From: an uncultured Pseudomonadales bacterium
GTDB taxonomy: Bacteria; Pseudomonadota; Gammaproteobacteria; Pseudomonadales; Azotimanducaceae
Assembly: GCA_937775265.1 (NCBI GenBank)
Contig: CALKBV010000010.1
Span: 124,001-188,000 of the forward strand
DNA: 64,000 nucleotides
Direction: 5' to 3'
Positions 1-64,000 of this stretch are shown in pieces; positions within the stretch are counted from its first letter, which is position 1; each line of letters starts with the position of its first letter. The position numbers were made by a program, and so were the translations under genes. Under the pieces are notes generated by a model, which searched no databases, was not told the DNA's origin, and saw nothing but the letters and a program-made list of their open reading frames with translations.

Positions 1-676
1 AGTCAGTTAGTTTTTCCTGGTTCCTGTTGAAAGTATTGTAGTAGGCATTGACCCAGGCATTTGCTGCTTTGAGGTCCACGAATTTGAATGACAGCGCGCC
101 CATGCCTCGGTGGGCGGCGTATTTTATTGTATCCAATTGCGAACAGGCGACCCATAAAGGTGGGTGAGGTTTTTGCAGAGGCTTTGGAACTACAGCTCGT
201 AAGGGAAATTTGAAGTACTCTCCGTCATATTGCCAGGCGTGGTTATAGAACATGGGTAGGACACACTTAACAGCATCCTCCCAGATATCTCTCTTGTCCC
301 TGAAACGTAGATTGAAAGGGTGAAGTTCCGTGACGCTGGAGCCTTCGCCCAGTCCGAGTTCGACTCGGCCGTCCGAAACCAGGTCGAGTGTGGAAACTTT
401 CTCAGCTACCCTCGCTGGGTGGTTAGTCGTGAGCTGGATGATGCCGTGGCCAAGTCTGATGTTTTTCGTTCTCTGGCTCGCCGCTGCAAGGAAAACTTCC
501 GGCGCAGAAGAGTGAGAATATTCTTCTAGAAAATGATGTTCAACTTCCCACGCATAGTCATACCCGAGCTGATCAGCCAGCGCGATCTGATCGAGTGACT
601 GCTTCATAAGCTGATGTTCGCTGCTGTCAGTCCAGGGTCGTGGTAATTGATGCTCGTAGAAAACGCCAAATTTCAT
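1..676 (-). CDS. LLM class flavin-dependent oxidoreductase (luciferase-like), 3' end outside window
   Basis: Reverse-strand reading from ATG at 676: MKFGVFYEHQLPRPWTDSSEHQLMKQSLDQIALADQLGYDYAWEVEHHFLEEYSHSSAPEVFLAAASQRTKNIRLGHGI..., typical luciferase-like monooxygenase N-terminus; open to base 1. Confidence 0.85.
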   Translation of the reverse strand, partial: MKFGVFYEHQLPRPWTDSSEHQLMKQSLDQIALADQLGYDYAWEVEHHFLEEYSHSSAPEVFLAAASQRTKNIRLGHGIIQLTTNHPARVAEKVSTLDLVSDGRVELGLGEGSSVTELHPFNLRFRDKRDIWEDAVKCVLPMFYNHAWQYDGEYFKFPLRAVVPKPLQKPHPPLWVACSQLDTIKYAAHRGMGALSFKFVDLKAANAWVNAYYNTFNRNQEKLTD

Positions 677-797
677 AACAATGCTCTCATCTAAGAGGAC
701 TTTTTAAGCATACCTCGAGACGCTTTGACGAGCCAATGGCTTCAGTAAGACAGCACGGTCCAACAGGAGTAAGCCAGAGTATTGTTTTTACTGATGG

Positions 798-3700
798 TTA
801 ATAGGCGGTGCCGCGTTTCGGGTCGTTCTGCACGATCAATGCAGGGTCGGCGTTATCATTGAATCCCCAGAACCTTAACCAATCATCAAGCATCAGATAG
901 AGGCTTGGCACCAGGAACAGTGTGATCACAGTGGCGAACAGTACACCGAACGCCAGTGAGATGGCCATGGGGATGAACATAAACGTTTCCGGGTCGCTGT
1001 CTGTCATCAGTGGAATCAGCCCCACGAAGGTCGTAACCGATGTCAGGATTATTGGCCTAAATCGAACCACGCCGGCTTTGGAGACGGCTTCAAATAATGG
1101 AACGCCTTCTCGCCTTTGCCTGTTGATATAGTCAACAAGGACGAGCGAAGCATTCACGACAACGCCGGAGAGCGCAATGATGCCCAGTAATGAAAAGAAG
1201 ATTAGGTCCCAACCCATAATGTAATGGCCGACGATAGCGCCGACTGCACCAAAAGGAATGACGCTCATGATTACCAGTGGCTGCATGTAGCTCCTTAGTG
1301 GAACTGCAAGCAGAGCGAATATGATCATCAAGGCTAGTGGTACGGTGGCGATCATGCTACCCAGTGCCTTGTTACGCTCTTGCTGTTCACCGGAGATATT
1401 AAATGCGACGCCAGGGAAGTCGGCATTGTAGCATCGGCTTTCCTGGCTGCCGAAGCTGGTGCCTTTGGCGCAGACTGCTTTTTCAACCGCAGCCATGATT
1501 TCTTCAGGGGTCACAATGGAGCGATTCACGTCGCCCTTGACATCGATGACCCGTTGTTGATCTTCCCTGTTGATTGCGCTGAAGCCATCACCGTAAATGA
1601 CCTCGGCAACCGTAGAAAAGGGCACCTCTATGTTTTCGCTTGTACGAATCCTCATGTTCTCAAGGTTACCCAAGGATTGCCGTTCTTTCTCAGGATAACG
1701 AACCATGACCCTAACGTCGTCTGTACCTCTCTGAATCCGCTGGGCTTCCTCACCGTAAAATGCCTGGCGAACCTGGCGTGCAAGGTCGTTGAGGGTTAGG
1801 CCAAGCGGTTTGGCTTCCGGCAGGATGTCCAGTTTAACTTCTTGTTTACCTGCGCGGAATGAATCTGTTAGATCCATTACCCCGGGATATCGTCCAAGTT
1901 CTGTGCGTAAGTAAAGGGCAGCACGCTTCAGCTGTTCGATATCCCGGCCTTTTAGTTGAAGCGCCAGAGCATCACCGCCACTGAATGTTGTAGTGCTGAA
2001 CTGCAGTTCAACCGCATCTGTCACAGAACCTGTCTTCTCTCGCCACTTGTCTGCGATTTTGTTTGTATTCCAGCCTGGCCTGTCCTTGAATGGAACGAGA
2101 TCGAGTACTACCTCGGCAAGATGGCTGCCTCCAGCCGTCCTCATGGGTGGACCGCTACTGCGAGCAGCTTTGACTCCTATGGATTGGAAAGTATGAAGGA
2201 TAACTGAACTGTCTTTATCGAATCCCAGGTCAGCGTTAACCTCTTTTGCGGTTTCAAAAGCAGCGAGTTCCAGCTGACGTGCAGCTTGCTCTGTGTACTC
2301 AACATTGATCCCTTCCGGCATTGTCAGGGTTGCGAAGATTCTGTCGCCCTCAACAGCAGGGAAAAACTGGAATATCACCCGTCCACTTGCGATCAGTGCT
2401 ATTGATGTGATTAGGACTGCTGTTGCGACAGCCCATGTTACCCAACGCCATTCCAGTGTTTTCTCAAGAAAGGGTTTGTAGGTGTTTGTTGCAAAGGACT
2501 CAAGTGCTCCCGAGAACTTGCCCTGAAATTTTATCCAGCCTTCTACAAGGGGGGTGCCTTCCAGAAAGTAGCCTTCAGTTTTTCTATGGGCAAGGTGCGC
2601 TGGCAGGATCAACATACATTCGAGAATGCTAAATACAAGGCAAACGAGCACGACCCAGCCAATGATAGAGAAGAAATCGCCCATGCGACCGGCTATCAGG
2701 AGTATCGGCAGGAAAGCAGCGATGGTGGTCAACACTCCAAACACCACGGGTGTAATTACTTCCGCGGTACCCGCGATAGCAGCTTCCCGGTGATTTTTTT
2801 GTATAGTTTCGTGACTGAAAATACGTTCGCCGACGACAATGGCGTCATCGACAACTATGCCAAGTACCAGAATGAAAGCAAGTACAGTCAGGGAGCTGAT
2901 GTTGATACCGACAAGGGGGAACATCCAGATTGCGCCTAAGATGGCGATCGGGATACCGGCTGCTACCCATATGGCGACCTTGAACCGAAGGAACAGGGTA
3001 AGAATGAGCAGAACCAGGGCTAAACCTGCATAAGCATTTTTAGTGAGTGCGCTGATTCTTCGATCGAGCGCGATCGATTCATCTATCCAGACAGTCAGGC
3101 TGATTCCCGGGGGTAGCTGGACACGCTTTTCCTCAATGTATTTTTTGACCGAGTTTGCTGAGGTAATTGTGTCCTCTTGACCGACACGGTAAACCGTCAC
3201 TGCCACGGATCGTTCACCGTCAAACTTTGCACGCAGGAAACCTTCCTGGAAGGCGTCTTTGACAACGGCGATGTCTCCGATCTCAATATTGGTGCCGTCA
3301 GGACGAGTCACCACCACGATATCTTCGAAATCAGGTCCGCGATAAGCCTGCCCTTTGGAGCGCAGCAGTATCTCCCCACCTTGCGTTTTTATTGACCCAC
3401 CGGGTAAGTCCAGTGAGGCTCGACGAATGGCATTGGCGATCTGGTTCATGGTCAGGTTGTATTGCCGGAGCGTTTGCTCGCTGACTTCAATCGAGATCTC
3501 CCAGGGGCGTGCGTAGGTGACCGAGACCTGCGAGATACCTTCGAGTGAAGAGACGTCATCGCGAATCTCTTCCGCCAGTAGTTTTAGCGTTGCTTCATCC
3601 GTTTCGCCGTGGACAGCGAGGGATATCGTTTGTCCCCTAAACTGCATGGAAGAAACAATCGGTTTTTCAGTTTCGGCCGGGAAAGTCGAAATGGCATCAA

Positions 3701-4043
3701 CCTTGCCCTTGATATCGTTTAGTACCGTCGTGATATCAGCATTTTGTGACACCTCAACCATTACCGAACACATGCTTTCTCTGGAGGTCGAGAAGAATCG
3801 GTCCATCCCATCGATGCCTTCAATAGCTTCCTCAACCCGGATGCAAACAGCCTCTTCAACTTCCTCCGGAGCAGCCCCGAGATAGGGAATCTGAATCTGC
3901 ACGATGCCGGGCTCTATATTCGGAAACTCTTCCTTATGCATTGTAGCCAGAGAGATAAACCCGCCGGTAATAAAAATTGCCATCATCAAGTTGGCGGCGA
4001 CGGGGTTATCAACGAACCAGGTCAGAAATTTATGATTGTCCAT
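798..4043 (-). CDS. RND efflux transporter permease (AcrB/MexF-like)
   Basis: 1081 aa; N-term FLTWFVDNPVAANLMMAIFITGGFISL, two blocks of TM helices and large periplasmic loops typical of HAE-RND pumps. Confidence 0.95.
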   Translation of the reverse strand: MDNHKFLTWFVDNPVAANLMMAIFITGGFISLATMHKEEFPNIEPGIVQIQIPYLGAAPEEVEEAVCIRVEEAIEGIDGMDRFFSTSRESMCSVMVEVSQNADITTVLNDIKGKVDAISTFPAETEKPIVSSMQFRGQTISLAVHGETDEATLKLLAEEIRDDVSSLEGISQVSVTYARPWEISIEVSEQTLRQYNLTMNQIANAIRRASLDLPGGSIKTQGGEILLRSKGQAYRGPDFEDIVVVTRPDGTNIEIGDIAVVKDAFQEGFLRAKFDGERSVAVTVYRVGQEDTITSANSVKKYIEEKRVQLPPGISLTVWIDESIALDRRISALTKNAYAGLALVLLILTLFLRFKVAIWVAAGIPIAILGAIWMFPLVGINISSLTVLAFILVLGIVVDDAIVVGERIFSHETIQKNHREAAIAGTAEVITPVVFGVLTTIAAFLPILLIAGRMGDFFSIIGWVVLVCLVFSILECMLILPAHLAHRKTEGYFLEGTPLVEGWIKFQGKFSGALESFATNTYKPFLEKTLEWRWVTWAVATAVLITSIALIASGRVIFQFFPAVEGDRIFATLTMPEGINVEYTEQAARQLELAAFETAKEVNADLGFDKDSSVILHTFQSIGVKAARSSGPPMRTAGGSHLAEVVLDLVPFKDRPGWNTNKIADKWREKTGSVTDAVELQFSTTTFSGGDALALQLKGRDIEQLKRAALYLRTELGRYPGVMDLTDSFRAGKQEVKLDILPEAKPLGLTLNDLARQVRQAFYGEEAQRIQRGTDDVRVMVRYPEKERQSLGNLENMRIRTSENIEVPFSTVAEVIYGDGFSAINREDQQRVIDVKGDVNRSIVTPEEIMAAVEKAVCAKGTSFGSQESRCYNADFPGVAFNISGEQQERNKALGSMIATVPLALMIIFALLAVPLRSYMQPLVIMSVIPFGAVGAIVGHYIMGWDLIFFSLLGIIALSGVVVNASLVLVDYINRQRREGVPLFEAVSKAGVVRFRPIILTSVTTFVGLIPLMTDSDPETFMFIPMAISLAFGVLFATVITLFLVPSLYLMLDDWLRFWGFNDNADPALIVQNDPKRGTAY

Positions 4044-4048
4044 GAAGG

Positions 4049-5209
4049 TTAACTGTTACCTGACTGCAGCATCGGCTTGACCCGCATACCTTCAACGATG
4101 GTTTGCAAAGGTGAAATATTAACCACGTCGCCGGATTCGAGACCGTCGGACACAATGACGTTGTCGCTTTCGAAGCGGAGGATTTCCACATTACGGTAGT
4201 GCAGGCGGTTATCCTTATCGACCACCAAAACCTTGCTCTGGTTGCGCAGGGCTGCACGGGGAATGGTGACAACACCTTCTGCCCAGCGCCCTTTGATCCT
4301 GGCGTTCACAAAAAGCCCGATTGGAAGGTCAGGCTGGTCGACGTTGTCGTTGTTATTGACCCGAACAACAGCAGTCACCATGCGGCTTTTTGAGTCTATT
4401 TCCGCTTCTGTCCTGACCAGATTGCCGATCCACTCATAATGCTTGCCACCATAATCCGTGAACAGAAGCACTTCAGGCGCGACTTCAGCTGCGAGTTCTC
4501 CGCGGTGGCCGAGCGGAAGATCAAGATACGCTAGTTGCTTGTCAGCGAGCGGCAGCCTGACTTCTGCATACTGTGCTGCGTAGATTGACGCGATCCCCAT
4601 ACCGCGGCTTACATACTGACCAAGGTCAACTTTCTCGGATCTAACCAGACCGTCATAAGGGGCTTTTATTTCTGTACGCTGCAGATCCCGCGCTGCTTGC
4701 TCCAGGGCGATTCTTGAATCTTGTAGCACGGCTTCAGCGATTCGATGGTTTCGAAGCACTGTTTCCAGGCTTGACTGGCTGGTCAGTTTTTTCTTTACAA
4801 GCTCTTCCATACGTCCAAGTTCGAATCTGGCGAGCTCTTCCTCTGCCAGGGAGCGGCTTAACCCTGCCCGACTGCGCGCGACCTTTGAGCGGTAATCGCT
4901 ATTGTCTATTCGGAGCAGCACTTCATCTTTGGTGAAGTACCCGCCTGGAAGAAGGTTCGGTGACATCCAGGAAACTCGGCCGTTAACCTCTGGTATCAGT
5001 TCACTTTCTTTATAGGGCATTACGCTGCCCTGGGAACTAACCTCTAAACGGACTCTTTCCCGATTAACTTCCAACACACGAATGCTGGTCGTGCTCTCTG
5101 TACGGGTGAACTGATCAGGCGCTGGCGCGGATTTCACCAATCCGTAAGCGACGATAACGGCAAAAAACAGAACCGCTATGGTCATTATTCCCTTAATGGC
5201 GTTAGGCAT
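4049..5209 (-). CDS. RND efflux periplasmic adaptor subunit (MFP/HlyD-like)
   Basis: Start taken at MPNAIKGIMTIAVLFFAV (5209), 8-nt overlap with the upstream GntR gene; lipoyl/barrel motifs (APYDGLVRSEKVDLGQYV). Confidence 0.9.
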   Translation of the reverse strand: MPNAIKGIMTIAVLFFAVIVAYGLVKSAPAPDQFTRTESTTSIRVLEVNRERVRLEVSSQGSVMPYKESELIPEVNGRVSWMSPNLLPGGYFTKDEVLLRIDNSDYRSKVARSRAGLSRSLAEEELARFELGRMEELVKKKLTSQSSLETVLRNHRIAEAVLQDSRIALEQAARDLQRTEIKAPYDGLVRSEKVDLGQYVSRGMGIASIYAAQYAEVRLPLADKQLAYLDLPLGHRGELAAEVAPEVLLFTDYGGKHYEWIGNLVRTEAEIDSKSRMVTAVVRVNNNDNVDQPDLPIGLFVNARIKGRWAEGVVTIPRAALRNQSKVLVVDKDNRLHYRNVEILRFESDNVIVSDGLESGDVVNISPLQTIVEGMRVKPMLQSGNS

Positions 5210-5933
5210 TACCCGTACTCCTTTCTGCGTCCGCACCGGCTGCAATGGCTGATTCCAGCAATCCGATTTTAATGATTTGAAAATGTTGAATAACGGCATC
5301 TCTAACGTTCACTTCATCCCGCGACTTAATCGAGTCTCGAAGTCTGATCAGTTGCTGCTTTGCAGCCGATAGGTCGATGTGTGGCTCGAACCCTAAATTC
5401 ATGGTGCTACCCATAAATTGCGTTCGTAGTCCATTACCGACCAGACGCAGGACCAAATTTCTGTGAATTGACATCATTTTGTCGCTGAATTGTATCCAGA
5501 CTTCTGTATGACGCTCCTCGTCTCCTATGGTTTGTACGAGTTGATCGACCAATTGGACCATGTCTATGATATTTTCGTCGTTGGCTTCCACGACTGCGGA
5601 GCGAGCTGACAACGAAGTCATTACAGCGAGGACATCTAATACTTGGCTGATAAGCTCAGGTTTTTGAATTTCCCCGAGTTCCAGAAGATAGCCAAGAACT
5701 TCAAGCGTCGCTTCTTCCACGGGCAAGACCCGGACTCCGCCAGGAGCAACAGCCACTATGCCCAGTTGTTCCAACTTCTTTATGGCTTCACGGATTGCGC
5801 CCCGGTTAGACTCGAAACGCGCAGCCAAGTCTCGCTCAGATGGCAATCGCTCACCGGGTCGGTACTGGCCCCTAAGGATCTCGCTTCGTAACACGGTGAT
5901 AATTTCTTCTGCTCTAGACGGTGGTGTCGACAT
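5202..5933 (-). CDS. GntR family transcriptional regulator (FadR/FCD subfamily)
   Basis: N-term wHTH: EEIITVLRSEILRGQYRPGERLPSERDLAARFESNRGAIREAIKKLEQLGIV. Confidence 0.92.
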   Translation of the reverse strand: MSTPPSRAEEIITVLRSEILRGQYRPGERLPSERDLAARFESNRGAIREAIKKLEQLGIVAVAPGGVRVLPVEEATLEVLGYLLELGEIQKPELISQVLDVLAVMTSLSARSAVVEANDENIIDMVQLVDQLVQTIGDEERHTEVWIQFSDKMMSIHRNLVLRLVGNGLRTQFMGSTMNLGFEPHIDLSAAKQQLIRLRDSIKSRDEVNVRDAVIQHFQIIKIGLLESAIAAGADAERSTGNA

Positions 5934-5968
5934 AGTCTTTTTCTTTATTCGGTAGTATTTGGCTTGTT

Positions 5969-6024
5969 TGGTATGACCATTATGGATCGACCAAATCGGT
6001 CAGACCAATTTGGTCGGACCATTA
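5969..6024. promoter_or_regulatory. Four phased 14-bp operator-like units (TGGTNNGACCA type) upstream of the GntR/RND operon
   Basis: TGGTATGACCATTA / TGGATCGACCAAAT / CGGTCAGACCAATT / TGGTCGGACCATTA, contiguous at exactly 14-bp spacing, 36-91 bp upstream of the GntR start codon. Confidence 0.8.
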
Positions 6025-6548
6025 TAGGCATGTCGCGTTGCATTGCAACATGAATAATCGACCATGTTTTCCTTACTGTCTGCCAAATTGCGAGACTGAT
6101 CCAGATTTGCCAGATGAACTGTCCCGTGTCTAATTTGCGTGGGTGAACCTGGATACACATGTGGTTGTCTTGAAAATTTTCTACGATTATGACGAGACCT
6201 GTTTCCTTATCGATGTTTAACAGGAAGGCAAACTTGTTAACGTTAAAACGGTATACGGCGCAGCGAACAAAACCCGTCGCATTCAACGGTAAGTACTTTA
6301 CATATCAGAAACTCGGCGCCACCTCCTGCATTCGTTGAGCTGGGTGGCAGTGAAGTTCACCCGTCGACGCTGGTGGAAACCATCAAATAGGTCGTGGTTG
6401 GGGATCGTCCTCACCAGGGGGATGGTGATTCATCGATCTTTGAAAAAAAGTGTATTCGCGGCGTTGTTTCCGGAATATCAATGTGGCGACCGAATATACG
6501 ATGGTCGCCTCACCAATACGTGAAGTAGTGCTCGTGTGAATCCTGGGC

Positions 6549-7394
6549 TTGATCCCCGTTCATTACTTTAGCAATCACTGTTATCCTTGTTCACTGTCAA
6601 GTAGTCAGAAATTATCAGCGAATGCCCGTGTGAATATACCCTCAATCCTCTACAAGCTCTACGAACCCTTTCTCTGGTCGCAAATTAAAAATGGCCCAAG
6701 GCCCCACCACATTGGTCTTATTGTTGATGGCAATCGCCGTTTTGCGAGGGTAAAGGGGCTTGCCTCTAATGAAGGACATAACGCCGGCTCACAAAAACTG
6801 GAAGACTTTCTTCGGTGGTGTTGGCGTCTGGATATCAAGATTGTCACTTTGTACGCATTCTCAACAGAGAATCATAAACGCGCAGAGAACGAGGTCGATT
6901 ACCTCATGGACCTGATATTAAAGAAGTTGAAACAATATCAGGTAGACCCTGTTATCAGGCGAGAGGGGGTGAAGATCAAGGTCATTGGCCAGCGAGAAAA
7001 CCTGTCCGAAGAAATGATCACGGAAATTGAGAAAACTGAAGAGCTCACCAAAGATCATGATCGGTTTCAGTTGAACATTGCTGTGAGTTACGGCGGCAGG
7101 GAGGAAATCGTTGATGCCGTTAAGAGCATCGCGAAACAGATCCAGGATAAGCAGATCGCTTTGCAGGATATAGATGAAGAAATGTTCGCCAGTCACCTGT
7201 ATACCGAGGGTATACCTGATCCTGACCTGATCATTCGGACCTCTGGTGAAGAACGTTTGTCGGGGTTTCTGCTTTGGCAAAGTGCCTACTCAGAGCTCTA
7301 TTTCACTGTGGTTTACTGGCCTGCTTTTCGAATGATTGATTTCTGGCGAGCGATTCGGGTCTATCAACAACGGGAACGCCGATACGGCAAGTAA
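6549..7394 (+). CDS. uppS: Undecaprenyl/polyprenyl diphosphate synthase family (cis-prenyltransferase), archaeal-like sequence
   Basis: HIGLIVDGNRRFARVKGL, TLYAFSTENHKRAENEVDYLM, PDPDLIIRTSGEERLSGFLLWQSAYSELYF, RAIRVYQQRERRYGK. Start codon uncertain (TTG at 6549 or a later GTG). Confidence 0.9.
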   Translation: MIPVHYFSNHCYPCSLSSSQKLSANARVNIPSILYKLYEPFLWSQIKNGPRPHHIGLIVDGNRRFARVKGLASNEGHNAGSQKLEDFLRWCWRLDIKIVTLYAFSTENHKRAENEVDYLMDLILKKLKQYQVDPVIRREGVKIKVIGQRENLSEEMITEIEKTEELTKDHDRFQLNIAVSYGGREEIVDAVKSIAKQIQDKQIALQDIDEEMFASHLYTEGIPDPDLIIRTSGEERLSGFLLWQSAYSELYFTVVYWPAFRMIDFWRAIRVYQQRERRYGK

Positions 7395-7495
7395 TATTCG
7401 TTTGAGTTTTAAGGCAAAGTGCTGTTTCGGCCGATGATCACGTGTTGCCAGGTAAGCACAGGATATCCGAGATAAAGAAGACGATTAACGAGCCG

Positions 7496-7868
7496 TCAGT
7501 TCGAATAGCCAGGTACTACTTTATCGATACTGTCTGTGGAAAGGCTTTGGCCATATTTTTGATTAAACAGTTCAAGTACACCACCTATGAACTTACCTTC
7601 TTTGTACCTAATTAATTGCAGTTCGAGCCTGCCATCGGCCCACATGGCGAGACCTGGGCGGGCCATTGTTCTGCATTTCATAAGAGTTGCGATGATCGGT
7701 GAGGAACGACCAGTCGTCAGAAGCAGCAACGAGTTCGCCTGTCTGAAACGGCCCACCCGAGAGGATTTCCATCGGTCCATCGTGCGAGCGAACCAGAAAC
7801 AGAACTGCACCGGCGGCAATAAATACCGTGATGATAAAACTGAAAAACCACTTTAGTCCGCGCGACAT
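7496..7868 (-). pseudogene. Small membrane-anchored protein, apparent single frameshift
   Basis: Frame A: MSRGLKWFFSFIITVFIAAGAVLFLVRSHDGPMEILSGGPFQTGELVAASDDWSFLTDHRNSYEMQ; continues in another frame near 7650-7670 as MWADGRLELQLIRYKEGKFIGGVLELFNQKYGQSLSTDSIDKVVPGYSN. Confidence 0.55.
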
Positions 7869-8068
7869 GATGTTGAAAACCGCTGAATAGCGGTGGGTAA
7901 GATAACTTTCATGGGAGTCCTTTGCAATCACTGCACAAGGTGTCCTGATGAGAATTATTCGTACCCGTGGTAAGGTGTTTGCCAGACTGGCAGCTTGTAA
8001 ATGTCTAATTATGTTGAAAAAAACAAGCGTAAAAGAGATAAGGAGATAAGGCAATTAGCGAAACAGAA

Positions 8069-9062
8069 ATGTCAGAACCGGGCTCAACGGCACCGCAAAG
8101 CAAGTTAAAATCCACGCTGTTCAGGATGGTTACCTGGTTGCTTGCTGCAGGCTGCTTTTACCTGGTGTTCACGCGAATCGAAGCCTCGGCCGCGCGAGAT
8201 GGGTTAACAACGCTCGAGTATCTCAGCAATTTTTTTCGGGATGCGGACTGGTCAATGTGGCTGGCGCTCATGATTCCCTATTCGTTGTTTTTTTTCCTTG
8301 TTGATTCCCATGCTACCTGGCGAGCGATCAGGTGGTTTAACACGCCAGAAATCAAACTCACGAACGTCCTGCCAATCAGAGCCAGCGCCTATATTTTGTC
8401 CCTGGTTAATGAGCAGGTAGGCAAGGGCGCAATGTCGTTGTATCTACTGCGTCGTTATGACGTTCCTGGTTGGAAGGCAGTGTCGACCATGGTCCTTTTG
8501 GGGATCGTCGAGATCTACCAGTTGCTGATTTTTTCTGCTATTGGAGTCGCCCTGTATTTTGATCTTGTACAGGAAGCCTGCGGTTAGCCTTCCTCTGCCA
8601 CAGATTATGCTCAGTGTGTTTGTGATTGCGTTTCTTTATTTTCCGTTTCACGTTGCCTATTTTAGGGGGCATGTGTTTAAGAACTCAACGATTCGGGACA
8701 AACCGATTTTTCATGCCTTGAGGCAGGCAGAGCTCAAGCACTATGTGTTGCTCCTGCTCTGCAAAGCGCCAAACTTGATTGGCGCCGTCGTCGTGTATAG
8801 CCTCGCGCTCAGTCTGTTCAGCGTCGACGTCAGCTTTGGTCAGATGCTGGCGTTCCTTCCGGTGATCTTTCTAGCGGCGGCTTTACCACTACCGTTTCAC
8901 GCGGGGGCTTTGCTCCTGTGGGCGGTACTGTTCCCTGATTTTCCAGAGGTCGGCGTTTTTTCAATGATCATGCACACTTTTTTCGTGGTCTTTAACGCCG
9001 TCATTGGTGTCGTATTTTTGCCACTGGCTAACCGGGAGTTATTCGTCGACCGCCCCGTTTGA
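8069..9062 (+). pseudogene. Polytopic membrane protein (LPG-synthase TM/flippase-like), split by apparent frameshift near 8570-8590
   Basis: ORF 8069-8587 ends ...LLIFSAIGVALYFDLVQEACG*, and ORF 8541-9062 continues ...VSLPLPQIMLSVFVIAFLYFPFHVAYF with no loss of hydrophobic pattern. Confidence 0.6.
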
Positions 9063-9071
9063 TTCGGCGCT

Positions 9072-9605
9072 TCATTGCTTGTTTGAAAGTAAAGTAACGA
9101 GACGGTCCACCATGCTGATTGCGCTGGTTACTACCAGGCCCCAGCCTATCCAAACGAACCAGCTAAAAGGGATTAATGTGATGCCTAGTGTTAGCTGCAT
9201 GACAGGGAATCCGGCGAAGACAAAATAGCTTATCCCGTTGTATTTCCCGAGTGAGCTTGCCTTTAGTGGCTGCCCCGCCAACGCTTTTGAGTCAAGCATG
9301 TATTGTACGAATGCGGCTGGAATGATGCACACCAAAGCGACTGGAGCCCATTCGTGATGGGTAAGAGCAGCAATCGTAAAGGTCACAAAAAAAGCATCAC
9401 TGCCATGGTCCATCAATCCCCCTATTGCCGACGTCAGGTTTTTCTTGCGGGCCAGGTAGCCATCGAGTATGTCGGTAAGGATAGCGGTCCAGAGAATCGC
9501 CACAGCTACGTACCAATTCGAATGGTATACGTTCCACGCCATGATGATCGCCAGTCCTACTCGAGATAAACTCAATAGGTTTGGTAGGGTAAGTATTTGT
9601 GACAT
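9072..9605 (-). CDS. CDP-alcohol phosphatidyltransferase family protein
   Basis: CDP-OH-P motif: TDILDGYLARKKNLTSAIGGLMDHGSD (D-G-x2-A-R-x8-G-x3-D-x3-D). Confidence 0.9.
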   Translation of the reverse strand: MSQILTLPNLLSLSRVGLAIIMAWNVYHSNWYVAVAILWTAILTDILDGYLARKKNLTSAIGGLMDHGSDAFFVTFTIAALTHHEWAPVALVCIIPAAFVQYMLDSKALAGQPLKASSLGKYNGISYFVFAGFPVMQLTLGITLIPFSWFVWIGWGLVVTSAISMVDRLVTLLSNKQ

Positions 9606-9708
9606 TCACATTGGCGGTGTTAGATAAAGAACGCATAATGCCACATTACAACTTGCTTAACGTAACTTGTCTGCGGGACCTTGCGTTAAATGATGAGAAA
9701 GACACAGC

Positions 9709-10596
9709 ATGCGATTACTGATAACAGGCGCGAACGGACACCTCGGAATCCGCTTGATTCGCCGAATAAATGAAACACGACCTAATGATGAGGTTGTTGC
9801 CATTGTCCGATCCGAAAAAGCGGCAGCGGCGCTCCGTCAGGAAGGGCTTGAAGTAAATATTCGGGTAGTCAGTTATACGGATTCTGCTGGCATCAACCTG
9901 GCGGGGCAGGGTGCTGAGGTCATTATTCACCTGGTGGGAATTATAAAGGAATCTGCCACCAACACCTTTGAAATGGCACACCAAAAAACTTCGGCAGCGT
10001 TAGTCGAAGCTAACCTTGATGCCAGTCACATCGTGACGCTGGGAATCCTGGGAAGTGAGCATTCGTCAGACAATAGCTGCTTTGTATCAAGAGCAGCTTC
10101 CGATGCTATTCTCCAGGCCGGTCCCATTCCAACCACTGTCATCAGGGTCCCTATGGTGCTTGGTCCCGGAGACTATGCATCCCGGGCTCTCGCGAAAAAT
10201 GGTGCATCAGGCCTGGCATTATGTTTTAGAAGCAGCAGTCTTGAGCAACCCATCTATAGTATGGATGTGGTCGATGCCATTATGTCTGCTGTGTCCCTGA
10301 TACCCGCGGACCGAATTATCGAACTTGCTGGCCCGGAATCATTAATGCGAAAGGCGTTGATCGAACGAGCGGGTAGGTTGCTCGGTAACAAACCGACAGT
10401 CATATCTTTACCGATAGCGCTAGGGTACTCGCTAGCCTGGGTTTTCGAAAAAACAAGTTCCAACCCGCCAGTTACAAGGGCCATGCTGGGTGTGCTTGAC
10501 CATGACGATGCCATCAATACCAGGGCCGCCACTAATCTGCTTGGGTTAACGCTCACACCTCTGGATGAAATGTTGCGGAACGTTTTAATGGACTGA
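9709..10596 (+). CDS. NAD(P)-binding epimerase/NmrA-like SDR
   Basis: N-term Rossmann MRLLITGANGHLGIRLIRRINE; GAEVIIHLVGIIKES; TTVIRVPMVLGPGDYASR. Confidence 0.85.
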   Translation: MRLLITGANGHLGIRLIRRINETRPNDEVVAIVRSEKAAAALRQEGLEVNIRVVSYTDSAGINLAGQGAEVIIHLVGIIKESATNTFEMAHQKTSAALVEANLDASHIVTLGILGSEHSSDNSCFVSRAASDAILQAGPIPTTVIRVPMVLGPGDYASRALAKNGASGLALCFRSSSLEQPIYSMDVVDAIMSAVSLIPADRIIELAGPESLMRKALIERAGRLLGNKPTVISLPIALGYSLAWVFEKTSSNPPVTRAMLGVLDHDDAINTRAATNLLGLTLTPLDEMLRNVLMD

Positions 10597-11442
10597 TGAG
10601 ATGATGTTTTTGAGGACGGGTGTCAGTACGTCATCAGAATCGCTACGGACGATAGTCTGGATCAGCTCGTCTCCACGGGATAGGCCGGGATTGATCGATG
10701 CGATTGGTTTGCCCTGCTGCGCCGCATAACGGCAGAACCGGTAGCCGGAAAATACTTTCAGCGAAGTACCGACGATAAGCATGCCATCGCTGTCATCGAT
10801 ACCGTCATAGACGCGCTGCACAATGGACTTGTTTACGTTGTCTCCAAAGAACACCACATTGGGTTTCAATATCCCGCCGCAATTTTCGCAGGGTGGAACT
10901 GCAACACAGGGTACTGAATCTTCTGCGACCTCAGCATCGCCATCGGGTGCTATCTCACCTTGCTGGGAAAAAGACGGGTTCAGCAACGTCAGTTTCGATT
11001 GCAGGGCGTGCCTTGGGATCACCTTCTGGCAACACATGCAGATTACTTCATCGAGTCGGCCATGAAGATCAATGACGCTTCGTGATCCTGCATGTTGATG
11101 CAGTCGATCCACATTTTGTGTTACGACCATCTTCACGATTTTGCGTCGCTCCAGTTCCGCGATGGCATGGTGGCTGGGCGATGGGACAGCCGAAGCTACA
11201 GCGGGCCAGCCGCTGTAGCTTCGAAGCCAGTACCGTTGTCGTGCTGATTTCCTCGACATAAAGTCCTGGTGTTGTATTGGGTTACTACGCTTCCAATTTC
11301 CGGCTTTGTCACGATAGGTCGGGATGCCGCTACCAACGCTGATGCCAGCACCAGATAAAACGACCAGGTTACGCTTGTCTGCCAGGAAGTCCTGCAGGCG
11401 TTGCAGGTCATCACGGTCAGGGCGCTTTGAAGACTCGGCCAT
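10585..11442 (-). CDS. cobB: Sir2 family NAD-dependent protein deacetylase
   Basis: LVVLSGAGISVGSGIPTYRD, VVTQNVDRLHQHAGS, four-Cys zinc site (CMCC...CENC), GTSLKVFSGYRF. Confidence 0.9.
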   Translation of the reverse strand: MAESSKRPDRDDLQRLQDFLADKRNLVVLSGAGISVGSGIPTYRDKAGNWKRSNPIQHQDFMSRKSARQRYWLRSYSGWPAVASAVPSPSHHAIAELERRKIVKMVVTQNVDRLHQHAGSRSVIDLHGRLDEVICMCCQKVIPRHALQSKLTLLNPSFSQQGEIAPDGDAEVAEDSVPCVAVPPCENCGGILKPNVVFFGDNVNKSIVQRVYDGIDDSDGMLIVGTSLKVFSGYRFCRYAAQQGKPIASINPGLSRGDELIQTIVRSDSDDVLTPVLKNIISSVH

Positions 11443-12237
11443 CTTTCATCTCAAACGGTACATGTTGCATAAGACTGATGTCTTCTAACAGGTTTCTTTT
11501 ATAGCAATGATATCTGCCAGCTTGTATGCGTCCAATGTGACTGGACGAGCTCTATTCAACCATATTCGGTTGGGTATGACATAATCTAGAGATCTCGAGA
11601 GAACATAACGTTACTGAACTCGTCTTTGAAGAAACAGCACAGATTGACGCTCCAACTCCTGGACTCAGTCACCTCTGGGTGTTGACACAGCTGGACCGCA
11701 CTGGGCTGTCACATTCGCTGCTTGGGTTCGGGGCATTTTGATACTGACAATCATCGCGATTATCATGTCGATTGTGGTGCGCTACCCGGATCCGGACATG
11801 TACCGGAACTCGATCGCTTTTACCGCCATCAGCCGTTTTTCTAATTTTTTATCTGGCAATGGGCCGAGGCTGGCACCGCGACCTGTTGCGGTTTCTGTCG
11901 ACCTGCAGCTAAATGATACGGTCAATATTTGGCATTCGAACCTGCTGTTGGCAGCATTGTAATTTTTCTACTATGTTCAATGGATACTCATTATCTTCTC
12001 TATTGATGTCCCCCGGAACTGATTGGTACGGTATAGTGACCGCAGGACGACCTGCTCACGCGACTATTCAAAGGCTATTGAGGGACGATTTAGTTTTTGT
12101 CGCAACCAGAAGGGATTTTGTGGCAGATTGCCCTGGTACCTGAAGTTCAGTAAACACGGGGCTCAGGTTGTTACAGTTTCAATTAAAATACGCTATCGTT
12201 TCAACACAAAAATATAGCTTAGTGAGGCATCAAACTC

Positions 12238-12606
12238 ATGGAATGTCCGAAGTGTTATGGGGAGATGAGTACCGTCCTGAACGAGGAGACGAAGGTAGAA
12301 CAATGCCAAAACTGCCTTGGTTTGTATTTTGACCAACTCACTCAGGAATTATTGCCTGGGTTATTTGGTAAAGAAGAAATCGACTCAGGCAGCCATGAGG
12401 TCGGGTCCAGATACGACGAACTGGTTTATGTGGACTGTCCGAAGTGCGATAAGATCATGGATCAGCGTAAACTGGAAGATCCTCTGAGCATTCGGTTTGA
12501 GTGTTGCCCGACGTGCAATGCGACTTTTCTGGATGCTGGCGAGTTAAGACAGTACCTCTCTGCTGAATACATGGAGGAGTTTAAATCTCTTCTTCCAGGG
12601 AAATAG
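12238..12606 (+). CDS. zf-TFIIB-type double zinc-ribbon protein
   Basis: MECPKCYGEMSTV...VEQCQNCLGLYFDQ...VDCPKCDKIMDQRKL...ECCPTCNATFLDAGELRQYL. Confidence 0.85.
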   Translation: MECPKCYGEMSTVLNEETKVEQCQNCLGLYFDQLTQELLPGLFGKEEIDSGSHEVGSRYDELVYVDCPKCDKIMDQRKLEDPLSIRFECCPTCNATFLDAGELRQYLSAEYMEEFKSLLPGK

Positions 12607-12621
12607 TCAGAATTTTTTGAG

Positions 12622-12646
12622 AAAAAGGGGCCATTGGCCCCTTTTT
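12622..12646. terminator. Bidirectional Rho-independent terminator
   Basis: AAAAAGGGGCC-ATT-GGCCCCTTTTT(T), perfect 11-bp stem between convergent genes. Confidence 0.9.
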
Positions 12647-12654
12647 TCTTTCGG

Positions 12655-13707
12655 TCAGAGAGCCTTCGCGATCAAGTTGTTAAGTTTGTCACAGTTAGAG
12701 ACTCGTTCAGCGGTCGTCGTTCCAAGAAAGCCTACGTTGAGTGACGTAACGCCATGCTCTTTCAAAGCCTGCAGACGATCAACGACGAATCCCTCAGGAC
12801 CAACCAGTGAAGTGGCTTCTAGGTAAGAGTCCGGAATGGCAGCCTCTGCTGCTGATTTTCGACCAGCAAGAAAGAGATTCTGGATATTTTCTGCTTCTTC
12901 TTCATAGCCGTATTTTCGGAATACCTGGTTGTAGAAATTCTTCTCTTTCGCACCCATACCACCAACATATAATGCTATCCCAGGTCGTGACATGTCGCGG
13001 TAGGACTCAAGGCCATCTCCGATCGCGACTGCTCCTCCTGCGTAGATGTCCAGGGGTGGCCGTCCCGGGTCGCGCTTGGCATTACCTTTCTTCAATGCCT
13101 CGCCCCAGACAGAATCTGCGCCTTCCGCCATGTAGAAAGCAGGTAGCCAGGCATCGGCAAGCTCTGCTGTCATCTCAACACTTTTCTCGCCGAGGGTTGC
13201 AAGCGCAATCGGAATTTCTTCCCGATATGGGTGGTTAATTATCTTAAGGGGTATACCAAGTCCCGTGCCCTGTTCGCGCGGTAGTGGAATTTGGTATTTC
13301 TTCCCTTGATACTGGAGTTTATCTTCCCTTAGCCAGATATTGCGGCAGATCTCGATCGTTTCTCGAAGTCTTGTCATCGGTGCGTCGTAGGGCAACCCAT
13401 GAAAACCTTCAATTACCTGAGGCCCTGAAGCACCTAATCCAAGCATGCATCGCCCTTCGGAAAGCGCGTCGATGCCTGCTGCAGTCATGGCCATCAGGGC
13501 CGGCGTTCTGCTATAAACGTTGAGGATTCCTGAAGCGATAGTAACTTTCTCGGTTTTAGCGGCGATATAGCCCATCGCGGAGACGCCATCGAATGAATAG
13601 GCTTCTGGGACCCAAACGACATCCAGGCCGGCTTTTTCCATTTCCACAATTTCTTTTGTCGCGCCGACGTAGCCCTGCGCGTAACTCATCAAGGTAGAGA
13701 TTTTCAT
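12655..13707 (-). CDS. LLM class F420/flavin-dependent oxidoreductase
   Basis: Start taken at MKISTLMSYAQGYVGATKEIVEMEKAGLDVVWVPEAYSFDGVSAMGYIAAKTEKVTIASGI; luciferase-like TIM barrel. Confidence 0.88.
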   Translation of the reverse strand: MKISTLMSYAQGYVGATKEIVEMEKAGLDVVWVPEAYSFDGVSAMGYIAAKTEKVTIASGILNVYSRTPALMAMTAAGIDALSEGRCMLGLGASGPQVIEGFHGLPYDAPMTRLRETIEICRNIWLREDKLQYQGKKYQIPLPREQGTGLGIPLKIINHPYREEIPIALATLGEKSVEMTAELADAWLPAFYMAEGADSVWGEALKKGNAKRDPGRPPLDIYAGGAVAIGDGLESYRDMSRPGIALYVGGMGAKEKNFYNQVFRKYGYEEEAENIQNLFLAGRKSAAEAAIPDSYLEATSLVGPEGFVVDRLQALKEHGVTSLNVGFLGTTTAERVSNCDKLNNLIAKAL

Positions 13708-13765
13708 TGTTGAATCCGTATTGTCAGAGCGACAAAGTTTACGGTGACTGGCACCGGAAAAGCAA

Positions 13766-15082
13766 TTAGGAACATCGGGCCCTGACATTGGGCAGGTAAT
13801 ACCAAAGAGTTAGTGCACGAGCGACGAAATACACATGTAGCGACAGCCATAATCCATGATTCAGAAAAACCGGTGTTAAGAGGTACCAGGCTGCAAGGTA
13901 AGCCAGTAATGAGAACAGCATGGCGTTGCGCATCTCACGAGTGCAAGTCGCTCCGATGAAGACGCCATCCAGCAAATAACACCAAAGTGAAATGACAGGT
14001 GCAGCGACTGCCCAGAGCAGATAGGTTCTGGTTGTATCCCTTACCTCACTGACGTTTGTGAGTAGATCAATCATGGCTGGCCCCGCCAGGAAAATAGCCA
14101 TTGTGAGGATAGTGGCCGTCAAGAGCCCCAACTCATTGATATAACGAAGCGTGCGGTCAAAACCGTTCCGATTTTTTGCGCCAACGGCGGTTCCGACGAG
14201 GCTTTCGGCAGCAAGCGCGTAACCATCCAGGAAGAAGGCAGAAAAACTCACGAATTGCATCAGGATTGCGTTGGTTGCGAGCATAACGTCGCCCGATTTC
14301 GCACCTTCGTTGGTAAACCAAGCGAAGGCGAAGATCAGGGACAAGGTTCTGATCATAATATCTCTGTTAACACTAAGGGTTCGGAGGATCGCCTGAACAT
14401 CTTTCAGGATGCTCATTGGGACGCTGATGCTGCCGTAGCTATCGCTCATATGCCGAAAGACGATGTAAATTCCGACGGTAGTCGCCAGAATCTCTGCGAT
14501 GACGGTCGCCGTAGCAATGCCGGCTACACCCCAACCAAACCCAACTACGAATACGAAATCCAGAGCGATGTTGGTCCCGTTGAGTAATAGCTGTAACCAT
14601 AGGATGGTTTTGGATTTCTGGTGGCCCAGCAGGTAACCCATCACCACGAGATGGGTAAGGCTAAGGGGGGCTGTCCATATCCTGATGCCGAAATAGGTAG
14701 CGGCAGCCTCCTCAACGGCTGGACTTCCATCAATGACTGAAAATGCGAACCCAGCGAGGACATTCTGGAGTAGCAATAGAATTAACCCGATACTGATTGC
14801 AAGGATCAAGGCTCTATAGAATGCGGCTTTAGTTCCATCGTTGTCTTCTGCGCCGCGGCACTGGGCGATCAGTCCGGTGGTACCCATTCGCAGAAACCCA
14901 AATCCCCAGTAGATGAAACTGAAAATCATCGCACCAATAGCAATAGCCCCGATCAGCGCCGGGTTTCCGAGATTTCCAATGACCGCGGTATCAACCAGCC
15001 CCAACAGCGGAGTGGAAAGATTGGAAAGTATGATGGGCCACGCGATGTAGAGCACGCTTTTGCGGGTGAGGGATTTGTTCAT
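13766..15082 (-). CDS. MATE family efflux transporter (DinF-like)
   Basis: MNKSLTRKSVLYIAWPIILSNLSTPLLGLVDTAVIGNLGNPALIGAIAIGAMIFSFIYWGFGFLRMGTTGLIAQ. Confidence 0.92.
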   Translation of the reverse strand: MNKSLTRKSVLYIAWPIILSNLSTPLLGLVDTAVIGNLGNPALIGAIAIGAMIFSFIYWGFGFLRMGTTGLIAQCRGAEDNDGTKAAFYRALILAISIGLILLLLQNVLAGFAFSVIDGSPAVEEAAATYFGIRIWTAPLSLTHLVVMGYLLGHQKSKTILWLQLLLNGTNIALDFVFVVGFGWGVAGIATATVIAEILATTVGIYIVFRHMSDSYGSISVPMSILKDVQAILRTLSVNRDIMIRTLSLIFAFAWFTNEGAKSGDVMLATNAILMQFVSFSAFFLDGYALAAESLVGTAVGAKNRNGFDRTLRYINELGLLTATILTMAIFLAGPAMIDLLTNVSEVRDTTRTYLLWAVAAPVISLWCYLLDGVFIGATCTREMRNAMLFSLLAYLAAWYLLTPVFLNHGLWLSLHVYFVARALTLWYYLPNVRARCS

Positions 15083-15222
15083 AGAGTAATTGAAGAACAA
15101 GGTTGTGCGATTATAGCATTCTGAGGGCAGGGCGAGCTCACCAGGACATCACTTTAGTAAGCAGCTATGTACACGACTAAAGAGTATAATGGACCAACCA
15201 TGTCTCGTTGCAAGGAACTCAA

Positions 15223-15423
15223 ATGGCACAAGCTGAACAAGTGAAGTTTGTATTAAGACTGCCGGCATCGCTCCATCGGAAAATCAAAAGGAGTGCTAAA
15301 GCAGATAACACTTCGATGAACAAGAAAATTACGAATATTTTAAATCAGTCCTTCGCTGATTCTTCTGTTGAAGTCACGTTGAATGATCTGATTAAAAGGC
15401 TAGAGAAAAAGAAAGTTATCTAG
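15223..15423 (+). CDS. Arc-like ribbon-helix-helix DNA-binding protein
   Basis: MAQAEQVKFVLRLPASLHRKIKRSAKADNTSMNKKITNILNQSF matches the Arc/MetJ-type RHH pattern. Confidence 0.75.
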   Translation: MAQAEQVKFVLRLPASLHRKIKRSAKADNTSMNKKITNILNQSFADSSVEVTLNDLIKRLEKKKVI

Positions 15424-15559
15424 CGCTGTTTGCGGCACTGCGCATCCAGCTCGTCTTACCCGTTCCTGAAGTAGTCGTCATGGATGATTTGGCTGTCGCT
15501 ATAACCCGGACCTACTAGGTCCGTCATTATTATTCTTTCACTTAGGATATTGGTCTTTG

Positions 15560-16891
15560 CTAATCTGTCAGGAGGTGCAGAACTCCCTGTGTGTCGAAAA
15601 CCAGCGTGTAACTGACTCCTGCCTGCTGCGTGTTACTCATGCTGGCGAGCGTTTCAGTGTTGTCTGAGTTTCGCACAACGTATTCGACTTCATTGGCTAT
15701 GGATTCGATATTCTGCTGTGCTGCGAAACTGATATCGTTTAGCAGAGCAGGAACCTCATCCAGGTCCTGGCCGGTCCGCAGAATGTAGACGTCAACAAGC
15801 TCATTGCTACCGTTAATAAATTTAAACAGTACTCGGTCACGAACAAGACGAAAGGAATCAATGGCGATGAGCGAGCGGGTGACTGAAGTGGCATCAGTGG
15901 TATTGTTCTCAAAGGTGTAAATCGATTGGAATGCTCCTCCCCTTATCGTTACAGGGCCTGGGCTTTCTTCCAGAATAGTGTCACTGGCATCAGTAATTTT
16001 GAATTCGAAGCTGCCGTTTTCGGATTCCTCTGAGCTGCTGCGGGTCTGTTTGTTGATATTCGGGTACACAGCAGTTCCCAGCATTGCAGTTACAGGGGAT
16101 TGTTCTGAGTAATTCCCAATCCTGACGGATGCAGGCTGGGATTCGTCCAGAATGGTTGAGCCATTTGAGCCTATGGTCCGTACCACATTAGCGTGGGTCG
16201 CTCCATCGGGTCCGAAGTCATCGACCAACGCGTAAAAGTCTTCCGTCTTGTCAAAAATTTCGAGCGAGCCGCTATCGAATAACAATTCGTTTGAGCCAGC
16301 GACTGTGATTCGAATTTGCTGGTCGGGTCCGGCATCTACGGAAAATCTGCTGGTAAAATTGCCTGAAGTGACAGTGGCTAGAGGGGCTGCGTCAGTGAGC
16401 GTTGCGCCCAGGTCCGTGAGGTAAATGTCTACCATGGGGTGATTGGTCAGGTTAGACGCGAACCAGATATCTGCGACACCTGCTGGGCGATTACTCGAAA
16501 GGATAAAGGGAGCGTCTACGATTTGGATATTCGGTTGACTCAGGCTGCCCATCCACAGGTAGGTCGACAGTGCGTCTTCGAGAATTGGCTGGTTATCGCC
16601 TTCGGCGACAGTCACTTCGTCGTCATTGGAGTCCAGGTACGCTATTCGCCAGTCATACCTGTCGGCCGGAATTTGTCCAACTTCTTGAGCTAATGGAAAG
16701 GGGACCACTGCTCTGTCCCGTCCATGGAACATAGTGACCTCGGGGCTGTCGGGCATCATGTTGACGAACTGGACGTAGCCAGATTTAGAAATAAAATCTG
16801 TGTCTTCATTAAAACCTGAGTCAGAACCACAGGCGCTTAGCAGAAGAATGGCGAGCAGCAAAAGACCTGACTGCGTATTCCGGGTAGGCAT
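15560..16891 (-). CDS. DUF4397-like domain lipoprotein
   Basis: Lipobox LLLLAILLLSACGSD; repeats of VQFVNMMPDSPEVTMFHG, VRIGNYSEQSPV, LFKFINGSNELVDVYI. Confidence 0.7.
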   Translation of the reverse strand: MPTRNTQSGLLLLAILLLSACGSDSGFNEDTDFISKSGYVQFVNMMPDSPEVTMFHGRDRAVVPFPLAQEVGQIPADRYDWRIAYLDSNDDEVTVAEGDNQPILEDALSTYLWMGSLSQPNIQIVDAPFILSSNRPAGVADIWFASNLTNHPMVDIYLTDLGATLTDAAPLATVTSGNFTSRFSVDAGPDQQIRITVAGSNELLFDSGSLEIFDKTEDFYALVDDFGPDGATHANVVRTIGSNGSTILDESQPASVRIGNYSEQSPVTAMLGTAVYPNINKQTRSSSEESENGSFEFKITDASDTILEESPGPVTIRGGAFQSIYTFENNTTDATSVTRSLIAIDSFRLVRDRVLFKFINGSNELVDVYILRTGQDLDEVPALLNDISFAAQQNIESIANEVEYVVRNSDNTETLASMSNTQQAGVSYTLVFDTQGVLHLLTD

Positions 16892-17030
16892 GTTTCGAAC
16901 CGCACGATTAAAAAGAGGTGATGCTATCGTTAACTGCCCCCAGAGTCGAGTTGGATTGTCTGCTGGAGCATTCCAGTAAGTGGGTAAGTATGTAATGCTT
17001 TATACCTTTGGTTGAACTAAGGAGCGGATC

Positions 17031-18194
17031 ATGCAGTTGCAGGTGAATGAGGAAGACCGGCGATTCCAGGAGGAGGTCAGGACTTTTTTGTCAGAACACC
17101 TCGATCTAGATCTTAGCCGCAAGGTGAAACTCGGCTATCCAATTTCCAAGGAAGAGCAGGACGGCTGGACACGGACCCTAAATGCCAGGGGTTGGGCAGC
17201 ACCTAATTGGCCGGTCGAGGTTGGTGGGCCAGGATGGACCATGCTTCGCAGGCACCTGTTTGATATTGAAATGAAAATGCATCACGCACCTGAACTTCAA
17301 GGGTTTGGCTTTTCCATGGTGGGACCGGCGATTATTAAATATGGCACGCAGGAGCAGCAGAACTATTATTTGCCGATGATTCTGAATGCTGATATTTCCT
17401 GGTGTCAGGGATACTCGGAACCGCAGTCTGGCTCAGACCTGGCGTCGGTCAGGACCAGAGCGGTGGTTGACGGTGATGACTATGTTGTCAGCGGTTCTAA
17501 AATCTGGACCAGTGCCGCAGAACGTGCTGATCACATTTTCATGTTGGTACGCACCGATACGGAGGCCAAGCCGCAGTTGGGCATTACCTTTCTGCTGATG
17601 GAAATGAATGACCCTGGAATTACTGTTAAGCCGTTGCTGGCATTTAACGGTAAGCGACTCTGGAACCAGGTGTTCTTTGATCAGGTTCGAGTGCCCAGAG
17701 CGAACAGGCTGGGTGAAGAAAACAGAGGCTGGAGCGTAGCAAAGAATTTACTTGGCAATGAGCGTTTGCTGGTGTCCAGGGTCGCAGAGAACCGAAGAAT
17801 GTTGTCGAATATTATGAGCGCTCTAAGTGAAGATCCACGGAAGGCTTCATTCAAAAGGAGTTTGGCAGCTTTGGTGATACGGCTTGAAGCGCTGGATGCA
17901 ACAGCGCTGCGTTTGCTAACAAAATTCGATAAGGGCCATGAAATAGGTGCAGAGCCGTCCATGTTGAAGTTGAAGGGCAGCCAGCTCGTACAGGATATGG
18001 ATAGAATGCTCTATGAGATAGTTGGCTATTGTGGGTTACCGCAGGATTCAACGATGCGGGAGGGCGGTCCGGCGGGCGCCGAGATTGCTGACATGGTGGC
18101 AAGTGGCTTGTTCCACCATCGTGGTTACACGATTGCGGGAGGTACAAGCGAGATCCAACATAACATCATTGCCCAGCAGGTGCTGGGACTATAA
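17031..18194 (+). CDS. Acyl-CoA dehydrogenase
   Basis: WCQGYSEPQSGSDLASVRTRAVVDGDDYVVSGSKIWTS; C-term YTIAGGTSEIQHNIIAQQVLGL. Confidence 0.95.
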   Translation: MQLQVNEEDRRFQEEVRTFLSEHLDLDLSRKVKLGYPISKEEQDGWTRTLNARGWAAPNWPVEVGGPGWTMLRRHLFDIEMKMHHAPELQGFGFSMVGPAIIKYGTQEQQNYYLPMILNADISWCQGYSEPQSGSDLASVRTRAVVDGDDYVVSGSKIWTSAAERADHIFMLVRTDTEAKPQLGITFLLMEMNDPGITVKPLLAFNGKRLWNQVFFDQVRVPRANRLGEENRGWSVAKNLLGNERLLVSRVAENRRMLSNIMSALSEDPRKASFKRSLAALVIRLEALDATALRLLTKFDKGHEIGAEPSMLKLKGSQLVQDMDRMLYEIVGYCGLPQDSTMREGGPAGAEIADMVASGLFHHRGYTIAGGTSEIQHNIIAQQVLGL

Positions 18195-18285
18195 GCAGTG
18201 GTATTTAGCAGCCTCGGAGGATACGCCTGCGTGAGTGATCTCTTTCGTCAGGTCGTTATCCCTGGCTCAGAAACCCAGCGATGCT

Positions 18286-19689
18286 CTAAGCCCGCCAGTC
18301 TGCAATAAGCTTACCGACACAGGCCGTCAGTTTTTTCGCTGCAGGGATGTGTAAAAATTCATTAGGACCGTGAGCATTGGAATGTGGGCCAAGGATGCCT
18401 GTGACCACGAATTGCGCATTCGGGCTCCTGCTGGCAAGAAATTCCATAAACGGAATGCTCCCACCGCAGCCCATGGCAATCGCGGGTGCGCCGAAGTAAT
18501 CCATTGAAGCCGCCATTAGGCTGTCCTTTAGATCAGGCGTAGTAGCGGGTGCATGCCAACCGGCATTCGGTGTATGGAAGGCGGCACTTACATCGGCGTC
18601 GTTGGGTGCAGAGTCAAGTAGAAGTGCCTTGAGAGCAACAACGGCCTTCACGGCATCAGTTGTCGGAGGAATTCTTAGGGCCAGTCGGGCGGTGGTTTCA
18701 GGGCGCAGCACGTTCCCCGCCTCTTCAGGGGAGGGCGCTCCGCCGATCCCTGTTATCGCAAGGCTCGGTGCCCAAGTGTTGTTTAGTACCAGCTCGGTGG
18801 GATCATCAGATACTGGACCGCCGTGTCCGGCAAATGGATACATTTCTGCAAATGAATTAGCGAGTACCTGTCCTGCTGCAATTGCCTCTTGCCGGCGAAT
18901 GTCTGGGATTTGTTCGTTCAGAAAGGAAGGTTTGATAAACCCTGTGTTCTCATCTTCAAGTCTCGACATGATCTGTCGGAGCAGGCGAAAACTGGAAGGA
19001 ACAATGCCTCCCGCTGCACCGGAATGTGCACCCTGTGTCAGCACACGAACAGTAAGGTCTGCTATCAACATACCCCTTAGCGAGGTGGTTAGCCAAAGTT
19101 GATCGTAGTTGCCGCAGGTTGAATCAAGAGCGATGACAAGATCCGGATCACCAATTATTCCGCCTAGTTTTTCCATATAGTGGGGGAGGTCGGGGCTACC
19201 GCTTTCTTCAGATGCTTCGATAATGACGTTGATGCGCGGTCGTGGTAGTTTTTGGTCGAACAGTGACTTAATCGCAGCAATCGCAGAATAAATAGCATAG
19301 CCATCATCGGCGCCGCCCCTGCCATAGAGTTTTTCACCGCGGATAACTGGGTCCCAGGGCGCCAGCCCATCTTCCCACCCGTCAAACTCTGGTTGCTTAT
19401 CCAGGTGGCCATAGATCAAAATATTCTGGTTAGTATCGCCCTCCAGGGTCATGAGGATGGTGGGCGTCAGTCCGGGTAATTGATGGACCTGCACTTCAAG
19501 CCCTGTGATTTCCTGGGCATTTACCCACGAGACCATGTGGTTAACAGCGTCATGCATGTAACCATTTGCTTCCCATGACGGGTCGAACAGAGGTGACTTG
19601 TTAGGTATTCGGACGTACTCGGTCAGGCTGGGAAGAATGGCGTCATCCCAAAATTCATTAATGTAGCTGGTATTTTTTTCTGGATTCAT
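18286..19689 (-). CDS. M20 family metallopeptidase
   Basis: NILIYGHLDKQPEFDGWEDGLAPWDPVIRGEKLYGRGGADDGYA, EASEESGSPD; metal-binding pattern of M20 peptidases. Confidence 0.92.
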   Translation of the reverse strand: MNPEKNTSYINEFWDDAILPSLTEYVRIPNKSPLFDPSWEANGYMHDAVNHMVSWVNAQEITGLEVQVHQLPGLTPTILMTLEGDTNQNILIYGHLDKQPEFDGWEDGLAPWDPVIRGEKLYGRGGADDGYAIYSAIAAIKSLFDQKLPRPRINVIIEASEESGSPDLPHYMEKLGGIIGDPDLVIALDSTCGNYDQLWLTTSLRGMLIADLTVRVLTQGAHSGAAGGIVPSSFRLLRQIMSRLEDENTGFIKPSFLNEQIPDIRRQEAIAAGQVLANSFAEMYPFAGHGGPVSDDPTELVLNNTWAPSLAITGIGGAPSPEEAGNVLRPETTARLALRIPPTTDAVKAVVALKALLLDSAPNDADVSAAFHTPNAGWHAPATTPDLKDSLMAASMDYFGAPAIAMGCGGSIPFMEFLASRSPNAQFVVTGILGPHSNAHGPNEFLHIPAAKKLTACVGKLIADWRA

Positions 19690-20192
19690 AGGGGCTTATC
19701 TGGATTCTCTAAATTGGCCTTGGCGGCAGGAGCTTCATTGATAGATTCAGAGACGAATTCTCCTTCGATTGTCTGTCCAGGTTGGTCATCGGTATTCCGG
19801 AAACCACCACTCTGGAAGGGGCTATGCATCTGAAATTGTCCGAAACTGATTGAACGGATAATTCTGGCAGCCAGGGGGCGTCTCAAACCGGGAACCAGGC
19901 AAACAAAGCCAACGATGTCAGTAGCAAAGCCCGGCGTAAGCAGAAGAGCTCCGCCAATAATCAACATGATTCCTTCGAGTAATTCTGTTTCGGGGATTTC
20001 TCCTCTTTTTAGTTTCTCCTGCACCCTGGTCAGGGTTGCCATTCCTTCTAATCGAAGTAGCCATATCCCACATATTGCCGTCAGGACCACCAAACCAACC
20101 GTAGGCAACGGACCAATCATGCCGCCCACCTCGATCAGGATGATCATTTCAACCAATGGGATGATGAAAAACAGGAAAGTAGCTGTACGCAC
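19686..20192 (-). CDS. fxsA: FxsA family membrane protein
   Basis: FFIIPLVEMIILIEVGGMIGPLPTVGLVVLTAICGIWLLRLEG...LIIGGALLLTPGFATDIVGFVCLVPGLR. Confidence 0.9.
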   Translation of the reverse strand: MRTATFLFFIIPLVEMIILIEVGGMIGPLPTVGLVVLTAICGIWLLRLEGMATLTRVQEKLKRGEIPETELLEGIMLIIGGALLLTPGFATDIVGFVCLVPGLRRPLAARIIRSISFGQFQMHSPFQSGGFRNTDDQPGQTIEGEFVSESINEAPAAKANLENPDKPL

Positions 20193-20262
20193 GAGGTGCC
20201 TGTAAGCATGGATTAAAGGCGACTCTAACCAAAGCCGGTAGAACTGTCACTCAAAGTGTTTT

Positions 20263-20925
20263 ATGCGTGTGATAGATTATGTTTTTTCCATGGCCAACCA
20301 AGAGAGTCAACCTTTGAAGGATCTATTTGTTGATGGCGCAGTCGGACGCCTTGAAGCCCGTTTTACCGAAGCTGCATCTGCGACTGGCCTAACGGCTGTG
20401 CTCTGTCATCCACATCCGCAGTTTGGCGGAACGATGAATGACCTGGTACTCGGTGCGCTCGAGACAGCACTGCTTGCGTCAGGAATCAGTAGCTTACGAT
20501 TTAACTTTCGTGGCGTCGGTGGTTCTGAGGGCAAGTATAGCGACGGTGTGGGTGAAATCGACGATGTGGTCGCAGTAACAACCTGGGTGCGTGAAAAGTC
20601 GGCTGGTGAACGGTTAATTCTGGTGGGATACTCCTTTGGTGGAGCTGTGGCACTGTCAGCGCAGGCGCTTCTTGTGCCGGAATGTATGATCCTTGCCGCG
20701 CCGGCCGTAGGGATGTTTGGTCAGCAGGATCCCCCGACCGTGCCAAGCCTGGTTGTCCTTGCGGAAAGTGATCAATTCTTGAGCGCCGATTCGACTAAAG
20801 ACTGGTTTGATGCGCCCAACACTCGGGTAGAACAGATAGCGGATACAGACCACTTTTTCCTTGGCCATCATGACCAGGTGACCAACATCGTAAGAGAATT
20901 TTTGATAACCACTTTTATAGAGTAA
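20263..20925 (+). CDS. Alpha/beta hydrolase
   Basis: AVLCHPHPQFGGTMNDLVL, SSLRFNFRGVGGSEGKY, ILVGYSFGGAVAL, final DHFFLGH. Alternative start at ATG 20290. Confidence 0.88.
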   Translation: MRVIDYVFSMANQESQPLKDLFVDGAVGRLEARFTEAASATGLTAVLCHPHPQFGGTMNDLVLGALETALLASGISSLRFNFRGVGGSEGKYSDGVGEIDDVVAVTTWVREKSAGERLILVGYSFGGAVALSAQALLVPECMILAAPAVGMFGQQDPPTVPSLVVLAESDQFLSADSTKDWFDAPNTRVEQIADTDHFFLGHHDQVTNIVREFLITTFIE

Positions 20926-20940
20926 ACCCTGGGATTGTAA

Positions 20941-21762
20941 ATGGATCTAAAAACACTCCGGTACGACGTGCTGGACAAAATAGCGACTATCACCTTGAAC
21001 CGGCCGCATCGGATGAATGCGTGGACTGGACGGATGCATACTGAATACCGTTACGCTCTTCACCAGGCTGATAAGGCTGCGGATGTCCGTGCGATCGTAG
21101 TCACCGGCGCGGGTAAAGGTTTTTGTGTCGGTGCCGATACCAAAGCGCTTGAAGGTCATATTGAAAAAGGTGGTTACGACGCGGGTACGCCTGATGTTCT
21201 GGCGGAACCTGGTCAAGGTATTAGTGCAGATTTTGACGCATCTTTTGCGTATCATTTCGGACTGTCAAAGCCTGTGGTTGCCGCCGTGAATGGCCCGGCA
21301 GCCGGAGTCGGACTGGTTCTGGCTTGTTTTGCAGACATACGGTTTGCAGTGCCCGGTGTAAAGTTCACTACGGCCCATGGCAAGCTCAATTTCCCGGCAG
21401 AATATGGTTTGTCCTGGTTGCTTCCCAGGCTGATCGGATTGCCGCGGGCGAATGACTTGCTGCTAACGAGTCGAATATTTACGTCGGATGAAGCGTTCAC
21501 GTTGGGCCTGGTTAACAGGCTTGTTGAGCCTGAACTTCTTCTGAAAGAGACCTATGCGTATGTCCGGCAAATGATTGAAACAGTATCTCCAGGGTCGCTA
21601 AGAGAAACCCGATGGCAGATCTACAAGGATCTCCACAGGGATGTGGCCGCGTCGGTAAAGGACAGCGAGAGGTTAATCGATGCAATGAGCCGACAGAAAG
21701 ATTTTACAGAGGGCGTGAATGCGTTCTTGGAGAAGCGGGTACCTAACTGGACTGGGGAATAA
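20941..21762 (+). CDS. Enoyl-CoA hydratase/isomerase family protein
   Basis: ATITLNRPHRMNAWTGRMHTEYR, VTGAGKGFCVGADTK, PVVAAVNGPAAGVGLVLACFADIRFA. Confidence 0.93.
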   Translation: MDLKTLRYDVLDKIATITLNRPHRMNAWTGRMHTEYRYALHQADKAADVRAIVVTGAGKGFCVGADTKALEGHIEKGGYDAGTPDVLAEPGQGISADFDASFAYHFGLSKPVVAAVNGPAAGVGLVLACFADIRFAVPGVKFTTAHGKLNFPAEYGLSWLLPRLIGLPRANDLLLTSRIFTSDEAFTLGLVNRLVEPELLLKETYAYVRQMIETVSPGSLRETRWQIYKDLHRDVAASVKDSERLIDAMSRQKDFTEGVNAFLEKRVPNWTGE

Positions 21763-21794
21763 GCGAGTGCTATCAGAAATAAACATTAGATTAG

Positions 21795-22646
21795 TTGGAG
21801 AGTGACTTGAGTACAGAATTAGCCACTGGATACGAACTACAGGATGAGCCTTACTACCTGCCGCTTGCCGATGAAGTGGAGGTGTTCATGGCAGCCTACG
21901 AGCAGCGACTTCCTGTGCTACTCAAAGGGCCAACCGGTTGCGGTAAGACTCGATTTGTTGAGTACATGGCGCACCGCATTTATCGGCAGGGGGGAAACAG
22001 TATTAAGCAGCCCTTGCAGACAGTCGCCTGTCATGAGGATTTGTCTGCAACGGATTTGGTCGGCAGGTTCCTGCTTCAGGCGGAGGAGACGGTTTGGCAG
22101 GATGGGCCTCTATCCAGAGCAGTGAAAGAAGGATCAATCTGCTATCTGGACGAAATAGTTGAAGCGCGCAAAGATTCCACTGTGTTGATTCACTCGTTAA
22201 CGGATCACAGGAGAATTCTGCCGGTAGAAAAGCTGGGGATCATACTCGAGGCGCACCCGAACTTTTTGCTGGTGATTTCTTATAACCCGGGATACCAGAA
22301 TGTACTGAAAGATCTGAAGCCAAGTACCCGCCAAAGATTCATCGCTATTGATTTTGACTATCCTGAACTCTCCGAGGAGGCCAGTATTATTGCGCATGAG
22401 AGTGGTGTAAGCGCGACATTTTCAGATCAGTTGGCGCGCATTGGGCAAAAGATCAGAAATCTGCGAAGCCATGGTTTCGATGAAGGTGTTAGTACTCGGT
22501 TACTTGTCTATGCCGGGCAATTGATCGTCCAGGGTGTACTCCCGCGGCGTGCCTGCGATGCTGCTATATCGAAAGCGGTTTCAGATGACGTTGAAGTGCA
22601 GCGAGCGATCGCTGAATTGGTCGACGCTGTCTTCCCCGCCGATTAG
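21795..22646 (+). CDS. MoxR-type AAA+ ATPase, CbbQ/NirQ/NorQ subfamily
   Basis: Walker [29 protein letters not shown], Walker [14 protein letters not shown]. Start is TTG, possibly at 21807 ([26 protein letters not shown]). Confidence 0.92.
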
Positions 22647-22657
22647 GTCACTATCTC

Positions 22658-25600
22658 GTGGAACCAAAAAGTACACAAAGTGTAGAAGAAGCCGCGGATC
22701 GACTTTGGCTGATTAACCGGGATACCGCGGCGCGTTTCAGGTCGACGATAGCTTCTCTTGAAGCTGTTTTTGCTCCTGAGGAGATAAATCGCCTTGCCGA
22801 AAGCTGTGTCACCATTGCAGATTCTGGCTGGCGTTCATTTGAGACGGTGAACCTGCTGCTGGAAATCGCAGCCGTGACTGAACATCCAGCGCGACTGATG
22901 GAGATCACGAAGGCCGCAGAGCAGCTGTCTGGTTATTCGTTTGAACCGGCTGCTAATTATCTTCAGATGGTGCTGGGTGCAGTCGAAGTCGGCCACTCAA
23001 AGGAAATTTCCGAGCTGGAGCAGGCCGGTTTAGCGCTGCATTCGAAGTATCAGCATGCCTCAGGTTTGATTGGAGGTTACTTTAGCGCCGCGCAGATTGT
23101 TCTTGCCCGTGGCGATAGTGATAATCTTCTTTGTTGGGTGGAAGTGGCTCGTGGTATGTTCGACCTTGGGCGTGATGACCTGTTTCGATTCCTGGTGTTG
23201 AGCGAGCAGTCTGCCAACGTTTCCTGGGTGATGGTTAGACGGTTCCAGCTGAAGTCTACTCAAGGTTGCCTCATCTATCTTGATCATGTTCGTGATTTTC
23301 AGGATAGGTTTTCCGGCGCTCAAATGACGTTGATCGAGTCTGCCATGCTAAAACATGTGGACTCCTCCTTTGAAGACCTGATCGACTCTTTCGAATCTCT
23401 GCATGCTTTTGATCCCGATCAGGTTTCATTGATCCTGGCGCTAGGAAAGGAGATTGAGCATGCGAACAGTTTAGCTGCATTTAATAGAAATGCGGGAAAG
23501 CTTCCATTGGGTCGCGAGAATGTCATCAGGGAATGGGTCGAGTTCGGCAATGAGGTTGCCCGGGGTAACGATTTTGCCGGACAGGCTTACTTTAATCTGG
23601 AGTCTATGCGATCGAACGAGATGCTCGCATCTTTGCAGGGGCAGGTTTCATTTGAAGGTCATCGGCGAACATTCGATCTGCTTGCAGAAGCGATTACCGC
23701 AAAAAATGTTGTCGTGGAGAGCATTGATGCAACGAACCGCAACCTGGAAGGGCTGCGCGGTGATGGTTCAGGCCTTGGGTTGCCCGATTATGATGGGCGG
23801 GTGGTGCGCTTGCCTCAAACCGTCAATATCTTCGAGTCTGAAGCTGACAACTTTGGGTTTTACAAAGTATCGCTTTTCCATCAACTCGGTTACGCGGAGT
23901 TCGGTTGTTTTGCAGAGATTGAAACAATTAGTACCATGCTGGGAACTTATCCCGACCGTCAGCTAGCAGAGCGCCTGTTCTTGATTGCAGAGGATGCTCG
24001 AATCGACTGGCAGCTCGCGAATAGATACCCCGGCATACAGCCGCAGCTAAAGCGGCAAAAAAAACGGGCTGCCCAGGCAAGGCCCGTAAAAGAGCGAAGC
24101 CGTAAAGCGCAGTTACTGGAGGTTCTTGTCCAGACCAGCCTGGACTCACCCTATGAAAAGTATGTGCGTCAAATCTACTGGCCCGAGGCGGCGCTCCTTT
24201 GGCAAACACTTGGTCGCCTAAAAAAGGCAACTGCGGACATTGATGAAGTGCTGAATGTCGTTGGTCAATGTTACCGGTTACTTGAATCCCCTGGTGAGGA
24301 TGCGTCCGGTCAAGACATGACGAGTATCAAGGCCGAGGAAATTGATATGCTCCTGGAGGAGCTGCCAGAGCCGGTACCTTATCGGGGTCAGATTGATGTG
24401 GAGCAGGTTAACTCCACACTAAAAATTGATGCTCTGGTTGAAGAACTCCATGAACAGCTTGATGCTATGTCCGACCAGCCTCCGGGTGCCGAAATGCCTG
24501 GAAGCGACCAGGACCAGGTTGAGTTGGGAGACTTAAAGAAAGGCGATGTCGGAGAAGGCGTTGCTATGTTGCTCACGGAACTTGAGAACGAGCTTGGAAG
24601 TGAGCCGGGAGAAATTGATCCTGGAGACAAAGAAGGACTGTTTGAGTTTCTTGGAGGAATATCCTCGCGCTCGAGCGATGCGAGTGAGCATCAATATGAT
24701 GAATGGGACTATCAGATTTCAGACTATCGATCCAAGTGGTGTACTTTGTTCGAGCACAGGGAATTGGACGCAGACGAACAGTATGTCCACACGGTGCTTC
24801 GGGACCATCAGGATCTGGCGAGAAAAATACGTCAGCAGCTGAACAAGGTAAAGCCAGAGATGTTACGAAAGGTAAAAGGCGTTGAGGAAGGAGAAGAGCT
24901 CGACCTGGAACGCACCATTTCATATGTGGTTGATCGCAGGGCCGGGCTAACACCAGATGACAACATTTACATCCAACGTCAGAGAAAAGACCGGGATGTC
25001 TCTACGCTATTTCTGTTGGATATGAGCGCATCGACTGACGATATTATTTCTGATCCTGATGCCGACCCTATAGAGCCTTTGGATATTGATGATGATGAAT
25101 ACCTCGTCGACTTCTTTCAAAAGAAAAAAGCACAGGATGAAGTCGCCCGAAGGATTATTGATGTAGAAAAAGAGTCTGTTGTTTTGATGGCGGATGCGCT
25201 TGAATCTCTGGGAGATGCTTATTCGGTTTGTGGTTTCTCTGGGTATGGGCGGGACCAGGTCGATTACTATCTTTGCAAGGATTTCGACGAGCCGTTCAAC
25301 GCGGTAAGCAAGGGGCGTATCGGGGGAATCAAACCCTGCCGAAGTACGCGTATGGGACCACCGATCCGCCATGCGACCCGTCGGCTTATCGAAACGGGCT
25401 CCAGGATCAAAGCACTCATTATCATGTCAGACGGTTATCCCCAGGACCATGATTATGGTACCGACAGGAATTCGCGGGATTATGGTTTGATGGATACGAT
25501 GAAGGCATTATCGGAGGCTAAGCAACAGGGCGTGCTGACATACTGTTTGACGGTTGACCCGTCGGGGCATGACTACCTGCGTGCGATGTGTGCGGACAGC

Positions 25601-25675
25601 CAGTATATGGTGATTCAGGACTTGGAGCAGTTACCGGAGGAGGTCTCCAGGGTCTATAGAAGCCTGACCGGCTAA
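22658..25675 (+). CDS. VWA-domain NorD/CbbO-like protein (1005 aa)
   Basis: C-terminal VWA with MIDAS STLFLLDMSAST and IMSDGYPQDHDYG; paired directly after the CbbQ-type AAA gene; long helical N-terminal half. Confidence 0.9.
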   Translation: MEPKSTQSVEEAADRLWLINRDTAARFRSTIASLEAVFAPEEINRLAESCVTIADSGWRSFETVNLLLEIAAVTEHPARLMEITKAAEQLSGYSFEPAANYLQMVLGAVEVGHSKEISELEQAGLALHSKYQHASGLIGGYFSAAQIVLARGDSDNLLCWVEVARGMFDLGRDDLFRFLVLSEQSANVSWVMVRRFQLKSTQGCLIYLDHVRDFQDRFSGAQMTLIESAMLKHVDSSFEDLIDSFESLHAFDPDQVSLILALGKEIEHANSLAAFNRNAGKLPLGRENVIREWVEFGNEVARGNDFAGQAYFNLESMRSNEMLASLQGQVSFEGHRRTFDLLAEAITAKNVVVESIDATNRNLEGLRGDGSGLGLPDYDGRVVRLPQTVNIFESEADNFGFYKVSLFHQLGYAEFGCFAEIETISTMLGTYPDRQLAERLFLIAEDARIDWQLANRYPGIQPQLKRQKKRAAQARPVKERSRKAQLLEVLVQTSLDSPYEKYVRQIYWPEAALLWQTLGRLKKATADIDEVLNVVGQCYRLLESPGEDASGQDMTSIKAEEIDMLLEELPEPVPYRGQIDVEQVNSTLKIDALVEELHEQLDAMSDQPPGAEMPGSDQDQVELGDLKKGDVGEGVAMLLTELENELGSEPGEIDPGDKEGLFEFLGGISSRSSDASEHQYDEWDYQISDYRSKWCTLFEHRELDADEQYVHTVLRDHQDLARKIRQQLNKVKPEMLRKVKGVEEGEELDLERTISYVVDRRAGLTPDDNIYIQRQRKDRDVSTLFLLDMSASTDDIISDPDADPIEPLDIDDDEYLVDFFQKKKAQDEVARRIIDVEKESVVLMADALESLGDAYSVCGFSGYGRDQVDYYLCKDFDEPFNAVSKGRIGGIKPCRSTRMGPPIRHATRRLIETGSRIKALIIMSDGYPQDHDYGTDRNSRDYGLMDTMKALSEAKQQGVLTYCLTVDPSGHDYLRAMCADSQYMVIQDLEQLPEEVSRVYRSLTG

Positions 25676-25789
25676 TCTGGTGATCTCTGCAAATAGCCGG
25701 TGCCTGAACTAGATGAGAACAGCGTTAACTTCAGAAAGGATGGTTTCAGCGTAATGACAAAAAAGAATAAGAACGCGTACTAAAGTACA

Positions 25790-26431
25790 ATGACAGAAAC
25801 ATCGGATGACTTACCCGGTAGCTATCACCATGGTGATCTTCGCCTAGCGATACTTAAGGCTGCATGCGATCACCTGCGACGGGAAAATGCGGAGTCCCTA
25901 AGCCTGCGAGCCCTGGCGAGGGGAATTGGTGTTTCACAAACAGCCCCTTATCGTCATTTTGATTCGAAGAACGCCCTGTTCGCTGGTATTGCCACCTGGG
26001 GTTTTCAGATCCTGGGCGGCCAGATGAAGGCATCGCTGGCTGACCAGACATCACCAATGGAATCATTTTTGAGCCTTGGGCGTTGTTACCTGGACTTCTC
26101 ACGCGAGCATGCCGAAAAGTACCAGTTGTTTTTTGATTCAAGCCTGGTTGAATTCGGTGAGTATCCCAAGCTGCAGGAGGCGAGCGGGGTTTGCTTCGAT
26201 CACTTGTTGGACGTGATTCGGCTTGGTCAGCAGGCTCGGTTGTTTGTAGAGCGGGAAGAGGAAGAAATTGCGTCTATTGTCTGGGCTGGCCTGCATGGAA
26301 TGGCTAGCTTGTTGCAGTTGGAACATGGACGCGGGGATCTGATTGACCGGCCTGTGGGAAAAGCAATCAGGTTTCTCGCCGAAGAACAGGATCAAACGCT
26401 AAACTTGTTATTGCGCTCCGTTCTGAAGTAG
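25790..26431 (+). CDS. TetR/AcrR family transcriptional regulator
   Basis: HHGDLRLAILKAACDHLRRENAESLSLRALARGIGVSQTAPYRHFDSKNALFAGIA. Confidence 0.92.
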   Translation: MTETSDDLPGSYHHGDLRLAILKAACDHLRRENAESLSLRALARGIGVSQTAPYRHFDSKNALFAGIATWGFQILGGQMKASLADQTSPMESFLSLGRCYLDFSREHAEKYQLFFDSSLVEFGEYPKLQEASGVCFDHLLDVIRLGQQARLFVEREEEEIASIVWAGLHGMASLLQLEHGRGDLIDRPVGKAIRFLAEEQDQTLNLLLRSVLK

Positions 26432-26523
26432 TTTCAGGCCCGGGCGTTATCATTGTTACGATGACCAACAGTGTAACAGCTGATTTAGGCCGCATTGATC
26501 GTTTTACTCACTAAGGAGAAACC

Positions 26524-27522
26524 ATGAAGAAGCCTCTGCTCGCTATTACGATGGGTGACCCGGCGGGCGTTGGCGCGGAAATTGTCGTAAAGGCCTACAA
26601 GGAACTGAGTAGTGGTGACGCAACAATCTTTGTCATAGGGTCAGCTGATTGCCTGCGGCAGGCGATGCAGCAGACTGGCTGCCAACACCGGATTGAGGTC
26701 ATAGAGTCACCCGAAGATATCGTTGATTCGCTGCAGGCTATCCAGGTACTTGAGCCCGTCTCATTTGATGCCTCCAGCCTGATAGTAGGGCAGGTCGCGG
26801 CATCCTGCGGGGAAGCCGCGGTGAGGTACTTTGAAACAGCTGTAACGCTCTGCCTTGATGCCCGGATTCAGGGTGTTGTGACCTGTCCAATCAATAAGGA
26901 AGCGGTTCACGCCGCGGGTTTTCACGGGGACATTGGCCACCAGGAAATTCTGTCCCGGATGACCCAATCGGAGTTGACGGCCACAATGCTGATGACAACA
27001 GGGTTAAAGGTTGCTCACCTCTCAACTCATAAATCTCTCGCAGAGGCGGTCGCCTATGTGAAACAAACCGTTCTGGTAGAAAAACTCGAGTTGACAGTTG
27101 CGAGTCTTGAGCACTGGGGGATCAGAAGCCCAAGGGTTGCTGTTGCTGCGCTAAATCCTCACGGTGGTGAGGGCGGCATGCTAGGGCGAGAAGAAATTGA
27201 AGAAATCACGCCCGCTGTAGCAACCTGCCAATCCCTTGGCCTGGATGTCAGGGGCCCATTTCCAGCTGATTCGATTTTCTATCGGGCGATTAATGGTGAG
27301 TTTGACGCTGTGCTCGCGCTCTATCATGACCAGGGGCATATCGCGATTAAAGTCCATAATTTCGAGGAAAGTATTACGGCAACCATGGGTATTCCGTTCA
27401 TTCGTACCTCGGTAGATCACGGTACGGCGTTCGATATTGCAGGCCAGAATCGCGCCGATGCGGGGGGGCTCATCGAGGCAACTAGGGCGGCTATTAATAT
27501 GTTAAATCAATCACTTACATAG
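26524..27522 (+). CDS. pdxA: 4-hydroxythreonine-4-phosphate dehydrogenase
   Basis: LAITMGDPAGVGAEIVVKA, VVTCPINKEAVHAAGFHGDIGHQEIL, AALNPHGGEGGMLGREE, PFIRTSVDHGTAFDIAGQNRAD. Confidence 0.95.
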   Translation: MKKPLLAITMGDPAGVGAEIVVKAYKELSSGDATIFVIGSADCLRQAMQQTGCQHRIEVIESPEDIVDSLQAIQVLEPVSFDASSLIVGQVAASCGEAAVRYFETAVTLCLDARIQGVVTCPINKEAVHAAGFHGDIGHQEILSRMTQSELTATMLMTTGLKVAHLSTHKSLAEAVAYVKQTVLVEKLELTVASLEHWGIRSPRVAVAALNPHGGEGGMLGREEIEEITPAVATCQSLGLDVRGPFPADSIFYRAINGEFDAVLALYHDQGHIAIKVHNFEESITATMGIPFIRTSVDHGTAFDIAGQNRADAGGLIEATRAAINMLNQSLT

Positions 27523-27561
27523 CATTTCGAATATGCTACAGTTGTCGCCCCGCAAGGGTGA

Positions 27562-28755
27562 ATGCCTCCGGAATACGCCTTCATGCAATGGAAAAATTGG
27601 TCAGGTCGCCAACAGGCCTCACTGGAATCTCTGGTTTTTGTCCGCAGCGAAGCTGATGCCTCTGCGGTTGTAAGCCAGTGCGCGCAGGCGGGCAAGACGA
27701 TCCGTGTCGCCGGCGCTGGCCATAGTCACGCTCCTGTGGTCACCAATGATTCCATCATTGTCGATAGCAGTGGCCTGTCAGGGCTCCTTGAGGTCGACAG
27801 GCAAGCTCAGGAAGCCTGGATCAGGGCGGGTACTTCGATTTATAGCCTCGGCGGTCAATTACACGACCATGGGCTGGCGTTAAAAAACCAGGGTGATATA
27901 GACCGTCAACTACTTGGTGGTGCTATTGCGACGGGTACTCATGGTACTGGCCGCAATCTTCAGAATATTTCAGCCTCGGTCATTGGGCTGCGCATCATAT
28001 TAGCTAATGGCGAACAGGTTGAGTGCTCGAAAAGCGAGCTGCCTGAACTATTCAATATCGCGCGCCTTAGTGTGGGGTCTGCTGGCCTGATCACTCGTAT
28101 CAGGATGAAGTTGGAGGGGAGCGCGGTCCTTAGCGAACAGATTCATGTCGCCGGCTATGATGACACCATTAATCGAATTCCAGCGCTGACTGCCGAAAAC
28201 GACAGGTTTGAATTTTTTTGGTATCCGGGATCTGACGAGGCGAATATAAAGACAATCAATCCAGTGGCAACCGAACCCGAATATCCGCTGGCGAAAGAGG
28301 GCGCAAGAGTTGCCTGGAGCTACGAGGTTCTGCCAAATCACAGGCCACATCTGCATACGGAGATGGAATACAGTGTCCCTGCAGCGAATGGCCCGGCCTG
28401 TTTCGCCGAGATTCGACAGCTGATCCATCGCCAGTTCCCGGATGTGCAGTGGCCAGTGGAATATCGCACGGTTGCTGCTGACGATATCTGGCTGTCAATG
28501 GCGTCAGATCGCGCTACCGTCACGATATCTGTTCACCAGGATATCAAGCAGGATGAAGAAGCATACTATCGGGCCTGTGAAGAGGTATTTCTAGCTTATG
28601 GTGGCCGCCCCCACTGGGGCAAGGTGAATTACCTGAACGGAGATGACTTTGCCCGGATTTATCCACGATGGCATGACTGGTGGCGTGTTCGTGATAAGTA
28701 CGACCCGGGAGGTGTATTTCTCAATGACTACGCGAGAGGTCTGCGCCCTAAGTAG
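27562..28755 (+). CDS. FAD-binding D-arabinono-1,4-lactone oxidase family protein
   Basis: VRSEADASAVVSQCAQAGKTIRVAGAGHSHAPVV; ATGTHGTGRNLQNIS; C-term HWGKVNYLNGDDFARIYPRWHDWWRVRDKYDPGGVFLNDY. Confidence 0.9.
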   Translation: MPPEYAFMQWKNWSGRQQASLESLVFVRSEADASAVVSQCAQAGKTIRVAGAGHSHAPVVTNDSIIVDSSGLSGLLEVDRQAQEAWIRAGTSIYSLGGQLHDHGLALKNQGDIDRQLLGGAIATGTHGTGRNLQNISASVIGLRIILANGEQVECSKSELPELFNIARLSVGSAGLITRIRMKLEGSAVLSEQIHVAGYDDTINRIPALTAENDRFEFFWYPGSDEANIKTINPVATEPEYPLAKEGARVAWSYEVLPNHRPHLHTEMEYSVPAANGPACFAEIRQLIHRQFPDVQWPVEYRTVAADDIWLSMASDRATVTISVHQDIKQDEEAYYRACEEVFLAYGGRPHWGKVNYLNGDDFARIYPRWHDWWRVRDKYDPGGVFLNDYARGLRPK

Positions 28756-28855
28756 TCTGTGAACTCGGCGGCCAAGGCACTAAGCTGTTGCCCCTTGATC
28801 ATAAAACCATTAATCATTAACTTGTAAATCAACCAAAGAAACTGCTGAGCTGAAT

Positions 28856-29635
28856 ATGTCCTATGAAAATGTTGCGATCGACTATATTGATCATGTGGCG
28901 ATCCTAAAGTTAAACGCGCCTGAGGTGTTGAACGCATTGTCGCCCAATATGGTTCAGGAATTGTCGTCTGCCATCACAGATATCATCCGAAGTGATGCAC
29001 GATGCCTGTTGATAACTGGAGAAGGTCGGGCGTTTTGTGCGGGCGCTAACTTGCAGCCAAAGGGGGCGGCCGATGGCCTGCCACCTGCTGGCAGTGTTCT
29101 TGAAACGCACTATCACCCGGTAATGACCAAGCTCCGGAATATGGAAATCCCCATGGTGAGTGCTGTCAATGGCCCGGCCGTGGGAGTAGGCATGAGCTTT
29201 GCCGTGATGGCGGATATTGTTGTCGCTGCTCGAAGCGCATACTTCCTCCAGGCATTCGCCAATATCGGGCTGGTACCCGATGGTGGTGCTACCCATCTGC
29301 TTCCCCGGATAATTGGATGGAGGCGGGCGGTGGAACTCTCTATGCTCGCCGAACGTTTGCCCGCTGAAACTGCCCTTGACTGGGGGCTGGTTAACCGGGT
29401 TGTAGATGACGACAAGCTGATGGAAGAAGCGCTAGGTTTGGCTACACGCTTGGCGAACGGACCAAGGTCCCTCGGCCTCATGCGCAAAGCCTATTGGGAG
29501 ACCTTTTCCAACAGTTACTCGGAACAGTTCCAACTGGAGGCTAACCTCCAGGGAATTGCCGGGGCATCGGAGGATAACCGGGAGGGTGTGAAAGCGTTTC
29601 TTGAGAAACGACCCGCTAAATTCACGGGCAAATAG
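28856..29635 (+). CDS. Enoyl-CoA hydratase
   Basis: ILKLNAPEVLNALSPNMVQEL, ITGEGRAFCAGANLQ, PMVSAVNGPAVGVGMSFAVMADIVVAA. Confidence 0.94.
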   Translation: MSYENVAIDYIDHVAILKLNAPEVLNALSPNMVQELSSAITDIIRSDARCLLITGEGRAFCAGANLQPKGAADGLPPAGSVLETHYHPVMTKLRNMEIPMVSAVNGPAVGVGMSFAVMADIVVAARSAYFLQAFANIGLVPDGGATHLLPRIIGWRRAVELSMLAERLPAETALDWGLVNRVVDDDKLMEEALGLATRLANGPRSLGLMRKAYWETFSNSYSEQFQLEANLQGIAGASEDNREGVKAFLEKRPAKFTGK

Positions 29636-29756
29636 TCGCGCAAGTCGCTAAATATCCACAGTGAATTCACCTTTATTGCCGGGCAGCATCCTGACTGCGA
29701 CAATGGTAGTATTGTCCGCTGTTAAATTGGTCCAGTCTAGATTTAGGAGTTAAGAA

Positions 29757-30888
29757 ATGCCATTGGTATTAAACGAAGATCAAAACATGCTGAAAGATTC
29801 TGCAAAGAATTTCTGTTCAGACAACACTCCCATTACCCAACTGCGTCGTCTGCGTGATGATAAAGATGAATCAGGTTTTGACCGAGATACCTGGCGTCAG
29901 ATGGTAGAGCTTGGCTGGGCTGGTATTACTGTCCCCGAAGATTTTGGTGGCCTAGGGTTTGGTTACATGGGGCTCGGCGTAGTGATGGAAGAATGTGGTC
30001 GAACCCTGACTGCTTCTCCCTTGTTTGGAACAGCTGTCCTAGGTAGCAGCGCTATACTCCATGGTGGTACCCAGGAACAAAAAACTGAATTACTTGGCCA
30101 GGTAGTCGGTGGCGAACTGTTACTGGCGCTTGCGGTCGAAGAGACTCCTCACCACAACCCCTACGGCGCTAGCACCACCGCCGAAAAATCGGGAGGTGGT
30201 TACAAGGTGACAGGTAGCAAGAAGTTTGTGCTCGATGGCCACGTTGCTGACAAGCTTGTGGTCGTTGCAAGGTCATCAGGCAATGCAGGTGATCGTGATG
30301 GCCTAACGCTGGTGCTATTGGATCGTGATGCAAGCGGCGTATCAGTGACACGGACCATTATGGCTGACAGCCGAAACGCAGCGAATATTGAGTTTGCTGG
30401 TGCAGAAGGCGTGATGCTGGGTGAAGAGGGGAAGGGCGCTGATGTGCTGGATAAAGTGCTCGATACTGGTCGCATTCTGCTGGCAGCAGAAATGCTGGGT
30501 AGTGTCCAGGAATGTTTCGAACGAACAATCGAATATCTCAAGACCCGTGAACAGTTTGGTGTTCCCATCGGTTCCTTTCAGGCGCTGAAACATCGAGCTG
30601 CACAGATGTTCTGTGAAGTCGAATTGTCAAAGTCTGTTGTATTGGAAGCGCTTGACGGCACTGGACGAAGACTCAGAGCAGGTTGCTGAACTCGCCAGTC
30701 TTGCAAAAACGCGCCTGAATGACACCTACAACCTGGTGAGCAGCGAAGGCGTGCAGATGCATGGTGGTATAGGCATGACAGACGAGTACGAGATCGGGTT
30801 CTTTATGAAACGGTCACGAGTTTGCGAACATGCGCTGGGTGGTTCAGCTTTCCACAGGGACAGATACGGCGTCCTGCAGGGGTACTAA
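29757..30888 (+). pseudogene. Acyl-CoA dehydrogenase, apparent 1-nt frameshift near 30650-30660
   Basis: ORF 29757-30689 (MLKDSAKNFCSDNTPITQLRRLRD...FCEVELSKSVVLEAL|DGTGRR*); continues in the next frame as TALDEDSEQVAELASLAKTRLNDTYNLVSSEGVQMHGGIGMTDEYEIGFFMKR...GVLQGY*. Confidence 0.75.
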
Positions 30889-30935
30889 AACCCTTATCGT
30901 ACAAAAAACCTTGTCGTTCAAAAAACCTCGTCGCA

Positions 30936-30973
30936 CAAAACAGAGGCCTTGCAATGCAAGGCCTACGGTTTTG
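30936..30973 (+). terminator. Rho-independent terminator-like hairpin after the acyl-CoA dehydrogenase
   Basis: CAAAACAGAGGCCTTG-CAATG-CAAGGCCTACGGTTTTG: 8-bp perfect inner stem plus CAAAAC/GTTTTG outer stem. Confidence 0.7.
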
Positions 30974-31205
30974 TTTGCGCAAACGTTTCCGTTTCGCACT
31001 TTACGATTCCAAGCGTCCCACGGGGAGATCATTGTCCTTGGCATCTATCGTGCTATGGCAGGTTTTATTGTCCGCCTTAAGTTCGATCTCGCGATCTGGA
31101 TTAAACATACCCCTGTTTGGTACAGAAGTTAAAGAGCAAATGAGTATGAACAGATCGGGTTTAGAAGCTCTGGTGATAATGCACCAAAAATAAATTTCTG
31201 CGAGG

Positions 31206-32330
31206 CTAGGCTTCGCGAAGTTTTCCGGGTTGGTTCATGCTGCAGTTGAAAAAGTCGCACAGGATGGGACGGAACCGGTCCATATCTACCAGAAAGGCAT
31301 CGTGTCCCTGGATGGATTCAAGCGAGTGAAAGATAACCTCCCGTTTCCCATCCACGAGTCCATCAGCAATACGTTTCTGGTGCGATATTGGGAACAGTAA
31401 GTCTGTCTCAACACCGATGACCAGAGCCCTGCTGGCCCCCACTCTTGCTAAACCGTGCTCGACCGACCCGCCATGGTCAGCGACGTCAAATAGATCCATC
31501 GCCCGCGAGAGGTAGAGATAGCAGTTGGCATCAAAGGTGCCGATGAATTTGTTGGCGTGGGCTTCAAGGTAGGATTCGACCTCGAAGTCCAGGCCAAAAG
31601 ATTCGCCTGTCTGTCGTTCTTCAGGAATCAATTCACGACCGAAACGTTGTTCCAGTTCTGCCGCACTTCGATAAGTCAGCATGCCTAGCTTGCGGGCAAG
31701 CCGCATACCCAGTACTGGCTCTTCTGTAACGTCATAATTGCCTTCATTCCAGATCGGGTCGCTTTGAATAATTTCCCGCTGTAGGGAACGAAGGGAAATA
31801 GCAAAAGGAGCCGCCCTTGCTGAGCCAGAAATGCTGACGACGCTTTCAGCAATTTCAGGGAAAAGTATGGCGTAAGCAATCGATGTCATACCACCCATGG
31901 ATGCGCCGACAACGGAATGCAGTCGATCCAGGCCAAGGGATTTAACGACTTCGTGACCGCTACGGGCGATATCTTCAATCGTTAGTACGGGAAAAGCGAG
32001 CCGGTAGGGCTCGGCCGTTTCCGGATTGATGCTGGTGGGACCGGTCGAGCCGAAACAGCTTCCCAGAGAGTTGACGCAAATGACGAAATACTTCGTGGTA
32101 TCAATCGGCTTGCTTTCACCGACCATCTGCTCCCACCAACCGGATGAGGGATCAACCTCAGAAGAGGCAGCGTGGGCCGAAGGAGACAAACCTGTGAAAA
32201 GTAAAATGCCGTTATCTTTCTGGAAGTTCAGCTCACCCCAGGTCTCGTAAGTAATAGTAGGGCTTTCAAGATGGCCGTGGCGCATGTTGAATGATCCGTT
32301 GACCTGGTGGTATTTTCTGGCGGAACCCAT
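31206..32330 (-). CDS. metX: Homoserine O-acyltransferase MetX family
   Basis: SPTITYETWGELNFQKDNGILLFTGLSPSAHAA; VVGASMGGMTSIAYAILFPE; C-term IQGHDAFLVDMDRF. Confidence 0.93.
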   Translation of the reverse strand: MGSARKYHQVNGSFNMRHGHLESPTITYETWGELNFQKDNGILLFTGLSPSAHAASSEVDPSSGWWEQMVGESKPIDTTKYFVICVNSLGSCFGSTGPTSINPETAEPYRLAFPVLTIEDIARSGHEVVKSLGLDRLHSVVGASMGGMTSIAYAILFPEIAESVVSISGSARAAPFAISLRSLQREIIQSDPIWNEGNYDVTEEPVLGMRLARKLGMLTYRSAAELEQRFGRELIPEERQTGESFGLDFEVESYLEAHANKFIGTFDANCYLYLSRAMDLFDVADHGGSVEHGLARVGASRALVIGVETDLLFPISHQKRIADGLVDGKREVIFHSLESIQGHDAFLVDMDRFRPILCDFFNCSMNQPGKLREA

Positions 32331-32389
32331 ATTGGTTTAAGGCCGTTATGTTGACGAGGGCACAGTTTGGCAAGAACGCGGTCCTTTTT

Positions 32390-32626
32390 CTAGGCTTGGG
32401 TATTATGCGGCCTAACCGGTTGATTTTTCAGCATCTTTACGGAGGAGTAGGTGGATACACCGTAAGGTACCAAGTAGGTCAGCGCGATTTGCAGCATCTG
32501 CTGGCGACTCAGTTCCAGGGCTAATAGTGCTGGACCGTGATTGATCAGGGCGAGAACCGTACCGACAACTAGTGCGACTTTGATCGCGGTCAACACAACG
32601 GGTCTGAGAAATAGTTGGTTGGCCAT
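32390..32626 (-). CDS. nrtS: Small two-TM protein, NrtS-like nitrate/nitrite transporter family
   Basis: MANQLFLRPVVLTAIKVALVVGTVLALINHGPALLALELSRQQMLQIALTYLVPYGVSTYSSVKM; start set at ATG 32626. Confidence 0.7.
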   Translation of the reverse strand: MANQLFLRPVVLTAIKVALVVGTVLALINHGPALLALELSRQQMLQIALTYLVPYGVSTYSSVKMLKNQPVRPHNTQA

Positions 32627-32675
32627 GATTAATAAGAGATTGTTTCGAGTGTCGACACAATCTGGACCGCTTTTG

Positions 32676-32722
32676 CGATTATTGCAACTGTACGATAATT
32701 GCAACTGTACGATTATTGCAAG
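32676..32722. promoter_or_regulatory. 17-bp phased repeats CGATWATTGCAA between divergent nrtS-like and ilvY-like genes
   Basis: cgATTATTGCAACTGTAcgATAATTGCAACTGTAcgATTATTGCAAG: three TTGCAA hexamers at 17-bp spacing. Confidence 0.7.
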
Positions 32723-32752
32723 AAGGGTGTCCGTGGGCGTAATCTGGACATC

Positions 32753-33652
32753 ATGGATATTCCCAGTCTCAGACTTTTCATCACGCTTTCCCGTAACCTC
32801 CACTTTGGGAAAACCAGCGAAGAGATACACATGTCTCCCTCGGCAGTTAGTCGCGCGCTACAGCGGCTCGAGGATCAGCTAGGGCATCCATTGCTGGTGC
32901 GCGACAACAGATCTGCCTTGCTAACAGAGGAAGGACAGATATTTCTTGAGTATGCGCTGGAAATCGTCAAACGCTGGGAAACCCTGCAGCGGGATCTCGA
33001 GGGTAAGTCTGCTGTCCTGCGGGGACAGTTGACGTTGTTTGCGTCGGTAACCGCCAGTCAGAGTATTCTTCCAACTGTGCTATCTGATTTCCGAAAGCAG
33101 TACCCCGAAATTCATATTCAACTGGAAACCGGATACGCGGTAAACGCGCTCTCAAAATTGGCTGAGGGGATTGATGTTGTAGTGGCGGCGCTACCTGTCG
33201 ACGGCAGTGAGGATGATGAGCAACTCGAGAAACGCATCATTACTTCGATCCCGTTGCAAACGGTTGCACCAGCAAATCATCGATTGGGTGAGTTGCTGGA
33301 TATCGAACCTATTGACTGGTCATCAGTCCCTCTGGTGCTGCCATCGACCGGGCAGGTTCGAAAGAACATTGATGTATGGCTTCGCAACCAGTCCATTTCT
33401 CCTAACGTATATGCTGAGGTGCCAGGTAATGAAGCGATACTGTCATTGGTTGCTCTGGGATGTGGTGTTGGTTTTGTCCCAGAGCTGGTCATTAAGGATA
33501 GCCCACTGGCTGATCAGGTAGTGGTGGTAGAAGACGGACCAGACCTGGAAAATTTTCACGTGGGGTTTTGTACCAGGAAAAAAAACCTGGAGGTCTCTCC
33601 CATCATTCGAGCCTTCTGGAAATCTATACCCGTAACTTCCCTTAACAACTAA
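32753..33652 (+). CDS. ilvY: LysR-type transcriptional regulator, IlvY-like
   Basis: MDIPSLRLFITLSRNLHFGKTSEEIHMSPSAVSRALQRLEDQLGHPLLVRDNRSALLTEEG; VYAEVPGNEAILSLVALGCGVGFVPELVI resembles IlvY along its length. Confidence 0.82.
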   Translation: MDIPSLRLFITLSRNLHFGKTSEEIHMSPSAVSRALQRLEDQLGHPLLVRDNRSALLTEEGQIFLEYALEIVKRWETLQRDLEGKSAVLRGQLTLFASVTASQSILPTVLSDFRKQYPEIHIQLETGYAVNALSKLAEGIDVVVAALPVDGSEDDEQLEKRIITSIPLQTVAPANHRLGELLDIEPIDWSSVPLVLPSTGQVRKNIDVWLRNQSISPNVYAEVPGNEAILSLVALGCGVGFVPELVIKDSPLADQVVVVEDGPDLENFHVGFCTRKKNLEVSPIIRAFWKSIPVTSLNN

Positions 33653-33875
33653 CCTTAGGAGACCTAAAAAACAGTAGCTTAGGCACTATCAGTGCTAGTT
33701 TTTCTATCTTGTGTGCTATCTTGCAGGCTTGGTTTTAACCCGGGTTTTTGATGGCTATGGGTTAATGTGAATCGATAAATCAATAAATCAATGAATGAAT
33801 GAATTGGCAATATTAAACTTATGCGCCGTTGGCCGAGTATGACAGTGCAAGTGGCGACCTTGGTGAATAGATATT

Positions 33876-34775
33876 ATGAAAATTAGTGAAATTGCACCAA
33901 ATGTATTGATAAATACAGGTAACCCAAGGGGTGGTATTGATCTTCGTTTTGACCTGGCTGCCCAGGAAGCAATCCAGCTTTCCGAAGTATGGACTATCGC
34001 TGGTTGGGAAATCCGTTTTTTGTTTCTACCACCTCACGAGACGCTTGAGCTGGAAGGTAAAGACCACTACCTTAAAGTTATCGTTGGGAAATTGGCTAAC
34101 CTCGGACGTGATTGTTTCGCAGAAAGTTATGAAGTTCGAACGACCCGCCTCGAAAAGTCGCGTGTGTTATCAGGATCACAGGGGCTGCTCTGTGCGTTGT
34201 TAACTGAAACTCCTGATTTACTACCTAACATCCATGATATGTCTGACTGTGTTTTCGCTGGCCCGATGGCGCAGTATCTGGAGTGGAAGAGTTTTAAAGA
34301 AAGATTCGGCGCTTTCACGGACTATTTTGAACAGCTTGATAACCACATGGCTAGTGGATTTCATTTGTTGGACTCAGAAGGATCGGAAATAACCTACGTA
34401 AACTTTTGGACATGCGGGAAGAATGGTGACGTCTCCACCCATAACCATGCTCAGGATCCATCTCTTTCGGGACCAGCTTTTGCGGAGGTTCACCTGGTTC
34501 TTAATAATGGAAGCGGAACCGCAGGCATGTATAAAACTCACGGCCCGGATTCTGATGCTAGAGATCTCTACGTCATGAAGCGAGGCGATGAACACGGACC
34601 GTTTTTTGAGCATCAGGCTGGCAAGCCTGTGCTGCTGGACAACGGTGCGGTCAAATACCCCTGGCATGGGTGGCAAAGTGGTAACGACGATAAGGGTGTT
34701 CAGTCATACGATCTTGTCGCCGCGTTTGAAATTAGCCCTGATTATGTGTTGATACCAACGAGTCAAGTAACCTGA
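33876..34775 (+). CDS. Uncharacterised cupin-like protein
   Basis: 299 aa; possible metal-binding motif DVSTHNHAQDPSLSGPAFAEVHLVLNNGSGTAGMYKTH and a later EHGPFFEH...YPWHGWQ; family not recognised. Confidence 0.6.
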   Translation: MKISEIAPNVLINTGNPRGGIDLRFDLAAQEAIQLSEVWTIAGWEIRFLFLPPHETLELEGKDHYLKVIVGKLANLGRDCFAESYEVRTTRLEKSRVLSGSQGLLCALLTETPDLLPNIHDMSDCVFAGPMAQYLEWKSFKERFGAFTDYFEQLDNHMASGFHLLDSEGSEITYVNFWTCGKNGDVSTHNHAQDPSLSGPAFAEVHLVLNNGSGTAGMYKTHGPDSDARDLYVMKRGDEHGPFFEHQAGKPVLLDNGAVKYPWHGWQSGNDDKGVQSYDLVAAFEISPDYVLIPTSQVT

Positions 34776-34843
34776 CTTCAAAAAGAGGATGTCGCGGGTT
34801 CCTTTGCACCCAATCAGCATTAACAGGGAATAGGCATTAGTTC

Positions 34844-35876
34844 ATGGCGGATACAGTCAATCTTGTTCTTTACCCCCAGGTACCAAAATGGAGCAGAGGT
34901 CGCGGCGGTTAACAAAAAATTCCAGACAACCCTTAGTGTTGACGCCGCAACTGTAGATTCGTGGTTCTCCACAGTGAATCCAACCGCTATCCTGACGGAT
35001 GTAGAGGAGTCGGTTGCGGTAAAATACCTCAGCGCTATTTAGGAGTGCGGCGCCGAATGTAACCGCCAGCCCAGTGATAGAGATGAAGCTGCTTGGGGTC
35101 TTGAGCTAAAGACTAACCCGGATTCTACGGTTCTGTTTGTTTGCCCTTTCTGCGAACACGAAGAACAGGTTGGCAAAGGCAGCAAACTGGAAAAATGCCC
35201 GGAATGTGGTCTTGGCATCGCCGAATGGGAAGAAAAAATACGGAAAGAGGCGGAGAATGAGAAAATTCGTCGCCGCCTGATGCGAGACCAACGATTAAAA
35301 GGTGATAAACAAGACGATCCAGATACTAATCGCAAGGAGCTTGAGCGTTTAAGAGAACTTGAACGAGAGATCCTGAAGGAGCTTGGGATTAAGCCACCCA
35401 GTACCTTCTGGGTTTTCTTCGAAAAATATACTATCTCGCTAAGCTTTGCGATCAGCCTATTGATCGTGGCAATAGCGGGGGTCGGCTTCCCTTACCTGGG
35501 TCTTTACCTCGGGCATCTCGGCAATGAAGAAGCGGTAGCAGCGGCCCAAGCGAACAGATTCGGGATGTCGCGCGGGTGGTTGCGGTTGCAGTGGAAATCC
35601 AGCAGCAAGGTAATCAGGTGGTCCTCACGGAAATTGTCGATGCAACGCGGGTGATGCGCGGGCTGGGGGGGGGGAGAACGACAGGAAATTGTGTACGCCT
35701 CACAGCAAATGATGAAATGCGCTAATCCTGAAATATTCCGGGATATTGCCAGCAAAACGGCGTCGTCCATGGCAAGGGCGAAACTTGCGCCGGGTGAGTC
35801 TGAATCTGCACTGGTTAACCTGGACACGATTGTCGGCGTATCTGGGCTGCAGGGCGTATCGATACCGAAGTTCTAG
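34844..35876 (+). pseudogene. Multiply interrupted zinc-ribbon/coiled-coil membrane protein
   Basis: Pieces read MADTVNLVLYPQVPKWSRG | EVAAVNKKFQTTLSVDAATVDSWFSTVNPTAILTDVEESVAVKYLSAI*ECGAECNRQ...VCPFCEHEEQVGKGSKLEKCPECGLGIAEWEEK...FWVFFEKYTISLSFAISLLIVAIAGVGF... | EQIRDVARVVVAVEIQQQGNQVVLTEIVDATRVMRGLGGG | ERQEIVYASQQMMKCANPEIFRDIASKTASS...SIPKF*. Confidence 0.7.
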
Positions 35877-36042
35877 TGACAGGGCGGGTCATCAAGAACC
35901 TGTTGCCAGACGGGACAGGCGCCCAATAGGGGCGGGCATATATATTCGTATAACGAATCAATTATAGTCTATAAATACACATTAATATTATATATAGAAT
36001 ATATATAATGTCGGCGATTAAGCCCTAATAACCAGGTAAAAC

Positions 36043-36255
36043 ATGTCCGGATGCCAAGGTTGCGACCTTCCATACACTTCTGAATCGCTCAACCGTCGAA
36101 AAGAAACCCCACTGCGTGCTACCTTGTTTACTGGGGTTTCCGTGCTTATGGTGATTGGCTGGATAGGAGTATTGACTGTGGTGTTTGAGGTGGCAGGGGA
36201 TAGGGGTATCGCGGCGGCACCAACACTCGATGCCTTCCTTAGGACGCTGTTATAA
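36043..36255 (+). CDS. Small hypothetical protein with one predicted TM helix
   Basis: 70 aa: MSGCQGCDLPYTSESLNRRKETPLRATLFTGVSVLMVIGWIGVLTVVFEVAGDRGIAAAPTLDAFLRTLL; follows an AT-rich stretch. Confidence 0.4.
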   Translation: MSGCQGCDLPYTSESLNRRKETPLRATLFTGVSVLMVIGWIGVLTVVFEVAGDRGIAAAPTLDAFLRTLL

Positions 36256-36257
36256 CC

Positions 36258-37178
36258 TCAGGCGGCTTTTGCATCCGGGCCGTTGATCACATTGCAGTTT
36301 TTGAATTCGTCAGCGAAGTAGTCGATAAAGCATCGTAGTTTCGATGGGACGTGCAAACCTGGAGAATAAACTGCGTGCACGCTCGATGGTGCGGATTGAT
36401 ATTCTGTCAGGACCTCAACCAATTCGCCTTCAGCCACTTTGTCGCCTATCAGCCAGCGTGGTACCTGGGCAATTCCAAGACCGTGTAAAAGAGCGCTGCG
36501 AAGTACCTCTGAATTGTTTGTCTGCAGGTTGCCTGATACCTTGATATGGAGTGGATTGCCAAATTCTCTGAAGGAAGTCTGGCCCGGGCTGGCAAGGTCG
36601 GTATAGACCACGTAGTTGTGTTCTTTTAAGTCCCTGGGATGCCTTGGGACACCATACTTTTTAAGATATTCGGGTGAGGCTGCAGCGGCGGTGGGGCTTG
36701 TACACAACTTACGGGCTATCAGGTTAGAGTCACGCAGGTTTCCCATACGAAAGGCAATGTCGACCCCTTCTTCAATCAGGTCAACCACCCGATCGTTGAG
36801 GGTGATGTCGATCTTAATATCCGGGTACCGCGCAAAGAAACTCTCAAGCCTTGGCACTATATGAAGCCGCCCAAAAGCGACCGCTGCGGTCACTCGCACC
36901 AGACCTTTGGGTTGCGTTTGCAGCAACCCGACGTTTTGTTCTGCGTCTTCCACATCCTGGAGAATAGCGACACAGCGCTCATAGTAATCAGCGCCGGTCT
37001 CCGTCAGGCGTAAGCTTCGGGTGCTTCGATTCAATAACTTTGCACCCAGCCATGATTCCAGTTCGGCGATATTTTTGCTGACGGTGGGCTGTGTACTGCT
37101 CAGTTCTTTTGCGACCGCACTAAAGCTCCCGGTTTCAACAACACGAATGAACATGTTCATGGCGGACAGACGATCCAT
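36258..37178 (-). CDS. LysR family transcriptional regulator
   Basis: MDRLSAMNMFIRVVETGSFSAVAKELSSTQPTVSKNIAELESWLGAKLLNRSTRSLRLTETG. Confidence 0.95.
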   Translation of the reverse strand: MDRLSAMNMFIRVVETGSFSAVAKELSSTQPTVSKNIAELESWLGAKLLNRSTRSLRLTETGADYYERCVAILQDVEDAEQNVGLLQTQPKGLVRVTAAVAFGRLHIVPRLESFFARYPDIKIDITLNDRVVDLIEEGVDIAFRMGNLRDSNLIARKLCTSPTAAAASPEYLKKYGVPRHPRDLKEHNYVVYTDLASPGQTSFREFGNPLHIKVSGNLQTNNSEVLRSALLHGLGIAQVPRWLIGDKVAEGELVEVLTEYQSAPSSVHAVYSPGLHVPSKLRCFIDYFADEFKNCNVINGPDAKAA

Positions 37179-37289
37179 CGGTATGACCTATTCCAAAAGA
37201 GAATAGAGTGTACCTAAAATCTGGTAATTAGCTATTATTTATGAATAAATTGCTGTAATGTCTTTCGTAAGACTGCACATCCAGTAATA

Positions 37290-37985
37290 ATGTCGACTAA
37301 GAAAGAGCGTAATAACAATAAAGACAAAGAGATGGTCCAATCTGCTTTTCAGGACAAACTAACTCGACTTCGCGCCAACAATTGCGAGGAACTGCTGACC
37401 TCGGAACTCGCCATTTTGACCCGTACCATTACCAGGTTGCGGCGGGATAAAATGCATACCCACTGTCTCCAGGTGGGCGAGACGGTCCCTGACTTTGAAT
37501 TTATCGACGCTAATAATGTTAACCGTAAACTTTATGAAGTACTCGAGAGTGGCCCCGTTATTCTGAACTTTTTTCGCGGCTTTTGGTGCCCGTATTGTGA
37601 GACAGAGATAGAGGCTTACGAAAATATTCAAGCTGAACTAACTAGGCTCGGATGCGCCTATTTTGCAATTTCTCCGCAACAGCCGCAGACGGCCGGTGAG
37701 CAGGCTGAAAGCTACAAGGTAATTTTTGATCGCGATAATAAAATCGCCAGAGACTTTGGCATTGTATATGAGCTTGAGCAGGTAGAACGAAACCTGTTCG
37801 AAAGCTGGGGATTAATGTTGGATAAGGTGAACGGCAGCGATGGTCGGGAGTTGCCTGTCCCGGCGACATTTATCGTCTGCAAGGACAGGACTATCGGCTT
37901 CGAATACGTCGATGTTGATTTCAGGGCACGGTGCTGCCCGGAACAACTAATAGAAGAATTAAAATCCTTTTGTGATTACCGTTAG
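37290..37985 (+). CDS. Peroxiredoxin-like (AhpC/TSA) protein
   Basis: VGETVPDFEFIDANNVNRKLYEVLESGPVILNFFRGFWCPYCETEIEAYENIQAEL. Confidence 0.88.
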   Translation: MSTKKERNNNKDKEMVQSAFQDKLTRLRANNCEELLTSELAILTRTITRLRRDKMHTHCLQVGETVPDFEFIDANNVNRKLYEVLESGPVILNFFRGFWCPYCETEIEAYENIQAELTRLGCAYFAISPQQPQTAGEQAESYKVIFDRDNKIARDFGIVYELEQVERNLFESWGLMLDKVNGSDGRELPVPATFIVCKDRTIGFEYVDVDFRARCCPEQLIEELKSFCDYR

Positions 37986-38015
37986 TGGTCCAGCCGGTGC
38001 TGCCTCTAAGCGCGG

Positions 38016-38771
38016 CTAGGGCTTTTCGAACAGCAACGTAAACCGATCAGTATTACCCGTCACGCTTTTCCTTCCAACCTCGTGTCGTAATTCATCGTCA
38101 GGCTTGTAGTGCAGCTCGGAATAATCGACAAGCTTGAAGCCAGCCGCCTGAACTTCTTTAATGACCTGAACGGGGTCAATCCGCCTCCACACTTCAGCGC
38201 TGTCTGGCTGCATGTGCCTTCTTGTGTGATCCACGACAACGTATCGGCCTCTTTTGTTCAGTACCTCGAAGGCGGCTGCGTTCAGATTGGCCCGGCCAGC
38301 AGCGTCAAAGTTGTGTACATTTCGAAAGGTAAGCACCATATCCAGCTTTCGGATACCGAAGCTGAACTCTGGCACAGTTGCGCGGCGTTCTTCTGCTGTT
38401 GATTGAGCAATACCGTCGAACGGAATGACTTCCGTTGTCGAAAATCCTGGTTTATCGGCAATCATCGCGCTGACGGAGTTGGTGCCGATCGAAAGATACA
38501 ATTTGCCTTTCTCCTCAAGCACGGGACCCAGGATCTTTGTGTACCAACCGCTACGACCGGGCAGGAGTTCTAGTACCTGCATATCGTCCTGCAGTCCAAC
38601 GAAAGTCAGCAACTCCATGGGTTGACGATTCCTGTCGCGTTCACGATCGGCATCTGTTCGGCGGTCGTGATCGATGGCAGCTTGAATCTTAACTTCCATC
38701 GGTGTGGGTTCTGTTGCGCCGGCTAAAATCGAAAACGTCAGCGCAAATACCAGAAGCAGTCTCATCAGCAA
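38016..38771 (-). CDS. Predicted exported class I methyltransferase-fold protein
   Basis: Signal peptide MRLLLVFALTFSILAGATE; MQVLELLPGRSGWYTKILGPVLEEKGKLYLS; RYVVVDHTR. Confidence 0.8.
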   Translation of the reverse strand: MLMRLLLVFALTFSILAGATEPTPMEVKIQAAIDHDRRTDADRERDRNRQPMELLTFVGLQDDMQVLELLPGRSGWYTKILGPVLEEKGKLYLSIGTNSVSAMIADKPGFSTTEVIPFDGIAQSTAEERRATVPEFSFGIRKLDMVLTFRNVHNFDAAGRANLNAAAFEVLNKRGRYVVVDHTRRHMQPDSAEVWRRIDPVQVIKEVQAAGFKLVDYSELHYKPDDELRHEVGRKSVTGNTDRFTLLFEKP

Positions 38772-38905
38772 ATCCTTTCAAAAAAAACGGGGGTTCTGTC
38801 TGCGCGGAATCCTAAAGCAAAGGCTGTGCGCTGTCAGTAGAATCGAGCCTTTAACCGTGCCATAGTTCGAACAAGTTTTGAACGGGTTTCCCGAAAAGGC
38901 AGGTT

Positions 38906-39655
38906 ATGAAATTGAAACAAGTAGCCCTGGTTGCTGGCGAACTGGCCCCGGTGCGCGAGCAAATTTTTGACATTCTTGGACTTAAGGCCGACTACGATGA
39001 TCCGGGCGTTGGTGAATTTGGTCTGTGCAATAGTGTAATGGCCATTGGTGAGACCTTTCTGGAAGTGGTTTGCCCAAAAGAAGAGGGGGCAACAGCAGCC
39101 CGGTTGCTGGAACGTCGTGGTGGTGACGGCGGCTATATGGTGATTTCTCTGGTGGACAACATTAAGGGAGTGAGTAGGAGAATAGAGAATCTCCAGATGC
39201 GAAAAGTATGGGAAGTCGATCGTGAAGAAGTCTCTGCCTTTCATGTCCACCCGAAAGATATCGGCGCAGCGATTGTCTCCTTCGATGAAATGCGGCCCAG
39301 CGACGCATGGCTCTGGGCTGGGCCTGGCTGGCGCGACAGGAAGTCGAGGCATGTTGGGGAAATTACAGCGGTGGATGTGCAAGCTGATGACCCTGAGGCT
39401 ATTGCGACCAAATGGGCTGCGGCCTTTGATAGAAATTTCCACCTGGAAGGTGAAGTTCTGCGAATGCCGCTTGATGACGGTGAGATCCGTTTTGTTGAGG
39501 CCGCTGATGGGCGCGGTGATGGCGTGGCTGCGGTTGAGTTTTCGGTGATAGATCGGTCAGCTATTCTGACTGCCGCTGAAAACCACCAACTCAGTTGGTC
39601 TGGCAATGAGATTACGGTATGTGGAACTCGCTTTAGGTTCAGGGACCTGGGATGA
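38906..39655 (+). CDS. VOC/glyoxalase-like protein
   Basis: MKLKQVALVAGELAPVREQIFDILGLKADYDDPGVGEFGLCNSVMAIGETFLEVVCPKEEGATAARLLERRGGDGGYMVI. Confidence 0.75.
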   Translation: MKLKQVALVAGELAPVREQIFDILGLKADYDDPGVGEFGLCNSVMAIGETFLEVVCPKEEGATAARLLERRGGDGGYMVISLVDNIKGVSRRIENLQMRKVWEVDREEVSAFHVHPKDIGAAIVSFDEMRPSDAWLWAGPGWRDRKSRHVGEITAVDVQADDPEAIATKWAAAFDRNFHLEGEVLRMPLDDGEIRFVEAADGRGDGVAAVEFSVIDRSAILTAAENHQLSWSGNEITVCGTRFRFRDLG

Positions 39656-39832
39656 TTTTCCCGTTTGGAGAGCGGCCTTGGGCGAAGACGACTCCGCTTG
39701 GCTCTTGATGTTGCGCAGTCTGTGATAGATAAGCGTGCCTTGTCAAACAGGATAAACCAGGGGTTTGACAGACAAAAGGTAAACCGGGAGACTTAAACGT
39801 ATAAGTAACCTTTTTGAACAAAACAGCTAATT

Positions 39833-40882
39833 ATGCCCGTCAGTAAGCTCTTAGAACTGCAGTCCAGGTTCCACAATTACCGTTTAGACAAGAGGGTTTT
39901 CCCGACCTCGCTTGTCCAGTCCTTAGTGCAATCGATGGAAGCGGAAGGCATCCGTGCAGATATCGGTCTGGCTGGTACGGGCATCGACTTGTCTTTGGAT
40001 TGGGTGACCTACCAACAACGAATTGACCAGCTATCTAACATGCTTGACCTGCTGGGCATGAATGGTGCGTGGCTGGAATCGCCTCGCACGGTCTCCATTT
40101 CTGACTATGGCCTGTTGGGTTACGCGATGATGAGCAGCGCGACCCTTGAACAGGCCGTCCAGATTGCAGTGAAATATCACAAGCTGGCCGGTGCGATGTT
40201 TGAGCTGGCCTTTGATGTTGATGGTGACGAGGCAGTACTAAGAATCGTTCATCTGCTGCCCGGTGGCAGAGTCGGGCAGTACACGGTTGAAGAGTTATTC
40301 GCGGGGATCAGTCGACTGATCGGTTTGTTGCTTGGACGAGATCACAAGCCGAGCAGAATCCTGCTAAATTACGAAGCACCCGACTATGCCGAAAAACATT
40401 TGCAGTGCTTTCGATGCCCTGTGATCTTCAATCAGCCGAGTTGCCAATACAGGTTCTCTCGCGAGGAATTGGCAGAGCCACTTGCTGAGGCTGATGCCAA
40501 TACGGCGCGCATCTGCGAAGAGTCATGTCGTAAACTGCTTAACCAGATGGAGATTGAAGACGATATCATTTCGCGAATCTGCCATTTGTTACTGAGTACG
40601 CCAGGAGAATTTCCGAAACTGGACGCCGTAGCTAATAAATTGTCATTAGGTGCGAGAACCCTGAGGAGAAGGCTCAACGATTTAGGTACCAGTTACCAGC
40701 GGATTCTTGATGATGTCAGGCGGGAACTGGCCATCGAATACCTGCGAACGACTAATCTGACCGTGCAGGAAATTGCTGAGCTTCTTGGCTATAGCGAAGT
40801 CACGAATTTCAGGCGAGCCTTTATGCGATGGGTGGAATTGTCACCGTATCAGTATCGGAAACAGATAGGCTCACCAGCTTAA
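39833..40882 (+). CDS. AraC family transcriptional regulator
   Basis: C-term: LDAVANKLSLGARTLRRRLNDLGTSYQRILDDVRRELAIEYLRTTNLTVQEIAELLGYSEVTNFRRAFMRWVELSPYQYR. Confidence 0.93.
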   Translation: MPVSKLLELQSRFHNYRLDKRVFPTSLVQSLVQSMEAEGIRADIGLAGTGIDLSLDWVTYQQRIDQLSNMLDLLGMNGAWLESPRTVSISDYGLLGYAMMSSATLEQAVQIAVKYHKLAGAMFELAFDVDGDEAVLRIVHLLPGGRVGQYTVEELFAGISRLIGLLLGRDHKPSRILLNYEAPDYAEKHLQCFRCPVIFNQPSCQYRFSREELAEPLAEADANTARICEESCRKLLNQMEIEDDIISRICHLLLSTPGEFPKLDAVANKLSLGARTLRRRLNDLGTSYQRILDDVRRELAIEYLRTTNLTVQEIAELLGYSEVTNFRRAFMRWVELSPYQYRKQIGSPA

Positions 40883-41140
40883 ACAACCTTCTTTTCTAAG
40901 CTCGATCTATACCTAAGCCTCATCCATATCTAAGCTCCATCCCGATATAAACCCCGTCACTTCCGCTGAAGAAACGGTCGATTTCGTCTTCCTGGACACG
41001 AGGTCATGGGCGTATTTTGATGAAACCAGCGGAGTGGTTTAACACAGATGCAGGAGCACCGGTCGCCGGTACGGAAGCACTAACGATCGGATGCGTCGTT
41101 GAATGATGCGAGGGGTGTGTTTAGCCCGAGGGTGTTGAAA

Positions 41141-41166
41141 AACTACCCCCGTTACCGGGGGTAGTT
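41141..41166 (-). terminator. Rho-independent terminator of the pnt operon
   Basis: AACTACCCCCG-TTAC-CGGGGGTAGTT perfect 11-bp stem; on the minus strand followed by TTTC. Confidence 0.85.
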
Positions 41167-41172
41167 GGGAGA

Positions 41173-42534
41173 TCATCCGAACTCGGAAATAACGCCCGAG
41201 ATTGATTCCTTAGCATCACCGAATAACATTCGTGTGTTCTCACCAAAGAAGAGCGGATTGTCTACACCAGAGAAGCCGGAAGCCATTGAGCGTTTCAGTA
41301 CGAACACGGTTCGCGCCTGGTCGACGTTGATGATTGGCATGCCATAGATTGGGCTGTCTTCGTCTTCACGTGCGCTGGGGTTGACGACGTCGTTTGCACC
41401 AATCACTACTGCAATGTCAACGTTCTCAATCCTTGGGTTGATGTCGTCCATTTCAACCAGCTGCTCGTAAGGTACGTCAGCTTCTGCAAGCAGTACGTTC
41501 ATGTGACCAGGCATACGCCCGGCAACGGGATGAATCGCGTAACTCACCTCACAGCCGTTTGCTTCCAGGATCTCACCGAGTTCCTTCACAACGTGCTGAG
41601 CCTGGGCAACGGCCATACCGTAACCAGGTACGAAGCAGACGTTGCTGGCGGCTTCAAACAGGTAGTAAGCATCTTCAACAGAGACAGGCTTAACTTCACC
41701 TTCAATAGCTTTGCCTTGCTTTACTGCGCCGAACCCGCTGAAGAGAACGTTTGCAAGCGATCGGTTCATTGCCTTACACATGATGTTGGTCAGGATGATA
41801 CCGGAGGCACCAACCAGTGAGCCGGCTACGATCAGTATGTTGTTGTTAATGGCAAAGCCTGCAGCACAAGCAGCAATACCGGAGTAGCTGTTCAGCAGTG
41901 AAATAACGACGGGCATATCAGCGCCGCCGATCGGAATCACGGCCATAATACCCAGCAGTAGTGCCAGCCCCAGGGTGACATACAACCATTGGCTGTCAGC
42001 CTGAGGGTCCAAGCAGAACATATAGGCCGCATATACAATGCCAGCAAGGACCAGGCTGTTAACGAACCGTTGTCCCTTAAAGACGATGGCTGCGCTGTTC
42101 ATCACCTCGGAAAGCTTGGCGTAAGCGATAATACTTCCGGTAAAGGTCAGGCCACCAATCAGGATAGCCAACAGAATAGTTACTGCGGTAAACGTCTCAA
42201 TGCCGCCACCGTAAAGTGTTGCCCAGCCAACAAGCAGGCTGGCTGCGCCGCCAGAGCCATTGAAGAGGGCGACCATCTCGGGCATGGACGTCATGCCAAC
42301 CAGTCTGGCAGCAAGTGCGCCAATAATTGTGCCGATGACCATGCCACCTGCGATGTATTCGTAACTGACGATGCCTTCGGCCGTCAGGCCCGCGACGACT
42401 GCGATCAACATACCCAACGATGAAAACATGTTGCCACGCCTTGCAGTCGCCGGTGAGCCCAGCATCTTCAGGCCGAAGATGAACAGGGCCGCCGAAACAA
42501 TGTAAGAAAGGTTCGCTAATAGTTCGATATTCAT
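41173..42534 (-). CDS. pntB: NAD(P) transhydrogenase subunit beta
   Basis: LFIFGLKMLGSPATARRGNMFSSLGMLIAV; VPGYGMAVAQAQHVVKEL; VVIGANDVVNPSAREDEDSPIYGMPII; VDNPLFFGENTRMLFGDA. Confidence 0.97.
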   Translation of the reverse strand: MNIELLANLSYIVSAALFIFGLKMLGSPATARRGNMFSSLGMLIAVVAGLTAEGIVSYEYIAGGMVIGTIIGALAARLVGMTSMPEMVALFNGSGGAASLLVGWATLYGGGIETFTAVTILLAILIGGLTFTGSIIAYAKLSEVMNSAAIVFKGQRFVNSLVLAGIVYAAYMFCLDPQADSQWLYVTLGLALLLGIMAVIPIGGADMPVVISLLNSYSGIAACAAGFAINNNILIVAGSLVGASGIILTNIMCKAMNRSLANVLFSGFGAVKQGKAIEGEVKPVSVEDAYYLFEAASNVCFVPGYGMAVAQAQHVVKELGEILEANGCEVSYAIHPVAGRMPGHMNVLLAEADVPYEQLVEMDDINPRIENVDIAVVIGANDVVNPSAREDEDSPIYGMPIINVDQARTVFVLKRSMASGFSGVDNPLFFGENTRMLFGDAKESISGVISEFG

Positions 42535-42830
42535 TATTTGCCACCTGCCTTCTTGCTCTTGAACATGCCAAGCATGCGGTCAGTGACCATATAACCGCCG
42601 ACAACGTTAATAGTGGCGAATGCCACTGCAGCGGTGCCGAGGTATTTACCCATCTCACTGTCCACCATCCCTGCAGCCAAAAAGGCACCGGCAAGCGTGA
42701 TACCGGAAATCGCGTTCGCACCAGACATAAGCGGTGTGTGAAGCGTTGCAGGTACCTTGGAAATCAGTTCGAAGCCGAGGAATACCGACAACACCAGAAT
42801 AAAAACCAGAAATACAATTTCCATTTCCAT
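42534..42830 (-). CDS. pntAB: NAD(P) transhydrogenase subunit alpha part 2 (membrane)
   Basis: FELISKVPATLHTPLMSGANAISGITLAGAFLAAG. Confidence 0.95.
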   Translation of the reverse strand: MEMEIVFLVFILVLSVFLGFELISKVPATLHTPLMSGANAISGITLAGAFLAAGMVDSEMGKYLGTAAVAFATINVVGGYMVTDRMLGMFKSKKAGGK

Positions 42831-42831
42831 T

Positions 42832-43968
42832 TTAGCTCCCCCTTATGTTCTTGATGGCTTCATTTACAAGGCCACCATCGTGTGTAATGACGCAGCCCTT
42901 GAGAATGTCGTCCTCAAGGTCGAGATTGAAGGTTTTGTTCTCTTCATCCCAGTATTCGCTGACAAGGTTATAAAGATTGGATGAATACATCTGGCTGGCA
43001 TCGCTGGATACCTGTGATGGCAGGTTAGCCATGCCTATAATGGAAACGCCATCAATCTCAACTGTTTCATCTGGCTTTGATCCTTCGACGTTACCGCCGG
43101 AATCAACCGCCATATCGACGATCACGCCACCGTTCTTCATCGCTGCGACCATATCGGCTGTGATGATGCGCGGGGCAGGGCGGCCGAAGAGCTGAGCGGT
43201 CGTGATGACAATATCGGATTCGCTGATAACGTCCTTCATGCCGAGTCTCTGCAGTTCCAGCTGCTCAGGGGTCAATGCCTGGGCGTAGCCGTCTTTGGTC
43301 TGGCCCGTTTCGCCAAGATCAATCTCTACGAATTTACCGCCGAGAGATTGCACCTGTTCTGCGACGACGGGGCGTGTGTCGAATGCCTCAACACGGGCAC
43401 CAAGGCGTTTTGCTGTTGCAATAGCCTGTAGGCCAGCGACACCGGCACCGATAACAAAGACCTTTGCAGGACTGAGTGTTCCAGCGGGCGTCATCATCAT
43501 CGGTAGAATACGATCCAGTTTGCTGGCTGCGAGTAATACCATCACGTAACCGGCGAGGTTAGCCTGTGAGCTCAGTGCGTCCATTTTCTGTGCACGAGTT
43601 GTTCTGGGGATCATTTCCATACTGATCGCCGTCACACCCTGTGCGGCAAGCGAATCGACCAATTCATGTTCGTTGTAAGGGTCAAGGTAGCTGATCTGGA
43701 TAGCGCCTTTTTTCAGTAGGGCGACTTCTTCTGTGCTAGGCTTTCGGACGCTAAGCACCATATCGGCACTGGATATCAGTGTGATGCGATCATTAGAAAC
43801 AGTTGCACCTGCCTCTGTATAGTCTGCGTCGCTGAACCCTGACTGTAACCCTAGTCCGGATTCCACGGACACGGATAAGCCAGCTCTGGTGAGCTTTTTC
43901 ACCGAGTCAGGGATAAGTGCGACGCGGCGCTCGTTAGCCCACGTTTCCGCAGGAACCACGATTTGCAT
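42832..43968 (-). CDS. pntAA: NAD(P) transhydrogenase subunit alpha part 1
   Basis: MQIVVPAETWANERRVALIPDSVKKL; VFVIGAGVAGLQAIATAKRLGARVEAFDTRPVVAEQVQSLGGKFV. Confidence 0.96.
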   Translation of the reverse strand: MQIVVPAETWANERRVALIPDSVKKLTRAGLSVSVESGLGLQSGFSDADYTEAGATVSNDRITLISSADMVLSVRKPSTEEVALLKKGAIQISYLDPYNEHELVDSLAAQGVTAISMEMIPRTTRAQKMDALSSQANLAGYVMVLLAASKLDRILPMMMTPAGTLSPAKVFVIGAGVAGLQAIATAKRLGARVEAFDTRPVVAEQVQSLGGKFVEIDLGETGQTKDGYAQALTPEQLELQRLGMKDVISESDIVITTAQLFGRPAPRIITADMVAAMKNGGVIVDMAVDSGGNVEGSKPDETVEIDGVSIIGMANLPSQVSSDASQMYSSNLYNLVSEYWDEENKTFNLDLEDDILKGCVITHDGGLVNEAIKNIRGS

Positions 43969-44210
43969 ATTTACCTCACTAGATTTAATTGGGAGTGTTG
44001 TGTCTACCGGGCGGGCTGAGAACTGCCTGTTCGGCTAAGGGGCTGAAAGTTAGCATGATCAATGGCTGATTTCTAACCATAATGCGTTATAAGCATCGTG
44101 ATTCGCCTATTTGATTGTGAGAGCGATACCAGCCTGATGGTTGTTCGCGATTGCGGTTTGGTTGAATCTCGTTTCATTGTTATAAAGGCGGGACTAATTT
44201 CTGAGGACTT

Positions 44211-45770
44211 ATGATGAGCTGGCACGAAGAAACCAAGGAAATCGAACAACGGCTTAAGCTTTCAAAGGGCCAAGGCGGCGCCGAATCAATTGCCAGGCAC
44301 CATGCCAAAGGAAGGCTCACTATCCGCGAGCGTATCGATGCCCTGGTTGCGCCCAATTCCTTTGAGGAGCACGGCGAAGGCGCAGGATTTGCGGAAAAAG
44401 ATGACAACGGCGAGATCAAGGACTTCTCACCCGCTAACTATGTTGTGGGGTTTGGTTCAATTGGGGGTCAGCGAGTGGTCGTCGGCGGCGAAGACTTCAC
44501 CCTGAAGGGGGGGTCGCCGAATGGTGCAGGCCTGCGAAAGAGTGTTTATGCAGAAGAGTTGGCGGTACAGTTCAAGGTGCCCCTAGTGCGAATGCTTGAA
44601 GGCGGCGGAGGGAGTGTCGCCGGTTCCGGAGGCGCCAGGCCTACTACCGTTGGTTCTCCTGTGTATGCAGAGCCGAGGTTCAAGATCATTGCCCAGGCGA
44701 TGAATGAAGTACCGGTTGTGTCTGGCGCCATGGGGCCTGTTGCAGGCTTTCCTGCGGGTAGGCTGGTGGCGTCCCATTTCTCGGTCATGGTCAAGGAAAC
44801 ATCCCAAGTCATGGTGGGCGGTCCAGCCTTGGTAAAGCGGGCACTCGGCGTGTCGCTGACAAAAGAAGAGCTGGGCGGCTGGAAGATCCATACCCGCAGC
44901 GGTATTGTGGACAACGTAGCTGAGACAGAGGAAGCCGCGCTGGTCCAGATGCGCCAGTTCCTCAGTTATCTGCCTCAGAATGTCTGGCAATTGTCGCAAC
45001 GGCTGGATTGCAGCGACAACGCGAACCGAGCCGACGAAGCGTTAATGGATATTGTTCCAAGGGATGGCCGGATTCCGTTTGAAATGCGTGAGGTCATTCG
45101 GCATGTGGTGGACCTCGACTCTTTTTTCGAAATAGCGCCTTTTTACGGTCACGGTCAGATCATTGGTCTGGCCCGCTTAAACGGTTTGGCCGTTGGAGTG
45201 ATTGCTAATGATTGTCGCCACTTTGCGGGGGCAATGACCGCGGAGGGATCGCAGAAGGCGAAACGGATGATGGAGCTGTGCGATACATTCCATCTGCCGG
45301 TGATTAACTTTCTGGATGAGCCTGGCTTCATGATTGGTCCGGACTCAGAGCAAGCAGCCTGTATTCGATATGGGATGAGTGCCGTGGCAGCAGCCGTCCA
45401 ATCAACCGTTCCGTGGGCAACGATCGCCGTTCATAAGTCTTTTGGGGTCGCCTCAGCGGCCCACTTTGCACCCAATACCTACAAGCTCTCCTGGCCTTCC
45501 CATGAAATGGGAGCGTTGCCGGTAGAGGGTGGCGTGGCTGTTGCTTTCCACCGTGAAATCGCGGCGGCTGAAGATCCAGATGAGAAACGGCGAGAATTGG
45601 AACAAATGTTGATGAAGAACCGGTCTCCTTTTCCCATGATGGAAAGTTTTGCTGTTCATGAATTGATTGACCCAAGGCAAACGCGCGGAAAGTTGTGTCG
45701 ATGGGCCGATTGGATTGAGCCATTACTGGAAGAGTTGAAGGGCCCCGTGACCTGGGGAATGAGACCTTGA
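44211..45770 (+). CDS. Acyl-CoA carboxylase beta subunit (carboxyltransferase)
   Basis: HHAKGRLTIRERIDALVAPNSFEEHGEGAGF; GGGSVAGSGGARPTTVGSPVYAE; FLDEPGFMIGPDSEQAACIRYG. Confidence 0.93.
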   Translation: MMSWHEETKEIEQRLKLSKGQGGAESIARHHAKGRLTIRERIDALVAPNSFEEHGEGAGFAEKDDNGEIKDFSPANYVVGFGSIGGQRVVVGGEDFTLKGGSPNGAGLRKSVYAEELAVQFKVPLVRMLEGGGGSVAGSGGARPTTVGSPVYAEPRFKIIAQAMNEVPVVSGAMGPVAGFPAGRLVASHFSVMVKETSQVMVGGPALVKRALGVSLTKEELGGWKIHTRSGIVDNVAETEEAALVQMRQFLSYLPQNVWQLSQRLDCSDNANRADEALMDIVPRDGRIPFEMREVIRHVVDLDSFFEIAPFYGHGQIIGLARLNGLAVGVIANDCRHFAGAMTAEGSQKAKRMMELCDTFHLPVINFLDEPGFMIGPDSEQAACIRYGMSAVAAAVQSTVPWATIAVHKSFGVASAAHFAPNTYKLSWPSHEMGALPVEGGVAVAFHREIAAAEDPDEKRRELEQMLMKNRSPFPMMESFAVHELIDPRQTRGKLCRWADWIEPLLEELKGPVTWGMRP

Positions 45771-47836
45771 GTATCCAGACGGAAATAAAAATGCTGCTGC
45801 TTGTTTGCAGCCTATTGTCTGCGTTGACTGCAAATGCCCAGCCGGCACCGCATGTTCGTGTTGACCTGGTAGCAGCCGTCACGAGTATTGCGCCGGGTGA
45901 TTTGTTTGACGTCGTGTTTCGGCAGGATATTGACGACGAGTGGCATACCTACTGGACGAACCCGGGGGATTCCGGTGCGGCGCCGGATATCAAATGGACC
46001 GTACCCGCCGGTGTGTTTGTGAGTGCGTTTAAATATCCATACCCGGAGCGTATTCCTTATGGGCCGTTGATGAACTATGGCTATCATAACGAAGTGCTAA
46101 TGCCTTTCTCGGTTTCGGTGCCAGAAGATTATCCCGCAGATGTCGTTGACATTAAGGGGACCGGCAGGGTGCTGGTCTGTGCTGATATCTGTATCCCGGA
46201 AAAAGTCGAAGTCATGGTGTCCATTCCGATAGGACTAACGGTGGTCGACGACGCGGTGTCCGATACGTTTTACATGGCACAGTCACGGGTGCCTGTGCCT
46301 ATCGATGTAGTGAGTAGTTTCCAGGTTGATGCAGACAAGATCCTGTTAACGGTGGGTTTACCCGCTGTACAGGGTAATCGAATTGATGCAGTTGAATACT
46401 TCCCCTTTGCCCCTGAGTTAATAGATAACCCGGCCAGCCAGATATTCACTATGTCCGATGAGGGGTTGGTCCTCACGCTAGAGCCTGGTTACGATTTTGA
46501 TGAGGATTCCGCAGACCTGTCCGGCGTGATCGTGATTCATGAATCCGTCGGTGAAGGGATAGTGTCGAGTTTTGAGTTCAGAATGGATGATTCTATCGCG
46601 CCCTCGGGGTCTGCGATTCCAGAGGACGGTCATGCGCTGGGTGAAACAGGATTGCTTGCAGCGCTGTTTTTTGCCTTTTTGGGCGGCCTGATACTGAATC
46701 TTATGCCCTGTGTGTTTCCGGTTTTGTCCATCAAAATTCTTTCACTGGTCGAATCTCACCATGATGGTAGCTCTATTCGTTTACACGGCCTTGCCTATGC
46801 TGGAGGTGTTGTCGCCAGTTTTGTGGCTATCGCGGTGCTTCTGATTAGCCTGCGAGCAGGCGGTGAGGCGATAGGCTGGGGTTTCCAACTGCAATCGCCC
46901 ATTGTGGTGAGCATGGTCGCCTATTTATTTCTGGTGATTGGTTTGAACTTGCTGGGTGTGTTTGAGATCGGTGGCACGCTCATGTCCTTGGGTAGCAGCG
47001 GAGGCAGCTCGCGAGGATACCTGGGCTCTGTTTCGACCGGCGTGCTGGCAACCATCGTTGCAGCGCCGTGTACTGCCCCGTTTATGGGCGCGGCGGTGGG
47101 TTATGCCCTTATTCAGGACCCTGCCACTGGTGTTTTGGTGTTCGCCTCGCTGGGCTTGGGAATGGCACTTCCTTATGTGCTGCTTTGCTATGCGCCAGGT
47201 TTACTAGCCAAGCTTCCTCGACCGGGACAGTGGATGGTCGTCATGAAACAGTTGCTTGCGTTCCCCATGTTTGCCTCAGCAGTCTGGTTGTTGTGGGTGC
47301 TTGGTGTGCAGGCCGGTCCTGACGCAATGGTACAGGTCCTTACAGGCGCTTTACTTATCGCATTCGCGCTCTGGCTGCTGAACCAGTCTGGCAGTGCCGT
47401 CGCCAGGTTGTCAGCGTTGCTGCTCGTTTTTGCCGCCATCTATATTGGTGCAACGCAGGAGACGAGGGTGGTGAGCTCTTCTTTGGATACTACAGGCGGT
47501 GAAGCTGGTGTCTATTCCAGAAATGCGCTGGCGATAGCCCAACAGAAAGGTCCGGTTTTCGTGAACTTCACCGCTGCCTGGTGCATTACCTGTAAAGTCA
47601 ATGAGCTCAATGCGCTGGATGTTGATTCCGTCAAATTGGCGTTTAAAGACAATGCAATAACCTATCTCAAGGGTGACTGGACCAACGAAGATCCTGGCAT
47701 TACTGAGGCGCTACAAGAATATGGCCGAACTGGTGTGCCACTTTACCTGCTGTATGCAAAAGATGCGTCCCGAGCGACTGTGTTACCACAGATACTGACA
47801 CCGGGAATAGTCCTGGATGCGCTGGAAGCGTTGTAG
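45767..47836 (+). CDS. DsbD-family protein-disulfide reductase
   Basis: N-terminal DsbD-alpha-like domain, GGLILNLMPCVFPVLSIK, IVAAPCTAPFMGAAVGYAL, C-terminal thioredoxin FVNFTAAWCITCKVNE. TTG start overlaps upstream stop by 4 nt. Confidence 0.93.
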   Translation: MSIQTEIKMLLLVCSLLSALTANAQPAPHVRVDLVAAVTSIAPGDLFDVVFRQDIDDEWHTYWTNPGDSGAAPDIKWTVPAGVFVSAFKYPYPERIPYGPLMNYGYHNEVLMPFSVSVPEDYPADVVDIKGTGRVLVCADICIPEKVEVMVSIPIGLTVVDDAVSDTFYMAQSRVPVPIDVVSSFQVDADKILLTVGLPAVQGNRIDAVEYFPFAPELIDNPASQIFTMSDEGLVLTLEPGYDFDEDSADLSGVIVIHESVGEGIVSSFEFRMDDSIAPSGSAIPEDGHALGETGLLAALFFAFLGGLILNLMPCVFPVLSIKILSLVESHHDGSSIRLHGLAYAGGVVASFVAIAVLLISLRAGGEAIGWGFQLQSPIVVSMVAYLFLVIGLNLLGVFEIGGTLMSLGSSGGSSRGYLGSVSTGVLATIVAAPCTAPFMGAAVGYALIQDPATGVLVFASLGLGMALPYVLLCYAPGLLAKLPRPGQWMVVMKQLLAFPMFASAVWLLWVLGVQAGPDAMVQVLTGALLIAFALWLLNQSGSAVARLSALLLVFAAIYIGATQETRVVSSSLDTTGGEAGVYSRNALAIAQQKGPVFVNFTAAWCITCKVNELNALDVDSVKLAFKDNAITYLKGDWTNEDPGITEALQEYGRTGVPLYLLYAKDASRATVLPQILTPGIVLDALEAL

Positions 47837-47909
47837 CGTGACTTTGATGCAACCAGAAACAATTGCGCCGACACTAAGTCGTCGTAGTTGTTTCTGGTTT
47901 TAGGTCAGC

Positions 47910-48332
47910 TCATGGGGCAAGTTTTGCAGAGGCCTTACCCTTGATGACTTCTACACCCTCTGCATCAGTAGTTGAAACTTCGATGTCGGCTATGGTGTCG
48001 CCATTTTCTTCCCGAATATCAGTGACCGTTGCCTTGGCCGTGAGTGTAGCACCCGGGAAAACCTGAGATGTAAATCGCACGCCATAGTAAGTTAGCTGCC
48101 CATCACCGACGTAATTAGTCAGCATGCGGCCGGTCATTCCCATAGACAGCATGCCGTGAGCGAAAACGGAAGGATATCCCGCGACTTCGGTCGTAAAAAT
48201 TTCATCGCTATGCAGCGGGTTATAGTCGCCTGATGCGCCTGCGTACTGGACGATCTGGGTTCTTGAGAGGTTGTCGCAAACCTCTTCCTGATAGGTGTCA
48301 CCTACCTTAACTTCATTTGCTTTTAGTGCCAT
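47910..48332 (-). CDS. MaoC-type dehydratase
   Basis: RTQIVQYAGASGDYNPLHSDEIFTTEVAGYPSVFAHGMLSMGMTGRML. Confidence 0.92.
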   Translation of the reverse strand: MALKANEVKVGDTYQEEVCDNLSRTQIVQYAGASGDYNPLHSDEIFTTEVAGYPSVFAHGMLSMGMTGRMLTNYVGDGQLTYYGVRFTSQVFPGATLTAKATVTDIREENGDTIADIEVSTTDAEGVEVIKGKASAKLAP

Positions 48333-48344
48333 TGGAATGACTCC

Positions 48345-48848
48345 TTACTTGTCGCCTGAGGTGGCTGGACGTTCTGTCCTGACACCTACGCCGGTTGCTG
48401 TTATCACGAGTTCGCCGTTTTGGTCGCGGTATTCTGTGACAGTTTCACTAAACATCAATTTTCCGCCTCGACGTCCTTCCTTTTCCCAGTTCTTGCCTGG
48501 TTTGTTTTCAGCTGTTAGTACATCCCCCACTTTTAGTTGTCGGTGATAAACGTAGTGTTGTTCTGCATGAAGACCACCGCCACCGCCACCGCCACCGCCT
48601 TCTTTCTTTTTGGTGATTCCGGTTGGACCCTTCGCTGAACCAAACCATTCCTCGCCGACCTTGGGGCGTAGAAAATAGTCAGGGTCGAACTGTGCGCTAG
48701 ATTGAACAAACGTTGGTGGCGCTATGATAGCGCCCTGGTCAGTAGATCTGGCGTAGTCTTCATCGTAATAGATTTCATTGGTGTCACCGATCGATCGCGC
48801 GAACATCATTACGTGTCCTGATTCGACCGGAAATTTATCAACTGCCAT
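48345..48848 (-). CDS. MaoC-like N-terminal/FAS1-type dehydratase with Gly9 tract
   Basis: FPVESGHVMMFARSIGDTNEIYYDEDYAR...KKKEGGGGGGGGGLHAEQHYVYHRQLKVGDVL. Confidence 0.9.
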   Translation of the reverse strand: MAVDKFPVESGHVMMFARSIGDTNEIYYDEDYARSTDQGAIIAPPTFVQSSAQFDPDYFLRPKVGEEWFGSAKGPTGITKKKEGGGGGGGGGLHAEQHYVYHRQLKVGDVLTAENKPGKNWEKEGRRGGKLMFSETVTEYRDQNGELVITATGVGVRTERPATSGDK

Positions 48849-49073
48849 GGTTGGCTTCCTCCGTTAAAAATGTAAAAAAATTACTATGCGTTACAGGGAA
48901 CATAATCATGTACCTATGTCAACGTCAAGCCGGTATTTGTAGTGAAAACAAAAAAATGCCTTGTTAGAAACTGATCGTGGTTGTAGTATTTTTTTCCTGA
49001 TCAATCGAATGTTTCATGCGTAAATTGATAATAATAAAAACAACATCAACAAATAGGCTTTAAGACACAGTTT

Positions 49074-49913
49074 ATGTCCAGACCTGTACGTATAGAATTC
49101 CCCGGTGCTGTGTACCATGTCACAAGCAAAGGAAGAGAAGGTCAAATTGTTTTCGACGATGCCGATGATAGAGGCGTCTTCCTCAATGTTCTTGACAATG
49201 TTGTAGTCCGGTTCGGCTGGTTGATTCACAGTTATGTGTTGATGGATGATCACTACCACCTGGTAGTTGAAGTTCCTGAGGCAAACCTTTCGAAAGGTAT
49301 GCGACAGTTAAACGGAGTGTACACCCAGCATGTAAATCGTCGTCATGCTCAGGAAGGTCCAATTTTTCATGGGCGATTCAAGAGTATTTTACTCGAAAAG
49401 AAAAACTACCTGCTCCCAGTCTGTCGGCACGTCGTTACCAATCCAGATAGGGTAAAAGGTGTGCCAAACTTTTCATCATACAAATGGAGCAGCTATCGCG
49501 CATTAGCCGGTCAGGTGAAGGTGCCAACCTTCCTTCACAAAGCTGATGTGCTGAAATATTTCGGCAAGCGCGAAAAAGATGCGCAGCGAAAATACCGGGA
49601 GTACGTTAAGGAAGGTGGTGGGGAAGACTCACCGCTGGAACAACGTACTCATCAGGTACTACTCGGCAGCAATCGGTTTTTGAGCGAAATGCAGCCAATC
49701 CTCCAGGGTGAAAGACTCTCAAAGAGGGGGCCGAAAGCGGTCAAAAGACGCCGCAGCCTAAATGCACTGTTCAAGAAGGTCGATGACAAGACCCGTGGTG
49801 AGCGAAACGAGCTGATGAAGAAGGCGCATGTAGATTTCGGTTATACCCTCATGCAAATTGGAGACCATCTGGGACTGCATTACACAACAGTTTCCAAGGT
49901 GATCAACGCTTAG
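49074..49913 (+). CDS. REP-associated tyrosine transposase-like (Y1_Tnp/RAYT) protein with C-terminal HTH
   Basis: MSRPVRIEFPGAVYHVTSKGREGQIVFDD..., HUH motif MDDHYHLVVEVPEANLSKGMRQLNGVYTQHVNRRH..GPIFHGRFKS; C-term HTH VDFGYTLMQIGDHLGLHYTTVSKVI. Confidence 0.88.
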   Translation: MSRPVRIEFPGAVYHVTSKGREGQIVFDDADDRGVFLNVLDNVVVRFGWLIHSYVLMDDHYHLVVEVPEANLSKGMRQLNGVYTQHVNRRHAQEGPIFHGRFKSILLEKKNYLLPVCRHVVTNPDRVKGVPNFSSYKWSSYRALAGQVKVPTFLHKADVLKYFGKREKDAQRKYREYVKEGGGEDSPLEQRTHQVLLGSNRFLSEMQPILQGERLSKRGPKAVKRRRSLNALFKKVDDKTRGERNELMKKAHVDFGYTLMQIGDHLGLHYTTVSKVINA

Positions 49914-49983
49914 TTTTTTATAGATGTCTACTAGACGTTTGTGACCCTCTGACCTTAATTCGGGCCAATTTAGTTGATTTAGA

Positions 49984-50049
49984 GTATCGCTAAGGGCTTT
50001 TTCGGGTATCGCTCAGGGCTGCTTATAGTATCGCTCAGGGCAGCTAGGT
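49984..50049. repeat. Three 22-bp-period repeats with a 14-bp conserved core
   Basis: GTATCGCTAAGGGC (49984), GTATCGCTCAGGGC (50006), GTATCGCTCAGGGC (50028). Confidence 0.85.
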
Positions 50050-50121
50050 AGACGTCTCATAAAAGTCCTAGTATGCTTCGTCGGCGAAATGACTTAGAAG
50101 CAATCATTCTGGAGTAACACA

Positions 50122-50523
50122 GTGCGAAGAGTACTAGCCCCAAAGTATAACGAAGAGAGTGAAATAGACCTGACCCCTATGTTGGACGTAGTGTTCATCA
50201 TGTTGATTTTCTTCATTGTGACAGCGACTTTCGTCAAGGAAATTGGTCTGGACGTTAACAGCCCTGACAAAAACCAGAATGTTAAAGATGCTGATAAGCA
50301 AAGCATCGTGGTGCAGATCACGAGCCGTGATCGAATTCGAATCAGAGGCAGGGATATCGATGTTCGTGCAGTAAGGGCAAACATCGAACGATTGCACGCT
50401 GAAAACCCGGATGCGCCGGTTGTTGTTCAGCCACATCCAGAAAGTAAAACCAATACCATGATCCAGGTAATGGATTCTGCCCGACAGGCAGGGGTATACA
50501 ACGTCTCTATAGCCGCTGGCTAG
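50122..50523 (+). CDS. ExbD/TolR family biopolymer transport protein
   Basis: MRRVLAPKYNEESEIDLTPMLDVVFIMLIFFIVTATFVKEIGLDVNSPD. Confidence 0.92.
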   Translation: MRRVLAPKYNEESEIDLTPMLDVVFIMLIFFIVTATFVKEIGLDVNSPDKNQNVKDADKQSIVVQITSRDRIRIRGRDIDVRAVRANIERLHAENPDAPVVVQPHPESKTNTMIQVMDSARQAGVYNVSIAAG

Positions 50524-50536
50524 ATCCGTCGATGCC

Positions 50537-51340
50537 ATGAAAATCGGCATCAACATCAGGGTTATGGGGCCTCAGTCGTCCCGTAACACAATTACCAGTG
50601 TTCTTAAGCAAGCCGAATCTGCTGGTGTCGAATCCGCATGGATCGTCGATCATATAGCTATTCCCCCTGATGAAGCTGAAGGTTCCGGGGGGCGATACCT
50701 GGACCCGCTAACGTCGCTTGCATGGATGGCAGGACAGACACAGTCAATCATGATTGGCACCAGTGTTTTGATCCTGCCTTATCGTCCGAAGCTGCCGACG
50801 GCGAAAGCAATCGCCACCATCCAGGAGTTGTCCGGTGAGCGCCTTTTGCTTGGAGTTGGAATTGGTTGGATGGACCCGGAGTTTCGGGCGTTGGGAGTCG
50901 ACAGGCAGCAACGAGGTCGACTCTCGGATGAGGCGCTGGCATTTTTCCACGAGTGTTTTGACAACGATATTGTCACGGCAAACGACCAGTCCTTCCTGTT
51001 TAAGCCGAGGCCTGTGAGACCACCTATCTATATTGGTGGGTCAGCACCCCATGCGATTGACCGAGCGCTAAAGTATGGTGACGGTTGGTTGCCGATGGGC
51101 CGTCTGGATAAAATTGCGCCCCAGATTCGTCAGTACCGCGAACGGTCTGAAGCATCACAGGGTAAACCGGGGGAAGTGGTCACGTTCGCCACACTGCCGG
51201 AAGGTGACGTGGACCGCGCAAGAGAAATGATTTCACGATATGAAGCCGCCGGGGTTACTCGCATTATCATAGGCAGGACTTATGAATCTGCTGAAGACTG
51301 GGCGCCGACCTTTGAGTTACTAAGCGCACTAAACAGTTAA
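50537..51340 (+). CDS. LLM class flavin-dependent oxidoreductase
   Basis: MKIGINIRVMGPQSSRNTITSVLKQAESAGVESAWIVDHIAIPP; LLGVGIGWMDPEFRALGVDRQQRGRLSDE. Confidence 0.9.
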   Translation: MKIGINIRVMGPQSSRNTITSVLKQAESAGVESAWIVDHIAIPPDEAEGSGGRYLDPLTSLAWMAGQTQSIMIGTSVLILPYRPKLPTAKAIATIQELSGERLLLGVGIGWMDPEFRALGVDRQQRGRLSDEALAFFHECFDNDIVTANDQSFLFKPRPVRPPIYIGGSAPHAIDRALKYGDGWLPMGRLDKIAPQIRQYRERSEASQGKPGEVVTFATLPEGDVDRAREMISRYEAAGVTRIIIGRTYESAEDWAPTFELLSALNS

Positions 51341-51367
51341 TACATTTGAATAAGAGATACGAACCGC

Positions 51368-51970
51368 ATGGAATTAATCCTGATACGTCACGGCCTGCCA
51401 CTACAGGTTGAAACTAAAGATGGTACGCCTGCTGACCCGCCATTGTCTGAAGTCGGTCACCAGCAGGCCCAGAGAATGGCAAAGTGGCTTGAGGGAGAGC
51501 ATATTGATCACCTGTATTCGAGCCCAATGCAACGTGCGGTCCAGACAGCGGCGCCACTTGCAGCATTAAAGGGACTGGAGCCAGTGTTGAGGGAAGGTGT
51601 CGCGGAATACGATAGGCAAGCAGACCACTACATCCCCGTGGAAGATCTGAAAAAATCTGACTATGACCGATGGTTGCGCATAATGAGTGGCAAGAATGTA
51701 GATATTAACTTCCCTAAATTCTGTGTGGAGGTCGTCACAACCCTGAACGAAATCATCGATAGCCACCGAGGGAAAACTGTTGCGGTCACTTGCCATGGGG
51801 GGGTGGTGAATGCCTGGACTGCACATGTAATGGGGATGGAGCCCAGGATGTTCTTTAACCCGAATTACACGAGCATAAGTAGGTATATGGGGGCGAGTTC
51901 CGGCGAGCGTTCAATCATCACGCTTAACGAGCACACGCACTTGCAGGGACTGGGCTCTAACCTGGGTTAG
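51368..51970 (+). CDS. Histidine phosphatase family protein
   Basis: MELILIRHGLPLQVE; HLYSSPMQRAVQTAAPLA; VAVTCHGGVVNAW. Confidence 0.93.
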   Translation: MELILIRHGLPLQVETKDGTPADPPLSEVGHQQAQRMAKWLEGEHIDHLYSSPMQRAVQTAAPLAALKGLEPVLREGVAEYDRQADHYIPVEDLKKSDYDRWLRIMSGKNVDINFPKFCVEVVTTLNEIIDSHRGKTVAVTCHGGVVNAWTAHVMGMEPRMFFNPNYTSISRYMGASSGERSIITLNEHTHLQGLGSNLG

Positions 51971-52061
51971 GCCCTTCAGGAGATGTCTGTTCGTCGAACA
52001 TGCCATGGAAAGCTCGGTCATGTCGACTCTGCTGGAGGAATCTCTTTTTTGAAGCTCCTTG

Positions 52062-52838
52062 CTATGAGTTTAGTTCTCTTCCCCTTGATTGAACGTTAAG
52101 TCTGTTCTGTTCGAGCGTGTTGGCTTCAAGGTCGCGGTTCTTGCCGCGACTGGTACGGCGTTCCTCAGCGACACCCTCGGCCAGTGAATTTTCCCAACCG
52201 TAGTCGATTAACCGGTGAACTTCTTTCAGAGTGCCCTGGTTTACGGAGGTAATGTCTTTGGCCAGTTTCTGGCAGTAGAAGAGTAGTTCGTCCGGTTCGA
52301 GGACCTCGTTGACCAACCCCCATCGTTCCGCAGTTTCGGCGCTCAGGTAATTGCCGGTGAAGCTGAGTTGTTTTGCGCGAGAGGCGCCAATCAGTCGTGA
52401 CAGACGTTGAGAAAGCCCCCAGCCAGGCACGACGCCCATCCGGACGTGAGTGTCGGCAAATTTAGCCTCACTGGACGCAATCAGGATGTCACAGGCGAGT
52501 GCCAGTTCGAACCCACCGGTGATGGCAAAACCATTGATGGCGCCAATAACTGGTTTGCCGACCTCACGAATCGCTTTTTGCAGGTCTACCGTCTCATTCC
52601 CGGAGGAGGGTGTATTCATACCTTTCTGGCCGAGTTCCTTCAGGTCCAGGCCGGCTGTAAATGCTCGGCCCTTGCCCGTTAGTATGATCACCTGGGTTTG
52701 AGTGTCATTTTTTAGTTTTATGAACACTTCACCGAGCCTTTGCCGAAGTTCGACAGACAGCGCATTCAGGTGTTCAGGACGATTCAGGGTTACGGTGGTA
52801 ATGCCTTCGTTGGTTTCGGTGAGTACGATGTCTGTCAT
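52062..52838 (-). CDS. Enoyl-CoA hydratase
   Basis: MTDIVLTETNEGITTVTLNRPEHLNALSVELRQRLGE; LTGKGRAFTAGLDLKELG; GAINGFAITGGFELALACDILIAS. Confidence 0.93.
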   Translation of the reverse strand: MTDIVLTETNEGITTVTLNRPEHLNALSVELRQRLGEVFIKLKNDTQTQVIILTGKGRAFTAGLDLKELGQKGMNTPSSGNETVDLQKAIREVGKPVIGAINGFAITGGFELALACDILIASSEAKFADTHVRMGVVPGWGLSQRLSRLIGASRAKQLSFTGNYLSAETAERWGLVNEVLEPDELLFYCQKLAKDITSVNQGTLKEVHRLIDYGWENSLAEGVAEERRTSRGKNRDLEANTLEQNRLNVQSRGRELNS

Positions 52839-52898
52839 TGAGGTTCTCTGCTTTGCAAACAACAAATATTACGGCGAGTATTGCTATACTCCAAGCCC

Positions 52899-53681
52899 AT
52901 GAAAGGTTTTTTCTTCTTCCTCGTTATTATTACTGGTTTTGTGTTGCTGCTTCGGTATCTCCGAAAGCGGGAAGTAGAATCGTTTATGGAATCCGATATG
53001 GCGGATTTTCAGACTTTCAGGCAGACACATGAGGTCCTGAAAAAGCCAGAAGCCATTATTGCCCAGGCTGAAGCTTACGCGGCAATAAATCCAGGCGTCA
53101 TTGAACTCAAAAAAGATAGTTCTGGTGCGGATGCTGGGGTCAAAGCAGATAGTCTGTTTTTCGTTGATGCGCCGGCGCCAATACTCCATCGTCTTAAAAG
53201 CTATGCGTTTGATGAAGTAACTCGCAACATGCTGGTATTGCTGGGGAAAGTTGCTCCAAGAGGCGTGCTGGTGTTGTTGAACGTGCCCCTGTCCGAGTTT
53301 GTAAAGACCGACACAGGAGAGACCTCGAATCTGGCCTCAATAAAAGTGGCCTACCTGCTTTGTGATGCCACCAGGCTAGAAGTCATCTGTGGTGTCCAGC
53401 ATCGGGATGTAGGCGCTACCGGACGACAACCCATCGACCATGTTAAGCGCGTATTCGGTGATATCGGCTTACCGCTATTGGAATTCCCTGTCAGCAATGA
53501 TATCTCTGAACATGAAGTGCGGGATATACTTGACCCGGTATTACTCGGTAGTGAAGTTAAGGCCTGCCCCGGTTGCTCGGGATCCATGACGATCCGCAAG
53601 GCGATTAAGGGCAAGAGAGCTGGTAGGATTTTCTGGGTCTGTAACGACTTTCCGACGTGCCGCGGTGTTACCAAAGCCTAG
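52899..53681 (+). CDS. DUF2726-like protein with C-terminal topoisomerase-type zinc ribbon
   Basis: N-terminal TM; GVLVLLNVPLSEFV...VAYLLCDATRLEVICGVQH; C-term CPGCSGSMTIRKAIKGKRAGRIFWVCNDFPTCRGV. Confidence 0.65.
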   Translation: MKGFFFFLVIITGFVLLLRYLRKREVESFMESDMADFQTFRQTHEVLKKPEAIIAQAEAYAAINPGVIELKKDSSGADAGVKADSLFFVDAPAPILHRLKSYAFDEVTRNMLVLLGKVAPRGVLVLLNVPLSEFVKTDTGETSNLASIKVAYLLCDATRLEVICGVQHRDVGATGRQPIDHVKRVFGDIGLPLLEFPVSNDISEHEVRDILDPVLLGSEVKACPGCSGSMTIRKAIKGKRAGRIFWVCNDFPTCRGVTKA

Positions 53682-53685
53682 AAGT

Positions 53686-54426
53686 TCAGTCCAGGACGAT
53701 GTGTTGTTTGAGCTGATGCTGCACCTGTTCCGCGAGATCCTTGGCGCTGTCTTCCTGGAAGGATTCTGGAAGAATAGGCGGCAGCACCGTCACTTCAATA
53801 TGCGTTTCGCCGTGAAAGTTGAAGCTGTTTTTAGGCAGCGCTGTTCTTGATCCATTGATGACGATAGGCAGGATCGGCTTTTGCAGGCGCTTGGCAAGGA
53901 CAAAAGCACCTTCCTTGAACTTCCTCATCTTGCCGGATTCGGATCTTGTTCCTTCGGGAAAGAGATAGATGGAACTACCCTGTTTCAGATGCTTTTCGCA
54001 GGCTTTGTACATCGTTTTGACGCTCTTGTGGTTGCCGCGCCTGAGTCTGATATATCGGTTGAGCGACATGTTCCAACCGATCAATGGGATATTGAATAGT
54101 TCCGCCTTCGAGACCCATTTGAAATGTGTAAACAGCGTGAACGCAACAAGAATATCGACTAGCGACTGATGGTTGGACACGATGATGTAGGTGTCGTTTG
54201 CATCAATGTTCTCTTTGCCTTTTATTGAAACCGACCATGGCGGCATAAGCCAGATATACGAACTGGCCCAGACACAGGTGAACCGGTGTAAAAGCCAGAG
54301 TCGCTTATCAAAAAGTACTGTCGTCAGCCAAATCGCCAGGGCAACCAGGAAAAAGAAAGCTGACGTCAGGAAGACGAATGCAATATAAAGAATGGCAATG
54401 AGTCGAAAAATTAAAGTCTGAACCAT
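53686..54426 (-). CDS. 1-acyl-sn-glycerol-3-phosphate acyltransferase (PlsC-like)
   Basis: YIIVSNHQSLVDILVAFTL (HX4D-like NHQSLVD); IYLFPEGTRSESGKMRKFKEGAFVLA. Confidence 0.9.
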   Translation of the reverse strand: MVQTLIFRLIAILYIAFVFLTSAFFFLVALAIWLTTVLFDKRLWLLHRFTCVWASSYIWLMPPWSVSIKGKENIDANDTYIIVSNHQSLVDILVAFTLFTHFKWVSKAELFNIPLIGWNMSLNRYIRLRRGNHKSVKTMYKACEKHLKQGSSIYLFPEGTRSESGKMRKFKEGAFVLAKRLQKPILPIVINGSRTALPKNSFNFHGETHIEVTVLPPILPESFQEDSAKDLAEQVQHQLKQHIVLD

Positions 54427-54514
54427 CGATGTTTTGTTGATGTTCTGTGGAAGTTAAGGTCTAGAGTGGTAAATTGTAGCATTACACAGAAACTGGTCCA
54501 GCCGGAGTATTTAT

Positions 54515-55177
54515 ATGCCATTTAGCGTTCCTGAGGTTAGGGGTGATGTGATTTTTGAATCATTCCCCGTAGGCCCGTTGCAGTGTAACTGTGCAATCAT
54601 CGGTGATCCGATAGCGAAGACCTGTCTGATTATCGATCCGGGTGGGGATCCCGATAAGATCATGGCGATTGTTGATGAGCACGGGCTGACGGTAAAAGGG
54701 ATAATTCACACGCATGCCCACCTGGATCACATCCTGGCTTCTGCCGAGATCAAGAACCGCACCGGCGCGCCGCTTTTGCTTCATCAGGGTGACAAATTCT
54801 TGTGGGATGCACTGGAAGACCAGTGCCAGAAGTTTGGTCTGGATTACACGCCAACGCCGGAACCAGATGTCTGGCTGAAAGATGATGCTGCATTAGACTG
54901 TTGTGGTGGTGTTGCCATTCATACACCGGGCCACACGCCGGGTTCCATCAGCTTCTGGTTCGAGAACCATGATGTGTTGATTGCCGGCGATACCCTGTTC
55001 CAGCTTGGCATAGGGAGAACGGATTTACCCGGCGGCAGTTTTGAATCCATCGAGCACTCAATTACAGACCGATTGTTCAGGCTCGCTGACGATGCCCTGG
55101 TAATTACAGGTCATGGTCCATCAACCTCGCTAGCCTTTGAGAAGCAGGCGAACCCTTTCTTTGGTGGGAATGGGTGA
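54515..55177 (+). CDS. MBL-fold metallo-hydrolase
   Basis: GIIHTHAHLDHILASAEIK; IHTPGHTPGSISFW; LIAGDTLFQLGIGRTDLPGG. Confidence 0.93.
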   Translation: MPFSVPEVRGDVIFESFPVGPLQCNCAIIGDPIAKTCLIIDPGGDPDKIMAIVDEHGLTVKGIIHTHAHLDHILASAEIKNRTGAPLLLHQGDKFLWDALEDQCQKFGLDYTPTPEPDVWLKDDAALDCCGGVAIHTPGHTPGSISFWFENHDVLIAGDTLFQLGIGRTDLPGGSFESIEHSITDRLFRLADDALVITGHGPSTSLAFEKQANPFFGGNG

Positions 55178-55238
55178 TCGGTATTACCCTGAGAGCTCAA
55201 AACCGCTAGAATTCGCGGGTCCATTAGTAGGAGAAACA

Positions 55239-56090
55239 ATGTTTAGTCGATTGCCCAGGCTGTTTTTGGCCAGTTTCCTTATGTTGGGCAGTGGTTGCAC
55301 GAATCTGGTTTCTGGGATCACGTCCCAGTTGGCTGATGATCTCGCGGGTAGCATACTCAACAGCGAAGACATCGATACCGTGAGGGAAGGTGTCCCCGCT
55401 TACTTGCTGTTAATGGACAGTTTCCTTCGCAGTAGCCCGGATTCGGAAGATCTGTTGCTGGCTGCATCAAATCTAAATGGTGCTTTTTCAGCGTTGGTTG
55501 TGGATGAGGATCGGATAAAACTCTTCAGCGACAAAAGTATGCGATATGTAGAGCACGCTGCCTGTGTTTCAAAATCACCTCTTTGCGATGTCCGCCAGCA
55601 AAGCTACGCCGAATTTGAACAGACCGTGAGCTCGCTTAAGGTTAGTGATGTCCATATAGCTTATTCATTGGGCGTTGCCTGGGTTGGTAGGCTTCAGGCG
55701 AATAGTGATGACTGGGCCGTTATTGCCGAACTCAGCCGAGCCAAGCTGCTAATGGAGCGCGTGATCGAGCTGGACGAAAACCATGAAAATGGCGGTCCTC
55801 ACTTGTACATGGGCGGAATGGAAACGCTGTTACCGGCTTCAATGGGTGGTAAACCCGAAAAGGGAAGGGCGCACTTTGAGAAGGCTATCGAGATTAACGA
55901 AGCTTATTTGATGACGAAAGTCATCTATGCCCAGCAGTATGCCAGGTTGATGTTTGACCAGGAGCTTCACGACAGGTTACTTAACGAAGTCCTGTCGGCA
56001 GACCCTGTGGTTGAAGGCATGACGCTTACTAATCGAATCGCACAAGAGCGGGCCAAAGATCTGCTGGCTTCATCAAAAGATTACTTTTAA
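55239..56090 (+). CDS. TatT-like TRAP-associated TPR lipoprotein
   Basis: Lipobox ASFLMLGSGCTNLVSG; REGVPAYLLLMDSFLRSSPDSEDLLLAASNLNGAFS; PHLYMGGMETLLPASMGGKPEKGRAHFEKAIEI; adjacent to TRAP genes. Confidence 0.85.
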   Translation: MFSRLPRLFLASFLMLGSGCTNLVSGITSQLADDLAGSILNSEDIDTVREGVPAYLLLMDSFLRSSPDSEDLLLAASNLNGAFSALVVDEDRIKLFSDKSMRYVEHAACVSKSPLCDVRQQSYAEFEQTVSSLKVSDVHIAYSLGVAWVGRLQANSDDWAVIAELSRAKLLMERVIELDENHENGGPHLYMGGMETLLPASMGGKPEKGRAHFEKAIEINEAYLMTKVIYAQQYARLMFDQELHDRLLNEVLSADPVVEGMTLTNRIAQERAKDLLASSKDYF

Positions 56091-56099
56091 GGATAGAAG

Positions 56100-57111
56100 A
56101 TGATTAACAAGTCCATTCTGCCTGTTTGCCTGTTTGTATGTCTGCTACATATGGATGTTGCCGTTGCCGCGACCTATAAAATCGCTACCATATCGCCGGA
56201 TGGGCTTTCATGGATGAAGCAGCTTCGTGCTGGTGCTAAAGCAAATAGAATCCGCGACAGATGGCCGGGTAAAACTCAAAATCTATCCGGGTGGTGTCCA
56301 GGGTGACGATCAAACGGTACTCCGGAAAATGCGAATCGGACAATTACATGGGGGCGTGCTGGCGGCGGGATCGCTAACACGGTTTTATCCGGATCTGCAG
56401 ATTTACAATTTACCGTTGCAGTTTCAGTCCTACGCGGAAGTTGATTATATCCGGAAAGAGATGGACCAGATGATTACTGACGGGCTGGCGGAAGCGGGCA
56501 TTGTGAGCTTTGCATTTTCGGAAACGGGGTTTGCGTATCTGCTCACCCAGGAACCCGTTAGAACAGTTGCTGATCTTAAAGGCCTGAAGGCATGGATTCC
56601 CGATAACGACCCGATTGCCGCCGAACTTATTAAATCCTTTGACGTCAGCCCAATACCGCTCGGCATCACAGACGTACTCGCGGGCCTGCAGACCGGCCTG
56701 ATAGATGCTGTTATGGCGCCTCCCGCGGTTGTGCTTGCGCTTCAGTGGCACAATCACGTGTCGTATATGACAGATTTACCACTGGTTTATATCTATTCAA
56801 TGCTGGCAATGGATAGCAAGGCTTATCAACGGATTTCCGATGAAGATAAGCTGGTAGTGCGCGCAGTCGTGGACTCGATGTTTCTGAAAATGGACTCTGA
56901 AAATCGCACAGATAATGAGAGGGCTTATAAGGCCATAAAGTCAATCGGGATCGAAGCTATCGCTGCTGACAATGTTGATGAATGGCGAGCTGTTGCTGAT
57001 GGCTCTATTGAGAAGCTAATTGGGTCCGGAAAAATCACCCCCGAAGCCGTTCGGCTCTATCTGGCTAATCTCCAGAAGTATCGGAATGGTTCGCCTGCAG
57101 GGTCTGACTAG
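56100..57111 (+). pseudogene. TRAP substrate-binding protein (DctP/TatP-like), apparent +1 nt frameshift near 56235-56250
   Basis: MINKSILPVCLFVCLLHMDVAVAATYKIATISPDGLSWMKQLRAGAK | QIESATDGRVKLKIYPGGVQGDDQTVLRKMRIGQLHGGVLAAGSL... Confidence 0.8.
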
Positions 57112-57129
57112 CGCTAGAATGACAGGCCA

Positions 57130-57612
57130 ATGGCTTCTCTTAGAAAATATTTCCTGACGCTAAGGTCCGGCTTTCATCGACTGGAAGACGGCGCGCTTGT
57201 GCTGGCGCTAGTTAGCATGCTGGTAATGGCGCTTACCCAGATCTTTCTTCGCAACCTGTTTGACAGCGGGTTTCTGTGGGCTGAATCCTTTCTTCGGATA
57301 CTAGTGTTGTGGGTTGCCATCCTCGGTGCCATGGTCGCGACGCGCGACAGAAACCATATCAGTATTGACCTCTTGTCCCGACTTCTCCCGGCCGGATATT
57401 TTGTGCCGCTTCAAATAGTTTCATTGTTATTCGCGGCTGTTCTTTGTGCGGTAGCCGCATACCACTCGGTCGTGTTCATCGGCTATGAATACGAGGATCA
57501 GACGATCGCCTTTGCTGAAGTGCCTGTGTGGCTCTGCCAGTCAATTATGCCTATTGGGTTCGGTGTGATGGCATTACGTTTCTTTTATGCAGTGTTCGTG
57601 AGGGAGCAATAA
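57130..57612 (+). CDS. TRAP transporter small permease (DctQ-like)
   Basis: Four-TM pattern; FLRNLFDSGFLWAESFLRILVLWVAILGAMVATRDRNHISIDLLSRLLP. Confidence 0.92.
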   Translation: MASLRKYFLTLRSGFHRLEDGALVLALVSMLVMALTQIFLRNLFDSGFLWAESFLRILVLWVAILGAMVATRDRNHISIDLLSRLLPAGYFVPLQIVSLLFAAVLCAVAAYHSVVFIGYEYEDQTIAFAEVPVWLCQSIMPIGFGVMALRFFYAVFVREQ

Positions 57613-58920
57613 TTGGGCATCTTTGGATCTGCTGTCATCGCGCTGCTCGCGCTGTTTGGGACACCACTGTTCACGGTGATTCTCGCCGCGGCCATGTTGG
57701 GTTTTTACATATCCGACATCCCGCTGACGGTTATTCCCATTGAAATCTATCGGTTGGTTGATACCCCACTGTTGTTAGCGTTACCGCTATTTACCTTTGC
57801 AGGTTACATTCTGGCTGAAAGCCATCTGTCGACACGCCTGGTAAAAGTAACGGCATCATTCCTGGGCTGGATGCCAGGAGGGCTTGCGGTTGTTGCCTTT
57901 ATTACCTGTGCGTTTTTCACTGCCTTCACCGGAGCATCAGGCGTCACTATTGTCGCCGTTGGTGCGTTGTTGTTCCCTGCGCTTGTTGAGGGCGGTTACC
58001 GAGAGAGGTTTTCCCTCGGGCTTGTAACAACCTCGGGTAGCCTCGGGTTGCTGCTGGCTCCGTCGCTTCCCCTCATTTTGTATGGAGTCATCGTTCAGCA
58101 AATGGACCTCCCGAATCCATTCACGATCCAGGAGCTTTTTATTGCGGGTATCGTTCCGGCGCTTTTGATGATTGTCCTGCTAACTCTCTACAGCATCTGG
58201 ACGACCAGGCACGATCGGCTCGAGGCAACGCCTTTTCATCGGGGGGTGGCGTGGCAGTCCCTGAAGGATATGAAGTGGGAGGCTCCATTACCCATCATCG
58301 TTTTAGGAGGCATCTACTCGGGATTCTTTGCCGTTTCAGAGGCCGCTGCCGTGACTGCATTTTATGTCGTAATTGTAGAGGTTTTCATTCACAGGGAAGT
58401 CCCGGTTAAACAGTTGCCCAGGGTTATTCGTGAAGCGATGGTAATGGTTGGGGGAATCCTTCTGATTCTCGGCGTGTCTTTAGCGTTCACTAATTTTCTG
58501 GTGGATGCAGAGATTCCACAGGCATTGTTTGAATGGATCAGGACTTTCATCGAAAGCAAGTTCACCTTTCTGATCTTGTTAAACCTTATCCTGCTGGCGC
58601 TGGGCGCGATATTGGATATCTTCTCTGCGTTGGTGATCATGATTCCGCTTATTGTGCCCCTGGCGCTGCGCTTTGGGGTAGACCCAGTGCACCTGGGTAT
58701 TATTTTCCTTGCCAATATGCAGATTGGATATTTCACGCCGCCGATAGGAATGAATCTCTTTATTGCCAGTTATCGCTTCAAGAAACCGATAACTGAGCTG
58801 TATCAGGCCACTATTCCGTTTATGCTTGTGTTGCTGGTTGCATTGGTCCTTATTACCTACGTTCCAGAACTGAGCCTGTATTTTCTTGATCGGCCTGAAA
58901 TGCCAGTTCAGTCGCCGTAA
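57613..58920 (+). CDS. TRAP transporter large permease (DctM-like)
   Basis: LLALPLFTFAGYILAES; FFTAFTGASGVTIVAVGALLFPALVEGGYRERFSLGLVTTSGSLGLLLAPSLPLILYG; TTG start right after DctQ stop. Confidence 0.95.
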   Translation: MGIFGSAVIALLALFGTPLFTVILAAAMLGFYISDIPLTVIPIEIYRLVDTPLLLALPLFTFAGYILAESHLSTRLVKVTASFLGWMPGGLAVVAFITCAFFTAFTGASGVTIVAVGALLFPALVEGGYRERFSLGLVTTSGSLGLLLAPSLPLILYGVIVQQMDLPNPFTIQELFIAGIVPALLMIVLLTLYSIWTTRHDRLEATPFHRGVAWQSLKDMKWEAPLPIIVLGGIYSGFFAVSEAAAVTAFYVVIVEVFIHREVPVKQLPRVIREAMVMVGGILLILGVSLAFTNFLVDAEIPQALFEWIRTFIESKFTFLILLNLILLALGAILDIFSALVIMIPLIVPLALRFGVDPVHLGIIFLANMQIGYFTPPIGMNLFIASYRFKKPITELYQATIPFMLVLLVALVLITYVPELSLYFLDRPEMPVQSP

Positions 58921-59034
58921 TGTCATTCGCTTCACAGGTAAACGAGATATATGTAAAACTAGCGGAAAGCGCCGTATTGATACTATAGTGACTTTAGCGT
59001 CCGCCACGCTCAAGATAGAACGAAGGAATAGAGG

Positions 59035-60234
59035 TTGAGTGACAAGACCATAGACAATGCGTATTTGAGGCTGATAGAAATTGGCAAAGCGCTATCGGCG
59101 GAGAGAAACATTGATAGCCTGCTTAAGCATATCTTGCAGGAAGCGAAGTCACTGGCGACCGCGGATGCGGGCACAATCTATCTCAATTTAGATAAAACCA
59201 GTCTTAAATTTGCTATCGTACTGAATGACACCCTGAGTGGTTCTCGACAAGATCATGCTTCAGGCCCAATGTATCTTCCCGACATCTCGCTCTATAATGG
59301 TGATGGTTCACCAAATCTCAATAATATTGCCAGTAGTGCCGCGCATAGTGGTGAGACAATCGTGGTAGGTGACGCTGCCTGCATTGAAGAGTTAGGTTTT
59401 TCGGGGCCCAAAAAATTTAGCAAGCCATTGGATTACCCGACAATTTCTCTTCTGGCAGTGCCCCTTAAAACGGTGTCTGATGAGTCATTGGGTGTACTAC
59501 AGTTGCTGAATGCGACTGATAGTGAGGGAAACTTTATCGCGTTTTCAGATGGAATCATCCCTCTGATAGAGGCGCTTGCTTCCCAGGCATCGGTTGCAAT
59601 GGAAAACCGTGCTTTGTTGGATGAGCAGGAAGCTCAGAAGCAACAGCTGGAGAAACAAGTCGACGTCCGCACGGGAGAATTGAAAGATGCGCTGACCAGA
59701 TTATCTGAAGCGCACGTCAATTTAAAAGAAATGAGCACCTTTGATGCTGTAACGGGCATTCACAATCGCCAGTATTTTAATGAAAGCCTTGAGCAGGAGT
59801 GGCGCAGGGCAAAGCGTGGGGGGTATGAAGTGTCGATGCTTATGCTGGATATCGATCATTTCAAGAGCGTGAACGATACTTATGGGCATCTCGCTGGAGA
59901 CGAATGCCTTACGGCTATCGCAAAAGAAGTAGACCAGATGTTCAACCGACCTTCTGACGTGGTGGCGCGTTATGGGGGTGAAGAGTTCGTGGTGGTGTTG
60001 CCCTATATTTCCGGAGATAACGCACTTCGTCTCGCCGAACAGCTAAGAAAAATCATCGAGGGGTCTACCTATTTAGCCGACGGGCATGAATTGCAAGTGA
60101 CAGTGAGTATCGGCGTTGCAACCGCAACTCCAGACGACGAAGTACGGTCCAGGGACTTGATCGGTTGGTCCGATGCTGTGCTCTACGAGGCTAAATCGGC
60201 AGGGCGTAACCAGGTTCGCCAGTACCATCAGTAG
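59035..60234 (+). CDS. GAF-GGDEF diguanylate cyclase
   Basis: N-term GAF; VTGIHNRQYFNESLEQEW; RPSDVVARYGGEEFVVVLPY (RxxD I-site plus GGEEF active site). TTG start. Confidence 0.93.
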   Translation: MSDKTIDNAYLRLIEIGKALSAERNIDSLLKHILQEAKSLATADAGTIYLNLDKTSLKFAIVLNDTLSGSRQDHASGPMYLPDISLYNGDGSPNLNNIASSAAHSGETIVVGDAACIEELGFSGPKKFSKPLDYPTISLLAVPLKTVSDESLGVLQLLNATDSEGNFIAFSDGIIPLIEALASQASVAMENRALLDEQEAQKQQLEKQVDVRTGELKDALTRLSEAHVNLKEMSTFDAVTGIHNRQYFNESLEQEWRRAKRGGYEVSMLMLDIDHFKSVNDTYGHLAGDECLTAIAKEVDQMFNRPSDVVARYGGEEFVVVLPYISGDNALRLAEQLRKIIEGSTYLADGHELQVTVSIGVATATPDDEVRSRDLIGWSDAVLYEAKSAGRNQVRQYHQ

Positions 60235-61814
60235 CCGGAGGCAAGTCCTTCTTTCCGGTGATCTGAACCCGCACAGTAACCGTCTTCCAGTTTTACAATC
60301 AACTGAGCTCCGCCAAACAGGTACTCAGGGCTTCCTGTTACAATGTCGTGTCCGCGTGCTTGAAGGTCGCGAGCGACATTTGGATCGAATCCATCCTCCA
60401 GAGCGACCCGCCCATCTTCAAAGACGTACCAGCGAGGTGCATCCGATGCCGCCTGCGGGTTCTGTTTGAAGTGCGCAACCCGTAACATCATCTGCAGGTG
60501 ACCTTGCGCCTGCATGTGACCGCCCATGACGCCGAATCCCATAAAGGGTTGGTTATTACGGGTAATGAAACCGGGAATAATCGTGTGATAAGGGCGTTTG
60601 CCGGGACCGACCTGATTTGGGTGTCCATCTTCCAGAACAAAACCTGAGCCTCGGTTCTGGAGACTGATGCCGGTGCCGGGAACAACAATGCCTGATCCAA
60701 AACCGCGGAAATTTGATTGGATCATCGACACCATCATGCCATTAGCGTCGGCGGTAGTGAGATACACGGTATCTGGCGCCGTGCCTAATGCAGTTGGGTG
60801 CGGGTTGGTTGTGCGCAAGTTGATGCTATGTGCACGTTCTTTCAGATAGGTTTCATCCAATAGCGCATCGACCGATGTGCGCATGTGCGCGATATCCGCA
60901 AGATGTCGCTCGGCATCAGCATAGGCTATTCTCTGGGCCTCGATCTGAAGGTGTACGCTGTCAGCGGAATCAAGTGCCAGGTCTCTGCTATGGCACTGCT
61001 CGAGAATGCCGAGAGAGATAAGCGCCATAAGTCCCTGCCCGTTGGGTGGTATTTCGTGCAACTTTGCGTCGAAGCCAGACATGGAAATAGGGTCGACCCA
61101 ATCGCAGGCGTGGTTTTCAAGATCCTTCAGTGTCATGGCAGCGTTATGGGCGGCAGCATCTGCTGCGATGGCTTCTGCAAGTTCGCCCTTGTAAAAAGCT
61201 TCGCCTTTGGTGGCAGCGATTTTTTCTAGCGTCCGGGCATGGTCAGGCAGGCGGACAAGTTCTCCGATTTCGGGCGCACGACCTTTCACGGTAAATGTTT
61301 CGAGAAAACTATCGAATTTCTTATAATGATTAACCGCATGCTTCCAGAAGACACCTGACTTTGGACCAACCTGATAGCCGTTGCTGGCGTAGCGGATTGC
61401 GTCGCTGAATAAATCTGCAAAGGGGAGCTTTCCGAATTTTTCCGACATAGACACCCAGGCTGATACAGCGCCAGGGACGGTAACGGCATCCCACCCCCAA
61501 ACAGGCATTTTATCAAGTCCAGTAAAGCGGTCCGGTGTGAGTCCTGCGGGTGACCTTCCTGAAGCATTCAAGCCATGAAGCTGCTTCCCGTCATGAATCA
61601 ACGCGAATGCATCACTGCCTATGCCATTATTGTTAGGCTCCACCACCGTCAGGGTAATTGCGGTGGCAATTGCCGCATCGACGGCATTGCCGCCCTGACG
61701 CAATGCAGATATGCCCGCTTCGACCGCAAGTGGTTGCGAGGACGCTACAACATTCGAGGCGAAAATCGGCGATCGTTGCGAAGGATAAGGGCAATTCCAG
61801 TCGAGAGAAGTCAT
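60228..61814 (-). CDS. Gamma-glutamyltransferase family protein
   Basis: VVASSQPLAVEAGISALRQGGNAVDAAIATAITLTVVEPNNNGIGSDAFALIHDG; TVYLTTADANGMMVSMIQSNFRGFGSGIVVPGTGISLQNRGSGF. Confidence 0.93.
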   Translation of the reverse strand: MTSLDWNCPYPSQRSPIFASNVVASSQPLAVEAGISALRQGGNAVDAAIATAITLTVVEPNNNGIGSDAFALIHDGKQLHGLNASGRSPAGLTPDRFTGLDKMPVWGWDAVTVPGAVSAWVSMSEKFGKLPFADLFSDAIRYASNGYQVGPKSGVFWKHAVNHYKKFDSFLETFTVKGRAPEIGELVRLPDHARTLEKIAATKGEAFYKGELAEAIAADAAAHNAAMTLKDLENHACDWVDPISMSGFDAKLHEIPPNGQGLMALISLGILEQCHSRDLALDSADSVHLQIEAQRIAYADAERHLADIAHMRTSVDALLDETYLKERAHSINLRTTNPHPTALGTAPDTVYLTTADANGMMVSMIQSNFRGFGSGIVVPGTGISLQNRGSGFVLEDGHPNQVGPGKRPYHTIIPGFITRNNQPFMGFGVMGGHMQAQGHLQMMLRVAHFKQNPQAASDAPRWYVFEDGRVALEDGFDPNVARDLQARGHDIVTGSPEYLFGGAQLIVKLEDGYCAGSDHRKEGLASGY

Positions 61815-62209
61815 CAGGCTTTCTTTTCTACTGGTTCAATCGGTTGCTCAGCTTCTTTCCAGGCAGTGAACCCGCCGCTCATATGACAGACGTTGTTCAT
61901 TCCCATTTGTTGGACAGTTTGTGTCGCGAGCGCAGACCGCCACGCGCTGGCACAATAAAACACAAACTTTTTTTCTTCCGAGAACAGTTCGCGATGATAG
62001 GGGCTGTCTGGATCAACCCAGAACTCTAGCATTCCTCGCGGTGCATGAATCGCGCCGGGCAGTTTTCCTTCCCGCTGGAGTTCTCGGATATCCCGGATGT
62101 CGACGATGGTGACCGTCTCGTCATGCAACAACCCTGCGACTTCATCGATACTCATGGTCTCGATGTTTTTTTCAGCTTCTTCGATAAGCTTTTTGTAGCC
62201 CACTTTCAT
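61814..62209 (-). CDS. Rhodanese-like domain protein
   Basis: EVAGLLHDETVTIVDIRDIRELQREGKLPGAIHAPRGMLEFW...FVFYCASAWRSALATQTVQQMGMNNVCHMSGGFTAWKEA. Confidence 0.92.
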   Translation of the reverse strand: MKVGYKKLIEEAEKNIETMSIDEVAGLLHDETVTIVDIRDIRELQREGKLPGAIHAPRGMLEFWVDPDSPYHRELFSEEKKFVFYCASAWRSALATQTVQQMGMNNVCHMSGGFTAWKEAEQPIEPVEKKA

Positions 62210-62281
62210 GGTCGAATACTCCTTCGGTTGTTAACGGGTCAAATGGTTTGAGGGTAAGGGATAGAACCATAAATCAGTGGC

Positions 62282-64000
62282 TCAACTGCGCCAATAGTTT
62301 TCTTCGTCAACAAACTCGGAAAGGCTCTGTTGGATGTACAGCTTGTAGTAGCGCCCCTGGATGACCATGAGCTCTTCGTGGCTCCCTTGTTCGGTGATTT
62401 TTCCATGTTCTATGACCAGGATCCTGTCTGCGTTTCGTATGGTCGACAATCTGTGCGCGATGACCACGGCGATACGTCCAGAAAGCAAGGCATCCATACC
62501 CTGCTGGATCTGTTGTTCTGTTTCAGTGTCTATTGATGAAGTCGCTTCATCCATGATCAGTATCTTTGGATCAGCAAGGATTGCTCTGGCAAATGAGATG
62601 AGTTGTTTTTGGCCTGCACTTAGCTTTGAACCGCCTTCTCCCACTGAGGTCTGGTATCCGTCTTCCAGTGCTTCGATGAATGCGTGTGCGCCGGAGCGCT
62701 TTGATGCGTGAAAAATGTCCTCATCGGTCGCGTTCAGGTTCCCGTAACGAATATTGTCGATAATGCTACCGCCGAATATGTGGGAAGACTGAAGCACAAT
62801 ACCCAGGTTTGATTGAAGCCAGTGCAGGCTACGATTGCGATAATCGACTCCATCGATTGATATTCTTCCCGTTGTAGGCTCATAGAACCGGCATAGCAGG
62901 CTTACAAGTGTGGACTTGCCGCCACCGGTTGATCCCACGATGGCAAGCGTCTCACCCTGATGAATGTCCAGGTCAATATTGTTGAGGACAGGGTCACCAA
63001 CATCATACGAAAATGAAACGTCTTCAAAGGTAATCCGGTTTATCTGGTCTACGTGGCCGTCGATGGCCGCGTAGGCTGTTTTATCCTGTTTCATCGCCTC
63101 GATGACTTCCTTGGAATCTTTGATTTCAGGCTCAGCCATGACCAGGCTCATGATTCGCTCCGCAGACGCCTGCGCCATCTGCATTTCTGCGAACCAGTGT
63201 GCGAGTTGTTCGATAGGCTCGAAGAAATGCCGAGCATATGTCAGGAAAGCCACCAGGGTACCAGCTGTTATGGTGCCCCAGACGACTTCAAGGCCGCCGA
63301 ATACGAGCGTGAGCCCTATGGCGACAGACCCGAGTGTCAGGACTAACGGCAGGTACAATGCTGCCTGGACCAGGTTAATGACGGATGCAGAGTGCATCTG
63401 GTCTGTCAGACCACCGAATTTCTTCAGGTTTTCTGCTTCCTTGACGAATGCCTTACTCGTTTGGACGCCCATGATACTTTCATTGTAAGTGCCGGTAATC
63501 CTGGAATTGGTTTTTCGCACAATACGTGCGCTGTACAGTATCCTGTGTTGAAAATTCAGGCTTACCCAGGCAAGCACAGGCAATACCGATAGCACAATCA
63601 ATCCAAGTGTGAGGTCCATGAAGAGCATCGCGATAGCGATACCAAGCATCATTGTGCAGCCCCAGACCAGGTCGAGCATGCCCCAGGCCAGAATGTTTGA
63701 AAGTCGTTCGCAATCCGACGTCATCCTGGCCATCAACCAGCCAACAGGTCGAAAGTCGTAGTAGCTGAAGGACAGGCGCTGCAGATTACAGAAACCGTCC
63801 ATTCTAATGTCGTGGGCAACGTGCGTCCGGATCTTGCCGCCGTACCAGATAAACCCGCTGATTGACAGGCCGAGCAGTAAAGTGAACGCTCCATACAAGG
63901 CTGCATACTGGCTAAGGTCTGCATCCAGACCGTCTGCTGCAACGGTATCAATGACTCCTTTGGTGATCAGCGGGAAAGCGATCTCTGCGACGGCAGTAAA
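62282..64000 (-). CDS. ABC transporter, fused permease/ATP-binding (exporter type), 5' end outside window
   Basis: Frame stays open to 64000 (FTAVAEIAFPLITKGVIDTVAADG...); Walker A IVGSTGGGKSTLVSLL, signature KLSAGQKQLISFARA, Walker B ILIMDEATSSID. Confidence 0.95.
   Translation of the reverse strand, partial: FTAVAEIAFPLITKGVIDTVAADGLDADLSQYAALYGAFTLLLGLSISGFIWYGGKIRTHVAHDIRMDGFCNLQRLSFSYYDFRPVGWLMARMTSDCERLSNILAWGMLDLVWGCTMMLGIAIAMLFMDLTLGLIVLSVLPVLAWVSLNFQHRILYSARIVRKTNSRITGTYNESIMGVQTSKAFVKEAENLKKFGGLTDQMHSASVINLVQAALYLPLVLTLGSVAIGLTLVFGGLEVVWGTITAGTLVAFLTYARHFFEPIEQLAHWFAEMQMAQASAERIMSLVMAEPEIKDSKEVIEAMKQDKTAYAAIDGHVDQINRITFEDVSFSYDVGDPVLNNIDLDIHQGETLAIVGSTGGGKSTLVSLLCRFYEPTTGRISIDGVDYRNRSLHWLQSNLGIVLQSSHIFGGSIIDNIRYGNLNATDEDIFHASKRSGAHAFIEALEDGYQTSVGEGGSKLSAGQKQLISFARAILADPKILIMDEATSSIDTETEQQIQQGMDALLSGRIAVVIAHRLSTIRNADRILVIEHGKITEQGSHEELMVIQGRYYKLYIQQSLSEFVDEENYWRS

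Follow-up and report, generated by a model that had tools for sequence, protein, structure and literature searches.

Transcription regulators of the FadR subfamily of GntR proteins recognize palindromic boxes of the TKGT/ACMA type, usually with 3 nt between GT and AC, and double and triple sites are quite common in this subfamily (PMC4494728). The Escherichia coli LldR box is given as AAnTGGTCnGACCAnTT, with two boxes in each LldR target region (PMC10272880), and the E. coli PdhR box as AATTGGTnnnACCAATT (PMC7660256). A precedent for a multi-dimer arrangement in the same subfamily is that of E. coli NanR, three dimers of which bind to an operator of three repeats, (GGTATA)3, and which carries an N-terminal extension of 32 residues (PMC8012715).

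The locus described here lies in a window of 64 kb, that is, the whole stretch of DNA that was analysed. Its features, all on the minus strand, are as follows (units are numbered in gene orientation, and mismatches refer to the consensus TGGTCNGACCA):

798..4043, minus strand: RND efflux permease, 1081 aa (PF00873)
4049..5209, minus strand: RND periplasmic adaptor (MFP), above the cut-off of TIGR01730
5202..5933, minus strand: GntR regulator of the FadR subfamily, 243 aa, with GntR and FCD domains (PF00392 and PF07729)
5969..6024, minus strand: whole array of four units, in gene orientation TGGTCCGACCAAAT TGGTCTGACCGATT TGGTCGATCCATAA TGGTCATACCA
5969..5979, minus strand: unit 4, TGGTCATACCA (plus-strand letters TGGTATGACCA), 1 mismatch, kept in place in close relatives
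5983..5993, minus strand: unit 3, TGGTCGATCCA (plus-strand letters TGGATCGACCA), 2 mismatches, the most degenerate of the four
5997..6007, minus strand: unit 2, TGGTCTGACCG (plus-strand letters CGGTCAGACCA), 1 mismatch
6011..6021, minus strand: unit 1, promoter-proximal (plus-strand letters TGGTCGGACCA), perfect, 0 mismatches
6021..6048, minus strand: predicted sigma-70 promoter TTGCAA-16 bp-TATAAT, 10/12 matches

The four dyads at 5969-6024 are of the FadR/LldR type and follow each other start to start at 14/14/14 bp. An earlier note on this DNA had described four contiguous, exactly phased GntR-type operators in front of a GntR-MFP-RND operon. Both the sequence and the coordinates agree with the number and phase of the units, the boxes are those of the FadR subfamily, and the genes of a GntR protein with an FCD domain, an MFP and an RND permease do follow downstream. 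The distance to the GntR gene needs a small correction, from 36 bp to a gap of 35 bp between the array and the start codon at 5933. Since the operon is on the minus strand, the unit listed fourth in the earlier note is the promoter-proximal one.

The GntR protein combines an N-terminal GntR winged helix-turn-helix with a C-terminal all-helical FCD (FadR_C) domain, as is characteristic of the FadR subfamily, and scores 57.9 bits against PF00392 (cut-off 27) and 30.7 bits against PF07729 (cut-off 24.3). Its predicted structure (pLDDT 87) gave the best TM-scores, of about 0.66-0.70, with E. coli FadR among the matches listed. Arg34, Arg44 and Arg48 are invariant across 29 GntR orthologues, and by eye they appear to be the counterparts of DNA-contact arginines of E. 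coli FadR. The GntR domain begins at residue 8, and the orthologues start within a few residues of it. The protein is not an orthologue of LldR or PdhR, as its full-length scores (34.6 of 311 bits and 50.5 of 330 bits, respectively) are far under the NCBIfam equivalog cut-offs. No second match to it was found in the window's genome (77% complete) at E <= 0.001. The ATG at 5209 is the likely start of the MFP gene, which gives an 8-bp overlap with the end of the GntR gene. The MFP and RND permease genes are adjacent, as in RND efflux operons (ACR_tran, 530 bits), and there is no TolC gene within the GntR-MFP-RND operon. Among the papers searched, we found no report on GntR regulators of RND operons, and likewise none with binding, expression or ligand results for these proteins.

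The consensus of 240 units, TGGTCNGACCA, follows the TKGT/ACMA palindrome of the FadR subfamily, with the usual spacing between GT and AC, and its GG and CC positions are conserved (information of 1.4-1.9 bits). With its A/T flanks, the array unit equals the LldR box and is close to the PdhR box, so that the core dyad is shared with both; the cited parts of the LldR and PdhR reports, however, describe no contiguous 14-bp tiling, and the regulated genes differ (PMC10272880, PMC7660256). Lone TGGTCNGACCA sites with at most two mismatches occur in the 64-kb window at about the chance level, 34 vs. 26.6 expected, while four sites in exact phase are far beyond chance (multiplication of the single-site rate gives an estimate of about 1e-9 to 1e-8 for finding four such sites in a row in 64 kb). 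Pattern search at three mismatches returned mostly noise, and stricter patterns were used instead. In the window's genome (77% complete), a loose two-site pattern had many isolated chance matches and consecutive overlapping ones only at the array, the stricter pattern TGGTCNGACCA-NNN-TGGTCNGACCA matched solely this array, and these searches found no other candidate target genes. The alternative register GACCA-NNN-TGGTC is not favoured, because two-unit arrays retain complete outer half-sites and because the FadR rule is 3 nt between GT and AC. Two further points bear on this choice: the outer half-sites are weak in many three-unit arrays, and a test of half-site covariation, in which complementary changes across the linker numbered 8 vs. 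8.8 expected, favoured neither register.

The position of the array relative to the predicted promoter is close and conserved. In gene orientation, the last base of the TATAAT -10 box is the first base of unit 1, and the array extends from there into the predicted 5' leader of the operon. Of the 70 aligned loci, 63 carry a TATAAT-like hexamer at this position next to unit 1 (other offsets: mean 6.5, maximum 20 loci), mostly with a spacer of 16 bp to the -35 box. Judging by the predicted start site, the array occupies the place where a polymerase-blocking repressor would sit, and this placement over -10/+1 is consistent with autorepression by the adjoining GntR protein, which the earlier note had suggested; in the view of that note, repression would be cooperative and the efflux output would follow the occupancy of the sites. 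A perfect 13-bp palindrome, GTTGCATTGCAAC, lies over the -35 box at 6037-6049, and close relatives have near copies of it. In 22 of the 72 orthologous loci (e.g., L064, L065 and L108), but not in the window, there is a second conserved palindrome, GTTACN5GTAAC (often GTTACCNNNGGTAAC). It is situated just upstream of the -35 box, at a distance of 49-58 bp from unit 1, and resembles a binding site for a different regulator.

The comparison of orthologous upstream regions, whose lack of repeats would have spoken against the operator reading, revealed conservation of both the phase and the operon. The set comprised 72 non-redundant loci that carry an orthologue of the GntR gene, some of them retrieved via the array pattern itself. 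Two or more units at a spacing of exactly 14 bp are present in 71 of these, while each of the other periods of 9-21 bp occurs in 0-8 loci. In the case of the 41 loci selected by protein match alone, the 14-bp chain is present in 39; one of the remaining two has its two units at the border of the segment extracted for that locus, and the other (L094) has a long, degenerate array. Consecutive spacings in the 72 loci comprise 119 of 14 bp, 10 of multiples of 14 bp and 2 others. Between two and seven units are chained together: two units in 11 loci, three in 39, four in 12, five in 4, six in 2 and seven in 3. The GntR-MFP-RND order is retained in relatives, with the MFP gene on the same locus in 69/72. 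GntR orthologues are encoded by most of the searched genomes of the same family and occur in three other families of the order but hardly beyond, and both the phase and the promoter offset are kept across the four families. Nearly all of the matching named records are metagenome-assembled.

Searches that start from the array lead to the same operon. A scan of 121 family genomes for a 14-bp pair with at most two mismatches matched 61 genomes, while the reversed pattern, used as a control, matched 2. The 30 loci that were fetched on the basis of the array pattern alone all adjoin an orthologous GntR gene and an MFP gene. In an exact search that allowed any gap of 0-30 bases, 15 places had, by hand count, a spacing of 14 bp, and no other spacing was close to this number. 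When 51 family genomes were searched both ways, a match was present in 29/34 genomes with the orthologue and in 1/17 without it, a tally that is uncorrected for relatedness; the arrays of the five other gene-bearing genomes are too degenerate for the two-mismatch pattern, which counts against the main reading. The outgroup locus L043 (labelled Deltaproteobacteria) has the same GntR-MFP-RND order with one site and no array, and three more distant GntR proteins at the class level are accompanied by single or scattered sites, with neither a phased pair nor an adjoining MFP-RND. The lack of a phased array in the outgroup loci suggests that the array is a derived trait, acquired by the operon within this order.

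Units of the array come and go whole, as is indicated by the whole-unit insertion, the longer forms and the identical neighbouring pairs found in the compared sequences. When five close relatives were aligned, a clean insertion of 14 bp was seen within the array of one species; array indels are whole 14-bp units, while the flanking indels are of 1-11 bp. Nine neighbouring pairs of units are identical, and neighbours are more alike than random pairs (0.69 vs. 0.64). One genome (G017) has seven units and, further on, five 14-bp copies of AGAGCYYTGCCAAA, and another (G373) has two units plus a second, longer array. The proposal of a recent duplication of the outer units, based on their shared CCATTA, is not supported: the first and last units differ, each is kept in place in close relatives, and the copy change seen in these relatives concerns the middle of the array. 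The CCATTA of the promoter-proximal unit corresponds, in reverse complement, to the -10 box plus GG, and it is this box that supplies the TAAT of the first unit. The TAA before the last unit shows no conservation. In L183 (G811, 1977-4219), a seven-unit array and an orthologous GntR gene are followed by an ABC exporter in place of MFP-RND.

Taken from the sequence, the array is probably the operator through which the adjoining FadR-type GntR protein represses its own GntR-MFP-RND operon, in a scheme that includes contact between dimers and release by a ligand. Each TGGTCNGACCA unit would be the site of one GntR dimer. As unit 1 spans the end of the -10 box and the predicted start, a dimer bound there would block RNA polymerase, and the further units, in the first transcribed bases, would hold extra dimers beside the first one. 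LldR-type 17-bp boxes at a 14-bp pitch overlap by a shared 3-bp linker, therefore adjacent dimers would have to pack tightly, and as the pitch corresponds to 4/3 of a helical turn of 10.5 bp, they would be placed about 120 degrees apart; such packing would be a matter of geometry and not evidence of contact. The simplest reason for the exact 14 bp despite copy change would be that adjacent dimers touch each other, which would make repression steeper. We infer this contact at roughly even chances, and the strict phase is suggestive only as regards cooperative binding of several dimers. The pump substrate or a related metabolite may bind to the FCD domain, release the dimers and induce the pump. 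Binding, repression and the ligand alike are what we infer, with repression preferred to activation on account of the array position. More tentatively, and with rather less than even probability, these proteins may represent a FadR-type lineage with a helical multi-dimer mode and a contact surface other than that of NanR, whose dimers would wind by about 120 degrees per step around the promoter and leader DNA at a 14-bp pitch, while gain or loss of whole units would tune the tightness of repression of the efflux operon.

A 17-bp box at a 14-bp pitch could also cause a clash, with not all units filled, and unit duplication alone also gives a 14-bp pitch. It is conceivable, but in our opinion unlikely, that GntR dimers bind to the array without contacts, that extra units only raise the chance of a site near -10/+1 being filled (or, in a variant, that a clash leaves every other unit empty) and that the pitch persists because units arise via tandem duplication. 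The whole-unit insertion in a close relative, the nine identical pairs together with the likeness of neighbours, and the 14-bp tandem copies in G017 agree with it. However, diverged arrays hold 14 bp and have no 13- or 15-bp neighbours across families, despite common flanking indels, and this lack favours selection on the phase over the mere mode of origin. A further explanation is a neutral minisatellite without a regulatory role, to which the different copy numbers in close relatives could point; the conserved GG/CC positions, the maintenance of phase and promoter offset in four families and the absence of the array from genomes without the GntR gene make this extremely improbable.

A FadR-, PdhR- or LldR-like regulator encoded elsewhere could be the one that binds to the array, given that boxes are alike across FadR-subfamily proteins (PMC4494728, PMC7660256, PMC10272880). 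We regard this as very unlikely, since the array co-occurs with this GntR orthologue, nearly always adjoining it, and no further protein of the window's genome (77% complete) matches the regulator at E <= 0.001. There is similarly little probability that the array acts as RNA, its palindromic repeats forming hairpins in the 5' leader that affect translation or mRNA decay. In the window, the leader does fold better than its shuffles (z -4.5), as do the leaders of several relatives, but palindromic repeats fold anyway, unit 1 is partly promoter and not leader, the complementary changes across the linker are not enriched, and no Rfam family was matched.

If the array is an operator of the adjoining GntR protein, as we prefer, it is predicted to resemble that of NanR, likewise a FadR-subfamily GntR repressor, in holding several dimers side by side on contiguous repeats, the spacing of which matters in NanR (PMC8012715). 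The two differ in that NanR binds to direct GGTATA repeats, not found here, while the array consists of palindromes TGGTCNGACCA at 14 bp in 2 to 7 copies, and in that the N-terminal extension of 32 residues that serves cooperativity in NanR has no equivalent in the GntR protein, with about 7 residues before its DNA-binding domain. The array shares a varying number of contiguous operator repeats with Streptomyces BldC, which forms cooperative multimers, but BldC is MerR-like, binds to asymmetric 9-bp direct repeats and has no effector domain (PMC5859096). The heptads of pSM19035 ParB/omega are also contiguous, phased repeats, and their function depends on number and contiguity; in this case, a ribbon-helix-helix protein acts on 7-bp units in partition (PMC9499535). 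The arrangement had been called unusual in the earlier note, which is justified in part: multiple sites and multi-dimer operators are already known (PMC4494728; NanR, PMC8012715), and the unusual points here are that the phase is strict and contiguous, that 17-bp boxes overlap and that more than three copies are present. The loci form a natural operator series of 2 to 7 units in one fixed register. As they share the regulator and, nearly always, the pump, the effects of copy number and phase on repression are measurable with existing sequences. If the dimers do touch, NanR is not the only FadR-subfamily protein with multi-dimer operator binding, and a new contact between dimers is to be expected. 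In genomes, the array may also serve as a sequence signature by which to recognize this regulator-pump operon.

Beside the array in the window, at 6549-7394, there is a divergent gene of a cis-prenyltransferase (undecaprenyl diphosphate synthase-like), a neighbourhood that is kept in the window's genus and some other genera and not elsewhere. In L179 (G058, 979-1028), an array with a promoter precedes a gene of TolC-type outer-membrane protein, and the GntR gene was not found in this genome (57% complete); the promoter may have been captured, or the assembly may be faulty. As 33 other tolC loci have no phased pair, we rejected the regulation of tolC in trans as a general rule. The array matches of L180 and L181 were assigned as chance ones, with no GntR gene nearby, and fall in a low-complexity stretch and a coding frame, respectively. 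Scattered GGGGTCAGACCCC-like repeats in G020, G059 and G846 probably belong to a family of dispersed repeats that has no relation to the operator.
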